Source: Demequina capsici (GTDB lineage: Bacteria > Actinomycetota > Actinomycetes > Actinomycetales > Demequinaceae). From it: a DNA stretch of 64,000 nucleotides. Shown piece by piece: positions 1-64,000 of this stretch. The stretch spans positions 2,356,001 through 2,420,000 of the forward strand of contig NZ_CP134880.1 in NCBI RefSeq assembly GCF_032102965.1, given 5' to 3'. Within the stretch, counting starts at the first letter, position 1; each line of letters starts with the position of its first letter. The position numbers were made by a program, and so were the translations under genes. The notes beneath the pieces were generated by a model. That model was not told the origin of the DNA. It worked only from the letters and a program-made list of their open reading frames with translations, and did no database searches.

Positions 1-7
1 CGATGCG

Positions 8-22
8 CACGTCGCCAGCCTA
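8..22 (-). promoter_or_regulatory. Possible promoter and leaderless start of a gene leaving the left edge
   Basis: On the minus strand a TAGGCT hexamer (plus-strand 17-22) is followed by six bases and a GTG at 10-8. This spacing matches the leaderless starts seen for many genes in this window, so a divergent gene probably begins here and runs off the left edge. Only three codons are visible, so its product cannot be named. Confidence 0.3.
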
Positions 23-132
23 GGACGCGCACGACCCGTGCGCCGGAAAGGGTGCGCGGCGTCGCCCGCAGGGCCGCGGAGAGGTGCCGTGCGCGTGCGT
101 CGGCGCCCTTCACCAGGTGAGACGATGCTCCC

Positions 133-1500
133 ATGAACGATGACAAGGACGACCTCAACAAGGCGCGCACCGGCCGCCCCTCCTCCCCTGCCTTCAAGGA
201 GTTCCTGGCGGGCGGCTGGGCAGAGCCGGAGGACACGGCGACCACGCTGATCGCGGCGGCTCCGTACGCCGCGGAGCGTCGCGCGCGGCTGAGCGCGCTG
301 TTCCCCGGCAAGCGCCTCGTCGTCCCGGCCGGCGAGCTGAAGGCGCGTGCGAACGACACGGACTACCGCTTCCGACCGCTGTCCGACTTCGCGTACCTCA
401 CCGGGCTGGGCACCGACCACGAACCTGGTGCCGTGCTGGTCATGGAGCCGACCGACGAGGGCCACGACGCGACCCTGTACCTGGTCCCGCCCGCCGTGGC
501 GGGCGACGAGGGCTTCTACGCCGATCCCAGGTCGGGCGAGTTCTGGATCGGCCGACGCCCCGGACTGGCGGAGTTCACGGCCATGACGGGCATCGCGACA
601 GCCGACCTCGCGGAGCTGCCGAACGACATCAAGCCCGCCAAGCACCCCAGGCCGAAGGTGTCGCAGGCGCTGTCCGAGATGCGGTTCATCAAGGACGAGT
701 ACGAGATCCAGCAGCTGCGCGACGCCGTCGACGCCACGATCGCCGGCTTCGAGCGCGTGGTCCCCGAACTGCCGCGTGCGGTGGAGCACAAGCGCGGCGA
801 GCGTGTGATCGAGGCGACGTTCGACGGGCATGCCCGCGAGGAGGGCAACGCCGTCGGCTACGAGACGATCGCCGCCTCCGGACCTCACGCCACCACGCTG
901 CACTGGATCCGAAACGACGGCCAGGTGCGCACCGGCGACCTGCTGCTTCTCGACGCGGGCGTGGAGGTGGAGAGCCTGTACACGGCCGACGTGACCCGCA
1001 CCTTCCCCATCGACGGCACCTACTCGCCGGTGCAGCGACGCGTGTACGAGATCGTGCTCGAGGCGGCGGACGCCGCGTTCGCCGTCGCCAAGCCCGGCGT
1101 GCGCTTCCTGGACGTCCACGAGGCCGCGATGGAGGTCATCGAGAGGCGCCTCACGGAGTGGGGAATCGTGCCTGAGCACGAGGACCCGGAGGCCAAGCTG
1201 TTCCGCCGCTGGATGGTCCACTCGACGTCCCACCACCTTGGACTGGACGTGCACGATTGCGCCGCCGCCAAGCGTGAGCTCTACATGGACGGCCTGCTGG
1301 AGCCCGGCATGGTGTTCACGATCGAGCCCGGCCTGTACTTCAAGGCCGACGACCTGACGGTGCCTGCGGAGATGCGTGGTATCGGCGTGCGGATCGAGGA
1401 CGACGTGCTGGTGACCGCCGACGGCGTGGAGAACCTGTCCGCAGCGCTCCCCCGCACGCCCGACGACATCGAGGCCTGGATGGCGCGCCTGGCACGCTGA
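133..1500 (+). CDS. pepP: Xaa-Pro aminopeptidase (M24B family)
   Basis: A 455-residue cytosolic metallopeptidase that removes an N-terminal residue preceding proline. The N-terminal half is the aminopeptidase P substrate domain; the C-terminal half is the pita-bread fold. Metal ligands are visible: two Asp in LLLLDAGVEV and TADVTRTF, a His in HHLGLDVHD, and two Glu in TIEPGLYF and VRIEDDVLV. The length fits the family. The ATG lies six bases after GACGAT, a weak -10-like hexamer, suggesting a leaderless transcript. A GC-rich hairpin follows the gene. Confidence 0.93.
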   Translation: MNDDKDDLNKARTGRPSSPAFKEFLAGGWAEPEDTATTLIAAAPYAAERRARLSALFPGKRLVVPAGELKARANDTDYRFRPLSDFAYLTGLGTDHEPGAVLVMEPTDEGHDATLYLVPPAVAGDEGFYADPRSGEFWIGRRPGLAEFTAMTGIATADLAELPNDIKPAKHPRPKVSQALSEMRFIKDEYEIQQLRDAVDATIAGFERVVPELPRAVEHKRGERVIEATFDGHAREEGNAVGYETIAASGPHATTLHWIRNDGQVRTGDLLLLDAGVEVESLYTADVTRTFPIDGTYSPVQRRVYEIVLEAADAAFAVAKPGVRFLDVHEAAMEVIERRLTEWGIVPEHEDPEAKLFRRWMVHSTSHHLGLDVHDCAAAKRELYMDGLLEPGMVFTIEPGLYFKADDLTVPAEMRGIGVRIEDDVLVTADGVENLSAALPRTPDDIEAWMARLAR

Positions 1501-1511
1501 CCCGCCCCGCC

Positions 1512-1559
1512 GCGGCGCCCGCGCGTGATCCCTCCACGGGGATGATGCGCGGGCGCCGC
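1512..1559 (+). terminator. Stem-loop terminator after pepP
   Basis: Perfect 13-base arms GCGGCGCCCGCGC (1512-1524) and GCGCGGGCGCCGC (1547-1559) with a loop that itself pairs partly. No U-tract follows, which is usual for high-GC actinobacteria. Confidence 0.6.
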
Positions 1560-1600
1560 CGCGTTCACCCTGTCAGATCCCCGACCGGAAGGCACCCCTC

Positions 1601-2587
1601 GTGACGTTCGCCCTGTCCCTGCTCGACCTCGCCGCCATCCCTCCGCACGGCACGGCTCGAGACAGCCTGAACCACTCCGTCGACCTGGCGCGCGCCGCCG
1701 AGGCGGCCGGCTACACGCGGGTCTGGTACGCGGAGCATCACAACATGGCGTCCATCGCCTCGTCGGCGCCCGCGGTGCTGGTGGCGCACGTGGCGGCGCA
1801 CACCTCCACGATCCGGCTCGGTTCCGGCGGGGTCATGCTCCCCCACCATTCGCCGCTCACCGTCGCCGAGCAGTTCGGCACGCTCGCTGAGCTTCACCCG
1901 GGTCGGATCGACCTGGGGCTGGGCCGCGCGCCGGGCGGCGACTCGGCCGTCTACCGGGCGCTGCGCTCGGACCCTGCTGCCGCCGAGCGCTTCCCGCAGG
2001 ACGTGGTCGAGCTTCGCGCCCTGCTGGCCGGAGAGCCGCGTGAGGACGGTGTGCAGGCGACCCCCGGCGCCGGCACGAGGGTACCGCTGTACATCCTGGG
2101 ATCGTCCCTCTTCGGGGCGCAGCTCGCGGCCGCCCTGGGGCTGCCGTACGCATTCGCGTCGCACTTCGCACCGCAGGCGCTGCATCAGGCGGTGGCGGTC
2201 TACAGGGACACGTACCGGCCGTCCGACGAGCACCCTGAGCCGTACGTCATCGCCGGCTTCAACGTGGTCGCCGCCGACGATGGCGAAGCGGCACGCGAGA
2301 TGTTCGCGTCGGCACGCCGCGAGAGGGTGCGCCGCCTCATCATGCGCGGCCCTGCGGCCCCCGAGTACTCGGATTCGGAGATCGACGACTTCCTGCGCTC
2401 AGCCCAGGGTCAGCAGATCGGCGCGATGATGTCGCGCGTGGCTGCGGGCACGCCCGACGAGGTGCGGGCTGGTCTGGAGGCCTTCGCCGAGGAGGCGGGG
2501 GCCGACGAGGTCATCACCGTGCATGCGGCGCTCGACGCTGACGCGCGTGTGGAATCGGTGCGGCTGACGCGGCCGAGCGCGGGATAG
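1601..2587 (+). CDS. LLM-class flavin-dependent oxidoreductase (luciferase-like, MsnO8 type)
   Basis: A 328-residue TIM-barrel monooxygenase-like protein related to bacterial luciferase alkanal monooxygenase. The N-terminus [15 protein letters not shown], the YAEHHNM motif and [10 protein letters not shown] near residue 75 are typical of the MsnO8 subgroup. The family uses reduced flavin (FMNH2 or F420) and oxygen, but the substrate cannot be read from sequence. The start is GTG, with a Shine-Dalgarno-like GGAAGG about eight bases upstream. It stands alone, about 100 bases after pepP. Confidence 0.85.
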
Positions 2588-2673
2588 CCCGCGCGACATA
2601 ATCGCAATTGTCGGCGTCGGATCGGCGGCCATGGCAGATTCGTGGAATTTGTCACTTTCAGAAGTATCTTCCG

Positions 2674-2703
2674 TTGACGTGGTTTCGGGACTGGGAATAG
2701 GTT
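2674..2703 (+). promoter_or_regulatory. Promoter of the large secreted protein gene
   Basis: TTGACG (2674-2679) and TAGGTT (2698-2703) are separated by 18 bases. This is the closest match to a sigma-A promoter in the region. It sits inside the longest possible reading frame of the downstream gene, which argues for the GTG start at 2757 rather than the ATG at 2631. Confidence 0.5.
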
Positions 2704-2756
2704 GCGATCACATTGGTCGGCCTTGCGCCGAACAGCCTGTTCGCCGGGGGCGCGTT

Positions 2757-5700
2757 GTGGGTTGGTTTCGAGGGGTTTCTGCGTCTGTGACGATGGCGCT
2801 GGGGGTATTGCTTGCCTCACCTGTGGCTGCGGCGGCTGTCGAGAGTCCGCAGATCGTGTCGCTGTCTCCAGCGACGGCGGTGGCCGGGTCGGTGGTGACG
2901 GTGCTCGGCTCGGGTCTTGATCCGAGCTTCGTGACCGTTGCCGCTGTGAACGGTGTCGCGGCTGAGGTTGTTGGTGGAACCGATACGGCGCTTCAGATCA
3001 CGGTGCCGACGGCGGCGGGTTCGGGGCTGATATCGGTGACGAACAGTGAGGGCACGGCTGTGGCCGACACAGATCTGTTCATCGCGCCGAGCGGTGTCAC
3101 GGCCGATCAGGTGACGGTTGCGCAACGCACGACGGTGGGGGCGGCGGTGCCGGTGGCGTTGCCGGCGGCGGGCCAGGTGGGTTTGCTGACCGTGCCCGCT
3201 GTAGCCGGGGACCGGATCGCGGTGGATGTCACGGGCAGCACGTTCGGCAACTCGACGTCGTATGCGCAGGTGAGCGTGATCGCGCCGGACGGGTCGCTGG
3301 TGGTGGCGCCGACGGGGTTCGCCAGTGCCGGCGTGTTCATCGAGCCGGTGGTAGCGACGCTTGACGGCACCTACACGGTCCTCATCGACCCTCAGGGCAC
3401 CAGGACGGGCTCGGCTTCGGTCACCGTCTACGACGTCCCAGCGGATGTGGTGGTGCCGGCTGTCGCGGGCGGTGAGGCTGTGTCGGTGGCGACCTCGACT
3501 GCGGGTCAGAACGCGTCCGTGGTGTTCGCGGGCACCGCGGGTCAGCGAGTGTCGGTGACGTTGTCGGACTCCACGTTTGGGACATCGTCCACTTCAGTGC
3601 AGGTCCTCGATCCAGAGGGTTCTGTGGTGACGTCGACGTCGTTCACGTCGACGTCGACCTATATCGACACGCTCACGCTTCCCGCCGACGGCGACTACAC
3701 GATCGCATTGAACCCTTCTCGCGCGATAACCGGGACGGTCGACGTGCAGGTCGCTGATGCGTCGTCGGCTGTGATCGCAGGCGCCGCCGACGGCAGCAAC
3801 ATCACGGTCACCACCTCGACCCCGGGCCAGGACGGCGAGGTCAGCTTCGACGCTGCCGCCGGGGACCGGATCGCGGTGCGGACCTCGTGGACGACGTTCG
3901 GCTCCACCTCCGCGACGATGGTGCGACTTTCGCTGGTCTCGCCCTCAGGCGTCACCGTGATCCCGCTCACAGCGCAAGGCTCCAACTACTTCATCGAGCC
4001 CGTCACACTGCCCGAGACCGGCACCTACCGGCTGGTCGTGAATCCGCCCGGTTCGCAAACCGGATCGGTCGGCCTGAACCTCTACACCGTTCCAGCCGAC
4101 CCGGTAGTCCCGACCACCACCTCCGGCGATCCCGTCACGCTCACCACTGCCACCGCCGGCCAGAACGCCTCCGTCGTCTTCGCGGGCACCGCAGGACAGC
4201 GGATCTCTCTGACGTTCACGGGTTCGACCTTCGGCACGTCATCCAACGCGGTGAAGATCCTCCGTCCGGACGGCACCATCCTGTCCTCGGCCACCCTTAA
4301 GACGACTTCGCTATATCTCGGTGTATTCACCCTTCCCTCCGACGGTGACTACACGGTCGTGGTCGACCCGTATCGCAACGTCACCGGGCACGTCACCATC
4401 AAGGTGTTCGACGTTCCACCCAACCCCACCTACGAATACACCGTCGACGACGCGCCGCTGGCGATCGAGGCGGCCGCCCCAGGCCAGTACCTGACGATCA
4501 CCACGCAACTCACGGCCGGGCAAACCTACGGATTCGCCGACTACGGCGCACCCGGCACCCGATCCGTGGTGATCTGGTCGGACGCGGGCACCCTTGCACT
4601 GAGCAAGACGTTCACCACCACGAACGCCTCCGCGACCTTCACCGCCGCCACCACCGGCACCTACACAGTGACCGTCAGCCCGCAGACACCGGTCTACGGC
4701 GCATGGCATATGACGATCTTCGACCGTGTCGCAGCACCACTGGTGACACTTCCCCCGACCGAAACTGCCTGGCACACCCAAGACACGTTCCCTGTCTCCT
4801 GGATCGCCTCGAGCACCGGCGAGACGATCACCGGATACGCCATCGCCCAAGACTCCTCACCCACCACCGAACCCACCGACCTCACCACCACCACGACCTC
4901 CGCGACCATGACCTTCCCCGAAGGCGACAGCTGGCTCCACGTCCGCGCCGTCCTCGCAGACGGCACCCTCGGACCCGTCACCCACCAACAAATACACGTC
5001 GACACGCAAGCACCCACACTCGGGGCCCTGAGCAGCCCGACACACCCTGACCCCACCTCGGGGTACGGAGAAGCCAACGTCTCCCTGACCTGGGACGCCG
5101 CAGAAGACGCGACCGGAATAGCCGGCTACAGCGTCGACGCCTCGCAGAGCTTCAGCGGTCAACCCGATGCGGTCGTCGAAACCGACGAGACCACCTACAC
5201 GTTCAGTATTCCAAGCACGGGGCTTTGGTATCTGCGCGTGCGACCTATTGATCTGGCAGGCAACGTTGGCGCCGCCCAGACTTATGAGGTCAATGTCGAT
5301 GTAGGCGCACCAGCGGCACCCACCGTGACAGCCTCGCACCAAGATGGCATCGCCTCGAGCCAGCAGACTCTCGTCGCCGACTTCACGTCGGGCGACGGTG
5401 ACCCGGTGGCGAGCTGGTCAGCGGTCGTCGACCAGTCCCCAGACACGGTCCCCGACCCCGCGAACGGCCACGCAGAACCCCGACTCGTCCAAACCCTCAC
5501 ACCAGGCACGTGGTGGCTGCATGTGATCGCCGGCGACACCCTTGGCCGCTGGAGCTCCCCGACACACCTGCAGGTGATCGTCACCGAAGCCGGCGTCGTC
5601 ATCATGCAACCCGCACAATCATGGGTGTGGGCCGAGACATCGATCAACGTGGCCTGCGCAGACGGGCCCGACGGACTCAGCCTCGCAACCATCTATTCCG

Positions 5701-8324
5701 ACGGAACCACAAGCATTGTCGGACCGCTCACCGCCGACGGCAGCACCTGCAACGCCACCTGGGATCCGACCCTGACAGCTGGCGGCGACCGCATCTGGCC
5801 CGACGGCGACTACAACCTCACCGTCGTCGACGACACCGGCGAGGAGGTCTCCGACCGGGTCCCCGTGACGGTCGCGGTCGACTCCAGCGCCATCGACCGC
5901 CTCATCGCCGACTATCGAGCAGGCGTCATCAACGCAACACAGTTGGTAGATCTGATCGTAGGAGGCCTCGACGGCGACGACTCCGTGCCCAACCACTACG
6001 CAAGCGACGCGTCCGACGGAAGCATCACTATTGAACAGCTGATGCAGGCACTGGCACTCCTCGACGAGGAAGCCCGCCAAGCTGCGCTCGAGGCGCTCGC
6101 AGGCAGCACAGACGCCGCCACACAGGAACCGGCGCCGCCGCTCACGCGAGACTCCACCGATTCATCTACAAGCGGCCTCCTCACGTCCATGGCGACATCC
6201 TCGACGGATACTGAGCCAACGTGCACGACGGGTGTCGTGACGAGGACGGAGCACTGCTGGATCCAGCTGGACGAGTTTCTCATCACGTACCGACCCACAA
6301 GCGTGGGAGTTTCGGACGGCTACGAGGGCATTCCGCCACTGGTTCAGGCAACCTACGACGCGCTGGTGTACGCCAAGACCACGTATCAGGGGATGGGTTT
6401 TGCCACGACATCCGAGGTCGTCAAGGTTGAACTCGTCAGCGGCGGACTGCTCAAGCCCGGCGTTGGAATGACCACCTCTGGCAGCGACAACCGCACGATC
6501 CAGATGAACGTCAGCAACATGACAAGCGACCCGACCACTGTCTACTACCTCGCGAGCCACGAGTACTTCCACATGGTCCAATACCAGTACTTCAACATTC
6601 TTGACCTACTGTGGAGCAGCCCCTACTGGTGGATGGAAGCCACCGCCGAATGGGCAGCACACCAAGTCCAGGAACAGCCCTTCTACCCTGGCCAACGGTC
6701 CCCGCGATATGCGTCGCAGATCGGCACGTTTCTCAGCTCATCCGGGCAACTCGCTCAAGCGAACACGTCCGTACTGGTTCCGGACGGCCCCGAGTACGGC
6801 GCGTTCCTCCTGGCCGAGTACCTCGACGAGGCCTTCGGCGGCGCCGAGGCAATTCGCTGGACGTGGCAGCGGATCGGATATCACGGCCTGGGCGTCAGCC
6901 CCCTCAACGCCATCGACGACTACGTTCAAAGCCAAGGCGAGACCTACTCAGAGTCGATCGAACAGTTCCGCCTGTGGAACTACATCCTCTCCGACGACGG
7001 AAACTACCCAGACACCGCCGAAGCCGAGCGAATCGGGTATACCGATCCAGACGCCAAGGCGGGAGGCAGGTGGCGAGACAGATTGACCCAGGTGACGGGC
7101 GACGGAGAAGAGTATCGACGGATTACCTCAGCGGCGGGTATCGATCCTGAAACGGATGACGCCTCAGGCGCCGCCACCGCTGCGGCGAGCAACACCGCAT
7201 ACCTTGAGATCGCAGTCCCGGCCGGTGTGGGCGGCAACGTGACGCTCACCGTGACGAGAGACGCATCAGAGGACATCTTCAGCGACCTCGACGACACCCG
7301 CGCGTCCGTGATCCCGGTTGCGGACTACCCGCAACTGTGCGGCGACGTCCAGCCGCTGCACCGCACCGCTGTAGACAGCCCCGCCACCGGGACGACCGTT
7401 GACGCGCTTCAGATCACGTTCGAGGTCCCAGCCGCCTGCGACACCGTCACCCTCGCGATCACCAACACTGACAAGTCCGGACCCCCAGACCACTTCAACT
7501 GGACCGCCACGGTCGAGACCACCGGCTACGGCCTGAGCAACGGGACCATCGACCTCGGCATCGGCCTCAACGGCGCACCGATCGGCAGCGGCGTCGGACT
7601 GCGACTGGCGAACGACCCCGACTCCGAGGTGCTCGTGCAGGGCTGCCTGTGCACCTCGTGGGGCGTGGCCGACGGAACACAATCCGGATGGGTCAACACC
7701 ACAGCCGGCGACTACACGCAAGGCGCCCTCACCCACGTCGACTCGGACGCCACCGCCACTCGAGTAGACGTCAAGTCCAACCTCGACGACACACTCGACA
7801 TCGACCTGAACTACCACGCTTCCGACAGCACCTACCTGTACGCGGTCGACGTCAGTGTGACGCGAACCGCCACCACGGCTACGAGCGGCACCGTCCTGTT
7901 CGACTACGCCCTGGACTTCGACGTCCCACCATTCACGTTCTACGAGTCTGCAGTATGGGAGGCACAAGACTCACAGCCTCCCTCCTATGTCAGCATCGCC
8001 AGCCGCGACGGCTTCCACACCGGCAACCCGCTCACAGATCCCGCCAACGTCGGCACTCCGATCGTCTGGGGAGAGACTTTTGGACCATACGACCAAGGCG
8101 CAATGGTTCGCCTCGATCTCGGAGACCTCGACGTCGGCGAGATGGCAAGGTTCACAATCTACGTCGGCGTCGCACCCGACGAAGCCACAGCCGAGGCCGC
8201 GCTCGAAACCGTGCCCCACTCCCTATCCGCCCAGTTCAACACGGACGCCGAAGTCGCACTGTTCGCAGTAGGAGCACCCACACACATCCCCGCAATACAG
8301 AACCCGCCACAGGTGCTTCCATGA
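2757..8324 (+). CDS. Very large secreted multidomain protein with gluzincin-type peptidase motif
   Basis: About 1,855 residues from GTG 2757. This start gives a normal signal peptide (Arg near the N-terminus, hydrophobic MALGVLLASPVAAAA) and lies behind a promoter. Residue numbers from that start: IPT/TIG-like Ig domain 31-113; five related PPC-like beta repeats at about 136-228, 241-333, 349-445, 460-552 and a diverged one at 570-656, with recurring GQNASVVFAGTAGQR and STFGTSS; Ig/FN3-like modules 663-1041; a short helical segment 1044-1115; a peptidase-like region about 1153-1438 with HEYFH at 1268-1272 and a candidate third ligand Glu in WWMEATAEW; and beta-rich C-terminal domains 1478-1833. 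There is no LPXTG, C-terminal membrane helix or other anchor, so release from the cell is likely. The substrate is unknown and peptidase activity is inferred only from the zinc motif. Codon use changes sharply inside the gene. Confidence 0.85.
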   Translation: MGWFRGVSASVTMALGVLLASPVAAAAVESPQIVSLSPATAVAGSVVTVLGSGLDPSFVTVAAVNGVAAEVVGGTDTALQITVPTAAGSGLISVTNSEGTAVADTDLFIAPSGVTADQVTVAQRTTVGAAVPVALPAAGQVGLLTVPAVAGDRIAVDVTGSTFGNSTSYAQVSVIAPDGSLVVAPTGFASAGVFIEPVVATLDGTYTVLIDPQGTRTGSASVTVYDVPADVVVPAVAGGEAVSVATSTAGQNASVVFAGTAGQRVSVTLSDSTFGTSSTSVQVLDPEGSVVTSTSFTSTSTYIDTLTLPADGDYTIALNPSRAITGTVDVQVADASSAVIAGAADGSNITVTTSTPGQDGEVSFDAAAGDRIAVRTSWTTFGSTSATMVRLSLVSPSGVTVIPLTAQGSNYFIEPVTLPETGTYRLVVNPPGSQTGSVGLNLYTVPADPVVPTTTSGDPVTLTTATAGQNASVVFAGTAGQRISLTFTGSTFGTSSNAVKILRPDGTILSSATLKTTSLYLGVFTLPSDGDYTVVVDPYRNVTGHVTIKVFDVPPNPTYEYTVDDAPLAIEAAAPGQYLTITTQLTAGQTYGFADYGAPGTRSVVIWSDAGTLALSKTFTTTNASATFTAATTGTYTVTVSPQTPVYGAWHMTIFDRVAAPLVTLPPTETAWHTQDTFPVSWIASSTGETITGYAIAQDSSPTTEPTDLTTTTTSATMTFPEGDSWLHVRAVLADGTLGPVTHQQIHVDTQAPTLGALSSPTHPDPTSGYGEANVSLTWDAAEDATGIAGYSVDASQSFSGQPDAVVETDETTYTFSIPSTGLWYLRVRPIDLAGNVGAAQTYEVNVDVGAPAAPTVTASHQDGIASSQQTLVADFTSGDGDPVASWSAVVDQSPDTVPDPANGHAEPRLVQTLTPGTWWLHVIAGDTLGRWSSPTHLQVIVTEAGVVIMQPAQSWVWAETSINVACADGPDGLSLATIYSDGTTSIVGPLTADGSTCNATWDPTLTAGGDRIWPDGDYNLTVVDDTGEEVSDRVPVTVAVDSSAIDRLIADYRAGVINATQLVDLIVGGLDGDDSVPNHYASDASDGSITIEQLMQALALLDEEARQAALEALAGSTDAATQEPAPPLTRDSTDSSTSGLLTSMATSSTDTEPTCTTGVVTRTEHCWIQLDEFLITYRPTSVGVSDGYEGIPPLVQATYDALVYAKTTYQGMGFATTSEVVKVELVSGGLLKPGVGMTTSGSDNRTIQMNVSNMTSDPTTVYYLASHEYFHMVQYQYFNILDLLWSSPYWWMEATAEWAAHQVQEQPFYPGQRSPRYASQIGTFLSSSGQLAQANTSVLVPDGPEYGAFLLAEYLDEAFGGAEAIRWTWQRIGYHGLGVSPLNAIDDYVQSQGETYSESIEQFRLWNYILSDDGNYPDTAEAERIGYTDPDAKAGGRWRDRLTQVTGDGEEYRRITSAAGIDPETDDASGAATAAASNTAYLEIAVPAGVGGNVTLTVTRDASEDIFSDLDDTRASVIPVADYPQLCGDVQPLHRTAVDSPATGTTVDALQITFEVPAACDTVTLAITNTDKSGPPDHFNWTATVETTGYGLSNGTIDLGIGLNGAPIGSGVGLRLANDPDSEVLVQGCLCTSWGVADGTQSGWVNTTAGDYTQGALTHVDSDATATRVDVKSNLDDTLDIDLNYHASDSTYLYAVDVSVTRTATTATSGTVLFDYALDFDVPPFTFYESAVWEAQDSQPPSYVSIASRDGFHTGNPLTDPANVGTPIVWGETFGPYDQGAMVRLDLGDLDVGEMARFTIYVGVAPDEATAEAALETVPHSLSAQFNTDAEVALFAVGAPTHIPAIQNPPQVLP

Positions 8325-8422
8325 GTACGCGGACACACATCACCCGGCCTGTGACCGCGCCGCGCCAGTATTCGCAGCCACGACGCGAACGGACTGCGCT
8401 CAAGCCGGGCTCGTCCTATTGA
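8321..8422 (+). CDS. 33-residue ORF overlapping the large gene
   Basis: An ATG overlaps the stop of the large gene (ATGA, 8321-8324) and opens a 33-codon frame encoding a very basic peptide that begins MSTRTHITRPVTAPRQ. Its N-terminus resembles that of the next lipoprotein (MTTRISRPTNGASRPR), but it lacks the hydrophobic core and lipobox. It could be a translationally coupled small protein or a decayed duplicate of the lipoprotein start. No family is recognised, and expression is unproven. Confidence 0.35.
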   Translation: MSTRTHITRPVTAPRQYSQPRRERTALKPGSSY

Positions 8423-8454
8423 CGAGTGACCGCTCACGAAGGAAGGCGACACCC

Positions 8455-8859
8455 ATGACCACACGAATATCACGCCCCACCAACGGCGCATCACGACCAC
8501 GAAACCTCGGCACGAAACTCACAAGACCACTCGCTGCGACAGTCATCGTCAGCGCCGCCGCCCTGACACTCACCGGATGCATCGTCACCTACGACGCAGC
8601 AAAACCCGAACTCCTCGTCGTCAACGACTACAGCGAAGACGTGGTAGCTGTGATCGAGGGACTCAAGTCTGAGATCGATACGCCGGTGGATGCGAGTCGG
8701 GCGAATGCCATGGTGGTCGACAAGTGCATGGGCACAGCCATCAGAGTCGAGACGACCTCGGGCGACATTCTTGGGAGAGTCGAGGAACAGGCCTGCCCCG
8801 GTTGGACCCTCACCGTCAACGAGGACGGCACGCTCACGTACACAGAGGACGGCAAGTAG
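8455..8859 (+). CDS. Small predicted lipoprotein
   Basis: A 134-residue protein from ATG 8455, with an AAGGAAGG ribosome site eight bases upstream. An earlier in-frame ATG at 8419 has no ribosome site and is less likely. The N-terminus is basic, followed by a hydrophobic stretch and the lipobox LTGC near residue 40, so it is probably exported and lipid-anchored. The mature part of about 95 residues has two further cysteines (DKCMG and QACPG) that could form a disulfide. No domain is recognised. It lies just behind the large secreted protein and may work with it, but that is inferred from position only. Confidence 0.7.
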   Translation: MTTRISRPTNGASRPRNLGTKLTRPLAATVIVSAAALTLTGCIVTYDAAKPELLVVNDYSEDVVAVIEGLKSEIDTPVDASRANAMVVDKCMGTAIRVETTSGDILGRVEEQACPGWTLTVNEDGTLTYTEDGK

Positions 8860-9343
8860 TCTCCACCCTCCAGACGCTGCCCGGTTCTCTCGCCGCGCCC
8901 TGCAGGAACCCCTCACCACCAGCCCGACCGGACAGTAGGTCATCACGCACGGTCATGGCGACGACGGCACCCTGACGGTGATTCACTCCCCTGTCTAGAG
9001 ATTCCCGAGACACTCGGCGAGGCGGCCCACTCCCCCACTCTCCGTGGACCGAAAAACGCTCGACGCGAGGTTGTGAGCACATACATTTCCGGGCCACAGT
9101 TTCGGGACGGTACCTTCCTGCGCACAGACCACGCGATTGGCTAGGCACGTGGCCGATCCCGAATCCGATCGACTCTCGGACGCCGAAGACATCCACGCCG
9201 GAGCCGCTCGCCGGGCTCCCGTCACACCCCGACCTCAAGCACCCCTGCCTCCGAGCCACGTCTGCGTGGCACCAGCCCTCGCGACTGCCCCGCACCGCGA
9301 TCGCCGCCAGCAGTGAGAGAAGCCCGCGTGGGGTCGCACCCGT
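8860..9343. other. Intergenic stretch without a recognisable gene
   Basis: A 484-base gap between the lipoprotein (plus) and the convergent DUF3800 gene (minus). GC is somewhat lower than around it. No hairpin terminator, repeat or plausible coding frame stands out. It may be residue of the rearrangement that placed the accessory genes here. Confidence 0.5.
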
Positions 9344-10213
9344 CTACATCTCCGCGACCGGATCCAGCGGCGGGTAGGCCTCGAGCTCGGGGTAGACCAT
9401 GACGCCGGCGCCGTGCGACTTCTGCGGCTTCCAGTGTGCCGCGAAGCAGGGCGCGATGGAGCGCCACAGGTACTGGTGCTCCATGGGCGGCTCGCCACGC
9501 TCGTACCACTCGTTGACGGAGTAGGCCACGATGTCCGCGAGCTGGATGAGCTCGCGGTCCAGCGTGCCGAAGTGCGAGTCGATCCACAGCGGCTTGTCCA
9601 GCACGGGCTCGAAGTGGGGTCGGTTGTGCTCCCGCTTCTCCAGCGCGGTCCGCGCGGCGTACATGGCGCCGCTCCTGAAGTAGGCCTCATGCTCGTCCTG
9701 CTGGTCGGCCACGAACAGCGCGCCCTCGCCGCGGTTCACCTGGTCGAGCGTGAGCGCGACGCGCTCGTACAGCCGCGTGTACGCGATGGCGAGCGGGTCG
9801 GTGTCCTCGCCTGTGAGCGCCATGGCCCTCTTGTCCACGAGGGCCGCGAAGATCAGCGGCCGGAACTTGGCGAACAGCTGGCCCACGTCGTTGAGGAACC
9901 TCTCCATCACCTCCGGGTCGTCCAGCTCGCGCCAGCCCTCGGGCAGGAAGCGGGCGCGCTCGTGGCCGCGCAGGCGGCTGGAGTGCGTGAGGAAGCGGCC
10001 CTTGATCTCTGACAGGTTCCAGTCCGGGGAACCGACGGAAGCCGGGAAGTAGTGCCGTTTGATGCCGAGGATCTCGTGCCCCAGCGCCTCGCGGGAGGAG
10101 TCATGGATGCCGACTGCGGCGAGGATGAACACCTGGCTTGGCGATCCATGCCCGCCGTGCCTGTGCTCGAGCGGGGCGGTGTCACCGCATTCGTCGATGT
10201 AGAACAGCAGCAT
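9344..10213 (-). CDS. DUF3800 domain protein
   Basis: A 289-residue protein opening with the family signature MLLFYIDECGDT and carrying the conserved QLADIVAYSV near residue 225. DUF3800 proteins are predicted RNase H-fold proteins with acidic active-site residues, often found in variable or mobile regions; their biochemical role is not settled. A strong AAGGAGG site precedes the ATG. Its place at the edge of the accessory stretch fits a transferred gene, but nothing ties it functionally to its neighbours. Confidence 0.8.
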   Translation of the reverse strand: MLLFYIDECGDTAPLEHRHGGHGSPSQVFILAAVGIHDSSREALGHEILGIKRHYFPASVGSPDWNLSEIKGRFLTHSSRLRGHERARFLPEGWRELDDPEVMERFLNDVGQLFAKFRPLIFAALVDKRAMALTGEDTDPLAIAYTRLYERVALTLDQVNRGEGALFVADQQDEHEAYFRSGAMYAARTALEKREHNRPHFEPVLDKPLWIDSHFGTLDRELIQLADIVAYSVNEWYERGEPPMEHQYLWRSIAPCFAAHWKPQKSHGAGVMVYPELEAYPPLDPVAEM

Positions 10214-10284
10214 CGCGTGCCTCCTTGCACCTGCTTCGAGCGTACTCGCAGGCAGGACGGCGAAGCCAGCGTGTCACCGCAGGC

Positions 10285-11685
10285 TCAGGCGGCGCGCTCT
10301 GCGAGCATCTTGACGCCCAGCCGCATCTGCTCGGGTGGCAGGTAGAACGGCAGCCGGAAGTGGCCGGCGGCCGCGCCGGGGATCACCTCGAACGACGAGC
10401 CCGGCGCCACGGGGGCACCTGCCGCGGATGACCGCTCGGCGAACCTGTCGGCGTTGCCCTCGCCGAGCCTCACCCAGAGCGAGGGGCCACCTTCGGGCTC
10501 GTGCCACGTCCAATCGAGGCCGTGCTCCTTGACGGCGCCCCGGGTCGCGTCGAGCGATTCGCGCAGCACCGCGATCCGCCACGTAAGCGTCTCCTGGTAG
10601 TGCTCGCGCAGCATGCGTGCCGCGATGCGCTGGAAGACCGCGGGCGATCCCAGGTCCATCGCGGCACGACGGTGCCGCAACTGGGCCGCGAGCGTCGCGT
10701 TGGTGTGGAGCCAGCCGATGCGCAGGCCGCCCCAGAACACCTTGGACATGCCGCCCACGGTGATGACGGAGGCGCCGGACGCATACGAGGCGAGCGGACG
10801 ACGCGGGCTGCCGTCGAGCGCGAGATCGCCGATGGTGCGGTCGTCGATGACGGTGGTGCCCACGGCTGCGGCGGCGGTGAGCACCTCGAGCGCGGACTCC
10901 TCGCTCATCGCGGTGCCGGTGGGGTTGTGGAAGGTCGTGAGGTAGGCGAGGTCAGGCCTGCTTGCTCGCAGCAGCTTGGCGGAGGCGCGCGCATCGAGGC
11001 CCTCGTCGCGCATCGGCAGCGCGAGCGGGCGCGTTCCGGAGGCCTGGACCGCGTCGAACACGCCTGGGTACGTGATCGATTCGAGCGCGACGGGCTTGGC
11101 GGGGCCGGCCAGCATGGTCACGACGAGCCAGAGCGCCTGCTGGGCGCCAGAGGTGACGACCACCTCGTCGGGCCGTGCCGGGACACCCTGCGCGCGCAGG
11201 TGATCCGTGACGGCGAGCACCAGCTCGCGGTCGCCGAGCGCGGCGTAACCGTTGCCGATGGCGGGGCTGCCGCCGATGAAGCCGGACAGGTCCGCGAACG
11301 CCTCGGTGACGATCGGGGCGGGCGGCGGCGAGGCGGTGTTGAAGGAGATGATCGGCTCGTACCGGTCCACGAGGATCTTGCTGAAGCGGTCCTGCGCGGA
11401 GAGCGCCATCACGCCGCGCGACAGCGATCCCAGACGGGGCGCCGCTCCGGGCTTCACCTCGAGCCAGCCGATCTCGCGCAGCTGCTGGTACGCCGCGGTG
11501 ACGGTGTTGCGCGACAGGTGCAGCTCGGTCGCGAGCGCACGCTCGGACGGCAGGCGCGCGCCGTGCTCGAGCGAGCCCGACTCGGCCAGGGCGACGATCG
11601 CGTCGGCCAGCTGCTGGTACAGCGGCCCGCGACCCGACTGCCAGTGGTCGAGCACGGCGGTGAGCTGCTGGGCTGCGGTGAGCAT
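10285..11685 (-). CDS. MocR-family regulator: GntR helix-turn-helix fused to aminotransferase fold
   Basis: A 466-residue protein from ATG 11685. Residues 1-90 form a GntR winged helix (YQQLADAIVALAESGSL, LPSERALATELHLSRNTV). The rest is a fold-type I PLP-binding domain with FHNPTGTAMSE and the likely Schiff-base lysine in GGMSKVFWGGLRIGW. MocR proteins sense PLP or amino-acid metabolites and usually control a neighbouring gene; the target here is unknown and no vitamin B6 or GABA genes are nearby. A CACGAT hexamer six bases before the ATG suggests a leaderless mRNA. Upstream inverted repeats are candidate operators. Confidence 0.88.
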   Translation of the reverse strand: MLTAAQQLTAVLDHWQSGRGPLYQQLADAIVALAESGSLEHGARLPSERALATELHLSRNTVTAAYQQLREIGWLEVKPGAAPRLGSLSRGVMALSAQDRFSKILVDRYEPIISFNTASPPPAPIVTEAFADLSGFIGGSPAIGNGYAALGDRELVLAVTDHLRAQGVPARPDEVVVTSGAQQALWLVVTMLAGPAKPVALESITYPGVFDAVQASGTRPLALPMRDEGLDARASAKLLRASRPDLAYLTTFHNPTGTAMSEESALEVLTAAAAVGTTVIDDRTIGDLALDGSPRRPLASYASGASVITVGGMSKVFWGGLRIGWLHTNATLAAQLRHRRAAMDLGSPAVFQRIAARMLREHYQETLTWRIAVLRESLDATRGAVKEHGLDWTWHEPEGGPSLWVRLGEGNADRFAERSSAAGAPVAPGSSFEVIPGAAAGHFRLPFYLPPEQMRLGVKMLAERAA

Positions 11686-11704
11686 GCGCCCATCGTGGCC
11701 GGAA

Positions 11705-11761
11705 CCGGCACCTTCCAGCAAGTGCCAGTGCCGGGCGAGGCGGCACCTGGACCACGGTGCC
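11705..11761. promoter_or_regulatory. Candidate MocR operator: two nested inverted repeats
   Basis: CCGGCAC (11705-11711) pairs with GTGCCGG (11728-11734), and GGCACC (11742-11747) pairs with GGTGCC (11756-11761). The shared half-site GTGCC/GGCAC occurs five times in 57 bases, immediately upstream of the MocR gene and in the divergent interval to the MgtE-like gene. Autoregulatory binding is inferred. Confidence 0.45.
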
Positions 11762-11834
11762 AGTCTTGCTCGACGACTCGGACGACGCCGATCGTCCCAC
11801 GGCCCCCTTCCAGGGCCTCTCACCGGTGCGCCGC

Positions 11835-11840
11835 TACTGT
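11835..11840 (+). promoter_or_regulatory. -10 box of the MgtE-like gene (leaderless)
   Basis: TACTGT is followed by six bases and the ATG at 11847. No ribosome site is present between the two. Confidence 0.5.
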
Positions 11841-11846
11841 AGACAC

Positions 11847-13136
11847 ATGAGCACCGGACCCGAGCGCGTCTACATCGCGAGGCTGGCCGGCACCACCGTC
11901 TTCGACCCTCTGGGCGACGCCGTGGGCCGCGTCCGCGACGTCGTGCTGCTGGTGCGCCGCAGCGGCGGCGCCCCCACCGCCGTCGGCCTGGTGGTGGAGG
12001 TCCCCGGTCGTCGCCGTGTCTTCATGCCGCTCACGCGCGTCACCTCCATCTCCCCCGGCCAGGTCATCTGCACCGGCGTCATCAACCTGCGCCGCTTCAA
12101 GGCGCGTCAGGGTGAGACCCTCGCCGTGGCGGAGATGTTCGAGCGCAGCGTGAAGCTGAAGTCGGACAAGAGCACCGCGTACATCGAGGACATGGCCATC
12201 GAGCCGGACCGCACCCGCACCTGGCACGTCTCCAAGCTCTTCGTGCGTCGCGCCGAACGACGCAAGGGCGTCCTCGGCTTCTCGCGTCGAGGCGAGGCGC
12301 TCGTGGTCGACACGGACCAGGTCACCGGCCTGTCCACCCGCGACAAGAACCAGGGCGCGGCCCTCGTCATCGAGTCCTTCGAGGACCACAAGCCAGCCGA
12401 CCTCGCCGCCGCGCTGCTGGAGATGTCGCCCTCACGGTCCGCCGAGATCGCCGCCGCGCTCGACGATGAGCGCCTGGCCGACGTGCTCGAGGAGATGCCC
12501 GAGGAGGACCAGATCGTCCTGCTCTCCACCCTGCGCTCGGAACGCGCCGCCGACGTGCTCGAGGCCATGGACCCCGACGACGCCGCCGACCTGCTGGGCG
12601 ACCTCCCCGAGAAGCAGGCAGCCGCCCTGCTCGAGCTCATGGAGCCCGAGGACGCCAAGCACGTGGAGCAGCTGCTCGGCTACGAGGACGACACTGCCGG
12701 CGGCCTGATGACCACCGAGCCCGTCATCGTGGGCCCCGAGACGTCCGTCGCGAGCTGCCTCGCGATGGTCCGGAAGCAGGAGCTGCCTCCTGCGCTCGCC
12801 TCCATGGTGTTCGTGGTGCGACCGCCGCTCGAGACCCCCACCGGCCGGTACGTCGGCCTTGTCCACCTGCAACGCCTGCTGCGCGAGCCGCCTCACGAGG
12901 CGATCGGCACGTTCGTGGACCCTGCTATCGCTCCGCTGCACCCCGACGCCCGCCTGCCCGAGGTCGCGCGTCGCATGGCGGCGTACGACATCCTCGCGCT
13001 GCCGGTCGTGGGTGACGACCATCGCCTGGTGGGAGCCGTCTCCATCGACGACGTGCTCGACCACCTGCTGCCCAGCGACTGGCGCGAGCACATCGACGAG
13101 GACTCCGGGCCGGAGCAGGAGGTGCTCCATGGCTGA
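11847..13136 (+). CDS. MgtE N-domain and CBS-pair protein without a transport domain
   Basis: A 429-residue soluble protein. Residues 1-150 resemble PRC-barrel-like segments, residues about 170-280 are the MgtE intracellular superhelical domain (ADLAAALLEM, AADVLEAMDPDDAADLL), and residues 285-420 are two CBS domains. The MgtE membrane channel is absent, so this is not itself a magnesium transporter. The arrangement before a DUF1003 gene and mrp is conserved in actinobacteria, including mycobacteria. A Mg2+ or nucleotide sensing role is inferred from the CBS and MgtE domains. The start follows a -10 box directly, and the stop overlaps the next gene by eight bases. Confidence 0.85.
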   Translation: MSTGPERVYIARLAGTTVFDPLGDAVGRVRDVVLLVRRSGGAPTAVGLVVEVPGRRRVFMPLTRVTSISPGQVICTGVINLRRFKARQGETLAVAEMFERSVKLKSDKSTAYIEDMAIEPDRTRTWHVSKLFVRRAERRKGVLGFSRRGEALVVDTDQVTGLSTRDKNQGAALVIESFEDHKPADLAAALLEMSPSRSAEIAAALDDERLADVLEEMPEEDQIVLLSTLRSERAADVLEAMDPDDAADLLGDLPEKQAAALLELMEPEDAKHVEQLLGYEDDTAGGLMTTEPVIVGPETSVASCLAMVRKQELPPALASMVFVVRPPLETPTGRYVGLVHLQRLLREPPHEAIGTFVDPAIAPLHPDARLPEVARRMAAYDILALPVVGDDHRLVGAVSIDDVLDHLLPSDWREHIDEDSGPEQEVLHG

Positions 13137-13671
13137 GCGCCGACTCGACCGTCCGAAGGCCGAGGACCGCGGCCTCTTCCGCCGTCGGTCGCGCCCTTCC
13201 TCGAGCCCCGACAGGGCTGGACAGATCTCCGAGGCGATCGCCCGGTTCCTGGGCACGCCGCAGTTCATCTTCTACCTGACGCTGTTCTGCATCGTGTGGA
13301 TCGCGTGGAACGTCTCGGGACCGGCGAACCTCCAGTTCGACAAGGCGGCGAACGGCTTCACCGCGCTCACGCTGATGCTCTCGCTCCAGGCCTCCTACGC
13401 CGCGCCCCTGATCCTGCTCGCGCAGAACCGCCAGGCGGACCGCGACCGCGTGGCCGCCGAGCAGGACCGCCAGCGCGCGGAGCGCTCGCTCGCCGACACG
13501 GAGTACCTGGCCCGCGAGGTCGCGGCGCTCCGGCAGGCCATCAACGAGACCGCCACCCGCGACTTCGTCCGCTCGGAGCTGAGGGCGCTCCTCGAGGAGC
13601 TCCGCGAGGAGGACAAGGACCACGAGGAGCCGGACGAGCCCAAGGAGTCCAAGCGCGGCCGCAGCCGCTGA
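13129..13671 (+). CDS. DUF1003 membrane protein
   Basis: A 180-residue protein with the DUF1003 core: GTPQFIFYLTLFCIVWI, a WNVSGP turn, and a second helix ending PLILLAQNRQADRDR. It has two transmembrane helices, followed by a long charged coiled coil and an acidic/basic tail. The start overlaps the MgtE-like gene, and an AGGAGG site lies a few bases before the ATG, indicating translational coupling. The function of DUF1003 is unknown. Confidence 0.88.
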   Translation: MAERRLDRPKAEDRGLFRRRSRPSSSPDRAGQISEAIARFLGTPQFIFYLTLFCIVWIAWNVSGPANLQFDKAANGFTALTLMLSLQASYAAPLILLAQNRQADRDRVAAEQDRQRAERSLADTEYLAREVAALRQAINETATRDFVRSELRALLEELREEDKDHEEPDEPKESKRGRSR

Positions 13672-13683
13672 CAGGGGCGCGCG

Positions 13684-14259
13684 TCAGCGCGAGCCGAGCA
13701 ACCGCGAGAGCCGCTGCTCCAGCCGGCACTCGCCCAGGCCGCGTCCGGCCAGGTACGACACCACCACTCCCACCACGATCGAGGCGACCGCACGCCTGGG
13801 CTGGTCTCTCACGTACTCCCCCACGATGTCGCCCACGCCCGCCAGGTTCGCGTGCGCCATCACCTCGGGCAACCAGGGACCCGGCTGCGCGGCAAGCACA
13901 CCGATGTGCATTCCCAGCACGGCGAGCGCCATCGACACCACCGCGATGACAGTGGCGGCCACTCCGGCACGGTGGCAACGGGTGGTCACCTGCGTGGCCA
14001 TCGAGGCACCCGCCGCGAGGCCCAGCGCCACGACGATCGTGCGCTCCTGATGACCGGTCAGGAAGGCGACGCCTGACGCGGCCACCGCCAACGGGACCGT
14101 GATCGCAAGCCCCAGCATGGACCCGCGGAGCACCGCCCGCGCATGGCGGGCCTCGTGGTCGGAGGACTCCCGCGCGGAGTCACGGACGGGCGCGATGGAC
14201 GCTCCACCCTTGAGGGTCCCGGAGCGTGCCATCGACTCTGACGGCACGGCGTGTGTCAT
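13684..14259 (-). CDS. Unknown four-helix membrane protein
   Basis: A 191-residue protein with a polar N-terminal 45 residues and about four hydrophobic segments (SMLGLAITVPLAVAASGVAF, IVVALGLAAGASM, ATVIAVVSMALAVLGMHIGV, AVASIVVGVVVSYLAG). No family is recognised. It converges on the DUF1003 gene and diverges from mrp. An internal Met at residue 10 is an alternative start. Similar length and topology recur in the 185-residue gene on the other side of mrp, though the sequences look unrelated. Confidence 0.6.
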   Translation of the reverse strand: MTHAVPSESMARSGTLKGGASIAPVRDSARESSDHEARHARAVLRGSMLGLAITVPLAVAASGVAFLTGHQERTIVVALGLAAGASMATQVTTRCHRAGVAATVIAVVSMALAVLGMHIGVLAAQPGPWLPEVMAHANLAGVGDIVGEYVRDQPRRAVASIVVGVVVSYLAGRGLGECRLEQRLSRLLGSR

Positions 14260-14429
14260 GAACTCACCAGCTCGGGGGGACTGAAGGGAAGGTCACGGAA
14301 TGATCACGACGTTAGCCATCGACACCCCTGGGGGCAAGCGATTGAATCGTTTTCTCTGATTCGCACAAACGCGGCCGCCACCCGGTGCCGCGCCCCGCAC
14401 GAGCGGGGTCCGGCGGGTCGTGGAACGCC

Positions 14430-14435
14430 TACGAT
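14430..14435 (+). promoter_or_regulatory. -10 box of mrp (leaderless)
   Basis: TACGAT is followed by seven bases and the ATG at 14443. An earlier in-frame ATG at 14434 overlaps the box and is therefore not the start. Confidence 0.5.
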
Positions 14436-14442
14436 GGACCCC

Positions 14443-15570
14443 ATGCCTCTTCTCACCGAGCTCGAGTCCGCACTCGCCGGCGTGATCGACCCCGAGATCC
14501 GCCGGCCCATCACGGAGATCGGCATGGTCCGGTCCGTCCAGGTGGAGGACGACGGCCTCGCCGTCATCGGCATCGACCTCACCACCCAGGGCTGTCCGAT
14601 GCGCGAGCGCATCACGGGGGACGTGGACAAGGCGGCGCGCACGGTCGCCGGCGTCACCGACGTGCGCATCGAACTGGGCGTCATGTCCGACGAACAGCGC
14701 CAGAACCTCCGCTCGCAGCTTCGCGGCGGCAAGCCCGAGCCGGTGATCCCGTTCACCCAGCCGGGCAACCTCACCCGCATCTACGCGATCGCGTCCGGCA
14801 AGGGCGGAGTCGGCAAGTCCACGGTCACCGCGAACCTCGCGGCCGCGATGGCCGCCGACGGGCTCAAGGTCGGCGTGCTCGATGCCGACATCTTCGGCTT
14901 CTCCATCCCCGGCATGCTGGGGGTCGAGGGGCAGCCGACGCGTCTGGACGACATGCTGCTGCCGCCCATCGCCCACGAGGTCAAGGCCGTGTCCATCGGC
15001 ATGTTCGTGCCCGAGGGCCAGCCGGTCGTGTGGCGTGGCCCCATGCTCCACCGTGCGATCGAGCAGTTCCTGGCAGACGTGTTCTGGGGCGACCTCGACG
15101 TGCTGCTCCTGGACCTCCCGCCCGGGACCGGCGACATCGCGATCTCAGTCGCGCAGCTCCTGCCGCACGCGGAGCTGGTCGTCGTCACCACCCCTCAGGC
15201 AGCCGCTTCCGGCGTGGCCGAGCGCGCGGGGTCGATCGCGACGCAGACCTCCCAGTCCGTGGTCGGGGTCATCGAGAACATGGCCTGGCTGGACCAGGCC
15301 GACGGGACGCGCCTGCACCTCTTCGGCGAAGGCGGCGGCACGCGCGTCGCGGACCGGCTGTCGTCGACGCTCGGCACATCGGTGCCTCTGCTCGGACAGA
15401 TCCCCCTGGACATCGCGGCGCGCGAGGCGGGCGACGGGGGAACGCCTGTGGTGCTCTCAGACCCGGACTCCCCCGCGGCCGCCGCGCTGCGGGACGTCGC
15501 GCGTCGACTCGCGAGCCGTCAGCGCGGGCTCGCCGGGCGATCGCTGGGCGTCACGCCCGTCAAGCGGTAA
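14443..15570 (+). CDS. mrp: Mrp/NBP35-type iron-sulfur carrier ATPase
   Basis: A 375-residue cytosolic P-loop ATPase. An N-terminal MIP18/DUF59 domain (residues 5-80) precedes the Mrp domain with deviant Walker A GKGGVGKSTVTANLAAAM near residue 119. Family members bind and pass on Fe-S clusters. The CPxC cysteine pair that usually follows the ENM motif is missing here (ENMAWLDQADGTRLHLFGEG), as in some other actinobacterial Mrp proteins, so cluster binding is not assured. The gene belongs to the conserved MgtE-like/DUF1003/mrp neighbourhood. Confidence 0.9.
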   Translation: MPLLTELESALAGVIDPEIRRPITEIGMVRSVQVEDDGLAVIGIDLTTQGCPMRERITGDVDKAARTVAGVTDVRIELGVMSDEQRQNLRSQLRGGKPEPVIPFTQPGNLTRIYAIASGKGGVGKSTVTANLAAAMAADGLKVGVLDADIFGFSIPGMLGVEGQPTRLDDMLLPPIAHEVKAVSIGMFVPEGQPVVWRGPMLHRAIEQFLADVFWGDLDVLLLDLPPGTGDIAISVAQLLPHAELVVVTTPQAAASGVAERAGSIATQTSQSVVGVIENMAWLDQADGTRLHLFGEGGGTRVADRLSSTLGTSVPLLGQIPLDIAAREAGDGGTPVVLSDPDSPAAAALRDVARRLASRQRGLAGRSLGVTPVKR

Positions 15571-15625
15571 ACCTCGCCTTCCAGCCGTCGCGTTCTCACG
15601 ATCGCGGCGTGACGGCGGGCGGCCG

Positions 15626-16183
15626 TCAATAGCCTGCGGGACGCGAGGGGCGCGGCTCCTCAGGGTTCCTGGGCCCCCAGCCGGCGACGATCGCGGCGAC
15701 AAGGCCGCACAGCAGCACACCTGTCGACACGACCGGGACCGCGAGCGCGGCGAGCACGGCCTTGTCGAAGCCGATGCTCATGCCCTTGCCCGCGATCTGC
15801 TGCAGCAGGCCCGACCCCGCCGAGTCGACCGCGCCTGTCACCAGCATCAGGTGCACTCCGAGCGCCGTCGCGACGAACGCGGACGCCTGCGCACCGAGTC
15901 CTCGATCAGGGCTGAGGAACCTCACCGTCGCCGCGACGGCGGCTGTCACCAGCAGGCCCAACAGGACGTAGGCGAGCAGCTGCGGATCGCTCGGGACGAG
16001 CACCGAGAGCAGGAGCCCGACCGCGACCGCGACCACCAGGCCGGCGGCGAGCGCCCCCATCCGGTTGCGTCGCAAGCGGTCGAGCAGCGACCTTGGCGCG
16101 GCTGCCGGCACGGTCGGCGTCTCCGCGGTCTCGGCCCCGTCAGGGCCGGGGGTCTCGGAGGCTGAGGCGGGCTCTTCTGACAT
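15626..16183 (-). CDS. Unknown four-helix membrane protein
   Basis: A 185-residue protein. A polar, Ala/Pro/Glu-rich first 30 residues is followed by an RLRRNRMG basic patch and four predicted membrane helices (GLVVAVAVGLLLSVLV, LAYVLLGLLVTAAVAATV, a helix around ATALGVHLMLVTGAV, VSTGVLLCGLVAAIVAGW). A GAGAAGGGA ribosome site precedes the ATG. It converges with mrp. No family is recognised. Confidence 0.65.
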   Translation of the reverse strand: MSEEPASASETPGPDGAETAETPTVPAAAPRSLLDRLRRNRMGALAAGLVVAVAVGLLLSVLVPSDPQLLAYVLLGLLVTAAVAATVRFLSPDRGLGAQASAFVATALGVHLMLVTGAVDSAGSGLLQQIAGKGMSIGFDKAVLAALAVPVVSTGVLLCGLVAAIVAGWGPRNPEEPRPSRPAGY

Positions 16184-16252
16184 CGTGGTCCCTTCTCACG
16201 AGAGGTGCGTTGCCATCGTCTCACGCCCACGGCGAACCGGCCCCGATCCTGG

Positions 16253-16258
16253 CACAAT
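16253..16258 (+). promoter_or_regulatory. -10 box of galK (leaderless)
   Basis: CACAAT is followed by GGCGGG and the ATG at 16265. GGCGGG is too close to the start to serve as a ribosome site. Confidence 0.45.
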
Positions 16259-16264
16259 GGCGGG

Positions 16265-17488
16265 ATGAGCGCCGTCGTCGACCCGGGCCCTACGTGGGTC
16301 GAGGCGTGGACGCCTGCAGAGGGCGCGTCCCGGGCGTCGGCCCTGCTGCGAGGGGCCTTCGGCGTGGACGCGACCTGCACGTGGCGCGCGCCCGGCAGGG
16401 TGACCGTGATCGGCGAGCACACCGACTACTCCGAGGGTCTCGCGCTTCCCACCGTCACCCCGCATGCCGTCTATGCGGCGGCGCGGCCCCGCGAGGATCG
16501 GGTGGTGCGAGTGGTGTCCGATCAAGGAGCCTTCCTCGACGGACCCGGCGCGACGTGGGAGGGGACGCTCGACACGGACCCGCAGGACGTGGAGGGCTGG
16601 CCGCGGTACGTGATCGGCCTGCTGTGGGCCATGCAGGAACGCGGGTACGACGGGTGCGGCATGGACATCGCCCTCGCCTCGTGCCTGCCTCCTCGGGCGG
16701 GGCTGGCCTCGTCCGCGGCGGTCCTCGCGGCGACCGGCCTCGTCGCCGACGACCTGTGGCGACTGGCGCTGGACGGCGATGCGGGCCGGGCCGAGATCGC
16801 CGACGCGTGCCTGGACGCCGAGAACCTGGCGGTCGGCACCCTGTGTGGAGCACTGGACCCGCACACGATCCTGCGGTGCGGCCCTGACGACGCGCTGCTG
16901 CTGGACTTCGCGGAGCATCCCACCTCCGCGGTGCCGTATCCCATGTACTTCCGCGACTACGGGCTGGGCCTGCTCGTGATCGACACAGGCGTGCCCCGCG
17001 GCGACGTGCAGCAGCTCTTCCGCACCCGTCGCTCCGAGTGCGCCGCCGCCGCGGAGTCGCTCGGCGCGCGCACGCTGCGCGAGGTGGCGGACACCCCGCT
17101 CGCGGCCCGCCGGGTCGAAGGCATCGCGGATCCTGTGCTGCGGCGGCGGGCACGCCACGTGACCGCAGAGATCGAACGCGTGCGACTTGTCGTGGGCGAG
17201 CTCAGCGGCACAGGCCCCGCCCACGAGCGCTTCGTGACCATCGGCAAGGCGATCTACCGTTCGCACGCATCCCTCGAGCTCGACTACGAGGCATCTGACC
17301 CGACGCTCGACCTGGCGGTCGACGCCGCGTTCCGCGCGGGCGCCTTGGGAGCTCGGGTGAGCGGAGCCGGCTACGGCGGCGCAGTCGTCGCGCTCGTGCG
17401 CAAGACCCAGGCTCGCCTCGCGGCGCTGCATATCGCGCACGGCTTCACCGACGCGGGTCGTGACGAGCCCCGCTTCCTCTGGGTCTAG
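16265..17488 (+). CDS. galK: Galactokinase
   Basis: A 407-residue GHMP kinase that phosphorylates galactose to galactose-1-phosphate in the Leloir pathway. The three GHMP motifs are visible: the galactokinase signature GRVTVIGEHTDYSEG near residue 42 (family GR-NLIGEHTDYN), the ATP-binding LPPRAGLASSAAVLA, and GARVSGAGYGGAVVALV near the C-terminus. It has no galT or galE neighbour here and stands alone. The transcript is probably leaderless. Confidence 0.93.
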   Translation: MSAVVDPGPTWVEAWTPAEGASRASALLRGAFGVDATCTWRAPGRVTVIGEHTDYSEGLALPTVTPHAVYAAARPREDRVVRVVSDQGAFLDGPGATWEGTLDTDPQDVEGWPRYVIGLLWAMQERGYDGCGMDIALASCLPPRAGLASSAAVLAATGLVADDLWRLALDGDAGRAEIADACLDAENLAVGTLCGALDPHTILRCGPDDALLLDFAEHPTSAVPYPMYFRDYGLGLLVIDTGVPRGDVQQLFRTRRSECAAAAESLGARTLREVADTPLAARRVEGIADPVLRRRARHVTAEIERVRLVVGELSGTGPAHERFVTIGKAIYRSHASLELDYEASDPTLDLAVDAAFRAGALGARVSGAGYGGAVVALVRKTQARLAALHIAHGFTDAGRDEPRFLWV

Positions 17489-17536
17489 CGGACGGCGGTC
17501 CTCCGCACCTGGCGCCCGATCCGCGCGAATCGAGAG

Positions 17537-17606
17537 AAGAACGCGGAGCGAGGAACGCGGAGCGACAAGCGCTGAGCGACAAGCGCTGAGCGAGAAGCGC
17601 TGAGCG
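17537..17606. repeat. Five tandem copies of a 14-base unit
   Basis: Units of the form A-rich AAG/ACAAG followed by GCGCTGAGCG or CGCGGAGCG: copies at 17537, 17551, 17565, 17579 and 17593. The last three differ by one base; the first two share a variant core. They fill the gap between convergent galK and xth. Confidence 0.85.
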
Positions 17607-17619
17607 CGCGGGTGCGCCG

Positions 17620-18420
17620 CTACAGCGAGTAGTCGACCACCAGGGGCGCGTGGTCCGTCCACCGTGCATCCCACGACGCCTGCCGGTCCACCCGCACGGA
17701 CGACGCCGCCGCCGCGAGCGCCGGCGTGGCGAACTGGTAGTCGATGCGCCAGCCCGAGTCGTTGTCGAAGGCCTGACCGCGCATGGACCACCACGTGTAA
17801 GGGCCGGGCTTGGGGCCTTCGAGGGTGCGGTGCACGTCCACCCAGCCGGAATCGACCCAGCGGTCCAGGTACGCCTTTTCCTCCGGCAGGAAGCCTGCGG
17901 ACTTGAGGTTGCCCTTCCAGTTCTTGATGTCGTTCTCCGTGTGGGCGATGTTGATGTCGCCCATCACGACCACGCGCTCGTGCTCCCCGAGGAGCACCGC
18001 GAGCCGCGCCGTCATGGCGTCGAGCATTGCGTACTTCTGGTCCATCTTGGGCGTGCCCGCCTCACCCGAGTGCATGTAGACCGACACGACCCGCACAGGA
18101 CCCGACGGAGACTGCGCGGTGCCCTCGATCCATCGACCGGTGTGCACGGGCTCGTCCATGCCCTCTCCCAGCACCTCGGCGCCGGTCACGACGTCGGCGA
18201 GCGGGTCTCGGCTGAGGATCGCGACGCCCGCACGGCCCTTGATCAGGCACGCGTCCTCGACCACGTGCCAGGCGTCACCGACCAGGCCCGCGGTGGTCTC
18301 CAGCGGCGCCCGCACCTCCTGCATGCACACCACGTCGCAGCCGGACGGATCCAGCCAGTCGTGCATGCCCTTGCGGGCGGCGGCGCGGACTCCGTTGACG
18401 TTGACCGAGGCGATTCTCAT
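17620..18420 (-). CDS. xth: Exodeoxyribonuclease III (AP endonuclease family)
   Basis: A 266-residue EEP-fold nuclease for base-excision repair. Motifs: MRIASVNVNGVRAA at the start, MQEVR with the metal-binding Glu, the catalytic VMGDINIAHTENDIKNWK, the WWSMRG loop, RIDYQFATP, and the terminal WTDHAPLVVDY with the catalytic His. Start ATG 18420 lies seven bases after TAGCCT, giving a leaderless mRNA; an upstream Met would add ten non-conserved residues. Confidence 0.93.
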   Translation of the reverse strand: MRIASVNVNGVRAAARKGMHDWLDPSGCDVVCMQEVRAPLETTAGLVGDAWHVVEDACLIKGRAGVAILSRDPLADVVTGAEVLGEGMDEPVHTGRWIEGTAQSPSGPVRVVSVYMHSGEAGTPKMDQKYAMLDAMTARLAVLLGEHERVVVMGDINIAHTENDIKNWKGNLKSAGFLPEEKAYLDRWVDSGWVDVHRTLEGPKPGPYTWWSMRGQAFDNDSGWRIDYQFATPALAAAASSVRVDRQASWDARWTDHAPLVVDYSL

Positions 18421-18466
18421 GCCCACGAGGCTACCTTCCGCGACCGACATGTCAGCCGATCGCGCG

Positions 18467-18521
18467 CTGGCAGGACATGAGGGTTGAGAATCGCTCAGAT
18501 CCGACCGTCATGTCCTGCCAG
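18467..18521 (-). repeat. Palindromic intergenic element E1
   Basis: Perfect 14-base inverted repeat CTGGCAGGACATGA (18467-18480) and TCATGTCCTGCCAG (18508-18521) with a 27-base loop containing GCTCAGATCCGACC. A partial third copy, GTCCTGCCAGGA, follows near 18534-18545. It lies between folD and xth and may act as a long-loop terminator of folD. It shares end sequences and loop motif with the element at 31381-31458. Confidence 0.8.
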
Positions 18522-18569
18522 GAGGCAGGCGGGCGTCCTGCCAGGAAGCGCACAGCCTCCGGAGGGAGG

Positions 18570-19478
18570 CTAGAGCGCGCGCTCCGCGGCCTCCACCACG
18601 TTGGACAGCAGCATGGCGCGCGTCATCGGCCCGACGCCACCCGGGTTGGGCGAGAACCACGACGCCTTGGCCACCGCGTCGGCCGAGATGTCGCCTGCGA
18701 CGCGACTCCTGCCCGTCTCCGGGTCGGTGACGCGGCTGACGCCGACGTCCACGAGCACCACGCCGTCCTTGACCATGTCCCCTGAGACGATGCCGGGCAC
18801 TCCCGCCGCGGCGATGATCACGTCGGCCCGACGCGTGTGGTCGGCCAGGTCACGGGTACCGGTGTGGCACAGCGTCACCGTCGCGTTCACCGCCTTGCGG
18901 GTGAGCAGCAGGCCGATCGAGCGGCCGACCGTCGTGCCGCGACCGATGACCACGACCTCCTTGCCGCGCAGCTCCACGCCATGACGCGCGAGCAGCTCGA
19001 TGATGCCCTTGGGCGTGCACGGCAGCGACGACGTGACGTCCTCCGCGACGCGCAGCACCAGCCGGCCGAGGTTGGTCGGGTGCAGCCCGTCGGCATCCTT
19101 GTCCGGGTCGATGCGCTCGAGCATCGCGTTGGTGTCCACGCCCTTGGGCAGCGGAAGCTGCACGATGAAGCCGGTGCAGGCGGGGTCGGAGTTGAGCCGG
19201 TCGATCGCGGCCTCGATCTCCGCCTGGCTGGCATCGCCGGGGAGGTCCTCCCGGATCGACGCGATGCCCACCTCGGCGCAGTCCGCGTGCTTGCCGTTGA
19301 CATACCAGGTGGAACCCGGGTCGTCACCGACCAGCAACGTGCCGAGCCCCGGGGTGACGCCGCGCTCCGCGAGCGCGGCGACCCTCACGGTGAGCTCCGA
19401 CTTGATCGCGGCCGCGGTGGCCTTGCCGTCGAGCCGTCGCGGGGCGGCGTGCTGCGGCTCCTGAGCCTCCGCCGCCAT
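18570..19478 (-). CDS. folD: Bifunctional methylene-THF dehydrogenase/cyclohydrolase
   Basis: A 302-residue enzyme interconverting 5,10-methylene-THF and 10-formyl-THF with NADP+. It shows the catalytic YVNGKHADC (Tyr and Lys), the PLPKGVD motif, and the Rossmann segment [18 protein letters not shown]. The extra N-terminal 15 residues are not conserved. Its ATG overlaps the last base of the glyA stop (TAATG), so glyA and folD are translationally coupled and share the upstream ZTP riboswitch. Confidence 0.95.
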
Positions 19479-20773
19479 TACTGCTGCAGGCCCTCGTAGA
19501 GCGGGAAGTCGGCCGCGAGCTTCGCCACGCGTGCGCGCAGCGCCTCGACGTCGGCGCCGCCCTTGAGCGCGGTGGCGATGACCTCGGCGACCTCGGTGAA
19601 CTCCTCGGCGCCGAAGCCGCGGCTCGCGAGCGCCGGGGTGCCGATGCGCAGACCGGAGGTGACCATCGGCGGGCGGGGGTCGTTCGGGACGGCGTTGCGG
19701 TTCACGGTGATGCCGACCGAATGCAGCAGGTCCTCGGCCTCCTGGCCGTTCATCGGCGAGTTGCGGAGGTCGACGAGCACCAGGTGCACGTCGGTTCCAC
19801 CGGAGACGACGTTGACGCCCGCCTCGATCGCGTCCGGGGCGACGAGCCGCTCGGCGAGGATGCGTGCGCCCTCGAGCACGCGCTCGTTGCGCTCACGGAA
19901 CTCCGCACCGGCGGCTGCCTTGAGGGCCACCGCCTTCGCGGCGACGACGTGCATGAGCGGGCCACCCTGCTGGCCGGGGAACACCGCGGAGTTGAGCTTC
20001 TTGCCGTACGCCTCGATGTCGCGCGACAGGATCATGCCGGAACGGGGGCCGCCGATCGTCTTGTGGATGGTCGTGGAGACCACGTCCGAGTGCGGCACGG
20101 GGCTGGGGTGCAGGCCCGAGGCGACGAGGCCGGCGAAGTGCGCCATGTCCGTCCACAGCTTGGCGCCCACCTCGTCGGCGATGGCACGGAACGCCGCGAA
20201 GTCCAGGTGGCGGGGGTACGCGGACCAGCCGGCGATGATCACGTCGGGGCGGTCGGCGAGCGCCTGCTCACGGACCTTGTCCATGTCCACCAGGTGCGTC
20301 GTGTCGTCCACGCCGTACGCGGAGACCTCGTACAGCTTGCCGGAGAAGTTGAGCTTCATGCCGTGCGTGAGGTGGCCGCCGTGGGCGAGGCTGAGGCCCA
20401 TGATGCGGTCGCCGGGCTTGGCGAGGGCGTGTAGCACGGCCGCGTTGGCGGTCGCACCCGAGTGGGGTTGGACGTTCGCGTACTCGGCGCCGAACAGCGA
20501 CTTGGCACGCTCGATCGCGATTGTCTCCGCGACGTCGACCTCCTCGCAGCCGCCGTAGTAGCGCTTGCCCGGGTAGCCCTCGGCGTACTTGTTCGTCAGC
20601 ACGGAGCCCTGCGCCTGGAGCACGGAGCGCGGCACGAAGTTCTCCGACGCGATCATCTCGAGGTAGGTCTGCTGACGGGCGAGCTCGCGGTCGAGGACCT
20701 GGGCGATCTCGGGGTCGAAGTCCTGCAGCGTGGCGTTCATGACCGCTGCGGTGGCGCTGGAATCGGTGCTCAT
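19478..20773 (-). CDS. glyA: Serine hydroxymethyltransferase
   Basis: A 431-residue PLP enzyme converting serine and THF to glycine and methylene-THF. Motifs: [28 protein letters not shown], and the PLP lysine region [22 protein letters not shown] 20773 is preceded by GAGAGGAAAG. Longer frames extend upstream but run through the riboswitch and promoter. First gene of the glyA-folD operon. Confidence 0.96.
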
Positions 20774-20796
20774 GGCTTTCCTCTCTGGTGGCGGCA

Positions 20797-20830
20797 CTGC
20801 GTCTGTAAGACGGCGCTGCGTCTGTAAGAC
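20797..20830 (-). repeat. Tandem hairpin repeat in the glyA leader
   Basis: Two exact copies of CTGCGTCTGTAAGAC (20797-20811 and 20816-20830), period 19 bases. In the RNA each contains GUCU-UAC-AGAC, a small hairpin. They lie between the ZTP aptamer and the glyA ribosome site. Confidence 0.8.
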
Positions 20831-20857
20831 AGCACAGGGCCGCCGGTTGTCCGGTGA

Positions 20858-20940
20858 CCTTGGCCCAGGCGTACGACCAAAGAATCTCAAGAAAGGTGCC
20901 GCTCCCTCGTGGTAGCCCACTGCGCCAGTCGCGACGTGCG
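20858..20940 (-). ncRNA. ZTP (pfl) riboswitch upstream of glyA
   Basis: Reading the minus strand, the conserved ZTP aptamer blocks occur in order: GCGACTGGCG (GACTGGCG at 20930-20923), a GTGG-GCTA-CCAC hairpin (20920-20909), GGGAGCG (20906-20900), a variable linker, then a CTTTGG/CCAAGG stem (20882-20858) whose loop carries CGCCTGGG. This class binds ZMP/ZTP, the AICAR nucleotides that build up when 10-formyl-THF is short, and activates folate and one-carbon genes such as glyA and folD. The expression platform between aptamer and ATG is about 85 bases and holds two tandem hairpins; whether it controls transcription or translation cannot be decided by eye. Confidence 0.9.
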
Positions 20941-20942
20941 TC

Positions 20943-20971
20943 AGTCTAGCAACGGCAGACGGCGTCGTCAC
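20943..20971 (-). promoter_or_regulatory. Promoter of the glyA riboswitch leader
   Basis: On the minus strand GTGACG (20971-20966), 17 bases, then TAGACT (20948-20943). Transcription would start right at the 5' edge of the ZTP aptamer. Confidence 0.55.
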
Positions 20972-21028
20972 TGTCGCATCGATGCCGCCGACGCGTGCGC
21001 GCGGGCTCGGCCCGGCGAGGGACGACGA

Positions 21029-21541
21029 TCAGTCGATCGCCGCGTCGTCCACGATCGCGCCCGACTCCAGGATCTTGCGCAGGTAGGCGTAGGTGAGGTC
21101 GCCCGAGACCTGGTCGAACTGGTGCTCGTAACCCGCCTTGTTGTACAGCGCGATGTTGTGCTTGGAGTTCTGGCCGGTGAACGCCCACACCTCGGACGTG
21201 TCCTCGGGCAGGTAGCCCAGGACCGCGAAGACGAGCTGGACGCCGATGCCGCGCCCTTGCATGTCCGGCGCCACGGCCAGGCGACCGATCGTCGCCTTGG
21301 TGCCCTCGATCCCCACGCGGATCGTGCCGACCAGACGGGGCCCGATCCACGCGCCCAAGGTCACCGTGTGACCGGACTCCATGTCCTCGATGAGCTCCTC
21401 GAGCGTCTGCGTGAGCGCAGGGATGTGCGCGTCGTTGTACAGCTGCGCCTCCACCACGAATGCCGCGCGCCGAAGGGTGAGCACCTCGCCGGCGTGCCCT
21501 GCGTCGACCTGGTCGATCCTGACCTCTGCATCCTCGCTCAT
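21029..21541 (-). CDS. GNAT-family N-acetyltransferase
   Basis: A 170-residue acetyltransferase with the acetyl-CoA loop VAPDMQGRGIGVQLV near residue 102 and a C-terminal YNKAGYEHQF typical of the fold. The acceptor is unknown. Start ATG 21541 lies six bases after CACCAT, so the mRNA may be leaderless. It diverges from purU with about 87 bases between. Confidence 0.85.
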   Translation of the reverse strand: MSEDAEVRIDQVDAGHAGEVLTLRRAAFVVEAQLYNDAHIPALTQTLEELIEDMESGHTVTLGAWIGPRLVGTIRVGIEGTKATIGRLAVAPDMQGRGIGVQLVFAVLGYLPEDTSEVWAFTGQNSKHNIALYNKAGYEHQFDQVSGDLTYAYLRKILESGAIVDDAAID

Positions 21542-21616
21542 GCTCCTATGGTGACAGGTCATACGGCTGCGCGACCACCCCTGGAGTCCCGGTCCGTGAC
21601 CGGTGTGGCCGTTCAC

Positions 21617-21622
21617 TACTCT
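21617..21622 (+). promoter_or_regulatory. -10 box of purU (leaderless)
   Basis: TACTCT is followed by GGGGGC and the ATG at 21629. Confidence 0.5.
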
Positions 21623-21628
21623 GGGGGC

Positions 21629-22489
21629 ATGACGGACGCCGCCACGACTCGCCGCTACGTGCTCAGCCTCTCCTGCCCCGACCGCCCTGGCATCGTCCAC
21701 GCCGTGTCTGGCACGCTCGCCGAGCACGGTGGCAACATCACCGAGTCGCAGCAGTTCGGCGACGCCGACACGGGGCTGTTCTTCATGCGCGTCGAGTTCG
21801 AGGTGCCTGCCGAGCAGGACACGCTGGAGGGCGCGTTCGGCGCCCTGGGCGAGCGGTTCGCGATGACGTGGCGCCTCGACGTGGCCGGTCGACGCATGCG
21901 CACCGTCGTCATGGTGTCCAAGGCCGCGCACTGCGTGAACGACCTGCTGGTCCGCGAACGTGCAAGCACGCTGCCGGTGGACATCGTCGCGGTCGTGGGC
22001 AACCACCCGACGCTGCGGTCGCTCGCCGAGTTCTACGGCAAGCCGTTCCACCACATCCCCGTGACCGCCGACACCAAGGCGACAGCGGAGGCGAAGGTGC
22101 TGGACCTGGTCGACGAGCTCGACGCCGAGCTCGTGGTGCTCGCGCGCTACATGCAGATCCTCTCCCCCGAGATGTGCGGCGCGCTCAAGGGCCGCGCGAT
22201 CAACATCCACCACTCGTTCCTGCCCAGCTTCAAGGGCGCACGCCCGTACTTCCAGGCGCACGACCGGGGCGTCAAGCTGATCGGCGCCACCGCGCACTAC
22301 GTCACCGCCGACCTGGACGAGGGCCCGATCATCGAGCAGGACATCGAGCGCGTGGATCACTCGTACACCCCCGAGTCGCTCACGGCCACGGGGGCCGACG
22401 TGGAGCGCCGCGCGCTCGCCCGCGCAGTGCGCTGGCACGCCGAGCACCGAGTGCTGCTGGACGGCCACCGCACGATCGTCTTCAAGTAG
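21629..22489 (+). CDS. purU: Formyltetrahydrofolate deformylase
   Basis: A 286-residue enzyme hydrolysing 10-formyl-THF to THF and formate, balancing the one-carbon pool. An N-terminal ACT domain (residues 8-85, SLSCPDRPGIVHAVSG) is followed by a formyltransferase-type catalytic domain with INIHHSFLPSFKGARPY and the C-terminal Asp-containing LDEGPIIEQD. It sits across from glyA-folD, so one-carbon genes cluster here. Confidence 0.94.
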   Translation: MTDAATTRRYVLSLSCPDRPGIVHAVSGTLAEHGGNITESQQFGDADTGLFFMRVEFEVPAEQDTLEGAFGALGERFAMTWRLDVAGRRMRTVVMVSKAAHCVNDLLVRERASTLPVDIVAVVGNHPTLRSLAEFYGKPFHHIPVTADTKATAEAKVLDLVDELDAELVVLARYMQILSPEMCGALKGRAINIHHSFLPSFKGARPYFQAHDRGVKLIGATAHYVTADLDEGPIIEQDIERVDHSYTPESLTATGADVERRALARAVRWHAEHRVLLDGHRTIVFK

Positions 22490-22549
22490 CCCTCAGCGAG
22501 CGCACGACCGCTGGCCGTGCGACGTCCCTCTCCACGAGCGCCCGACGCT

Positions 22550-22640
22550 GCGAACCAATCTCAGGTGCGGCGCGCCGGCGTGTCCTCGCGCGGTGCGGCG
22601 TGTCGCCGGGGTGTCGAGGTGCAGATTGGTTCAAAGTGTC
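22550..22640 (+). repeat. About 90-base intergenic repeat, copy 1
   Basis: Ends are GCGAACCAATC (22550-22560) and GATTGGTTCAAAGTGTC (22624-22640), forming a 10-base perfect inverted repeat (GAACCAATCT/AGATTGGTTC). A second copy in opposite orientation, with the same 17-base end and nearly the same length, lies at 60562-60650. Just downstream GCAACCGGAC occurs twice. It lies between convergent purU and nagA. Confidence 0.75.
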
Positions 22641-22709
22641 TGCGCCGCGAGGCAACCGGACTGTGCGTCAGGCAACCGGACGATGCGGGAGCCACCTGGG
22701 CCGGTCGGA

Positions 22710-23600
22710 TCAGGCCGGGGCTCTCCAGCCGCAGGCCTGCAGAGCCTTCAGAGGCGTGATCGTCGCCGCCTCGAGGGCCTCATCGCGGGCGACGCCCGCC
22801 GCCGCGCAGACGTCGAGCGCGCGTGACAGCACGAGGGTCGAGCCGGCCAACGTGTCGGTGCCCGTGAGCACCGCCCTGCCACCGGCGACGGTCACCTCGA
22901 GTTCCCCGAGCATGTAGGTGCCTTCGGTCGAAGCCGCGGCAGCCATCGCATCGGTCATCAGCACCACCCGACCCGGAGCGGCGCGGAACAGGAGCGCCAG
23001 CGATTCGGGCGCGACGTGGAACCCGTCCGCGATCACCTCGATGAACGCACGGTCGTCGGCGAGCGCGGCACCGAGCGGACCTGGAGCACGTCCCGCGATC
23101 GGCGGCATCGCATTGAACGCGTGCGTGACCAGGCGTGCACCGGCATCGAACGCCGCACGCGCCTGCGCCGCCGTGCACTCCGTGTGCCCCACCGCGACCA
23201 CCACGCCTGCCTCCGCGAAGCGCTCGATCGCCTCCAGCGCGCCGGGCAGCTCAGGCGCGATCGTGATCTGACGGATCGTGCCGTCGGCCGCGTCGAGCAG
23301 ACGGGACACGGCGTCCGGCGTCGGGTGGATCAGCGCGTGGGGAGGATGCGCGCCCTTGCGGGAGGGCGCCAGGAACGGCCCCTCCAGGTGAATGCCGAGC
23401 AGAGCGGGCTCGAGCGCCATCGCCTCACGGACCACCCCGATCTTCGCGGCCATCGCGGCCGGCGGCTCCGTCACGAGCGACGCGACCATCAACGTCGTCC
23501 CCGTGGCCCGGTGCGCGGCCAGGGCGGCCAACGTGCCGTCGACCGTGTCACCGAAGGCGTGCCCGCCCCCGCCGTGGCTGTGGATGTCGACCAGCTGCAT
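22710..23600 (-). CDS. nagA: N-acetylglucosamine-6-phosphate deacetylase (short form)
   Basis: A 296-residue amidohydrolase-fold enzyme releasing acetate from GlcNAc-6-P. It shows the metal and catalytic motifs DIHSHGGGGHAF, GIHLEGPFL, VAVGHTECTA, THAFNAMPP and the catalytic Asp in LMTDAM. The usual N-terminal beta-sandwich of about 50 residues (typical length 370-390) is absent: the protein starts at the first barrel strand. GGAGG before ATG 23600 supports this start. Last gene of the amino-sugar operon. Confidence 0.92.
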   Translation of the reverse strand: MQLVDIHSHGGGGHAFGDTVDGTLAALAAHRATGTTLMVASLVTEPPAAMAAKIGVVREAMALEPALLGIHLEGPFLAPSRKGAHPPHALIHPTPDAVSRLLDAADGTIRQITIAPELPGALEAIERFAEAGVVVAVGHTECTAAQARAAFDAGARLVTHAFNAMPPIAGRAPGPLGAALADDRAFIEVIADGFHVAPESLALLFRAAPGRVVLMTDAMAAAASTEGTYMLGELEVTVAGGRAVLTGTDTLAGSTLVLSRALDVCAAAGVARDEALEAATITPLKALQACGWRAPA

Positions 23601-23614
23601 GGTGGATCCTCCTG

Positions 23615-24397
23615 CTACAGACCCTGCCACGTCGGCTTGTGGTCGTACGCCCACCGGTAGTAGTCCATGTTGCGCAGGCGCGAGGCCGCGGCGTCGTCCA
23701 CCACGACCGTGACGTGCGGGTGCAGCTGGATCGCGGAGCCGGGCATGGACGACGACACGGGGCCCTCGACCGACGCGGCGAGCGCCTCGGCCTTTCCCTC
23801 GCCGAACGCGAGCAGCACCAGGTGACGCGCGCGCAGGATCGTGCCAAGCCCCTGGGTGACGCAGTGGATGGGCACCTGGTCCAGCGAGTCGAAGAAACGG
23901 GCGTTGTCGATCCGGGTCTGCTCGGTCAGCGTCTTCACGCGTGTGAGCGACCCGAACGACGACCCCGGCTCGTTGAAGCCGATGTGCCCGGTGGTGCCGA
24001 TGCCGAGGATCTGCAGGTCCACGCCTCCTGACGCGGCCAGCAGCGCCTCGTAGCGCTCCCCCGCCGTCTCGATGCCGGCGAGCGCGCCGTCGGGCACATG
24101 CACGCGCGAAGGGTCCGCACCCACGCGGTCCTGGAACTCGTGCGTGATCACCGAACGGTAGCTCTCGGGATGCTCCACAGGCAGGCCGACGTACTCGTCG
24201 AGCGCATACGCGCTCACGTGGGAGAAGTCGACGCCCGCGGCAGCCTTCGCCGCCAGCGCTTCGTACACGGGCAGCGGCGTGGAGCCCGTCGCCACACCGA
24301 GCACGGTCTCAGGGTTCGCGGACACCAGCCCCGCGATGTGGTCGGCGACGATCGCGCCGGCCTCGTTCCTGTCCTTCGCGAGGACGATCTCAGCCAC
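23615..24397 (-). CDS. nagB: Glucosamine-6-phosphate deaminase
   Basis: A 260-residue enzyme turning glucosamine-6-P into fructose-6-P and ammonia. Motifs include GVATGSTPLPVYEAL, YALDEYVGLP with the catalytic Asp, GIGTTGHIGFNEPGSSF, and SMPGSAIQLHPHVTVVVDD. Its start overlaps the kinase gene by eight bases. It feeds GlcNAc carbon into glycolysis after NagA. Confidence 0.95.
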   Translation of the reverse strand: MAEIVLAKDRNEAGAIVADHIAGLVSANPETVLGVATGSTPLPVYEALAAKAAAGVDFSHVSAYALDEYVGLPVEHPESYRSVITHEFQDRVGADPSRVHVPDGALAGIETAGERYEALLAASGGVDLQILGIGTTGHIGFNEPGSSFGSLTRVKTLTEQTRIDNARFFDSLDQVPIHCVTQGLGTILRARHLVLLAFGEGKAEALAASVEGPVSSSMPGSAIQLHPHVTVVVDDAAASRLRNMDYYRWAYDHKPTWQGL

Positions 24398-25277
24398 GTC
24401 CGGCTCCTCTCATGGCCGCGCCGATGGCTGCGACCGGGGTCTCAGGGTCGAGCACGCTCATGCGTGCGGTGAGGTCCACGGAGGCGAGGAAGCGGCTGTT
24501 CCGCTCCCAGCCTCGGATGACGCGTCGCGTGCCGTCGAGCAGAGGCTCGCCCATGCGGGTCAGGCCGCCACCCAGGAGCACCTCCTCCACATCCAGGGTC
24601 AGCACGAGCAGCCGCACCGCGGTGGCCACCCCGAAGAACAGGCCCTCACGGATCCGAGCCGAGCCGGCATCCGTGTCCGCTGCGGCAAGGACCTGCACCG
24701 CAGGGGCACCTCCCGATTGGAGGGCGACTCCGCTGCCGGAGGCGTAGGTCTCGAGACCGCCGGGAAGGCTGTCGGGTCCCAGCGGACCGTGCGGATCGAC
24801 GGAGATGTGGCCAATCTCGCCGGCAGCACCGCGCGCGCCGCGCCACACCTTTCCGTCGAGGATCAGGCCTGCAGCAAGCCCCGTGCCGAGGTTGAGGAAC
24901 GCGATGGATCGCGCCTCGCCGCCCGCGGCCACCCAGGCGCCGACGGCACCCGCGTTCACGTCGTTGTCGACCACAGGACGCACACCCCAGGCCTCTGCCA
25001 GGGACGATGCAAGGTCGAGGCGAGTGATCCCAAGGTTCTGCGCATGGCTGACCACCCCATCCAGGACCGACCCGGGGATTCCCACGCCCACGGACGCCGC
25101 GTCGCCGGGCGAGATCCCGGCCGCGTCGCACACCGTCGCGGCGGCGAGCACCGCCTGGGTGACGACCTCGCCATTGCCCTTGCCCGACGGGACCACGTGC
25201 CGGTGCAGCACCACGCCGTCCGGAGAGACGAGCACGGCGTCGGTCTTGGTGCCGCCGATGTCGATGCCGAGGTGCAT
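24390..25277 (-). CDS. ROK-family sugar kinase, probably GlcNAc kinase
   Basis: A 295-residue ROK kinase with ATP motif MHLGIDIGGTKTDAVLV, VDNDVNAGAVGAW containing the catalytic Asp, and GAAGEIGHI. The zinc-binding CxCGxxGCxE of most ROK proteins is missing: the segment reads DPHGPLGPDSLPGGLE. Because nagA and nagB follow, GlcNAc is the likely substrate (inference). The ATG overlaps the GH3 stop by one base (TGATG). Confidence 0.85.
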   Translation of the reverse strand: MHLGIDIGGTKTDAVLVSPDGVVLHRHVVPSGKGNGEVVTQAVLAAATVCDAAGISPGDAASVGVGIPGSVLDGVVSHAQNLGITRLDLASSLAEAWGVRPVVDNDVNAGAVGAWVAAGGEARSIAFLNLGTGLAAGLILDGKVWRGARGAAGEIGHISVDPHGPLGPDSLPGGLETYASGSGVALQSGGAPAVQVLAAADTDAGSARIREGLFFGVATAVRLLVLTLDVEEVLLGGGLTRMGEPLLDGTRRVIRGWERNSRFLASVDLTARMSVLDPETPVAAIGAAMRGAGRG

Positions 25278-26719
25278 CAGCGACCCCCCACCAGCTCGAG
25301 CAGCGCAGCGCCGACCACCCTGGACGCACCGAACGTGCAGACGTCGGCCGCTCCGGCGGACGCATCGGGCCACCCCATGTCCACGACCACGGTGCGATGC
25401 GAGGCGCGCATGGCCTCGATCGCTGCGAGCGCGAAGGCGTGACGATGGTTGTCCTTGCCCACGACCACGACGAGCGAGCCATCGGGCACCGCTGAGACCG
25501 CCACGGCTGGGTCGTCCTCCGGGCCGACGGTGGCCGTCGGCGTCGCACCGACGGCGAACGGGCCCCACGGGCTCTCGCCCACGGCGATGTTCGCGGCGGG
25601 CTCGAGGCGCACCCACGCGACACGGGCCGCAGCCGTGAACGCGGCGGACGCCTCGGCAGAGACGTCGAAGGCGTCGACGAGTCTGCGCGGGCTGAGCCCG
25701 GGCACCTCGCCCCAGGCGAGACCGTCAGGGAGCGCGCCGTCGCGTCGACCCGCGAGCGCGGCGCCCAGCCGCTCCACGCGCGCGCACGCGGCCCCGAGAT
25801 CCGCCGCGTCGAGTGCGCCTGAGGCGACGGCCGCGTCGATCGCCTCGGCGATCTGCCCGACCTGCTCGTCGGTGTTGCGGGTGCCGAGGCAGAGCAGGTC
25901 GCAGCCGCCGTCGAGCGCGCGGACGGCCGCCGCAGGGATGCCGATCCGCCCGCTCGCGCCCTTCATGTCGAGCGCGTCGGACACGACCACCCCGTCGAAG
26001 CCGAGCTCGTCACGCAGCAGACCCCTCAGCACCGGACGCGAGAACGTCGCAGCATCGGCGGCATCCAGCGCAGGCACCAGGATGTGCGACGACATCACCG
26101 TCTCCGTGCCGGCCTCGATCGCGGCGCTGAACGGAGGCAGGTCGCGCGCCCGCACGGTCGCCGCGTCGGCGGAGACCGTCGGCAGCGCCACATGCGAGTC
26201 CTGCGCCGTGTCGCCATGCCCCGGGAAGTGCTTGGCGCACGCGGCCACGCCGGTGCCCTGCACGCCCCGCGTCCACGCCGCCGCGTGCCTGCCCGCCAGC
26301 TCCGGGTCCGCCCCGAAGCTGCGGACCCCGATCACCGGGTTGAGCGGGTTCGCGTTGACGTCCACGTCCGGCGCGAGCGTGAGGTCCACCCCCGCCGCGC
26401 GCAGCTCCCAGCCCACCTGGGCCGCCACGCGCTCCGTGAGCGACGCGTCGTCCAGGCGACCGAGCACAGCGTTCCCAGGGAACGGCGAGCCCTCCGCCTG
26501 GTAGAGACGCGAGACGTCGCCGCCTTCCTCGTCGATCGCGATGATCGCGTGAGGGTTCGCCGCGTGGATCGCGTCGGTGAGCTCGCGCAGCTGGGAGCGG
26601 GAGGCGACGTTGGTGCCGAACAGGCACACGCCTCCCAGACCTTCACGGAGGCGCCGCTCGAGCCACTCGGGCAGCGTGGTGCCCTCGAAGCCCGGCATGA
26701 GCACGGTGAGAGCCGTCAT
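25277..26719 (-). CDS. GH3 beta-N-acetylglucosaminidase (NagZ-like)
   Basis: A 480-residue family-3 glycosidase with KHFPGHGDTAQDSH near residue 165 and the nucleophile region VVVSDALDMKG near 250; a C-terminal extension of about 140 residues follows the barrel. There is no signal peptide, so it acts inside the cell, most likely splitting imported chitobiose or related disaccharides. Its ATG overlaps the permease stop (ATGA). A role in cell-wall recycling is the alternative. Confidence 0.88.
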   Translation of the reverse strand: MTALTVLMPGFEGTTLPEWLERRLREGLGGVCLFGTNVASRSQLRELTDAIHAANPHAIIAIDEEGGDVSRLYQAEGSPFPGNAVLGRLDDASLTERVAAQVGWELRAAGVDLTLAPDVDVNANPLNPVIGVRSFGADPELAGRHAAAWTRGVQGTGVAACAKHFPGHGDTAQDSHVALPTVSADAATVRARDLPPFSAAIEAGTETVMSSHILVPALDAADAATFSRPVLRGLLRDELGFDGVVVSDALDMKGASGRIGIPAAAVRALDGGCDLLCLGTRNTDEQVGQIAEAIDAAVASGALDAADLGAACARVERLGAALAGRRDGALPDGLAWGEVPGLSPRRLVDAFDVSAEASAAFTAAARVAWVRLEPAANIAVGESPWGPFAVGATPTATVGPEDDPAVAVSAVPDGSLVVVVGKDNHRHAFALAAIEAMRASHRTVVVDMGWPDASAGAADVCTFGASRVVGAALLELVGGR

Positions 26720-27558
26720 CCCTTGACCGCTCCGCCCACCAGGCCCTGCGTCATGCGCCCCTGCACGATCACGAAGAAGACGATCACGGGGATCGCGACG
26801 AGCGTGGAGCCGGCCATGACCTGACCCCACTCGATCATGCCCAGGCTGGACGGCTGCGCGAAGTTCCGCAGCCACAGCGGCAGGGTCTGGCTCGAGTCGG
26901 AGGTGAGCAGGATCGAGGCGAGCGCGAACTCGTTCCACACCTGGAGGAACGCGAAGACGCCCGACGCCACCAGACCGGGAGCGAGCAGCGGGAACGTGAT
27001 CCGCATGAAGGCTCCGAAGCGGCTGAGGCCGTCCATCATGCCGGCCTCCTCGAGGTCCGCGGGCACCCCGGCCACGAAGCCGCGCAGCATCCACATGGTG
27101 AACGGCACCACCATCGCCACGTAGATGATGGAGACGCCCGCGATCGTGTTGAGCAGGCCCAGGCCGGAGATCATCTTGTACTGCGCGATGAACATCGCCT
27201 CGGCAGGAAGCATCTGCACCAGGATGATCGCGAGCACCAGGGCCTTGCGGCCGCGGAAGCGGAACCGGGAGATCGCCAGCGCGCCCAGGAACGCGACGAT
27301 GAGGCTGATGACCAGCGCCACACCCGTCACCACCAGCGACATGCCGAGCGCGGCGACGAAGTCGTCAGCGCCGAGGACCGCCTTGAAGTTGGTCCACGAG
27401 CCGCCGAACGGAAGGAACGTGGGAGTCAGGCTGGAGATCGTGACGGCCGACTGGAACGAGCTGTTGATCATCCAGTACACGGGGAACACCCACAGCAGTG
27501 CGAGCACGAGCGCGAGCGCTGCGCCCAGGTAGCGGGTCAGGGGTCGGGTGCGTGTCAC
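26716..27558 (-). CDS. Sugar ABC transporter permease, MalG type
   Basis: A 280-residue inner-membrane subunit with six predicted helices and the EAA loop around DLEEAGMMDGLSRFGAFMRI. It pairs with the preceding permease. Both ends overlap their neighbours by four bases, indicating tight coupling. No ATPase subunit is encoded in the window, so a shared MsiK-like ATPase elsewhere is expected. Confidence 0.92.
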   Translation of the reverse strand: MTRTRPLTRYLGAALALVLALLWVFPVYWMINSSFQSAVTISSLTPTFLPFGGSWTNFKAVLGADDFVAALGMSLVVTGVALVISLIVAFLGALAISRFRFRGRKALVLAIILVQMLPAEAMFIAQYKMISGLGLLNTIAGVSIIYVAMVVPFTMWMLRGFVAGVPADLEEAGMMDGLSRFGAFMRITFPLLAPGLVASGVFAFLQVWNEFALASILLTSDSSQTLPLWLRNFAQPSSLGMIEWGQVMAGSTLVAIPVIVFFVIVQGRMTQGLVGGAVKG

Positions 27559-28529
27559 TGCTGGTCCTCCTTGAGGAGCTCGCGCACGTAGAACCAGCTG
27601 AGCGCGATGGTGAAGATCATGACGATCATGGCCGCGGCGGCCGCCACGCCGAAGTGGCCTTGGCCGACGCCGAGGCCGTAGATGTACGTGCCGAGCAGGT
27701 CGTACCGCTCACCCCTCGCGCCGAAGCCCTGAAGGAGGGAGATCTGCGCGTAGACGCGCAGGTCCCAGATCATCTGCAGCAGCAGGAGGATCACGAGCAC
27801 GGGTCGCAGGATCGGGAGGATGATGCGCCGGAGCATCTGGAGGCCGCCCGCGCCGTCGAGCTGGGCCGCCTCGACGACCTCCTCGGAGACCTGGGTGAGA
27901 CCTGCGTACACGGACAGCGCCACGAACGGCACGGACGCCCACGTGATGATGAGCGACGCGACGGCGAAGAAGCTGAGGGGCTCGACGAGCCAGTTGTGGC
28001 CGACCATGTCGACGCCGGGGATGAGCGACAGCACGTAGTTGAGGACGCCGTTGCGGTCGTCGATCAGCCAGTTCCAGACGGTCATCTGCGCGACGATCGG
28101 CATGGCCCATGCGAGCAGCAGCGCGACCTGCAGGGCGATGCGCGACCATCCGGGGATGGACTTCATGAGGATGGCGAGGGCGATGCCGACGACCATGGTG
28201 ACGACGGCGGTGACGGCCATGAAGACCACGGAACGGACCAGCACGGTCCAGAATCCCGAGTCGCTGAGCAGCGTGATGTAGTTCTGCAGGCCGATGAACG
28301 TGGGGTCCTGGCCGAACTGCTGGGCGAGCCCGTACTCGCGGAACGAGTTCCACACCTGCCAGGACAGCGGGTAGGCCATACCTGCGAGCAGCACGAGCAC
28401 GGCGGGGAGGCCGAGAAGATAGGGGAGCACCTTCGCGCGGCGGGGCCGGCGGCTCGCGGGCTGCGGCGCCGGGGCCTCGAGGCCGGGTGCGGCGCCTGCG
28501 GGATCCGCCACGGGCGCGGGAGTGGTCAT
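27555..28529 (-). CDS. Sugar ABC transporter permease, MalF type
   Basis: A 324-residue membrane subunit with a proline/alanine-rich cytosolic N-terminus and six helices; the EAA loop is VVEAAQLDGAGGLQMLRRI. Start chosen at ATG 28529; a GTG two codons upstream is possible. The gene follows a strong hairpin that separates it from the binding-protein gene. Confidence 0.92.
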   Translation of the reverse strand: MTTPAPVADPAGAAPGLEAPAPQPASRRPRRAKVLPYLLGLPAVLVLLAGMAYPLSWQVWNSFREYGLAQQFGQDPTFIGLQNYITLLSDSGFWTVLVRSVVFMAVTAVVTMVVGIALAILMKSIPGWSRIALQVALLLAWAMPIVAQMTVWNWLIDDRNGVLNYVLSLIPGVDMVGHNWLVEPLSFFAVASLIITWASVPFVALSVYAGLTQVSEEVVEAAQLDGAGGLQMLRRIILPILRPVLVILLLLQMIWDLRVYAQISLLQGFGARGERYDLLGTYIYGLGVGQGHFGVAAAAAMIVMIFTIALSWFYVRELLKEDQQ

Positions 28530-28561
28530 GGTCACGAGAGCCTCTCGGGAGTGGTTCCCTC

Positions 28562-28603
28562 GGGTGGTCCGGCACGCATGGGGGCATGCGTGCCGGACCA
28601 CCC
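28562..28603 (-). terminator. Strong intercistronic stem-loop between binding protein and permeases
   Basis: Perfect 19-base arms (28562-28580 and 28585-28603), for example GGTGGTCCGGCACGCATG, with a GGGG loop. It sits between the binding-protein stop and the malF-type start, where such hairpins commonly stabilise the upstream mRNA or attenuate readthrough so that the binding protein is made in excess. Confidence 0.8.
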
Positions 28604-28618
28604 TGCGGGAGGTAGGTG

Positions 28619-29932
28619 CTAGCCGTTGATCAGGGCGTCGATCTTCGTGTCGTACTCGGCGGCGAGCGAGGCGACGTCGCCGCCCTCGGCGACTGCCTGG
28701 AAGTACTGCTCCATGAGCGACGCCTCCTCGACGGCGGCCCAGCCCGGCGCGGCCGGGGTGAGCTTGGCGCTCTGCGCGGCCTCGAGAGCGATGTCACCCA
28801 TCGCGGCCACCGACGCGTACTGGTCCGCGTAGTCGAGGTTGGCCGGGCCGAGCCCGTTCTCCGCGAGCATCGTCTGGTACGCCTCGGAGAAGATGATGCG
28901 CATCAGGGTCTTCGCACCCTCGGGGTGGGTGGTCGTGGCGGAGATGCCGATGTTGGAGCCACCGGCGAACACCGGGGCGATGCCGCCGTCGACGCCGGGC
29001 AGCGCGTACGCGCCGAACTTGTCGTCGTTCCAGGTGGCGACGGTGTCACCGGCGTCGTTCTGGCTCAGGTCGCCGAGCGACCAGTAGGCCCAGTTCGGTG
29101 CGAGGGTGGACGCGGCCGGGGTGCCCGACAGGAAGCCGTCGTTGATGGCCTGGTAGGCGGTCGAGTCGTTGTCCGTCGACGAGGCGACGGAGGAGGTCTG
29201 GAAGAGCTCCTGCCACATCTCCATGCCCTTGACGGCCTCCGGCGACTCGAGGGTGGCGGTCCAGGTGGAGCCGTCGTAGGTGGCGATGTCGCCGCCGTTG
29301 GCGAAGATCCACGAGATGCCCGAGCGCCAGTCCTGGCCCGCGGTGTAGGAGCCGCCGACGCCGGCCGCCTTCATCGCGGCGTTGACCTGCGTGTACTCCT
29401 CGAGGGTGGTGGGCACGGACACGCCCGCTGCGGCGTACAGGTCCTTGCGGTAGAAGACCATGCGCGAACCGAAGTAGTACGGCAGGGCGTAGACCTTGTC
29501 GCCCACGGAGCCCGCCTCGACGAAGCCCTGGAGCAGCGAGTCGCCGCCCAGCTCGTCGTACATGTCGGTGAGGTCCATGAACGCGCCGACGTTGGTGAAC
29601 GTGGCGGCCTGCGTGTTGCCGATCTCCGCGACGTCAGGGGTGTTCGCGGAGTCTGGCAGCGCGGTGGTGAGCGACGAGATCAGGTCGCTCCAGCCGATCT
29701 GCTCGACGGTGAGCGTGCCGCCGTTCTCCTCGTTGTAGGTGGTCTTGAGGTAGTCGATCAGAGTGTCGGGGGTGTCGGTCCCCGCCAGCCACAGCGTGAT
29801 GTCCTCAGCCTGGGCGGCTCCAGTGGCCGACGTCGACGCCGAGGCGTCCGCGTCGCCGGAGGACGAGCATCCCGCGAGGGCCAGGGCCCCGGCGGCCACG
29901 AACGCGGCCGCGGAGAGCGTGGTCTTCTTCAT
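28619..29932 (-). CDS. Sugar ABC transporter substrate-binding lipoprotein
   Basis: A 437-residue family-1 solute-binding protein. Signal peptide MKKTTLSAAAFVAAGALALA with lipobox LAGC at residue 22, followed by a Ser/Ala/Asp-rich linker and the mature domain ITLWLAGTDTPDTL. Operon context (NagA, NagB, GH3) suggests GlcNAc or chitobiose as ligand, as in the Streptomyces Das system, though specificity is not shown by sequence alone. Confidence 0.92.
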   Translation of the reverse strand: MKKTTLSAAAFVAAGALALAGCSSSGDADASASTSATGAAQAEDITLWLAGTDTPDTLIDYLKTTYNEENGGTLTVEQIGWSDLISSLTTALPDSANTPDVAEIGNTQAATFTNVGAFMDLTDMYDELGGDSLLQGFVEAGSVGDKVYALPYYFGSRMVFYRKDLYAAAGVSVPTTLEEYTQVNAAMKAAGVGGSYTAGQDWRSGISWIFANGGDIATYDGSTWTATLESPEAVKGMEMWQELFQTSSVASSTDNDSTAYQAINDGFLSGTPAASTLAPNWAYWSLGDLSQNDAGDTVATWNDDKFGAYALPGVDGGIAPVFAGGSNIGISATTTHPEGAKTLMRIIFSEAYQTMLAENGLGPANLDYADQYASVAAMGDIALEAAQSAKLTPAAPGWAAVEEASLMEQYFQAVAEGGDVASLAAEYDTKIDALING

Positions 29933-29997
29933 TGCCTGTTCCTTCTCTTCGGTGTCGTTCCGTAGCCGTGGCGGCTACGACCCGTGGGCTTCGGAGG

Positions 29998-31275
29998 TCA
30001 TGAGACCCCCAGCTGGTCCGTGAGGACCATGACGGCCGCGCCGAGGACGACGATGTCGCGCCCCAGCCCGGTCATCCGCACCGACAGGTGGCCGTGGACA
30101 CTGGCCATCGTCCGGTTGCGGAGCGTCTGCACGGCGCTGTCCAGCAGCGGTCCGTCCAGCACATCGAGGGGGCCGCTCAGGACGACCTCCCCCAAGTCGA
30201 GCGCGCCGACGACGGGCGCGACGGCGATGCCGAGCCGCTCGCCGGCCTCCACGAGGAGCGCCTCGCGTGCGGCGGCGTCGGGAGCGGCGTCGAGCCTCTC
30301 GGTGAGGCGCGGGATCGCGAGCCACGTCTCGAGGCAGCCGTCCTTGCCGCACGCGCAGCGCTCGCCACCGTCGGTGCCGACGACGACGTGACCGATCTCG
30401 CCTGCAGCCGAGGAGGAGCCTTGGACCAGCGCCCCGCCGAGCACGAGACCCGCGCCGACACCGCGGCCGATGCGGATCAGCATCATGTCCTCGTCTGCCC
30501 CACCGAAGGTCCGTTCTGCGAGCGCCGCGGTGTTCGCGTCGTTCGCGACCAGCACGGGCAGACCGGTGCGATCGGCGAGCAGCGTCTGAAGCGGCACGTC
30601 GTACCAGCCGAGGTTCGGTGCGCGCAGCACTGTGCCGTCGACGGAGACGATGCCGGGAGAGCCGACGCCCACCCCGAGCACGCGAGCCTGCGCCGCCTCG
30701 ACGAGCCGGTCGAGCACGGTGGCGGTCGCCTCGAGCGCGGCGTCTCCCGTGAGGCCCGCGACGTCGAGCTCCTCGCGGTGGAGCACGGTGCCGTCCAGGT
30801 CGGTGACGATGCCGCGGAACACGGCGTCCTTGGAGAGGTCGAGCGCGAGCACCGCGAACCCGGCGCGGTTGATGTCGAGCAGCGTGGCGGGCTTGCCGGG
30901 GCGGGAGTCGGCGCGGATCCCGAGCTCGACGACGAGGTCCTCGGCGATCAGGTCCGCGACCAGATCGGAGATCGTGACGCGGGTGAGGCCCACCTCACGG
31001 GCCAGGTCCGCACGGCTCAGCCCCTCCGCCCGGTACAGCGCTTGGAGCACGAGGGCGCGGTTGTGCCGACGCGCGTGCTCCGGGCGCACCCGGTGGCCCG
31101 GGCGGACGGTGGAGGCGAGCGCGGTGCGACGGGCGGTCCGGGTGGCGGCGACCGATGCGGACCGCCTGGTGCCGGCGGCGGAGCCGTCGGCGACCTGGCG
31201 GGCCGTGCGCACGCCCGAGACGGTCGCTGGGCCGCTCGTGGGTTCCCCCGAGGGGGTGATGTCCGCCGTGGTCAT
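29998..31275 (-). CDS. ROK-family transcriptional repressor
   Basis: A 425-residue regulator. Residues 1-60 are a low-complexity basic/alanine tail; 65-125 form a winged helix-turn-helix (ADLAREVGLTRVTISDLVADL); the rest is a ROK sugar-binding domain with the intact zinc motif CACGKDGCLETW. It heads the amino-sugar operon and has a perfect palindrome overlapping its promoter, so autoregulation and release by an amino-sugar ligand are likely (inference). Confidence 0.9.
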   Translation of the reverse strand: MTTADITPSGEPTSGPATVSGVRTARQVADGSAAGTRRSASVAATRTARRTALASTVRPGHRVRPEHARRHNRALVLQALYRAEGLSRADLAREVGLTRVTISDLVADLIAEDLVVELGIRADSRPGKPATLLDINRAGFAVLALDLSKDAVFRGIVTDLDGTVLHREELDVAGLTGDAALEATATVLDRLVEAAQARVLGVGVGSPGIVSVDGTVLRAPNLGWYDVPLQTLLADRTGLPVLVANDANTAALAERTFGGADEDMMLIRIGRGVGAGLVLGGALVQGSSSAAGEIGHVVVGTDGGERCACGKDGCLETWLAIPRLTERLDAAPDAAAREALLVEAGERLGIAVAPVVGALDLGEVVLSGPLDVLDGPLLDSAVQTLRNRTMASVHGHLSVRMTGLGRDIVVLGAAVMVLTDQLGVS

Positions 31276-31279
31276 GTTT

Positions 31280-31298
31280 GTTAGTAAAGGTTACTAAC
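31280..31298 (-). promoter_or_regulatory. Operator palindrome for the ROK repressor
   Basis: GTTAGTAAAGGTTACTAAC: 8-base arms around AGG, strikingly AT-rich for this genome. It covers the -10 box (TTTACT) and part of the spacer of the operon promoter, so a bound repressor would block RNA polymerase. Confidence 0.8.
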
Positions 31299-31311
31299 GA
31301 ATGACGCGCAA
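31283..31311 (-). promoter_or_regulatory. Promoter of the amino-sugar operon (leaderless)
   Basis: On the minus strand TTGCGC (31311-31306), 17 bases, TTTACT (31288-31283), then seven bases to the ATG at 31275. Confidence 0.6.
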
Positions 31312-31380
31312 GACCTCGGTCCCAGATTTGATCGAACCGTTATCGTTCCGTGACCGGTCACGACGACGACCGTGACCAGG

Positions 31381-31458
31381 CCCGGCGCGCCCTGGCAGTG
31401 CACCAGGGTCGGATCCGTGGGGCGGGACCAGCGCTCATGCACTGCCAGCGCGCCGGGG
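31381..31458 (-). repeat. Palindromic intergenic element E2
   Basis: Inverted repeat CCCGGCGCGC plus TGGCAGTGCA (31381-31402, two-base bulge) against TGCACTGCCAGCGCGCCGGG (31438-31457). Read on the minus strand the inner part begins CTGGCAGTGCATGAG and contains GGATCCGACC before CTGCCAG, matching E1 at 18467-18521. It lies just after mdh and may also terminate it. A smaller hairpin GGTCACG/CGTGACC lies at 31356-31377. Confidence 0.8.
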
Positions 31459-31470
31459 CTCAGCGTGTGG

Positions 31471-32526
<1,056 letters not shown>

Positions 32527-33744
32527 CTAGGCCAGGCGCGCCGCGAGGTTCTCGTCGAGCGTGGCGAGGAACTCCTCGGTGGTCTGCCACTCCTGGTCGG
32601 GACCGACCAGCAGCGCCAGGTCCTTGGTCATCGCGCCCGCCTCGACGGACTTGATGATGACGTCCTCGAGAGTCTGTGCAAAGCCGGTGACCTCGGGGGT
32701 GCCGTCCAGCTTGCCACGGTGCTTGAGCCCGCCGGTCCACGCGAAGATCGACGCGATCGGGTTGGTCGACGTGGGCTTGCCGGCCTGGTGCTGGCGATAG
32801 TGGCGGGTCACGGTGCCGTGCGCGGCCTCCGCCTCGACGGTCTGGCCGTCCGGCGTCATGAGGACCGACGTCATGAGGCCGAGCGATCCGAAGCCCTGCG
32901 CCACCGTGTCGGACTGGACGTCGCCGTCGTAGTTCTTGCAGGCCCAGACGTAGCCGCCCTCCCACTTCATGGCGGCGGCGACCATGTCGTCGATCAGGCG
33001 GTGCTCGTAGGTGAGGCCCGCGGCGTCGTACTGCGCCTTGTACTCCTTGTCGAACACGTCCGCGAAGATGTCCTTGAACGCACCGTCGTACGCCTTGAGG
33101 ATCGTGTTCTTCGTGGAGAGGTAGACGGGGTAGCCGCGCTGCAGGCCGTAGGCGAACGACGCGCGGGCGAAGTCCTCGATGGACCTGTTGAAGTTGTACA
33201 TCCCCATGGCCACGCCGCCGTCCTCGCCATAGTTGGCGACGACGTGCTCGATCGGCTCGGAGCCGTCCTCCGGCGTGAACGTGATGGTGACCTTGCCGGC
33301 GCCCGGAACCTTGAAGTTGGTGGCCTTGTACTGGTCGCCGTGCGCATGACGGCCGATGACGATCGGCTTGGTCCAACCCGGCACCAGGCGCGGGATGTTG
33401 GAGATGATGATCGGCTCGCGGAACACGACGCCGCCCAGGATGTTGCGGATCGTGCCGTTCGGCGACACGTACATGCGCTTGAGGCCGAACTCCTCGACGC
33501 GTGCCTCGTCCGGCGTGATCGTGGCGCACTTCACGCCGACGCCGTGCTGCTTGATGGCGTTCGCGGCGTCGATGGTGATCTGGTCATCGGTCGCGTCGCG
33601 CGACTCGATTCCGAGGTCGTAGTACTCCAGGTCGATGTCGAGGTACGGGTGGATCAGACGGTCCTTGATGAACTGCCAGATGATCCGCGTCATCTCGTCG
33701 CCGTCGAGCTCGACGACCTTGCCTTCGACCTTGATCTTCGCCAT
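32527..33744 (-). CDS. icd: NADP-dependent isocitrate dehydrogenase
   Basis: A 405-residue homodimeric (subfamily II, eukaryote-like) enzyme converting isocitrate to 2-oxoglutarate. Seen: [19 protein letters not shown] at the start, [15 protein letters not shown], and [24 protein letters not shown] precedes the ATG, and a TAGCCT -10 box (33786-33781) lies about 37 bases upstream. Probably co-transcribed with mdh. Confidence 0.96.
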
Positions 33745-33988
33745 GCGATGTCCTCACGCGTTCTTCGAATCGGTGACCCCAGGCTAGTCCACGAGTCCCA
33801 TAGCGCACAGCCCGGCGCCGCGCCCGTGTCCAGGGACCAGCGTCCCGATCGTGGGTCGCATGGGCACGCGCCGGCCCCGACACCCCAGAACGCGCGGTCG
33901 CGAGTCATCGCGCGCCGCCGGTCCCCGCCTGCCAAGATCGAGGAGGACGCGCGCCCGCGCGCCCGGCGGAGCACGAAGGGGAGCACAC
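33745..33988. other. Divergent interval between icd and the aquaporin gene
   Basis: Holds the icd leader with its minus-strand -10 box near 33781-33786 and the aquaporin ribosome site. No separate gene or clear hairpin is seen. Confidence 0.5.
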
Positions 33989-34828
33989 ATGACCGAGCAG
34001 GACACCAGCCCGTGGGGCGACGAGCCCGTCGTCGTCGCCGACGAGGCGATCGTGGTGCAGACATCCGGGCCGTCGCTCCTGGCGCGCAGCGCCGCCGAGG
34101 CGGGGGGCACGTTCATCCTCGTGTTCATGGGAGTGGGCGCCGCCCTGTTCTCCGGCGTGCTCCAGTGGGGCGCCCTCGCTGTGCCGTTCGGGTTCGCGCT
34201 CGGCGTGATCATCGCCGCGCTGATCTTCGGCGGCATCTCCGGCGCCCACCTGAACCCTGCGGTGACGTTCGGCGTCTGGATCGCAGGCCGGTTCCCTGGG
34301 CGTGACGTCGCGCCGTACATCGTCGCGCAGGTGATCGGCGCCAGCGCGGCCGCCGGCATGTTCTCCCTGCTCGTGGCGAACAACGCGCTCTACGACCAGC
34401 TGGGCACCACGCGCGCCTTCATCAGCGGCGCCTCCAACGGGTACGGCGAGCACTCCCCCACGCAGTTCGGCATCCTCTCGGCCGCGCTCATCGAGATCGT
34501 CATCGCCGCGCTGCTGGTGAGCGTCGTGCTGTCCGTGACGTCGGTCACGAACAAGGCCGGCGCCGCCCTCGCACCGTTCGGCATCGGCCTCACCGTCGGC
34601 TTCCTCGTTCTCATCGCCATCCCGTTCACCAACGGCGCGCTCAACCCGGCACGCGCCACGGGCACCGCCATCTGGTCCGACATCTGGGCGCTGCAGCAGG
34701 TGTGGCTGTTCTGGGCCGCCCCGCTGATCGGCGGCGCTGTCGCCGGCGTGCTGTTCCGTGCGCTCGGTCCCAAGCAGGACCTGCTGCGCTACGCGGTCAT
34801 GGAGACGATCGTCGTCGTCGAGGACTGA
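33989..34828 (+). CDS. MIP-family aquaporin
   Basis: A 279-residue six-helix channel with both NPA loops: HLNPAVTFGVWIAGRF and GALNPARATGTAIW. The first 35 residues are polar and precede helix 1 (AEAGGTFILVFMGVGAALF). A water rather than glycerol channel is suggested by the short Arg-containing second NPA loop, but selectivity is not certain. AAGGGGAG precedes the ATG. Confidence 0.92.
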   Translation: MTEQDTSPWGDEPVVVADEAIVVQTSGPSLLARSAAEAGGTFILVFMGVGAALFSGVLQWGALAVPFGFALGVIIAALIFGGISGAHLNPAVTFGVWIAGRFPGRDVAPYIVAQVIGASAAAGMFSLLVANNALYDQLGTTRAFISGASNGYGEHSPTQFGILSAALIEIVIAALLVSVVLSVTSVTNKAGAALAPFGIGLTVGFLVLIAIPFTNGALNPARATGTAIWSDIWALQQVWLFWAAPLIGGAVAGVLFRALGPKQDLLRYAVMETIVVVED

Positions 34829-34853
34829 CGTCCACAGACCCCACGCATGCGAA

Positions 34854-34885
34854 GAGGGCCGGTCACCATGCGGTGACCGGCCCTC
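34854..34885. terminator. Bidirectional terminator between aquaporin and DUF3017 genes
   Basis: Perfect 14-base arms GAGGGCCGGTCACC and GGTGACCGGCCCTC around ATGC, between two convergent genes. Confidence 0.8.
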
Positions 34886-34900
34886 CTCGCACCGCGGCAG

Positions 34901-35173
34901 TCAGCCGAGCGGTGCGGTCAGGCCCAGGAACGTCAGCCCTGCGGCGAACGCGACCATCATCCCGACGTCGATCGCCCGCCGCCGTACGGAGAACGCCCGG
35001 TCGACCGGCAGGACGACGCGCGCCACGGCTCCCGCGACGCAGGCCGCCGCCATGAGCAGCACGGCGAGGCGGGGCCCGACCACCAGCGCAAGCGCAACCG
35101 CGACCGCCATGCCGATCAGCGTGGCGACCGCGACCGGTTCGGACGTCTGCGGAGTGTCAGGCACCTGGGACAT
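34901..35173 (-). CDS. DUF3017 small membrane protein
   Basis: A 90-residue protein with three predicted helices and a VLPVDRAFSVRRRAIDV loop typical of DUF3017. This actinobacterial family is commonly found next to purH, as here: six bases separate the two genes. Function unknown. Confidence 0.85.
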   Translation of the reverse strand: MSQVPDTPQTSEPVAVATLIGMAVAVALALVVGPRLAVLLMAAACVAGAVARVVLPVDRAFSVRRRAIDVGMMVAFAAGLTFLGLTAPLG

Positions 35174-35179
35174 CGCGGC

Positions 35180-36739
35180 TCAATGGAAGAAGTGCCGGGT
35201 ACCGGTATGGAACAGGGCTATCCCCGCGGACTGGGCGGCCTCGATCACCTCGGCGTCGCGGACCGACCCTCCGGGCGAGACGACCGCCGTGACCCCGGCA
35301 TCGATCAGCACCTGCAGTCCGTCGGCGAACGGGAAGAACGCGTCCGAGGCGGCGACGGAGCCGCGCGCCCTGTCCTCACCGGCGCGCTCCACGGCAAGGC
35401 GGCACGAGTCGACACGGTTCACCTGCCCCATGCCGATGCCGACGGCCGCGCCGTCCTTGGCCAGCAGGATCGCGTTGGACTTCACGGCGCGGCACGACCT
35501 CCACGCGAAGACGAGGTCGGCGAGCAGCTCGGGCGCCACCGGGCCGCCCGCGACCTGCTCCCACGCGGTGGGGTCGTCCCCAGGCGCGTCGATCCGGTCG
35601 GTCGCCTGCACCAGCAGACCGCCCGTGATGCGCCGCCACTCGTGCGCCAGCGGCGCCGGGTCCAGCTTGAGCAGGCGGATGTTCTTCTTCTTGGTGAGGA
35701 TGTCGAGCGCCGCGGGCTCGAAGCCAGGCGCGACCACCACCTCGGTGAAGATGTCCTTGATCTGGTTCGCGGCCTCGACCGTGATCGTGTCGTTGGCTGC
35801 GATCACTCCGCCGTAGGCCGACACGGGATCGGTGGCGTGGGCGCGCCGGTGCGCCTCGGCGATGTCCCTGCCCACCGCGATGCCGCACGGGTTCGCATGC
35901 TTGATGACCGCGACCGCGATGCCGTCGTGGTCGTAGGCGGCGCGCACGGCGGCGTCGGCGTCCACGTAGTTGTTGAAGCTCATCTCCTTGCCGTGCAGCT
36001 GCTCGGCCTGCGCCAGCCCGCCCGCGACCAGCGGATCCCGGTACACGGCCGCGCTCTGGTGCGGGTTCTCGCCGTATCGCAACGAGCCGAGCCGCTCGAA
36101 GGAGGCGGCGATCCAGCCCGGGTTGCCGGCGTCGTCCGCGTCGGGGGCGACCACGCTGCCCATCCACGACGCGACGTGGATGTCGTACTCCGCGGTGTGC
36201 CGGAACGCCTTCGCCGCGAACGCCTGGCGCTGGGCGAGCGTGAATCCCCCGCCGGCCACCGCGTCGGCCGCGTCGGCGTAGTCGGCCGGGTCCACCACCA
36301 CGGCGACGGACGCGTGGTTCTTCGCTGCGGCGCGGACCATCGAGGGACCGCCGATGTCGATCTGCTCGATCGTGTCGTCCTGCGACGCACCGGACGCGAC
36401 GGTCTGGACGAACGGGTAGAGGTTCACGACCACCAGGTCGAAGGGCTCGATGTCGAGCTCCGAGAGCTGGGCACGGTGGTCCGCGAGACGACGGTCCGCC
36501 AGGATCCCCGCGTGGATGCGCGGATGGAGCGTCTTCACGCGACCGTCCAGGCACTCGGGGAATCCCGTGACCTGGTCCACCGGCGTGACCGCCAGACCGG
36601 CGTCGGCGATGCGCTTGGCGGTCGATCCCGTCGACACGATCTCGACACCCGCACCGACCAGCGCCTTCGCGAGCTCCTCGAGCCCGGTCTTGTCGTAGAC
36701 CGAGATCAGCGCCCTGCGCACGTCCTGGCGGTCCGTCAT
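35180..36739 (-). CDS. purH: Bifunctional AICAR transformylase/IMP cyclohydrolase
   Basis: A 519-residue enzyme for the last two steps of IMP synthesis, using 10-formyl-THF and consuming AICAR, the nucleotide sensed as ZMP by the glyA riboswitch. N-terminal cyclohydrolase domain ([27 protein letters not shown]-like [13 protein letters not shown]) and C-terminal transformylase domain ([27 protein letters not shown]). GAGGAG sits five bases before ATG 36739; the adjacent ATG at 36742 is too close. Confidence 0.96.
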
Positions 36740-36748
36740 CATGACTCC

Positions 36749-37387
36749 TCAATCCTCATGTCGTGGCTGCCCGAGCGTCGCCACCCGGCCGTTCAAGGTC
36801 CAACCGTCGCGCACCATCCGCCCGACCGTGTTGACGACCAGGCCGCGCTCGATCGCCTTGATCCGCGTGTGCAGCGACTCCTCGCTGTCATTGTCCCGCA
36901 CGTCCACCGCGGCCTGCGCCAGGATGGGGCCGGTATCCACACCCTCGTCGACGAGCATCACGGTGCACCCGGTCACCTTCGCGCCACCCGCGAGCGCGTC
37001 CCTCACCGCATGAGCGCCCGGGTACGACGGCAGCAGCGCCGGATGCGTGTTGACGATCCTTCCGGGCCACCGGCTCAGGACCGGCGCGCCCAGCAGCCGC
37101 ATGAACCCCGCGCACACCAGCAGGTCGGGATCGAACGACGCGATGGTCCGCGCGAGCGCCTCATCCCACGTGCGCCGATCGGGGAAGTCGCCGGGACGGA
37201 CCACCGCCGTGGGGATCCGCGCCTCCTCCGCGATCGCCAGCGCACCCACCTCGGCGCGGTCCGACACGACAGCCGCCACGCGGGCGCCGAAGGCCTCGTC
37301 GGCCACCGCGTCGAGCAGCGCCTGCATCACCGAGCCCGTGCCTGACACGAGCACGACGAGCCGTTGCGGGGACATCCGGTTTGTCAC
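36749..37387 (-). CDS. purN: Phosphoribosylglycinamide formyltransferase
   Basis: A 212-residue folate-dependent enzyme of purine synthesis with LVVLVSGTGSVMQALLD, NTHPALLPSYPGAHAVRDAL and a C-terminal Asp in DEGVDTGPILAQ. GTG 37387 lies six bases after TAGGCT (leaderless); ATG 37375 is an alternative giving four fewer residues. It is followed after nine bases by purH. Confidence 0.95.
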   Translation of the reverse strand: MTNRMSPQRLVVLVSGTGSVMQALLDAVADEAFGARVAAVVSDRAEVGALAIAEEARIPTAVVRPGDFPDRRTWDEALARTIASFDPDLLVCAGFMRLLGAPVLSRWPGRIVNTHPALLPSYPGAHAVRDALAGGAKVTGCTVMLVDEGVDTGPILAQAAVDVRDNDSEESLHTRIKAIERGLVVNTVGRMVRDGWTLNGRVATLGQPRHED

Positions 37388-37436
37388 AGGGCGAGCCTAT
37401 CGGCATGCTGGAGGCCCTGACGAAGCGAGGAGCACC

Positions 37437-37859
37437 GTGCCCGACCCGAACCCTGCAGCACAGCCGCCGCAGACTCCCGCGCAGCGCTGGTCGCGCGCGC
37501 TCAGCGTGCTCGTGCTCGGCCTCGCGCTGCTGCTGCTTCTCGGATTCCCGTGGACTCTCGGAGCGCTCGTGCTGGGGCCGGTGACGATCGTCGCGGGGAT
37601 CATCGCGCTCACGTCTCGCGGCGCCGCGGATCTGCGGGGCTGGAGCCGCGCGAACGCGATCGTCGGCGTGGTGCTCGGCGGCCTCTCCGCGATGTCCGCT
37701 GCGGGCATGCTGCTGCTGTTCCAGCCGCTCAACGACCTCGCGTCGTGCAACTCGCGGGCGATCACGAACTCCGCGCGGCAGCAGTGCCAGACGGACTTCG
37801 ACCAGGCCTACCAGGACCTGCTGCACCGCTACGGGGTGGAGCTGCCCTCGGCGGGCTGA
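37437..37859 (+). CDS. Small two-helix membrane protein
   Basis: A 140-residue protein from GTG 37437 behind AGGAG. A Pro/Gln-rich N-terminus is followed by two to three hydrophobic stretches (VLVLGLALLLLLGFPWTLG, LVLGPVTIVAGIIAL, VGVVLGGLSAMSAAGMLLLF) and an exposed C-terminus with two Cys. No family is firmly recognised. Its 3' end overlaps the convergent DUF6350 gene by 31 bases. Confidence 0.65.
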   Translation: MPDPNPAAQPPQTPAQRWSRALSVLVLGLALLLLLGFPWTLGALVLGPVTIVAGIIALTSRGAADLRGWSRANAIVGVVLGGLSAMSAAGMLLLFQPLNDLASCNSRAITNSARQQCQTDFDQAYQDLLHRYGVELPSAG

Positions 37860-39100
37860 GCCTCCTGCGAGCGCTCGTCGTCCGAAGCCGGGCGCGCGGG
37901 CTCCTCCAGCCCAGGCTCGGTGTCCCGCCGCCGCGGGTCGGTGCCGCGCAAGCGCGCCACGAGAGCCGCGGTCGCACCCACCGTCACGTACCCCAGCGCA
38001 AGAAGGCCCGCGACCGCGCCCGCCACGGCCCACACCTCGGGCCCGACGTGCGAGAGGCGTCCGGGCCCTGCCGCGCCCGACGCGAGCGCGGCGAGGACTG
38101 CGACGAGCACGAACGTGAGGAGCGTCGCCGTGGCCGCAGCCACCGCGTCGTCCCTCCACGACCACAGCCTGCGGCGCAACGCCACCCGCACGAGCACGCC
38201 GACCGCGACCAGCAGCAGCGGGGTCCACAGGAGCAGCCCGCCCGCGCCTTGAGGAAGCGCCCCGAGCAGCGGCAGCTCCGGAAGCGCCCCGGCGGTCGTG
38301 CTCCCCGGCGAGTACAGGCTGCCGTCCCCCACGGAGAAGCCGACGCCGGACACCCAGGCGAGCATCCACACGACTAGCGTGGGCAGGTACAGCAGCTGGC
38401 CGACGGCCAGGACCGCGTTGCCCACCACGCCCGCGTCCAGCGCCGTCGCCGTGTCCGCGATCGCGTGAGCGCCCTCGAGCGTCGAGGCCACCCCTGCGAC
38501 CGCCGCGATCCCCAGCCCCGCGGCGATCGATGCGAACGCTGCGCGGATCCCTGTGCGCACTGCGGGCGGGATGCGGTCGACGACGTCGATCGTGAGGCCG
38601 TGCGCACGCACTCGCCCGATGACGGCGCCAGGCGCCGCCACGACCAGACCGCCGATCACGGCACGCGCGGTGGATCCGGACGCGTCGTCAGCGCCGGCCC
38701 ACGCGAACGACGCCGCGAATCCCGCGAGCACGGCGAACGTCACCGACGCGAGCAGCGCGGCCGCCCAGGAGCGCATCAGGAAACGCTGGGCGGTGGCGAT
38801 CACGATCAGCAGCGTCACGATCGTCAGCCCGAGCGGCACGAGCGAGAACAAGCCCGCAGACGTCGCGACCGGCACGCCGAGGCCCAGGAGCCACAGCCGC
38901 GTCGCGACGGGGAACGCCGACCCCCAGTCGATGGCGCTACCGGTGTCAGGCGAGGCTGCGAGCGCGGCAAGGGTCGGCGCGACGACGATCAGCAGCGACG
39001 CGGCAGCGGCGACCGCTCCGGTGACGAGCCCGCTCGCCCACACGGGAAGCTCCCCCGCCAGCGTGCGGGGGGCGCGCGGCGCGACGGTCGGAGCTGTCAT
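37829..39100 (-). CDS. DUF6350 polytopic membrane protein
   Basis: About 423 residues with nine to ten predicted membrane helices and a polar, Arg/Glu-rich C-terminal tail. This actinobacterial family is typically encoded between sucD and purN, as here; function unknown. ATG 39100 lies seven bases after GACCAT; ATG 39109 would add three residues. Confidence 0.8.
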   Translation of the reverse strand: MTAPTVAPRAPRTLAGELPVWASGLVTGAVAAAASLLIVVAPTLAALAASPDTGSAIDWGSAFPVATRLWLLGLGVPVATSAGLFSLVPLGLTIVTLLIVIATAQRFLMRSWAAALLASVTFAVLAGFAASFAWAGADDASGSTARAVIGGLVVAAPGAVIGRVRAHGLTIDVVDRIPPAVRTGIRAAFASIAAGLGIAAVAGVASTLEGAHAIADTATALDAGVVGNAVLAVGQLLYLPTLVVWMLAWVSGVGFSVGDGSLYSPGSTTAGALPELPLLGALPQGAGGLLLWTPLLLVAVGVLVRVALRRRLWSWRDDAVAAATATLLTFVLVAVLAALASGAAGPGRLSHVGPEVWAVAGAVAGLLALGYVTVGATAALVARLRGTDPRRRDTEPGLEEPARPASDDERSQEAQPAEGSSTP

Positions 39101-39161
39101 GGGGTCCATGGTCACCCGATCCGGACTCGATGCGGCGCACCGACGCGCGTCGCCCGCATGA

Positions 39162-39199
39162 CGACGGCCCGCATCCCGTGGCAGGGATGCGGGCCGTCG
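39162..39199 (-). terminator. Terminator of the sucCD operon
   Basis: Perfect 16-base arms CGACGGCCCGCATCCC and GGGATGCGGGCCGTCG around GTGGCA, 14 bases after the sucD stop. Confidence 0.8.
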
Positions 39200-39213
39200 C
39201 GCGACCGGCGCTG

Positions 39214-40092
39214 CTAGCTGAGGAGCTCGCGCATGAGGCGCGCCGTCTCGGACGGCGTCTTGCCGACCTTGACGCCGGCGGCCTCGAGCGCCTCCTTCTT
39301 GGCCTGGGCGGTGCCCGCCGAGCCGGAGACGATCGCGCCCGCGTGGCCCATCGTCTTGCCCTCGGGCGCCTCGAAGCCCGCGACGTAGCCGACCACGGGC
39401 TTGGTGACGTGCTCCTTGATGTAGGCCGCTGCACGCTCCTCGGCGTCGCCGCCGATCTCGCCGATCATGACGATCGCGTCCGTGTCTGGGTCGTTCTGGA
39501 ACGCCTCGAGGCAGTCGATGTGGGTGGTGCCGACGATCGGGTCGCCGCCGATGCCGACCGCGGTGGAGAAGCCGATGTCGCGCAGCTCGAACAGCATCTG
39601 ATAGGTCAGCGTGCCCGACTTGGACACGAGGCCGATGCGGCCGGGACCGGTGATCGTGGCCGGCGTGATGCCCACGTTCGACTCGCCGGGGGTGATGAGA
39701 CCCGGGCAGTTCGGGCCGATCAGGCGCGTGCCCTTGGACTGCGCGTACGCGAAGAACTCCGCGGTGTCCGCTACGGGCACGCCCTCGGTGATGATCACGA
39801 CGAGCGGCATGCCGGCGTCGACGGCCTCGAGCACGGCCGACTTGGTGAACGGCGGCGGCACGAAGAGCACCGACACATCCGCTCCTGTGGCCTCCATCGC
39901 CTCCGCGACGGTCCCGTACACGGGGACCAGCACGTCGCCGGGGAACTCGACCTCGGCACCGGCCTTGCGCGGGTTCACGCCGCCGACGATGTTGGTGCCG
40001 GAGGCGAGCATGCGCTGCGTGTGCTTCATGCCCTCCGAGCCGGTCATGCCCTGGACGATGACCTTGGAGTCCTTGGTGAGGAAGATCGCCAT
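39214..40092 (-). CDS. sucD: Succinyl-CoA synthetase alpha subunit
   Basis: A 292-residue subunit with the CoA-binding Rossmann domain ([17 protein letters not shown]), the GPNCPGLI motif and the active-site phosphohistidine in [17 protein letters not shown]. Forms the alpha-beta complex with SucC; 13 bases separate the genes. Confidence 0.97.
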
Positions 40093-40105
40093 GTCTCAAG
40101 TCTCC

Positions 40106-41278
40106 TTACGCTGCCGTGGCGGCGAGCTCGGCGGCCTTGGCCGCGGCGCCGTCCATGGTCTCGACGATGGTCACGAGCGGGTGGTTCGCGGCCGCGAGGA
40201 TCGCGCGCCCCTCGTCCACCGCGTTTCCGTCCAGGCGGACGACGAGCGGCTTGCTGGCCTCGTCCCCGAGCGCCTGCAGCGCGCCGACGATGCCGTCGGC
40301 CACCGCGACGCACGAGGTGATGCCGCCGAAGACGTTGACGAACACGCTCTTGACCTGCGGGTCGTGGAGGATCACGTCGAGCCCGTTGGCCATCACCTCC
40401 GCGGACGCGCCGCCGCCGATGTCGAGGAAGTTCGCGGGCTTGACGCCGCCGAACTGCTCGCCTGCGTACGCGACGACGTCGAGCGTCGACATGACGAGGC
40501 CTGCACCGTTGCCGATGATGCCGACCGAGCCGTCGAGCTTCACGTAGTTGAGGTTCATGTGCTTGGCCTTGGCCTCGAGCGGGTCCGCTGCGGCCTTGTC
40601 CTCGAGCGCGGCGTGGTCGTCGTGCCGGAACGACGCGTTGTCGTCCAGGGTGACCTTGCCGTCGAGCGCGATGATGTCGCCTGCGGCCGTGAGCACCAGC
40701 GGGTTGACCTCCACCAGCGTCGCGTCCTCCTGGTCGTAGACCGTCCACAGGCTCTCGATGACCGCGGCGACCTTGTCCGCGAGCTCGTCGGGGAACCCTG
40801 CCTCGGCGACGATCTGGGCGGCCTTCGCGGCATCGACGCCCACCAGCGGGTCGATGGCGACCCGCGCGAGCGCCTCCGGCTTCTCGACCGCGAGCTGCTC
40901 GATCTCCATGCCGCCCTCGACGGAGCACATCGCCAGGTAACGGCGCTCGGCGCGGTCGAGCAGGATCGAGATGTAGAACTCCTGCTCGATGAACGCGCCC
41001 GCAGCGATCATCACCTTGTGGACCGTGTGGCCCTTGATGTCCATCCCGAGGATCTCCGTGGCCGCCGCGTGCGCCGCGTCGGGCGAATGGACGACGCGCA
41101 CGCCGCCCACCTTCCCGCGGCCACCGGTCTTCACCTGGGCCTTGACGACGACGGTGCCGCCTCCCAGCTGCTCTGCCGCGGCCTTCGCCTCGTCGGGGGT
41201 GGAGGCCACGATGCCAGGGAGCACAGGGACCCCGTGCTTCTCGAAGACATCGCGGGCCTGGTACTCGTACAGGTCCAT
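40106..41278 (-). CDS. sucC: Succinyl-CoA synthetase beta subunit
   Basis: A 390-residue ATP-grasp subunit: [48 protein letters not shown], and the [11 protein letters not shown] loop. It heads the sucCD operon with AAAGGA before the ATG and a TAGGCT -10 box at 41340-41335. Confidence 0.97.
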
Positions 41279-41395
41279 CGTTGGTCCTTTGCGGTCGGTG
41301 ACGCCGGATCACGGCGGTGGGGTTCGACGGGGACAGCCTAGCCCGGGACGAAGGTCCGCCCGCAAGCCCCGATGGCGTGCCGTCGCGCAGGTGGC

Positions 41396-42349
41396 TCAGG
41401 CGACGCCGAACTGCTCCGCTGTCTCCCGGATGGATCGCGCCGACGCCTCGAGCGCCGCCTTCTCGGCGGCGTCCATGGGCGTGGTGGCGTGGTGCTCGAT
41501 GCCGTTGCGGCCGATCACGGCGGGCAGCGACATGCAGACCTCCCCGACGCCCGGGTAGTCGATCAGCGTGGAGACCGGCATGATGCGCCGCTGGTCGCCC
41601 AGCACGGCCTCGACGATGCGCGCACCCGCGGCGCCGACCGCGTAGTTGGTGGCGCCCTTGCCCTCGATGATCGTGTAGGCGGAGCGCATCACGTCATGGT
41701 GGATCCGCTCGCACACCTCCGCCGTCATGACGACCTCGCCGTCGCGTCCGCGCCACTCGGTGAGCGGCTGGCCGCCGATGGTCGCGGACGACCACAGCGC
41801 GACCTCGGAATCGCCGTGCTCGCCCGCGATGTAGGCGTGGACGTTGCCCACTGCGACGTCGCACTCGGCGGCGATCTGGTGGCGCAGGCGCGAGGTGTCG
41901 AGAGCCGTGCCGGAGCCGAACATCTGCGCGGGGTCCATGCCGGACTTCTTGAGCGCGGCGAAGGTGACGACGTCCACCGGGTTCGTCACGAGGATGTAGA
42001 TGGCGTCGGGCGCGGCCTTGAGCAGAGGCGGCAGCACCTTGTCCATGAGCGAGATCGTGGCGCCCGCGAGCTCCATGCGCGACTGCCCCGGCTGCTGCTT
42101 CGCGCCGGCCGTGATGACCACCACGTCGGAGCCCTCGACGACCTCCACCTCGTTGGAGCCGAGCACGGTCGCCTCAGGCATGAACTGGATGCCCTGGGCG
42201 AGGTCCAGAGCCTCCGCCTCGACCTTCGCCTTGTTGATGTCGTACAGGGCGACGGTACGCGCGAATCCGCGCATCAGCCCTGCGTAGGCGAGGGTCGAGC
42301 CGACCGCGCCGGCGCCGACGATCGAGACCTTGGACGTCCTGGTTTCCAC
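41396..42349 (-). CDS. ldh: L-lactate dehydrogenase
   Basis: A 317-residue NAD-dependent enzyme reducing pyruvate to lactate. It shows VSIVGAGAVGSTLAYAGLMR, VITAGAKQQPGQSR, LVTNPVDV and the catalytic GEHGDSEVALWS. GTG 42349 follows GGAGGAACA; a TAGGCT -10 box lies at 42384-42379. The 41-bp repeat array begins less than 100 bases upstream of this promoter. Confidence 0.95.
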   Translation of the reverse strand: METRTSKVSIVGAGAVGSTLAYAGLMRGFARTVALYDINKAKVEAEALDLAQGIQFMPEATVLGSNEVEVVEGSDVVVITAGAKQQPGQSRMELAGATISLMDKVLPPLLKAAPDAIYILVTNPVDVVTFAALKKSGMDPAQMFGSGTALDTSRLRHQIAAECDVAVGNVHAYIAGEHGDSEVALWSSATIGGQPLTEWRGRDGEVVMTAEVCERIHHDVMRSAYTIIEGKGATNYAVGAAGARIVEAVLGDQRRIMPVSTLIDYPGVGEVCMSLPAVIGRNGIEHHATTPMDAAEKAALEASARSIRETAEQFGVA

Positions 42350-42454
42350 TGTTCCTCCGTGGGTTCGGGTCTGCGAAGAGCCTACTCGGAACGTGGGCCC
42401 AAGGTCCCCCAGGCGACAGGGGAGCACGGCGGCGCTGCCTCCGCCGCCGCTCTC

Positions 42455-42600
42455 CCCGTCGGGGTGCACCAGTGTCGCTTTCCGGGGTTCGCTGCATCTG
42501 ACGGGTTAGTGAGTGTCGGATCCGAGGCGCCCGCGCATCTGACGGGTAAGTGAGTGTCGGATCCGAGGCGCCCGCGCATCTGACGCGTAAGTGAGTGTCG
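42455..42600 (-). repeat. 41-bp tandem repeats, left (minus-oriented) arm
   Basis: The plus-strand heptamer AGTGTCG recurs at 42471, 42512, 42553 and 42594, exactly 41 bases apart. Read on the minus strand each unit starts CGACACT, contains CCGTCAGATGC (or a close variant) and ends near CGGATCC. There are three full units and one partial. The outermost unit begins CGACACTGGTGCACCCC and resembles the right arm most. Confidence 0.85.
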
Positions 42601-42609
42601 GGCGTCGCG

Positions 42610-42619
42610 GTCGCGCGAC
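42610..42619. repeat. Palindromic centre of the 41-bp array
   Basis: GTCGCGCGAC is a perfect 10-base palindrome near the middle of the 53-base spacer (42601-42653) that separates the two repeat arms. Confidence 0.6.
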
Positions 42620-42653
42620 CCCGCTCGCGCGGCGGACGGATCGACTCTTCCGG

Positions 42654-42840
42654 CGACACTGGCCCACCCCTCAGACGCCGCGACGGCTCAGAACCGACAC
42701 TGAGCCACCCGAACAGCTGTGACGGCTCAGAACCGACACTGGCACACCCCTCAGATGCTGCGACCGCTCAGAACCGACACTGGCCCACCCCTCAGATGCT
42801 GCGGCCGCTCAGAACCGACACTGAGCCACCCGAACAGCGG
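42654..42840 (+). repeat. 41-bp tandem repeats, right (plus-oriented) arm
   Basis: Units begin CGACACT at 42654, 42695, 42734, 42775 and 42816 (periods 41, 39, 41, 41). Typical parts are CGACACTGGCCCACCCCTCA, GATGCTGCGACCG and CTCAGAAC. The second and fifth units share a variant, CGACACTGAGCCACCCGAAC. This arm is the inverted counterpart of the left arm; it ends about 70 bases before the uvrD stop. Confidence 0.85.
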
Positions 42841-42910
42841 CGGGTGGCGGCGGGTGGCGCAGGCCGGCCATCAGACAGGCGGCTGAACGCAACCGGGTGC
42901 CTCGAGAGGG

Positions 42911-45274
42911 TCAGAGCTTCTCGAGGTTGTTGAATCGCAGCACGAGCCGCTTGACCTCCGAGCCGAAGTCGACCTTCGCCACGGCGTTGCGTCCGGAGCC
43001 CTCGGTGCCGACCACCTTGCCCATGCCGAACTTGTCGTGCAGCACGCGGTCGCCCACCTCGAAGCCGATGTCGCCGCCGCCGGAGCCCGGAGGGCTGGGC
43101 GGGACCCGACGGGTGCTGACCGCGCCCGCCCGCGAGTACGAGTTGCCGTCGGCACGGTCCTGGCTGCCGCCGTACCCCATGCCCGACCACGAGCCGGAGC
43201 GTGACGTGCCGCGGTCGGAGCGGGCGCGCAGGGAGGCCATGGACGCCTCGGAGCGCTTCCACTCCATGAGCTCGGCGGGGATCTCCTCGACGAAGCGTGA
43301 GGCGCCGAAGTACTGCGGCGCGCCCCAGCTGGAGCGGACCTCCGCGCGCGTGAGGTAGAGGCGCTGGCGAGCGCGGGTCAGGCCCACGTACGCGAGGCGC
43401 CGTTCCTCCTCCATGTCCTTGAGCTGCCCGGACTCGATCGACCGCATGTGGGGGAACGTGCCGTCCTCCATGCCGGTGAGGAACACGACCGGGAACTCGA
43501 GTCCCTTGGCCGTGTGCAGCGTCATGAGCGTCACGACACCCCCGGTGCCGTCCGCGTCGGGCACCTGGTCGGCGTCGGCGACGAGCGCCACCTTCTCGAG
43601 GAAGTCCGTGAGCGTGCCCTCGGGGTTCTCCTCGGAGAACTCTCGACCCACGGCCACGAGCTCCATGATGTTCTCGATCCGGCTGGCATCCTGCGGGTCG
43701 TCGGAGGAGCGCAGCGTGGCGAGCATGCCGGAGCGGTCGGCGATCGCGTCGAGCGTGCCCGCAGGGCCGTTGTCCTCGGCGAGCGAGCGGAGGTCGTCCA
43801 TGAGCGCCACGAAGTCCTGGATGGCCCTCAGCGAACGAGTAGCGAGGCCCGCCTCGTCCGCCTTGCGCAGCGCCGCGCCGAAGCTGATCGGAGCGACGGC
43901 GTTCGCCCGCTGGAGGATCGCGATCGAGTCCACCGCAGCGTCGCCGATGCCGCGCTTGGGGGTGTTGATGACGCGCCGCATCGCGATGTCGTCGTCCTCG
44001 TTCACGACAGCCGCCAGGTAGGCGAGCATGTCCTTGATCTCCTTGCGCTCGTAGAAGCGCGTGCCGCCGATCACCTTGTACGGGATGTCGGCGCGCATGA
44101 AGCGCTCCTCGAGCGCGCGGGACTGCGCGTTCGCGCGGTACATGATCGCCACGTCGGATGGTTCGACGCCGTCCTCACGCATGAGCCGGGAGATCTCGTC
44201 GGCGACGAACTTGGCCTCGTCCTGCTCGGAGTCGCCGGAGAAGCCGACGATGCGCGCACCCGCGCCCGCATCGGTCCACAGGTTCTTGGGGCGCCGACCC
44301 TCGTTGTTCGCGATCACCGAGTTCGCGGCCGTGAGGATGGTCTGCGTGGAGCGGTAGTTCTGCTCGAGGTGCACGATGTGCGCCGCCGGGTAGTCCTTCT
44401 CGAACTCCAGGATGTTGCGGATCGTGGCGCCGCGGAAGGCGTAGATGGACTGGTCGGCGTCACCGACGACGGTGAGCTCGCCGGTGTCCCCCACGAGCTC
44501 GCGCACCAGCACGTACTGCGCGTGGTTGGTGTCCTGATACTCGTCGACGAGCACGTGGCGGAAGCGCCCGCGGTACTCGGCGACGATCTCCGGGTGGTCC
44601 TGCATGAGGTGCACGGTCTTGACGATGATGTCGTCGAAGTCGACGGCGTGGGCGGCCTCGAGCCGACGCTGGTAGGGCCCGTACGCGGTCGCGGCCGCGT
44701 GGTCCAGGCTGTAGCGGCTGGCGCCCTCGGCGGCAGCGAGCGCCTGCTGCGGGCTGATCAGCTCGTCCTTGAACGTGCCGATGCGGCCCAGGATCGCCTT
44801 GGGCGTGAACTTCTTGGGGTCGAGGTCCAGCTCCTTCATGACGAGCTTCATGAGGTTGGCGGAGTCGGCGGTGTCGTAGATCGAGAACGACGAGCGCAGG
44901 CCCGCCGCCTCGTGGTGCGCGCGCAGGATCCTCACGCACGCCGAATGGAAGGTGGAGACCCACATGTGGCGGGCCTCGGGCCCGACGAGGGCGGCGACCC
45001 TCTCGCGCATCTCTCCTGCGGCCTTGTTGGTGAAGGTGATCGCCAGGATCTCATGCGGGCGGGCGCGACCGGATTCGAGCAGGTGGGCGATCCGATGGGT
45101 GAGCACGCGGGTCTTGCCGGAGCCTGCGCCCGCGATGATCAGCAGGGCGTGGCCCTCGTGGAGCACCGCCTCGGCCTGAGGCGGGTTCAGCCCCTCGACG
45201 AGCGCCGACTGCGTGGGCTCGGCCGGCGTCGGGGTGGGGTCGGCAGGGTCGGTGAGATCGAAGAGCGCATCCAT
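42911..45274 (-). CDS. pcrA: ATP-dependent 3'-5' DNA helicase UvrD/PcrA
   Basis: A 787-residue superfamily-1 helicase for repair and conflict resolution. Walker A AGAGSGKTRVLTHRIAHLL near residue 52, Walker B VLVDEYQDTNHAQY, motif III ADQSIYAFRGA, QNYRSTQTIL, and VTLMTLHTAKGLEFPVVF. The C-terminal 60 residues carry the PcrA-type GDRVLHDKFGMGKVV segment. A TAGACT box lies nine bases upstream of the ATG. Confidence 0.95.
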   Translation of the reverse strand: MDALFDLTDPADPTPTPAEPTQSALVEGLNPPQAEAVLHEGHALLIIAGAGSGKTRVLTHRIAHLLESGRARPHEILAITFTNKAAGEMRERVAALVGPEARHMWVSTFHSACVRILRAHHEAAGLRSSFSIYDTADSANLMKLVMKELDLDPKKFTPKAILGRIGTFKDELISPQQALAAAEGASRYSLDHAAATAYGPYQRRLEAAHAVDFDDIIVKTVHLMQDHPEIVAEYRGRFRHVLVDEYQDTNHAQYVLVRELVGDTGELTVVGDADQSIYAFRGATIRNILEFEKDYPAAHIVHLEQNYRSTQTILTAANSVIANNEGRRPKNLWTDAGAGARIVGFSGDSEQDEAKFVADEISRLMREDGVEPSDVAIMYRANAQSRALEERFMRADIPYKVIGGTRFYERKEIKDMLAYLAAVVNEDDDIAMRRVINTPKRGIGDAAVDSIAILQRANAVAPISFGAALRKADEAGLATRSLRAIQDFVALMDDLRSLAEDNGPAGTLDAIADRSGMLATLRSSDDPQDASRIENIMELVAVGREFSEENPEGTLTDFLEKVALVADADQVPDADGTGGVVTLMTLHTAKGLEFPVVFLTGMEDGTFPHMRSIESGQLKDMEEERRLAYVGLTRARQRLYLTRAEVRSSWGAPQYFGASRFVEEIPAELMEWKRSEASMASLRARSDRGTSRSGSWSGMGYGGSQDRADGNSYSRAGAVSTRRVPPSPPGSGGGDIGFEVGDRVLHDKFGMGKVVGTEGSGRNAVAKVDFGSEVKRLVLRFNNLEKL

Positions 45275-45363
45275 GACCGGGCCAGTCTAGGTGCAGCGAC
45301 CGACGCGCGGGACCGGCTCCGACGGGCGCTCGGGAGCGTTCGGGCGCACGCTCTCCCCTCGCC

Positions 45364-46560
45364 TCAGATCAGGGGATCCTGAGGGGTGCGGCCGTCGACG
45401 GAGCGGTCGTACTGGTGGAGGACGACGACGCGGTTGCGGCCCGCCTCCTTCGCCTGGTAGAGCGCCTCGTCGGCGGCCGTCAGGCAGTCGTGCGGCGTGC
45501 GGGCGGGCCTTGCGCGCGCTGCTCCGATGGACACGGTGACGGAGCTGTCGCGGCCCTCGCACCCGAACCAGGTGTTCTCGATGCGGCGCCGGACCCGTTC
45601 GAGCAGCGCCTCGAGCTCGGACGGAAGGATGCGGGAGATCACGACCACGAACTCGTCCCCGCCCCAGCGGCTGACGACGTCCATGTCGCGGAACGAGTCC
45701 GCGAGCACCTCGGCGACCGACGCGATGGCGGCGTCGCCGCAGTCGTGGCCGAAGGCGTCGTTCACGTCCTTGAAGTTGTCCAGGTCGAGCACGGCGATCG
45801 CGTAGTCGAACCTGCTCTCGCGCTCGAGCTCGGTGAGGCGTTCGACGACGGGCCGCCTGTTCACGAGTCCGGTGAGCGGGTCCGTGGACGCCTGCAGCTC
45901 GCCGTAGCGCGCGGTGCCTTCGAGGATGCGCCGCGCGGCGTTGAAGCGCATCTGGAGCATCAGCACGGCGACGAGCACGGCGGAGACGGTGAGGAGGTTG
46001 TTCCAGAGCGAGACCGTGTGCATGCGGGCGTCGGACAGCCCCGGCGTCACGAGCGCGTCGGAGGTGAGGAACTGCAGCGCGACGAACATGCCTGCGATGA
46101 CGAGCGTGAGCACGGCGCGCACCAGGCGAGGCGCCTCGAAGAGGAGCACGAAGACGGCGAGGCCGAGGCCGAACAGCTGCAGGTCGAACGACGCGTCGCC
46201 TGAGAACCCGACGTCCAGCGCCACGACGAGCGCCAGGTTGCTGAGGATCACGACCACGCCCGAGACGGTCACCGGGAGCCGGAACGTCAGGCCGAGCGCG
46301 GTGACGAGGAGTCCGACGCCGATCGCGCACAGGATCGCGAGCGCCGGCGCCCCGTTGCGCACCGACAGCACGAAGGCGCCGATCGCGGTGAGCACGGAGT
46401 AGAGGATGTACCCGCGCGCGAAGTCCAAGGTCCGGGTGCGGTCGAGCCGCTCGAGCGACCGTGCCTGGGCAGGCGACAGCGCCACGGGGTGCGAGTCCGG
46501 TTCGCGGCGCCTGTTGAGCGCCCCCCACGCGCGAAGCTCAGGAATCGAGCGGCTGTCCAT
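45364..46560 (-). CDS. Membrane GGDEF protein (diguanylate cyclase) 1
   Basis: A 398-residue protein with about six membrane helices (residues 45-205) and a C-terminal GGDEF domain that makes c-di-GMP. Active site RWGGDEFVVV; the product-inhibition I-site RxxD is present five residues upstream (RDMD). ATG 46560 follows TACCGT by six bases. No linked EAL or PilZ gene. Confidence 0.88.
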   Translation of the reverse strand: MDSRSIPELRAWGALNRRREPDSHPVALSPAQARSLERLDRTRTLDFARGYILYSVLTAIGAFVLSVRNGAPALAILCAIGVGLLVTALGLTFRLPVTVSGVVVILSNLALVVALDVGFSGDASFDLQLFGLGLAVFVLLFEAPRLVRAVLTLVIAGMFVALQFLTSDALVTPGLSDARMHTVSLWNNLLTVSAVLVAVLMLQMRFNAARRILEGTARYGELQASTDPLTGLVNRRPVVERLTELERESRFDYAIAVLDLDNFKDVNDAFGHDCGDAAIASVAEVLADSFRDMDVVSRWGGDEFVVVISRILPSELEALLERVRRRIENTWFGCEGRDSSVTVSIGAARARPARTPHDCLTAADEALYQAKEAGRNRVVVLHQYDRSVDGRTPQDPLI

Positions 46561-46656
46561 CCCTCCACGGTATTGCCAGGTGCCTTGCATGGATAGGGTC
46601 TGGCCGCTCGGACCGTCCGGCTTGCCCCACGGTGTACGTTACTAATCTCGATAATG

Positions 46657-47841
46657 TTATGGATTCTCGACGACGCGCGCACGAGCAGCCACCTCGGGAC
46701 ACTCCTCCGCCTCCAGGACGACCACCTGATCGCGGCCCTGCTCCTTCGCCCGGTAGAGCGCGCGATCCGCCGCGGCGATCACCTCGTCCGGAGTGCTCCC
46801 CGGGAGGCCCATGGCCGCACCGATGGACACGGTGACGCCGGCTCCGTCCATCCCGCTCACGGCGGCGTCAGTCTTCACCGCGTTCCGAAGGCGTTCGAGG
46901 ATCGGCTCCACGTCCCCTCTCTGGACGCCCCCGAGCACCACCAGGAACTCGTCCCCGCCCCAGCGGCTCACCATGTCGGAGTCGCGGAACAGGCCCGACA
47001 TCGTGGCGGCCACATGCTGGATCAGCGCGTCGCCCACGTCGTGGCCCAACCCGTCGTTGATCGTCTTGAACTCGTCCACATCCACGACGGCGATCGCATA
47101 CCCCACCGCTGAGCCCGCCGCCAGCCTCTCCAGGCGCTCGATGACCGGCCGCCGGTTGTACAGACCCGTGAGCTCATCCGTCGACGCACGCAGCTCGGCA
47201 TACCGGGCCATGCCGGTCAGGATCCGGCGATCGGTGCGGAATCGGAACTGCATGAGCGCCACGTCCGCCGCGATATGGCTCGCCATGGCCAGCCTGATCC
47301 CCGCCTGAGCGTCACGGTTGAGCTCGCTGTCGAGCGGCACGAGGCCGGTGCCGGGCGCGATGGCGAACTCGACATACAGGAACGCCCCCAGCGCGAAGAG
47401 TCCCATCACGAGCCGGGCGAGGTCCTGCTCGGGCCGCAGCAGCACGAACGCCGCGAACAGGAGACCGATGATCAGCAGATGGATCTGGGCGTCCGCGAAG
47501 ATCGTGACGGCGTAGACGACCACCGCTATCGTCCCGACGAAGAAGATCGCCATCGTCGCGAACCGCGGCCGGCCACGCACCGCGGCGACGAGCAGCCCGG
47601 CGTTGACCACGTTCAGCAGGGCCGTCCCGGCGACCAGCAGCGCGTGATGGGGCAGACCCGCCAGCGTGTCGACGAACCAGAGCATCACGAGGCTCGCGGC
47701 GAGCGCGGACCCGAGATATGCGATCGCCACGCGCGCGAGCGCCTGCTCCTGAGCGTCCTGGAGGCCCGCCGCCTCGTCTGGGGACAGCGGGTCATCGTCG
47801 GCCCCACGAGGGAACCACCAACGCAGCCCACGTCGCACCAC
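46657..47841 (-). CDS. Membrane GGDEF protein (diguanylate cyclase) 2
   Basis: A 394-residue protein of the same layout: cytosolic N-terminus, about six helices (residues 45-190), then GGDEF. Active site SRWGGDEFLVVL with I-site RDSD. It starts at GTG with AGGGAG upstream. Clearly a paralogue of the preceding gene (same DPLTGL/DELTGLYNRRPV region), so a local duplication is likely. Confidence 0.88.
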   Translation of the reverse strand: MVRRGLRWWFPRGADDDPLSPDEAAGLQDAQEQALARVAIAYLGSALAASLVMLWFVDTLAGLPHHALLVAGTALLNVVNAGLLVAAVRGRPRFATMAIFFVGTIAVVVYAVTIFADAQIHLLIIGLLFAAFVLLRPEQDLARLVMGLFALGAFLYVEFAIAPGTGLVPLDSELNRDAQAGIRLAMASHIAADVALMQFRFRTDRRILTGMARYAELRASTDELTGLYNRRPVIERLERLAAGSAVGYAIAVVDVDEFKTINDGLGHDVGDALIQHVAATMSGLFRDSDMVSRWGGDEFLVVLGGVQRGDVEPILERLRNAVKTDAAVSGMDGAGVTVSIGAAMGLPGSTPDEVIAAADRALYRAKEQGRDQVVVLEAEECPEVAARARVVENP

Positions 47842-48040
47842 GCGCCATCTCCCTCAGCCGGCAACGATCGGGGCGCCCTGCGCACCCGTCCACAGAGGGA
47901 TCGTCCATCAAGCCACCGATTCAATGAAAAGGAGGCTCGATCGGGCAGCCGATCCGGGCCTACCCGGCGCGCCCCTGCTCGGGATGTGACGCGCGCCACC
48001 GTCGGCACGGGGGTGACGTGCGACACACCCCGCCCTCCCG

Positions 48041-48691
48041 TCAGACGATGCGACGCGTCGCCGCCCAGTGCGCCAGCTCGTGGCGGCTGGTGAGCTGCAG
48101 CTTGTGCAGCACCTTGCCCACATGCGTCTCGACCGTCTTGATCGAGATGAAGAGCTTCTCCCCCACCTCTCGGTAGGTGTAGCCGCGTGCGATGAGACGC
48201 ATCACCTCCTGCTCGCGGGCGGTGAGCTTGTCCAGGTCCTCGTCCACCGACGCGACCTCGCCGCCCGCAGCGTTGAACGCGTCGAGCACGAAGCCTGCCA
48301 GGCGCGGGGAGAACACCGCGTCGCCCGACGCGACCCGTCGCACCGCGTCGGAGAGGTCCGGCCCCGAGATGGACTTGGTGACGTACCCGCGTGCGCCCGC
48401 CCGCACCACGGCGACGACGTCCTCCGCCGCGTCGGACACCGACAGGGCGAGCACCCGCGGCGGCTCCGGGTCGTGCAGCACCTCGGCCAGCACGTCCAGC
48501 GCTCCGCCGCCCGTGCCGCCAGGCAGGTGCACGTCCAGGATCACCACCTGCGGCCTGGCCTGACGGATCGCGGCGATCGCGGACTCCACGTCCCGCCCCT
48601 CCCCGACCACCTCGATGTCGTCCTCGAGGGACTCACGGACGCCGACCCTGATCACATCGTGATCGTCGACGATGACGACGCTGGTGCTCAT
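48041..48691 (-). CDS. NarL/LuxR-type response regulator
   Basis: A 216-residue regulator: receiver domain with acidic DDHD, phospho-acceptor Asp in VVILDVHLPGG near residue 53 and Lys in GYVTKSISG; C-terminal LuxR helix-turn-helix with LTAREQEVMRLIARG and SIKTVETHVGKVLHKL. Its start overlaps the histidine kinase stop (ATGA), so the two form one two-component system. Confidence 0.93.
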   Translation of the reverse strand: MSTSVVIVDDHDVIRVGVRESLEDDIEVVGEGRDVESAIAAIRQARPQVVILDVHLPGGTGGGALDVLAEVLHDPEPPRVLALSVSDAAEDVVAVVRAGARGYVTKSISGPDLSDAVRRVASGDAVFSPRLAGFVLDAFNAAGGEVASVDEDLDKLTAREQEVMRLIARGYTYREVGEKLFISIKTVETHVGKVLHKLQLTSRHELAHWAATRRIV

Positions 48692-49701
48692 CGCTCCTCC
48701 TTGCGCGGAATGGTGATGGTGACCTCGGTGCGACCCCCGGGAGCCGACGCGACCACCGCGTCGCCCCCGTGCCTGCGGGTGCGGCCGACGATCGAGTTGC
48801 GGATCCCGGCACGATCCGCCGGGACGAGGGAAGGGTCGAAGCCGGGGCCCGAGTCGCGGACGAAGATCTCATACCGGTCCGCGGTGAGCTCCGCGTACAC
48901 GCTGATGGGCTCGTGCCCGTGCCGCGCCGCGTTCTGGACGGCCTCCTTCGCCGCACGCACGCCCGCCCGCAGCGCCTCGCTGGTGCGCGCGTCACCCACG
49001 CTCACCACGTCGACCGCGACCCCGTGTGCGTCCTCGACCTCCGAGACCGCCCGCTGCAACGCCGTCGCCACCGAATCCTCGACGCTGCGTCGCTCCTGGT
49101 AGAGATAGGCACGCAGATCCCGTTCCTGGGCCCGCGCGAGCCTCGCCACCGCGTCGGGATCATCCGCCTTCGCCCGGATCAGGGTCAGCGTCTGCAGCAC
49201 CGAATCGTGCAGATGAGCGGCGATCTCCGCCCGCTCGAACTCCCTGACCCGACGCTCCCGCTCCACGCCCACCTGACGGATCAGCCTCAGCCACCACGGC
49301 GCGAGGATCAGCGCCAGCGCCACCACGATCACGATCGGCATGAGGACGGCGCGCAGCAGCGGATCGTCGGTGAAGCGCCACTGCGCGAACCACACGAGCG
49401 TCACGATCCCCAGCACCAGTCCCAGGACGACGCGCACCCACGCGTCCTTGGAGAACAGCGCCACGACGTCAGGCCTGCGAGCGTCGCCCTGCACCGCCGT
49501 CTCCAACGGGCTCCACACGAGCACCAGCGCGGCCGCGAAGGCCAGCCCCGGGACCACCCACCCCGACGCGGCACCCCACCCCAGCCTGCGTGCCAGCAGC
49601 GCCAGCGAGGTCGCGAGCATCAGCCCGCCGAGCGCCATCAGCCACCACCGCGACTGCGGCGCACGGCGGCGCAGCGGGCTGGCGAGGCGCTGATCGGTCA
49701 C
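48688..49701 (-). CDS. Sensor histidine kinase (HisKA_3 type)
   Basis: A 337-residue kinase with four predicted membrane helices (residues 20-130), a HisKA_3 dimerisation helix with phospho-acceptor His in AAHLHDSVLQTL, and an HATPase domain with ARHGHEP and VRDSGPGFDPSL. GTG 49701 lies six bases after CACGAT (leaderless). It diverges from a PspC-domain gene, an arrangement linked to envelope-stress sensing in related bacteria. Confidence 0.9.
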   Translation of the reverse strand: MTDQRLASPLRRRAPQSRWWLMALGGLMLATSLALLARRLGWGAASGWVVPGLAFAAALVLVWSPLETAVQGDARRPDVVALFSKDAWVRVVLGLVLGIVTLVWFAQWRFTDDPLLRAVLMPIVIVVALALILAPWWLRLIRQVGVERERRVREFERAEIAAHLHDSVLQTLTLIRAKADDPDAVARLARAQERDLRAYLYQERRSVEDSVATALQRAVSEVEDAHGVAVDVVSVGDARTSEALRAGVRAAKEAVQNAARHGHEPISVYAELTADRYEIFVRDSGPGFDPSLVPADRAGIRNSIVGRTRRHGGDAVVASAPGGRTEVTITIPRKEER

Positions 49702-49870
49702 CTGCTCATCGTGGCAGAGCGCACCCCGAGACGTCGTCCCCCTGGTGGCCGACGCGGGACGCACCGATGCCGCCGCAAGATCAGGGGCACGATCAGGGGG
49801 ATACCCAATAGCCCCCGCCGCGCTCCCCGCTGGACGATGGACCCAGACATCGGACCGCGAGGGAGCAGAC

Positions 49871-51496
49871 ATGACACAGCCGACAGACGGAGGGACGACG
49901 CACGAGGCGGCGTTCTTCACGACCATCCGTTCGTGGGGCCTCACCCGGGGCGACCACGGGATCGTCGGAGGCGTGATCGAGGGCGTCGGCGAACGGATCG
50001 GGCTCGCCCGCGTGCCCGCGCGCCTCCTCTTCATCGTCATCGCGATCTTCACCCAGGGCTTCGCCGCGCTCGCCTACGCCGCAGGCTGGGCGCTGCTGCC
50101 CGACCGACGCGGCAACATCATCATCCAGAACTTCGGCCGCGGCGTCACGAACGTGGGCGCCCTGATCGGCATCGCGGTGCTCACGCTGTTCGGCCTCGGC
50201 AACTTCAAGGCGACCGTGCCATGGACGTGGGACATCTGGCCGTCGTCTGGCGGATGGGGCATCGGTCGCGCGATCGCCACGATCTGGACCCTTGCCATCC
50301 TTGCCGGAGCGGCCTGGCTCGTGATCCACCTCGTGCGGAGGAACCGAGCGACACCTCCTGACGGCACGCCGAGCTGGACGGCTCCGACCGACGCCGCCAC
50401 CCCCGCGCAGCCCACCGCGGCGACACCGGCGGCCCCGGCGGATGCCGCACCCGTCTACGCGGCGCTGCCGGGCGAGGCGGGTCCAGGCGCGACCGGCGAC
50501 TCGCGCGCACGCGCGGCACACCAGGGAACGGCCTGGCAGACGCAGCAGGACGGCGCGGCAGGGAACGCCGCGAACCATGCCGCAGCTGAGGCCCAGCAAC
50601 GCGCATGGGAGGCGCAGGCCCAGGCACGTGCCCGCGCCGCCGCGCGGCGAGCCAACCGCGTCCCGGGCCCCGGCGCCGCCGCGTACCTGACCGCGCTCTC
50701 CTGGCTCATCCTCTCCGGCGTCGGCGTGTGGATCGCCAGCCGCAACGACCTGCTCGCCGTCCACCCGGTGGTGGCATGGCCCGTGGCCGTCCTCATCGGC
50801 TGGGGCGTGATCCTCATCGCCGTCTCGCTGGCAGGCCGCAGGCTCGGCTTCCTCGGCGTCCTCACCGTGCTCGGCATCCTCCCCGTGCTCGCGATCGGCG
50901 CCGGCGCCGACCAGCTCCGCGTCGCATGGACGGAGAGCCGCTCGGCAGTGATCTCGCAGCCTGATGGCGAGGCGATCGCCCACGCTGTCGAGAGCTGGAT
51001 CCAGGCCAACGTCGACCCGGAGTTCACGCTCGGCGAGACCGGCGGCAACGTGACCGCAGAGGCGACACCCGCCACCGGCGACACCACGGTGTCCGACCCC
51101 GGCGCCTGGTTCACCGACTATCAGTCCGTGCTCCTGCGAGGAGCCTGCTACGAGCCGGCGGCCGACACGTGGCCCGGTGCGGACGAGACGGTGTCGCTCG
51201 GCTCGGTCACCGCGGACCGCACCATCGACATCACGGCGGAGACGACCGCGCTCACGATCCCCTCCGGCACGCATGTCGTCCTGGAGGCTGACGGGAACGC
51301 CTGGGCGACGGTCGCCTGGCTGGATCGCGGCCTCGCCTGCTACTTCGAGGACTCGGACACCACGTACGTCGACCTCCAGAACGACCCCGACGCACCGACC
51401 CTCACGCTCGTCGTCCACGACGACCAGTACGCCAACACGATCCTCATCACCGAGACGCCCGTCCCGGCGTCGTCTTCCACGGAGGTCCAGGAATGA
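49871..51496 (+). CDS. PspC-domain membrane protein with long linker and exported domain
   Basis: A 541-residue protein. PspC domain at residues 15-75 (SWGLTRGDHGIVGGVIEGVG) with its helix, a second helix pair, an Ala/Gln-rich linker (about 175-270), two further helices (about 285-345) and a C-terminal non-membrane region of about 190 residues rich in Thr/Asp with two Cys. PspC proteins respond to envelope stress; position next to the two-component system suggests they act together (inference). Confidence 0.82.
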   Translation: MTQPTDGGTTHEAAFFTTIRSWGLTRGDHGIVGGVIEGVGERIGLARVPARLLFIVIAIFTQGFAALAYAAGWALLPDRRGNIIIQNFGRGVTNVGALIGIAVLTLFGLGNFKATVPWTWDIWPSSGGWGIGRAIATIWTLAILAGAAWLVIHLVRRNRATPPDGTPSWTAPTDAATPAQPTAATPAAPADAAPVYAALPGEAGPGATGDSRARAAHQGTAWQTQQDGAAGNAANHAAAEAQQRAWEAQAQARARAAARRANRVPGPGAAAYLTALSWLILSGVGVWIASRNDLLAVHPVVAWPVAVLIGWGVILIAVSLAGRRLGFLGVLTVLGILPVLAIGAGADQLRVAWTESRSAVISQPDGEAIAHAVESWIQANVDPEFTLGETGGNVTAEATPATGDTTVSDPGAWFTDYQSVLLRGACYEPAADTWPGADETVSLGSVTADRTIDITAETTALTIPSGTHVVLEADGNAWATVAWLDRGLACYFEDSDTTYVDLQNDPDAPTLTLVVHDDQYANTILITETPVPASSSTEVQE

Positions 51497-51786
51497 GCCC
51501 CATGCTTCCCCGCCGCAGTCCCGCGCAACGCCTCGGCTGGGCGACCGTCCCTGCCGCCTGCTCGACGGTCGGCGTGCTCGTCGCCTACCGGCTGTCGGGC
51601 TATGAGATCGACCTGGAGCTGATCGCGATCGTCGCGCTCGCCGCGCTCGGCGTCTGGTTCCTCATCACCGCGGCGCTCGCGGGGCGCCGTGACCGCGCCG
51701 CCGAGGCGGCCATGGCGGACCCGATGGCGGCCTATGCCGCGACGGCGCCCGCCGTCGACACGCCCGACGAGCCGCGCACCCCGTAG
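51493..51786 (+). CDS. 97-residue membrane protein coupled to PspC gene
   Basis: ATG overlaps the PspC stop (ATGA). Two hydrophobic helices (RLGWATVPAACSTVGVLVAY, LELIAIVALAALGVWFLIT) and a short acidic tail. No family recognised; coupling suggests a shared job with the PspC protein. Confidence 0.7.
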   Translation: MSPMLPRRSPAQRLGWATVPAACSTVGVLVAYRLSGYEIDLELIAIVALAALGVWFLITAALAGRRDRAAEAAMADPMAAYAATAPAVDTPDEPRTP

Positions 51787-51808
51787 CCCTCCGCCGTCCC
51801 CGCACGAG

Positions 51809-51852
51809 GAAGGGGCGCCGCCCGCTGGTCTCCCAGCGGACGGCGCCCCTTC
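51809..51852. terminator. Bidirectional terminator between the PspC operon and guaA
   Basis: Twenty-base arms beginning GAAGGGGCGCCG and ending CGGCGCCCCTTC with one mismatch and a TCTC loop, between convergent genes. Confidence 0.8.
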
Positions 51853-51859
51853 GGCACGT

Positions 51860-53440
51860 CTACTCCCACTCGATGGTGCCCGGCGGCTTGCTCGTGACGT
51901 CGAGCACCACGCGGTTCACCTCCGCCACCTCGTTGGTGATGCGGTTCGAGATGTGCGCCAGGACCTCGTACGGCACGCGGCTCCAGTCGGCCGTCATCGC
52001 GTCCTCGGAGGACACGGGACGCAGCACGATCGGGTGACCGTAGGTGCGGCCGTCGCCCTGGACGCCCACCGAACGGACGTCGGCGAGCAGCACCACGGGG
52101 CACTGCCAGATGTCCTGGTCCAGTCCCGCCTTCGTGAGCTCCTCGCGCGCGATCGCGTCGGCGGCGCGGAGGATCTCCAGGCGCTCCCACGTGACCTCGC
52201 CGATGATGCGGATGCCGAGGCCCGGTCCAGGGAACGGCTGGCGGCCGACGATCTCCTCGGGGATGCCGAGCTCGCGACCGACCGCGCGAACCTCGTCCTT
52301 GAACAGGGTCCGCAGCGGCTCGACGAGCGAGAACTGCAGGTCGTCAGGCAGACCGCCGACGTTGTGGTGGCTCTTGATGTTCGCCGCACCCTCGCCGCCG
52401 CCGGACTCGACGACGTCGGGGTACAGCGTGCCCTGGACGAGGAACTCGACGGCCTCGCCATGGGCGCCCGCCTCCTCGACCACCTGGCGCGCGGCGTCCT
52501 CGAACACGCGGATGAACTCGCGACCGATGATCTTGCGCTTCGTCTCAGGGTCGCTCACTCCCGCGAGCGCGGTGAGGAACCGCTCCTTCTCGTCACGGAT
52601 GATGAGCCGCACCCCGGTCGAGGCGACGAAGTCCTTCTCGATCTGCTCCACCTCGCCCGCACGCATCAGCCCGTGGTCCACGTGGATGCAGGTGAGCTGG
52701 TCGCCGACGGCCTTCTGCACGATCGCGGCGGCGACCGCGGAGTCGACCCCGCCCGACAGCGCGCAGATGACGCGCTTGCTGCCCACCTGCGCGCGGATCC
52801 GCTCGACCTGCTCGTCGATCACGTTCTCGCTGGTCCAGTCGGGCTGGAGCCCCGCGACGCGGTACAGGAAGTTCTCGATGGCGGCCTGGCCGAGCGGCGA
52901 GTGCTTCACCTCGGGGTGCCACTGCACGCCGCACAGCTGCGCGTCGAGGTTCTCGAAGGCCGCCACCGGTGCGCCCTCCGTCGTCGCGAGGACGGTGAAG
53001 CCCTCGGGCGCCTCATGCACCGAGTCGCCGTGGCTCATCCAGACCTCCTGGGTCTGGGGGCTGCCGGACAGGGCCGCGCCCGCGTCGGCCACGTGCGCCT
53101 GCGTGCGGCCGTACTCGCGCAGGCCGGTCTTCGCGACCGTGCCGCCGAGCGCCTTCGCCATGACCTGGAAGCCGTAGCAGATGCCCATGACGGGCACACC
53201 GGCGGACAGCAGCCTCGCCTCGTCGTCCAGGTGGGGCGCGCCGTCCTCGTAGACGGACGACGGACCGCCGGACAGGATGATCGCCGCCGGGTCCTTCTCG
53301 AGCATCCGCGCCACCGACATGGTGTGCGGCACGATCTCCGAGTAGACGCTCGCCTCGCGCACGCGTCGCGCGATCAGCTGCGCGTACTGCGCACCGAAGT
53401 CGACAACCAGTACAGGGCGGTGCTGGGTGGGGTTCGTCAC
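51860..53440 (-). CDS. guaA: GMP synthase (glutamine-hydrolysing)
   Basis: A 526-residue enzyme making GMP from XMP. N-terminal class-I amidotransferase with the catalytic Cys in GICYGFQVM and His/Glu in [13 protein letters not shown]-loop ATPase motif [15 protein letters not shown] near residue 232; C-terminal dimerisation domain ending KPPGTIEWE. The start is GTG and overlaps the DUF3817 stop (GTGA). Confidence 0.96.
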
Positions 53441-53811
53441 GGGTTCACACTACCGGCGACCTCGCGGGCGATGCGGCGCTCCGCGAAGAAGGAGAGGGTC
53501 GGGACCACGCCACCGGCAGCCATGTAGATCAGGCGCGGGATGGACCAGCGCATGCGCATCCACAGCATCACCACGGTGACCAGGTAGACCATGAAGACCC
53601 AGCCATGGACGATCGCGACTGCCGTGAAGAACGTGTCCACGGGCCCATCGGTCAGCCCGAACGCGTAGCGGATCAGCCCCAGGAAGACGGTCAGGAGCAG
53701 CGTCCCTGTGATGATCGCCATCACCTTGTATCGCCTCAGGTCCCCCGCCAGCCTGGGGTCCATGCCCGCTCCTGAGGCCTCTGCGGTGGGCTCGACAGCC
53801 GGATCGGTCAC
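53437..53811 (-). CDS. DUF3817 membrane protein
   Basis: A 124-residue protein with three helices and the family core [38 protein letters not shown]3817 is common in actinobacteria near guaA and in some c-di-GMP or export loci; function unknown. Four-base overlaps on both sides place it in one operon with SURF1 and guaA. Confidence 0.85.
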
Positions 53812-54569
53812 TGGTCCTCCTGGGGTCCGGGGTTCGCGCCCTCGGCGGGTCGCACCCGCCCATTGTCACGCATCCACCGCAGCGCGATGAACGCCGCGAA
53901 CCCGCCGAACACCCACCACTCGACGGCGTAGGCCGCGTTGCGGAAGTTCGTCTCGTGCGTGGGCGCGAGCGGCGGCAGCGGCTCCCAGCCGTCGGCGCCG
54001 TCGTAGGACACGAGCACCGCGGAGTACAGGGGCCCAGGCCACTCCTGGGCCAGCATGGACGTGGCGACCGCGCCGATCACCGTCGCCTCGACCTCCGAGC
54101 CGGTACTGGCGGGAGCGGACGACTCGGACGCCCGCAGATAGCCCTCCAGCTCGACATCGCCCGACGGCATCGCGACCGATGGCGCCGCGTCGGCATCCGC
54201 CCAGCCCACGATCACCGCCAGCGTGGCAGGCTGCCCGGTGCCGGTCGCGTCGGCGTCGACCGTGAACGCCCTCACCAGCAGCTGAGCAGGCCGCCCCTCG
54301 ACCTCACGGCCGGTCACCACGAACGGCTCCGCATCGGCCCACGTCCCGTCGACGACGACCTGCCGCCCGACCTCGGCGCCCGATCTGTCGCCAGGCTGCA
54401 CCAGCTCGCTCAGCGGCACCGCAGGGTCGGGCACCACCGTCGCGCCGTTCTCGTGAGCGCGCGTCCACTGCCACCACCCGAGCCCCGCCGTGATCGCCAT
54501 CGCGGCCACCATGATCAGGCTCGCCAGCGCGAGGGCGCCCCACCGCAGACGGCCCTGCGCAGCGGTCAT
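53808..54569 (-). CDS. SURF1-family protein
   Basis: A 253-residue protein with one N-terminal helix (LALASLIMVAAMAITAGLGWWQW), a periplasm-facing domain and a C-terminal helix (AYAVEWWVFGGFAAFIALRW), the SURF1 topology. SURF1 proteins help assemble haem-copper cytochrome oxidase. Overlaps both neighbours by four bases. Confidence 0.88.
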   Translation of the reverse strand: MTAAQGRLRWGALALASLIMVAAMAITAGLGWWQWTRAHENGATVVPDPAVPLSELVQPGDRSGAEVGRQVVVDGTWADAEPFVVTGREVEGRPAQLLVRAFTVDADATGTGQPATLAVIVGWADADAAPSVAMPSGDVELEGYLRASESSAPASTGSEVEATVIGAVATSMLAQEWPGPLYSAVLVSYDGADGWEPLPPLAPTHETNFRNAAYAVEWWVFGGFAAFIALRWMRDNGRVRPAEGANPGPQEDQ

Positions 54570-55753
54570 GCGCCCACGCCGCGCATGGGCGGCACCACCC
54601 GGCGCGCGCGCAGGTGCGCCTGCAGCGTGCGGTCGGCGTCGGAGCCTGGAGCGAGGTCATGGATGGCGCGGGTGCGCACCTGGTTGCGGCCCCCCGCCTT
54701 CGCCTCGTACAGGGCATCGTCGGCGCGCTTGATGACCCGGTGGCTCATCTCGTCCTCGAGCCCGTCCGCGAGACCCACGGAGATCTGGATCTCGTGCGAG
54801 TGGCCGGCGCACGGCACCACGTGGTCGGCGACCACCCGGCGCACCCGCTCCATCATCGCCACCGCGTCCTCGATCCCCACCGACGGCATCACGAAGATGA
54901 ACTCCTCGCCGCCCCATCGCCCGATCGTGTCCGAGACGCGCAGCTGCTCCCGCAGCCTCCGCCCGACGGTGGCGAGCACCCGGTCACCGCACTGGTGGCC
55001 GAACGTGTCGTTGAGGCGCTTGAAGTGATCCAGGTCCGCGATCGCCAGGCAGTACGCGCCCGAGCCCGGCCGCGCGAGGTCCTCCAGCACGTCCAGCACC
55101 GGACGCCGGTTCGGCAGGCCCGTCAGCGGGTCGGTGTTCGCCAGGTACTCCGCGCGCATCGTGGCGTCCGCCGCCTGCTTCCAGGCCTGCGCCGCCCGCA
55201 CGTGGGTGGTGATCGCGAGCGACGTGGTGAGGACCGCGGTGAGGACCGCGTTGAGCGTGAACATCACGGACAGCGACGCCTCAGACACGTCCACGAACGC
55301 ACGCGAGCTGGGCAGCAGGAACTGGCATCCGACGAACACGATGGCGGCGCCCGCGCCGAACAGCCAGCGCAGCACCCACTGCTCATCCGTGAACACCAGG
55401 ATCGCGAGGGCTCCGCCGGAGATGAGGTAGAGGTGGACGCCCGACTCCCATCCCAGGTAGCGGGTCGACACGACGATCTGGACGATCACGAGCGTGAGGA
55501 CCAGCAGCGCGCCCTGCAGCTGCCGACCGCGGCGCACCAGCACCACGCCGCCCAGCAGCGCCAGCATGCACACGAGGTCGACGCCGATCAGACCCGCGAG
55601 CGCGTGCCGGTCGTAGACGAGGAACACCGCGGAGTATCCGGCCGCGAGCGCCGCGGCGAGCACCATCACCGCCTGGATCGTGCGGGCGGGTCCACCGAGG
55701 TAGCCCTGGCGGACCGCGAGCGCACCGCTCGTGGGGGGTGCCTCAGCACTCAT
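54566..55753 (-). CDS. Membrane GGDEF protein (diguanylate cyclase) 3
   Basis: A 395-residue protein with about six helices (residues 28-185) and a GGDEF domain of the GGEEF form (GRWGGEEFIFVMP); I-site RVSD is present. Its stop overlaps the SURF1 start, so it appears to head the SURF1-DUF3817-guaA transcript. GGEEF is a functional variant of the active site. Confidence 0.88.
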   Translation of the reverse strand: MSAEAPPTSGALAVRQGYLGGPARTIQAVMVLAAALAAGYSAVFLVYDRHALAGLIGVDLVCMLALLGGVVLVRRGRQLQGALLVLTLVIVQIVVSTRYLGWESGVHLYLISGGALAILVFTDEQWVLRWLFGAGAAIVFVGCQFLLPSSRAFVDVSEASLSVMFTLNAVLTAVLTTSLAITTHVRAAQAWKQAADATMRAEYLANTDPLTGLPNRRPVLDVLEDLARPGSGAYCLAIADLDHFKRLNDTFGHQCGDRVLATVGRRLREQLRVSDTIGRWGGEEFIFVMPSVGIEDAVAMMERVRRVVADHVVPCAGHSHEIQISVGLADGLEDEMSHRVIKRADDALYEAKAGGRNQVRTRAIHDLAPGSDADRTLQAHLRARRVVPPMRGVGA

Positions 55754-55837
55754 GCGGACCAGGCTCCTCCATCGCGGGGACAGCGGGGCCGGGCTCCCCG
55801 CGACGGCACCACCCTACGTCGCGCGTCGCGCGCCACG

Positions 55838-56989
55838 CTATACCCCCGGCGTGGGCGCGGGAGCGACGACGGGCTCCTTCAGCGCGACCCCGCGGACCGT
55901 GTTGCGCCCCTCGCGCTTCGCCTCGTAGAGCTGCGCGTCCGCCAGCCGGAGCGCAGCATCCACCGATCCCGGGCGGTCCACGCGCACCACGCCTGCGGAG
56001 ATCGTCACGTGCTCGGTCTGGCCGTCCACCGTGAAGTCGTGATCTACCGCGGCGCGCGCCCGCTCCAGCGCGGACAGCGCCCCTGGCAGGCCGGCCGCCA
56101 GGATGATCACCAGGAACTCCTCGCCGCCCCACCGCGCGATGGCCGCATGCGCGGGCAGCGAGTCGCGCAGGAGCCGGGCCACGTCGCCGAGCACCTCGTC
56201 ACCGGCCTGATGGCCCAGACGGTCGTTGACCACCTTGAAGCGGTCCACATCGACGATCGCCAGCGCGTAGTCGCCCGTCACCTGGGCCGACTGCAGCTCG
56301 GGCTCGATGCCGCGCCGGTTGTACAGGCCGGTCAGCATGTCCGTGACGGCGAGCGAATGCGCCTCCTGGAGCAGCAGGGCGTTGCGGCGTCGCTCGTGCT
56401 GGAAGTAGCCGTGGTTGAAGAGGCCGACAAGGAAGAGGAACGCCGCGACCAGCACCAGGTTGTACGTCGCGACGGCCGGGATCCACCAGCCGGGCAGGTC
56501 GACGCGCGGGACGTCCGTGGCGGGCACCATCACGAGGATCGACGCCGCGAGCACGCCGAGACCGGAGGTCAGGAGCCCCCAGCGCCAACGTCCCGGCAGG
56601 AACACGATGTACACGAGGCCGCCCACCAGCACCATCTGGAGCTCGAACCGCGCGTCGGACGAGAACAGGATCGCCAGGTAGGCGAACTGGATGAGCGGCA
56701 CGACGACGCCGAGCGTGTTGGCGAGCGCGTGGAGGCCCCTGCCGGTCACGAAGATCGCGACCAGCCACGTCGTCACCATCGCCACGTGGGAGATCGCCGG
56801 CGCCAGCGTCTGCGGCCAGGCGGCCACCGCGATGAGGACCGCGACGGGCGTCTGCATGAGCGCCGACAGCAGGAAGACGTGGTTGGCGCCTTGGATGACC
56901 CGCGCCTGTCCCGAGGGTGCCGTGGCGACGCCGGTGTTGCTGACGCGCGAGAACCACTCGCCCGCCCGCATGACAGCGTGCGCAACCAT
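55838..56989 (-). CDS. Membrane GGDEF protein (diguanylate cyclase) 4
   Basis: About 383 residues from ATG 56989 (ATG 56971 possible). Six helices, then a GGDEF domain with ARWGGEEFLVIILAAG. Unlike the other three, the residues where the I-site would be read PAHA, so product inhibition is probably lost. A TAGACT -10 box at 57071-57066 lies inside the longest possible frame and rules out the earlier ATG at 57109. Confidence 0.82.
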   Translation of the reverse strand: MVAHAVMRAGEWFSRVSNTGVATAPSGQARVIQGANHVFLLSALMQTPVAVLIAVAAWPQTLAPAISHVAMVTTWLVAIFVTGRGLHALANTLGVVVPLIQFAYLAILFSSDARFELQMVLVGGLVYIVFLPGRWRWGLLTSGLGVLAASILVMVPATDVPRVDLPGWWIPAVATYNLVLVAAFLFLVGLFNHGYFQHERRRNALLLQEAHSLAVTDMLTGLYNRRGIEPELQSAQVTGDYALAIVDVDRFKVVNDRLGHQAGDEVLGDVARLLRDSLPAHAAIARWGGEEFLVIILAAGLPGALSALERARAAVDHDFTVDGQTEHVTISAGVVRVDRPGSVDAALRLADAQLYEAKREGRNTVRGVALKEPVVAPAPTPGV

Positions 56990-57109
56990 CGCGTGCACCC
57001 CCAGACTCCGGCCCGACGCGAAAGGGCCGACTCGACGCCCCCTCAGCGAGACGTCCTGGCTCCGGAGTCTAGGACGCGGGGCGGACGGCGACCAGGGAGC
57101 GTCGCCCAC

Positions 57110-57241
57110 ATCACAGCACAGGCACGGATCCGCACCTCAGAAATGACGTGAACGCATACAACCTGGACGAACGCGTTCGCGCGGGACCTTGGGCCCGAAG
57201 TCGCAGTTCGGCACTTCTGAACACGTGCCATGCTTGAAGTC
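57110..57241. other. Divergent interval upstream of pta
   Basis: Contains the -10-like CATGCT (57229-57234) seven bases before the pta GTG. No hairpin or repeat is evident. Confidence 0.4.
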
Positions 57242-59311
57242 GTGTCTAGATCCATCTACATCGCGTCCTCTGAGGGCGACACCGGAAAGTCCACCATCGC
57301 CCTGGGCATCACCGCGATGCTCTCCCGCACCGTCGGCCGAGTCGGGATCTTCCGTCCCGTGGCTCGGGTGGCCGACGGCTCCGACTACGTCCTGCAGCTC
57401 CTCCTCGGCCACGACGGCGTCGACCAGACGTACGAGGAGTCGATCGGCGTCACGTACGACGACGTCCACGCGAACCCCGACGCGGCGCTCGCCACGATCG
57501 TGCAGCGGTACCACGACATCGCGCGCAAGTCCGACGCGGTCGTGATCGTCGGCACCGACTACACCGACGTCTCCGCGGCAGCCGAGTTCGAGTTCAACGC
57601 CCGCATCGCCGCGAACCTGGGCGCGCCCGTCGCGCTCGTGGTGCGTGGGATGGGCCGCAAGCCGTCCGAGATCGCGCAGGTGATCGACGGCGCGCGCAAG
57701 GAGATGGTGAACAACCACGCCCACGTGGCCGCCGTCTTCGCCAACCGCTGCGAGCCCGCGGACATCGCGGAGATCGCGGGCCTGCTGCCCGAGGGCCTCG
57801 TGGGCGGTGCGCTGCCTGAGGACCCGCTGCTCGTGGCGCCGTCGCTCGCGTCGCTCATCACCGCCGTCGACGGCACCGTCATCTCGGGCTCCCCGGAGCT
57901 CATGTCCCGCGAGGTCAGCACGATCGTCGTGGGCGCCATGAGCCCCGAGCACCTGCTGGGCCGCCTCAGCGAGGGCGCCGTCGTCGTCACGCCCGGCGAC
58001 CGCTCCGACACCCTCCTCGCGCTCCTCACGGCGCACGCCGCGGGCGGCTTCCCCGCCCTGTCAGGCGTGATCCTCAACGGCGGCTTCGAGCCTGCCGAGC
58101 CGATCCGCCGCCTCATCGACGGCCTCGGGTCGTCGCTCCCGATCGCCACCACGGCGCTCGGCACCTACGACACCGCGAGCACGTGCTGGGCCACGCGCGG
58201 CCGCCTCTCCCGTGAGTCGCAGCTGAAGGTCGACACGGCGCTCAGCATGTTCGAGTCGCACGTGGACACGGAGGCGCTCACGCGTCTGCTCGACGTCGCG
58301 AAGACCGACGTCATCACGCCGCTCATGTTCGAGAACCGCCTGCTGGACCGCGCCCGCGGCAGCATGAAGCACATCGTGCTTCCTGAGGGCGGCGACGACC
58401 GCATCCTCCGCGCGGCCTCGACGCTCCTGCGCCGCAACGTGGTCGAGCTGACGATCCTGGGCGACGAGGCGGCGATCCGTGCGCGCGGCGCCGAGCTGGG
58501 CCTCGACCTCGACAAGGCGAGCATCATCTCGCCTCACGACGAGGAGTACGTGTCGCGGTACGCGGACAAGTACTACGAGATGCGCAAGCACAAGGGCGCG
58601 ACCATGGACGTCGCGCGCGACCGGGTCCAGGACGTGAGCTACTTCGGCACCATGATGGTCCAGGAGGGCGACGCCGACGGCATGGTCTCCGGCGCCGCTC
58701 ACACCACGGCGCACACCATCACCCCGTCGTTCCAGATCATCAAGACGGTCCCCGGCACCTCGGTCGTGTCGTCGGTCTTCCTGATGTGCCTGGCCGACCG
58801 TGTGCTCGTCTACGGGGACTGCGCGGTGAACCCCGACCCGACAGCGGCAGAGCTGGCGGACATCGCCATCTCCTCGGCCGCGACGGCGGAGCAGTTCGGC
58901 ATCGACCCGAAGATCGCCATGCTGTCCTACTCGACGGGCGAATCCGGCAAGGGCTCGGACGTCGACAAGGTCCGCGAGGCGACCGCGATCGTGAAGGAGC
59001 GCCGCCCCGACCTCCTGGTCGAGGGCCCCATCCAGTACGACGCGGCGGTCGACCCGTCGGTCGCGGCCTCGAAGGCCCCGGGCTCCCCCGTGGCCGGCCA
59101 GGCGACCGTGCTGGTGTTCCCCGACCTCAACACCGGCAACAATACGTACAAGGCTGTGCAGCGTTCCGCCGGCGCCGTGGCCATCGGCCCGGTCCTGCAG
59201 GGACTTCGCAAGCCCGTCAACGACCTCTCCAGGGGCGCCCTGGTGCAGGACATCGTCAACACGGTGGCCATCACGGCCATCCAGGCACAGCAGATCAACT
59301 CGGAAGGCTGA
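57242..59311 (+). CDS. pta: Phosphate acetyltransferase (long form)
   Basis: A 689-residue enzyme interconverting acetyl-CoA and acetyl phosphate. N-terminal P-loop-like domain SRSIYIASSEGDTGKSTIAL, a central DRTGG domain (about residues 220-330), and the C-terminal catalytic domain with KHIVLPEGGDDRILRAA and MLSYSTGESGKGSDV. GTG 57242 gives the usual family N-terminus; ATG 57230 is possible. Operon with ackA. Confidence 0.94.
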   Translation: MSRSIYIASSEGDTGKSTIALGITAMLSRTVGRVGIFRPVARVADGSDYVLQLLLGHDGVDQTYEESIGVTYDDVHANPDAALATIVQRYHDIARKSDAVVIVGTDYTDVSAAAEFEFNARIAANLGAPVALVVRGMGRKPSEIAQVIDGARKEMVNNHAHVAAVFANRCEPADIAEIAGLLPEGLVGGALPEDPLLVAPSLASLITAVDGTVISGSPELMSREVSTIVVGAMSPEHLLGRLSEGAVVVTPGDRSDTLLALLTAHAAGGFPALSGVILNGGFEPAEPIRRLIDGLGSSLPIATTALGTYDTASTCWATRGRLSRESQLKVDTALSMFESHVDTEALTRLLDVAKTDVITPLMFENRLLDRARGSMKHIVLPEGGDDRILRAASTLLRRNVVELTILGDEAAIRARGAELGLDLDKASIISPHDEEYVSRYADKYYEMRKHKGATMDVARDRVQDVSYFGTMMVQEGDADGMVSGAAHTTAHTITPSFQIIKTVPGTSVVSSVFLMCLADRVLVYGDCAVNPDPTAAELADIAISSAATAEQFGIDPKIAMLSYSTGESGKGSDVDKVREATAIVKERRPDLLVEGPIQYDAAVDPSVAASKAPGSPVAGQATVLVFPDLNTGNNTYKAVQRSAGAVAIGPVLQGLRKPVNDLSRGALVQDIVNTVAITAIQAQQINSEG

Positions 59312-59319
59312 GAAGAACA

Positions 59320-60456
59320 GTGGCAGTGAACTACGAGGGGATCGCCCTGGTCCTCAACTGCGGATCCAGCTCGGTGAAGTACCAGGTGGTGGACACGACG
59401 AAGGAGGAGCCGCTCGCCTCCGGGCTCGTGGAGCGCGTGACGGATCACGCCGTCGCGATCCAGGAGATCATCGCGACGCTCGGTGAGCCGGGCTCCGGCG
59501 TGAACCTCGCCGACCTCACGGTCGTCGGCCACCGTGTCGTGCAGGGCGGCGAGGAGTTCTCCGCGCCGACCATCGTGGACGACGAGGTGGAGCGCGGCAT
59601 CGCCAAGCTCTCCGTCCTAGCACCGCTGCACAACCCGGGCCACGTGGCGGGCATCTCCGCTGCACGCGCCGCGTTCCCGAACATCCCGCACGTCACGGTG
59701 TTCGACACGGCTTTCCACACGACGCTGCCCGAGGAGGCGTACACCTACCCCCTCGACATCCGCGTCGCCAAGGAGCACGGCATCCGCAAGTACGGGTTCC
59801 ACGGCACGTCGCACGGCTACGTGTCGCGCGAGGCGGCCCGCCTCATGGGCAAGGAGCCCAAGGACATCAACGTCATCACGCTGCACCTGGGCAACGGCGC
59901 CTCCGCCGACGCCGTCCAGGGCGGCCGCGCCGTCGACACGTCCATGGGCCTCACCCCGCTCGACGGCCTGATGATGGGCTCCCGCACGGGCACCATCGAC
60001 CCGGCGGTCGTGTTCCACCTGCACCGTGCCGCGGGCATGTCGATCGACGAGATCGACACCCTGTTCAACAAGCAGTCAGGCCTGCTGGGCATGTGCGGCT
60101 ACTCGGACCTCCGCGACGTCCACAAGGCGATCGAGGCGGGCAGCCACGAGGCCCGCCTGGCGCTGTCGGTGTACACGCGTCGCATCAAGATGTTCGTCGG
60201 CCAGTACCTGGCGGTCATGGGCTCGGTGGACGCGATCGTCTTCACGGCGGGCGTGGGCGAGAACGACGACATCGTCCGTCTCGAGTCGATGCAGGGCCTC
60301 GAGGGCCTGGGCATCGTGATCGACGAAGAGCGCAATGCAGGCCGCAAGAAGACCGGCACGCTCGTCTCCGCCGACGACTCGAAGGTGCAGATCTGGGTGA
60401 TCCCCACGAACGAGGAGCGCGAGATCGCGCTCCAGTCGATCGCGGCGGTCTCGTAG
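59320..60456 (+). CDS. ackA: Acetate kinase
   Basis: A 378-residue enzyme making acetate and ATP from acetyl phosphate. N-terminal LVLNCGSSSVKYQV, the GFHGTSHGYVSREAA segment, catalytic THLGNGAS-like TLHLGNGASADAV and FTAGVGENDDIVR. The start is GTG, eight bases after the pta stop. With pta it forms the overflow and acetate-assimilation pathway; NagA supplies acetate. Confidence 0.95.
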   Translation: MAVNYEGIALVLNCGSSSVKYQVVDTTKEEPLASGLVERVTDHAVAIQEIIATLGEPGSGVNLADLTVVGHRVVQGGEEFSAPTIVDDEVERGIAKLSVLAPLHNPGHVAGISAARAAFPNIPHVTVFDTAFHTTLPEEAYTYPLDIRVAKEHGIRKYGFHGTSHGYVSREAARLMGKEPKDINVITLHLGNGASADAVQGGRAVDTSMGLTPLDGLMMGSRTGTIDPAVVFHLHRAAGMSIDEIDTLFNKQSGLLGMCGYSDLRDVHKAIEAGSHEARLALSVYTRRIKMFVGQYLAVMGSVDAIVFTAGVGENDDIVRLESMQGLEGLGIVIDEERNAGRKKTGTLVSADDSKVQIWVIPTNEEREIALQSIAAVS

Positions 60457-60482
60457 GCAGCTTCGGCGGCACGCACCGCGTT

Positions 60483-60521
60483 GACGAAGGCCCGTTCCCC
60501 TCGTGGGGACGGGCCTTCGTC
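60483..60521 (+). terminator. Terminator of pta-ackA
   Basis: Arms GACGAAGGCCCGTTCCCC and GGGGACGGGCCTTCGTC around TCGT, with one bulged T. Confidence 0.8.
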
Positions 60522-60561
60522 GTCCCCGGCCTGCGCATCGTGCGCGGCGATGCCCCCTGCT

Positions 60562-60650
60562 GACACTTTGAACCAATCCTGTTCCGCCACGCCGATTCCG
60601 AGCGCGTGTCAGCTCCGGCCGACGGGGTGTCGCCGCCGATTTCGGTTCGC
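60562..60650 (-). repeat. About 90-base intergenic repeat, copy 2
   Basis: Read on the minus strand it begins GCGAACCGAAATC (60650-60638) and ends GATTGGTTCAAAGTGTC (60578-60562), the same ends and size as the element at 22550-22640. The interior is GC-rich and not clearly alike. It lies between the pta-ackA terminator and the next gene. Confidence 0.75.
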
Positions 60651-60719
60651 ACTGTCCGTGAGATCACGGGAAGGGACGATGCAGGACCTCCCGCGCAGGC
60701 CCACCCCCTGCGCCGGTCG

Positions 60720-60725
60720 TAGGTT
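60720..60725 (+). promoter_or_regulatory. -10 box of the oxidoreductase gene (leaderless)
   Basis: TAGGTT, six bases before the ATG at 60732. Confidence 0.5.
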
Positions 60726-60731
60726 GGTCTC

Positions 60732-61694
60732 ATGCTTGCTGCCTATGCCACCCGCTTCGATGCCGCCGATCCCGCGTCCGCCCTCGAGGTGGGCGACCGT
60801 CCCGAGCCCGAGGCTCGCGACAACTGGACCACCGTGGACGTCAGGGCCTCATCCATCAACCATCACGACGTCTGGAGCCTCAAGGGAATCGGGCTGGCGC
60901 AGACGCAGCTGCCGATGATCCTGGGCTGCGACGCCGCGGGGGTCGCTCCGGACGGCACCGAGGTGGTCGTGCACGGGCTGATCGGTGCGGACGGGCACGG
61001 CGTGGGCCCCGACGAGCCCCGCTCGATCCTTTCGGAGCGCTACCAGGGCACCCTCGCCCAGAAGGTCGCGGTCCCCACGGCGAACCTGATCCCGAAGCCG
61101 CGGGAGCTCACCTTCGAGGAGGCCGCGTGCCTCCCCACGGCCTGGCTCACCGCGTATCGGATGCTCTTCCACGGGGCGAACCTCAGGCCGGGCGACTCGG
61201 TGCTGGTGCAGGGCGTGGGCGGCGGAGTGGCGAGCGCCGCCATCGCCCTGGGTGCCGCCGCAGGCCTGGAGGTGTACGCCACGTCGCGCGCCGAGTGGAA
61301 GCGTGAGGCGGCGCTCGGCATGGGTGCCGTGGGCGCGGTCGAGCCTGGCGACCGGCTGCCGACCAGGGTCGACGCGGTCATCGAGACCGTGGGTCGCGCC
61401 ACGTGGAAGCACTCGATCGCCTCGGTGCGCAACGGAGGAACCATCGCGATCGCGGGTCACACCACAGGCGACCCCGAGCCGGCGCTCCTCACGCGGGTGT
61501 TCTTCCACGAGCTGCGGATACAAGGCGTCACGATGGGCACCCGCGAGGACCTTGCGGCGCTCATGAGCTTCCTGGTGCGGACGGGTCTGCGGCCCACGAT
61601 CGACCGGGTGCTGCCGCTCGCGCAGGCGCGCGAGGCAGTGGACCGCGTCGTCTCAGGCGAGCACCTGGGAAAGGTCGTCGTCTCCGTCGGCTGA
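60732..61694 (+). CDS. Zinc-type alcohol dehydrogenase/quinone oxidoreductase family protein
   Basis: A 320-residue MDR-superfamily protein. GroES-like N-domain (INHHDVWSLKG, LGCDAAGV) and a Rossmann cofactor domain with VLVQGVGGGVASAAIALG. The catalytic-zinc residues of true alcohol dehydrogenases are not evident, so a zinc-independent NADPH-quinone or enoyl reductase is the closer match. Substrate unknown. Confidence 0.87.
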   Translation: MLAAYATRFDAADPASALEVGDRPEPEARDNWTTVDVRASSINHHDVWSLKGIGLAQTQLPMILGCDAAGVAPDGTEVVVHGLIGADGHGVGPDEPRSILSERYQGTLAQKVAVPTANLIPKPRELTFEEAACLPTAWLTAYRMLFHGANLRPGDSVLVQGVGGGVASAAIALGAAAGLEVYATSRAEWKREAALGMGAVGAVEPGDRLPTRVDAVIETVGRATWKHSIASVRNGGTIAIAGHTTGDPEPALLTRVFFHELRIQGVTMGTREDLAALMSFLVRTGLRPTIDRVLPLAQAREAVDRVVSGEHLGKVVVSVG

Positions 61695-61795
61695 CCCGTC
61701 GACGCGCGCACGCGCGCCGGTGGCGCCTACCGTGGTCGGCGGGACGGCCTCCCTCCATGGTCGCCCGCCCCGCCGAGCGACACGGAGGCATTGCC

Positions 61796-61969
61796 ATGAC
61801 GAGGTATCTGATCTCGTTCCCGAGCGGCGAGATGCAGCTCGACGAGGGCGGCTACTGCATCCTCGACGTGACCACCCGCGACGAGGCGCTCTCATGGGCC
61901 GCACGGTTCGCCGCCGCGTGCCGATGCGCACAGGAGGTCCGGGCGTTCGGCGACGATCCCGAGAGCTGA
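61796..61969 (+). CDS. 57-residue protein resembling the C-terminal half of YCII/DGPF proteins
   Basis: ATG 61796 follows GGAGG at a normal distance. The segment EGGYCILDVTTRDEALSWAARF matches the C-terminal half of YciI-like (DGPF) proteins of about 100-120 residues, while the first half is missing. It may be a genuine short form or a remnant; the good ribosome site argues for expression. Confidence 0.55.
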   Translation: MTRYLISFPSGEMQLDEGGYCILDVTTRDEALSWAARFAAACRCAQEVRAFGDDPES

Positions 61970-61997
61970 CCCGCCCGCGGGGTCCGCGGGTTGCGGG

Positions 61998-62669
61998 TCA
62001 GAGCGCGCGCAGCCAGTCGCGGATCATCTGCACGCCGCCCATCGTCGCGGCGTCGCCATGGTCCCTGGCGGCCTGCCGGAGCTCCGCGACGGAAAGCCCC
62101 CACGCGCGCAGATCCGACGTGTGCCCGATCAGCCACCGCTCGATGGCCTCAGGATCCGCCTCCGGGTGGAACTGCACCGCGAGCCAGGGCCCGAGCGCGA
62201 AGGCCTGGTGGGAGTTGGCTTCGTTGCCGGCCAGGAGCACCGCACCCCCCGGTAGACCGAACGTGTCGGCGTGCCAGTGCAGGACCGGAGTGCAGTCAAG
62301 GCTCCGCAGGGACGACGCACGGCCCGCGTCGGTCAGCTCCACGGTGCCGTAGCCGACCTCGCGGACGCCCGGCACGACGGCGGCGCCCGCGACGAGCGCC
62401 ATCAACTGCGCTCCCAGGCACACGCCGATGGTCGGCCGGTCGCGGCGGGCGTCGAGCAGCGCGCGGACCTCGTCGAGCACCGGGTACGTCTCCGAGTCAG
62501 GAGCGTCGATGGGCGCGCCGAGTACGATGGCGACGTCCGCCGTCGCGGCCTCACGTACGTCGTCCACGCCCACATCCAGGTAGCGGACGTCGTAGCGGTG
62601 GGCGCGGATCTCCGCCTCCCACGTGCCGAGGTCCTCGAACGCCACGAAACGGATCACGTCGCATCTCAC
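61998..62669 (-). CDS. Class-I glutamine amidotransferase-like protein
   Basis: A 223-residue protein with the nucleophile elbow IGVCLGAQLMALV (Cys) and catalytic His-Glu in AVQFHPEADPEA. It is a free-standing amidotransferase-like hydrolase, similar to proteins annotated as GMP synthase amidotransferase domains, but with no partner synthetase here. GTG 62669 overlaps the DUF3054 stop (GTGA). Confidence 0.85.
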   Translation of the reverse strand: MRCDVIRFVAFEDLGTWEAEIRAHRYDVRYLDVGVDDVREAATADVAIVLGAPIDAPDSETYPVLDEVRALLDARRDRPTIGVCLGAQLMALVAGAAVVPGVREVGYGTVELTDAGRASSLRSLDCTPVLHWHADTFGLPGGAVLLAGNEANSHQAFALGPWLAVQFHPEADPEAIERWLIGHTSDLRAWGLSVAELRQAARDHGDAATMGGVQMIRDWLRAL

Positions 62670-63052
62670 GGCTTGAGACCTCGTCGCTTGGCGATGAACC
62701 CGGAGAGCACGCGCCAGCCGATGAGGAACAGCGCCAGGAACGTGCCTGCGACCACCACGAACGAGACCTGCACGCCCTGTCCGCTCACGACTCGCAGGAG
62801 CATGCCGCCCACCAGGGTGGAGGCCCACACCATCGTGCCGGTGCGCCTCCAGTCGCAGGGGCGCTTCCAGCCGCGGGCGATCGCCCAGCCGATTCCGGCA
62901 CCCACGAGGAACGGCCAGACCGTCGTGGCGAGACCCAGCCCGTTCGCTCCAAGGATGCCCTCCTCGTGACTCGCACGGCCGATGCTCGAGAAGACGAGGA
63001 TCGCGCCAGCGTCGAGCGCTGCCGCCCCTGCGGCGGCCTGTCGGATGTTCAT
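62666..63052 (-). CDS. DUF3054 membrane protein
   Basis: A 128-residue protein with four helices and the family-typical early segment DAGAILVFSSIGRASHEEG and GIGWAIARGWKRP. Function unknown. Overlaps its neighbours by four bases on each side. Confidence 0.85.
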   Translation of the reverse strand: MNIRQAAAGAAALDAGAILVFSSIGRASHEEGILGANGLGLATTVWPFLVGAGIGWAIARGWKRPCDWRRTGTMVWASTLVGGMLLRVVSGQGVQVSFVVVAGTFLALFLIGWRVLSGFIAKRRGLKP

Positions 63053-63642
63053 CGCTCGCTCCTTGTCTCGCCGATGGGGGCGCTCAGCGTCGCGACCGCC
63101 TTCGCGAGGCGGCGTGCACGCACCTCAGGCGTGGTGGCCGTCATCAGCGGATGCAGGATGCTGTACCGCTCAGCCCGGGTCAGCGTCTCGAAGCGTGTGC
63201 CCGCATCAGGCGCGCCCGCGAGCGCCGCCACGAGATCGTCCGGGACCACCGCGTCGGCCGAGCCTGCGTAGGCGCGCTCCCAGCGACCGTCCGCCTTCGC
63301 CGCCTCCACCTGGACCACGCCAGCGGGCCGCAGACGGCCGCCGGCCTCCAGGCGCGCGATGTGCTCGACGTTGCGCGCGGACCAGACGGAACGCGCTCGA
63401 CGAGGCGTGAAGCGCTGCAGGAACGTCCGCTCGTCGTTGCTGCGCTTCTGACCGTCGATCCATCCGCTGCAGAGCGCCTCGTCGAGCGCCTGGGCATAGG
63501 TCAGGGACGTCGGCTGGGTGACGTCCTTCTTGGCGAGCACCAGCCACACGCCGTCCGAGTCGGCCTCGTGCAAGTCGAGCCAGGCCCGCCAGGCGGTCGC
63601 GTCGGCGACGCAGAGCATCTGGTGGGGCGTCGGGGCAGCCAT
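63049..63642 (-). CDS. YdeI/OmpD-associated family protein
   Basis: A 197-residue soluble protein with DGVWLVLAKKDV, ALDEALCSGWIDGQK and LQRFTPRRARSVWSARNVEH, typical of the YdeI family. Members are linked loosely to peptide/bacteriocin resistance in enterics; the role here is unknown. It heads a three-gene overlapping operon with DUF3054 and the amidotransferase. Confidence 0.87.
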   Translation of the reverse strand: MAAPTPHQMLCVADATAWRAWLDLHEADSDGVWLVLAKKDVTQPTSLTYAQALDEALCSGWIDGQKRSNDERTFLQRFTPRRARSVWSARNVEHIARLEAGGRLRPAGVVQVEAAKADGRWERAYAGSADAVVPDDLVAALAGAPDAGTRFETLTRAERYSILHPLMTATTPEVRARRLAKAVATLSAPIGETRSER

Positions 63643-63672
63643 GGCGCAATCCTAGGTGCCGTTCACCACGAC

Positions 63673-63678
63673 TACCCT
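63673..63678 (+). promoter_or_regulatory. -10 box of the ABC-F gene (leaderless)
   Basis: TACCCT, six bases before the GTG at 63685. Confidence 0.5.
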
Positions 63679-63684
63679 TGTCGG

Positions 63685-64000
63685 GTGGCTCACCTCCTCG
63701 GCTCCGCATCCCTGTCCATCGACTTCGGCACGGGCAAGGTGCTGGACGACGTCACCGTCGGCCTCGAGGACGGGGACCGGATCGGCATCGTCGGCGCGAA
63801 CGGCGCTGGCAAGTCCACGCTGATGAAGGCGCTCGCCGGACGGCAGGAGCCGCACAGCGGCCGTGTGACCGTGTCTCGCGGCACGCGCCTGGGCGTGCTG
63901 GACCAGTCCGACCGGGTGGACCCCGACCAGACGGTGCTGCACGCCATCGTCGGGGACGCGGACGAGCATGAATGGGCGTCGGACCCGCGCATCCGCGACG
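63685..64000 (+). CDS. ABC-F family ATPase, 5' part only
   Basis: The first 105 residues, cut by the window end. FGTGKVLDDVTVGLEDGDRI leads into Walker A VGANGAGKSTLMKALAGR, the pattern of the first nucleotide-binding domain of ABC-F translation factors (Uup/EttA-like), which act on ribosomes and lack membrane domains. A transporter ATPase is less likely because the ABC-F style begins directly with the domain. Confidence 0.85.
   Translation, partial: MAHLLGSASLSIDFGTGKVLDDVTVGLEDGDRIGIVGANGAGKSTLMKALAGRQEPHSGRVTVSRGTRLGVLDQSDRVDPDQTVLHAIVGDADEHEWASDPRIRD

Follow-up and report, generated by a model that had tools for sequence, protein, structure and literature searches.

A dispersed 41-bp paired-box repeat in Demequina and its association with an AbiEi-like MTES_1575/DUF559 nuclease gene

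The repeat array between uvrD and ldh of Demequina capsici is, judged from its sequence, a gene-less and tandemly enlarged copy of a two-box repeat dispersed in the genome. Flanking position and box version link this repeat to a resident gene whose product combines an AbiEi-like region with an MTES_1575/DUF559 nuclease domain (Vsr-type PD-(D/E)XK). We consider it probable, although far from certain, that this nuclease is the cognate enzyme of the repeat, in a partnership that resembles REP/RAYT but employs an unrelated enzyme, and we infer that it may bind, cut and mobilize the repeat. The window, i.e., the whole 64,000-nucleotide stretch analyzed, spans positions 2356001 to 2420000 of the 3.08-Mb host chromosome (C1 of G000, the genome carrying the array). 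The Demequina comparison set comprised 44 genomes, and genes in genomic contexts were called with a simple script. Two arms pointing outward from a short centre make up the array, with features at the following window positions:

41396–42349, minus strand: ldh, L-lactate dehydrogenase, its 5′ side facing the left arm
42418–42457, no strand: GC-rich hairpin (GGGGAGCACGGCGGCG...CGCCGCCGCTCTCCCC) abutting the left arm, read from sequence and outside the repeat family
42462–42601, minus strand: left arm, four 17-bp boxes and three 24-nt linkers, pointing toward ldh and matched by the profile
42585–42601, 42544–42560, 42503–42519 and 42462–42478, minus strand: left-arm boxes, from the innermost outward
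42602–42652, no strand: array centre of 51 bp, from which the arms point outward
42610–42619: palindrome GTCGCGCGAC inside the array centre
42653–42831, plus strand: right arm, five boxes
42653–42669, 42694–42710, 42733–42749, 42774–42790 and 42815–42831, plus strand: right-arm boxes
42832–42835, plus strand: outer end signature GAAC (ACCC-GAAC), after the last right-arm box
42911–45274, minus strand: uvrD/pcrA-type helicase, its 3′ end 79 bp from the right arm, which faces it

The first-pass annotation had described CGACACT as recurring every 41 bp, at 42600, 42559, 42518 and 42477 on the minus strand and from 42654 to 42816 on the plus strand, in head-to-head arms about a palindromic centre of 53 bp. 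These positions, the layout and the palindrome were all recovered, and the repeat array as observed is confirmed; its interpretation is partly supported. However, the centre measures 51 bp, and while the left-arm steps are all exactly 41 bp, those of the right arm are 41, 39, 41 and 41, the shorter step running from 42695 to 42734. TRF returned a period of 41 in both arms, with boxes of the form CCGACACTnnCnnACCC and linkers approximating GTCAGATGCAGCGACCTCTCAGAA. A degenerate box pattern matched 15 times in the window, nine of these in the array, as compared to 4.2 ± 2.0 matches in shuffled sequence. Units are indeed more alike within than between arms (linker similarity 0.72 within the left arm, 0.89 within the right and 0.63 between them), and the outermost left box is, as first noticed, nearer to right-arm boxes (13–15/17) than to left-arm boxes (10–11/17). 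Inversion followed by separate homogenization had been proposed, a reading made needless by the fact that outward inverted pairs are the usual two-arm form of the family at many loci. The right arm contains an 80-bp duplication (D1), and GAAC, an end signature also common to many dispersed copies, follows both its second and its fifth box, so that the arm resembles a dimer fused head to tail to a trimer by duplication. The array had been taken to be neither CRISPR nor coding, and both statements stand: the whole 41-bp unit repeats with homologous linkers and no unique spacers, and 41 is not divisible by 3, so the unit codes for no repeated peptide. Immediately outside the right arm, GCGGCGGGTG is repeated 2.3 times (42837–42859). 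The long GC-rich hairpin on the other side carries no T-run and separates the array from the ldh promoter region.

A profile of the unit, an approach suggested in the first-pass annotation for the genome and its relatives, revealed a dispersed family. The array's own genome yielded 28 BLAST matches and 43 profile matches, mostly two-box dimers, with ~25 scattered copies. The basic unit consists of two direct boxes of 17 to 20 bp at 41-bp spacing, often arranged as outward-facing inverted pairs, adjacent opposite-strand arms being ordered minus then plus and hence pointing outward. Profile matches were present in 25/44 Demequina genomes (1–58 per genome), and none to this box version was obtained at E ≤ 1e-4 in other genera of the order (71 sampled); profile and pattern counts vary with the box version chosen. 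At four orthologous sites compared between G005 and G042, identity was 88% in the arms, 75% in the flanks and 49% in the centres, so within the elements it is the centre that changes fast. At a fifth orthologous site, the centre measures 15 bp in one species (L165:16911–17039) and 967 bp in the other (L174:2471–3552), where it contains a 231-aa gene, the product of which had no match in a Pfam search. Outward arms in G017 (L183:726–2509) enclose an ISL3-family transposase gene. That the array is a source of structured RNA, as had also been suggested, is exceedingly improbable: the single locus does fold strongly (z −7.1), but because its arms are inverted, while an alignment of 33 dimers gave zero predicted conserved base pairs and an Rfam scan gave no match that attained its gathering score.

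The same nuclease gene was found between outward arms in G000, G017 and G042. In G000 it occupies C1:1969510–1970430, beside clpX (named from its C-terminal sequence) and ~428 kb from the array, and is flanked by arms at 1969346–1969404 (minus) and 1970455–1970511 (plus). Its product of ~310 residues has an AbiEi-like N-terminal part and a C-terminal MTES_1575/DUF559 nuclease domain, the latter described as a Vsr-type REase (PMC3710099). The MTES_1575 profile matched 27/27 of the nucleases and the AbiEi profile (PADLOC PDLC02228) 26/27, at best 3.6e-15; Pfam AbiEi_4 gave a weak match, below cut-off. Residues D240, E251, D253, H258 and D267 are invariant across 27 orthologs, consistent with an active PD-(D/E)XK nuclease in which they would have catalytic roles. 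A PDB profile search returned nothing significant (an AbiEi chain at E 0.57), NCBIfam gave no match, and no HuH/Y1 match was found in Pfam or PADLOC. A homolog is present in 44/44 Demequina genomes, with the best match usually beside clpX, and in most of them the clpX-adjacent gene is flanked on both sides by paired boxes. Being single-copy and mostly staying beside clpX, the gene itself does not behave as mobile. Both AbiEi and Vsr-type domains are characteristic of conflict systems (PMC3710099; PADLOC matches), and the nuclease might instead serve defense or addiction, attacking DNA without (or with) boxes while the chromosome would be protected or licensed by its dispersed repeats. We regard this as improbable, as repeat matches range from 1 to 58 and are absent by profile from many genomes that nonetheless carry the nuclease homolog, and as an unsystematic reading of the loci, where the adjoining genes were clpX and unrelated genes, revealed no toxin partner or methylase beside the gene.

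Box sequences differ between species, and the dispersed copies tested mostly match the version that flanks the nuclease gene of their own genome, with exceptions. The flanking version is CGACACT..ACCC in G000, TTCCCC in G014 and G018, and GTCCCAT or GCCCCAT in G022, G025, G029 and G007. In a search for 41-bp-spaced dimers across all 44 genomes, in which the gene’s own flanks and a few palindromic matches that overlap were counted as well, CCCAT-type dimers numbered 42 in G007, 23 in G022, 17 in G025 and 16 in G029, and TTCCCC-type dimers 23 in G014, 19 in G018, 12 in G023 and five in G035; the nuclease flanks in each of these genomes were of the same type. The same search found zero dimers of either type in G000, and reversed-pattern controls were near zero. 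The matching is imperfect: G009 exhibited 14 TTCCCC dimers and G013 exhibited 22 CCCAT (GCCCCAT) dimers, while on the clpX side both show flanks of a different type. Two possible explanations are that versions have been replaced or that these families are linked to paralogs. Divergence of the gene (as protein) correlated weakly, though above chance, with that of the arms (Mantel r 0.19; 34/2000 permutations as high). Since the element flanks a resident nuclease gene in a species-specific version, the nuclease is its likely partner.

The flanks were also examined by a direct-repeat lag test that assumes no sequence and takes the best of 59 lags for each flank. The best lag was 41 in 27/60 nuclease flanks and in 32/88 of a larger set, where the runner-up, 42, was best in 10. 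An inverted match of at least 18/20 bases between the two flanks of a gene was observed for 61% of the orthologs, for 64% of the paralogs within Demequina and for 13/20 (65%) small MTES_1575 genes from other Actinomycetales genera, as compared to 0 to 0.5% of Markov shuffles and 1.9% of 210 ordinary genes; ~39% of ortholog flanks fell below the 18/20 mark. Two small MTES_1575 genes from genera outside Demequina (L293 and L298) are bordered on either side by direct repeats, near-perfect and 41 bp in period, which suggests that the same spacing occurs in another family of the order. An MTES_1575/DUF559 match was present in 57/59 sampled genomes of the order. In G000, a second paralog (C1:2226279–2227148, L234) has flanking GCGTCACGnnTGTCGATCTG boxes 42 bp apart and of other sequence, and GCGTCACGnnTGTCGATCTG pairs or triplets at 41 to 42 bp are present elsewhere (C1:236236–236295, 689474–689574, 1192842–1192902 and 2071261–2071320). 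A third (C1:2746529–2747398, L235) has palindromic flanking boxes (GAGATGGCACGTGAG...), so layout varies between nuclease subfamilies. These observations bear on the alternative of a MITE-like family moved by an unrelated transposase, with the nuclease gene a passenger caught between two copies. Genes for a GNAT acetyltransferase, a methyltransferase and the ISL3 transposase are likewise found between arms, and the 231-aa gene is there in only one of two species, as passengers might be. However, a passenger is not expected to track repeat version, whereas the nuclease is flanked by the species-specific version in most Demequina genomes, its paralogs have different flanking repeats of their own, and homologs in other genera are likewise flanked; we therefore think a mere passenger quite unlikely.

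The genomic positions of the elements are biased. Of 90 arms, 68 point toward a stop codon on the opposite strand, and convergent-gene spaces are over-represented among arm sites (27/59 versus 10/74 controls, p = 7e-5). AbiEi proteins specifically recognize pairs of 23-bp repeats within the promoters of their own genes (PMC7319586). This precedent, together with the AbiEi profile matches of the nuclease N-terminal region and the boxes in both gene flanks, could be accommodated by operators for autorepression by the AbiEi-like protein, the scattered copies forming a regulon or titrating the repressor and the nuclease domain acting elsewhere. Such an arrangement is unlikely given that boxes are also present behind the nuclease stop codon, that the scattered arms avoid promoters and that arm positions vary between species. 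The strong bias toward gene ends might also reflect a factor-dependent transcription terminator or roadblock behind genes. We find this very improbable, as a promoter and terminator scan found neither, with no terminator-like structure, as the family has no conserved RNA structure, as the same gene ends occur in relatives without the element, and as the nuclease link would be left unexplained.

Comparison of orthologous gaps indicates that element position differs between species. In the nearest relatives the uvrD–ldh gap is 71 to 115 bp and the array is absent. The first-pass annotation had held that a lack of periodicity here in relatives would mean that the array is no real conserved element; the lack is indeed seen at uvrD–ldh, but the conclusion fails because the element is dispersed and its positions differ between species. 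Regulation of ldh, just upstream of whose promoter the array had been placed, is not indicated, because the nearest relatives keep the ldh region without it. At a filled and empty orthologous site in the space separating two convergent genes, G025 and G029 have a dimer immediately after a stop codon and G022 and G000 have none; the flanks of these relatives are too diverged to define a target-site duplication or the exact insertion boundary. The site of one G029 array (L323) has different multi-kilobase gene content in G025 and G000 (L341 and L342).

In the favored reading, with the nuclease as cognate enzyme, the AbiEi-like N-terminal region would bind the boxes, and two boxes so bound would come together. 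The nuclease domain would then nick or cut at or near the boxes, and copies would enter new sites, with a preference for positions behind gene ends. The uvrD–ldh array is probably a multi-site protein-binding array, one of the roles first suggested for it.

The closest working analogy is REP sequences with TnpA-REP. Like REP/BIME elements and their TnpA-REP (RAYT) enzymes in REPtrons (PMC8266576), the Demequina repeats are numerous, short, noncoding and intergenic, and often form inverted pairs whose linker varies; the enzyme gene, single-copy and nonmobile, resides between the same repeats, and repeats and enzyme diversify together. In contrast, the REP enzyme is a HuH Y1 transposase whereas that of Demequina is an AbiEi-like Vsr/PD-(D/E)XK nuclease, and REP repeats are 20- to 50-nt palindromes (hairpins) whereas the Demequina repeats are 41-bp direct-repeat dimers with no conserved hairpin. 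The REP tag GTAG is also absent from the Demequina box consensus, the conserved part of which is CGAC..T. Given the dimer form and the lack of both hairpin and tag, double-stranded recognition is more likely. With AbiEi antitoxin/regulators of type IV toxin–antitoxin systems (PMC7319586) the nuclease shares the AbiEi-like region and paired, specific sites of ~20 bp near the gene, but in Demequina this region is fused to a nuclease domain, and the sites both flank the gene and recur genome-wide. AbiE systems have an adjacent DUF1814 toxin gene; in the Demequina loci read, no toxin partner was noticed beside the nuclease gene. The elements resemble MITEs and mobile insertion cassettes in being non-autonomous, with inverted ends and sometimes an enclosed cargo gene. 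They differ in that the partner is a nuclease rather than a recognized transposase, with no transposase with matching ends found, and in that each end consists of at least two boxes in tandem, a fixed distance apart. MIRU/VNTR loci likewise comprise intergenic tandem units of similar length and variable copy number, but the Demequina element is inverted and two-armed, has the dimer as its basic form and is tied to a specific nuclease gene.

No paper tying DUF559 or MTES_1575 to dispersed repeats, no description of a repeat–nuclease system and no function or target for small AbiEi-fused proteins was found in the literature searched, which included few subscription journals. It is conceivable, at somewhat less than even chances, that the small nucleases of AbiEi-like/MTES_1575 (DUF559) type across Actinomycetales serve as enzymes in a new repeat-spreading class, each with its own paired-box repeat and mechanistically unrelated to HuH-based REP/RAYT. 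If so, a large family of obscure function would gain its DNA target. Because each protein has a candidate substrate in its flanking repeats, both binding and cutting are open to direct testing, and the species-specific box versions would offer a natural series for nuclease–target co-change. If confirmed, REP/RAYT-type partnerships would have arisen at least twice, with unrelated enzymes.
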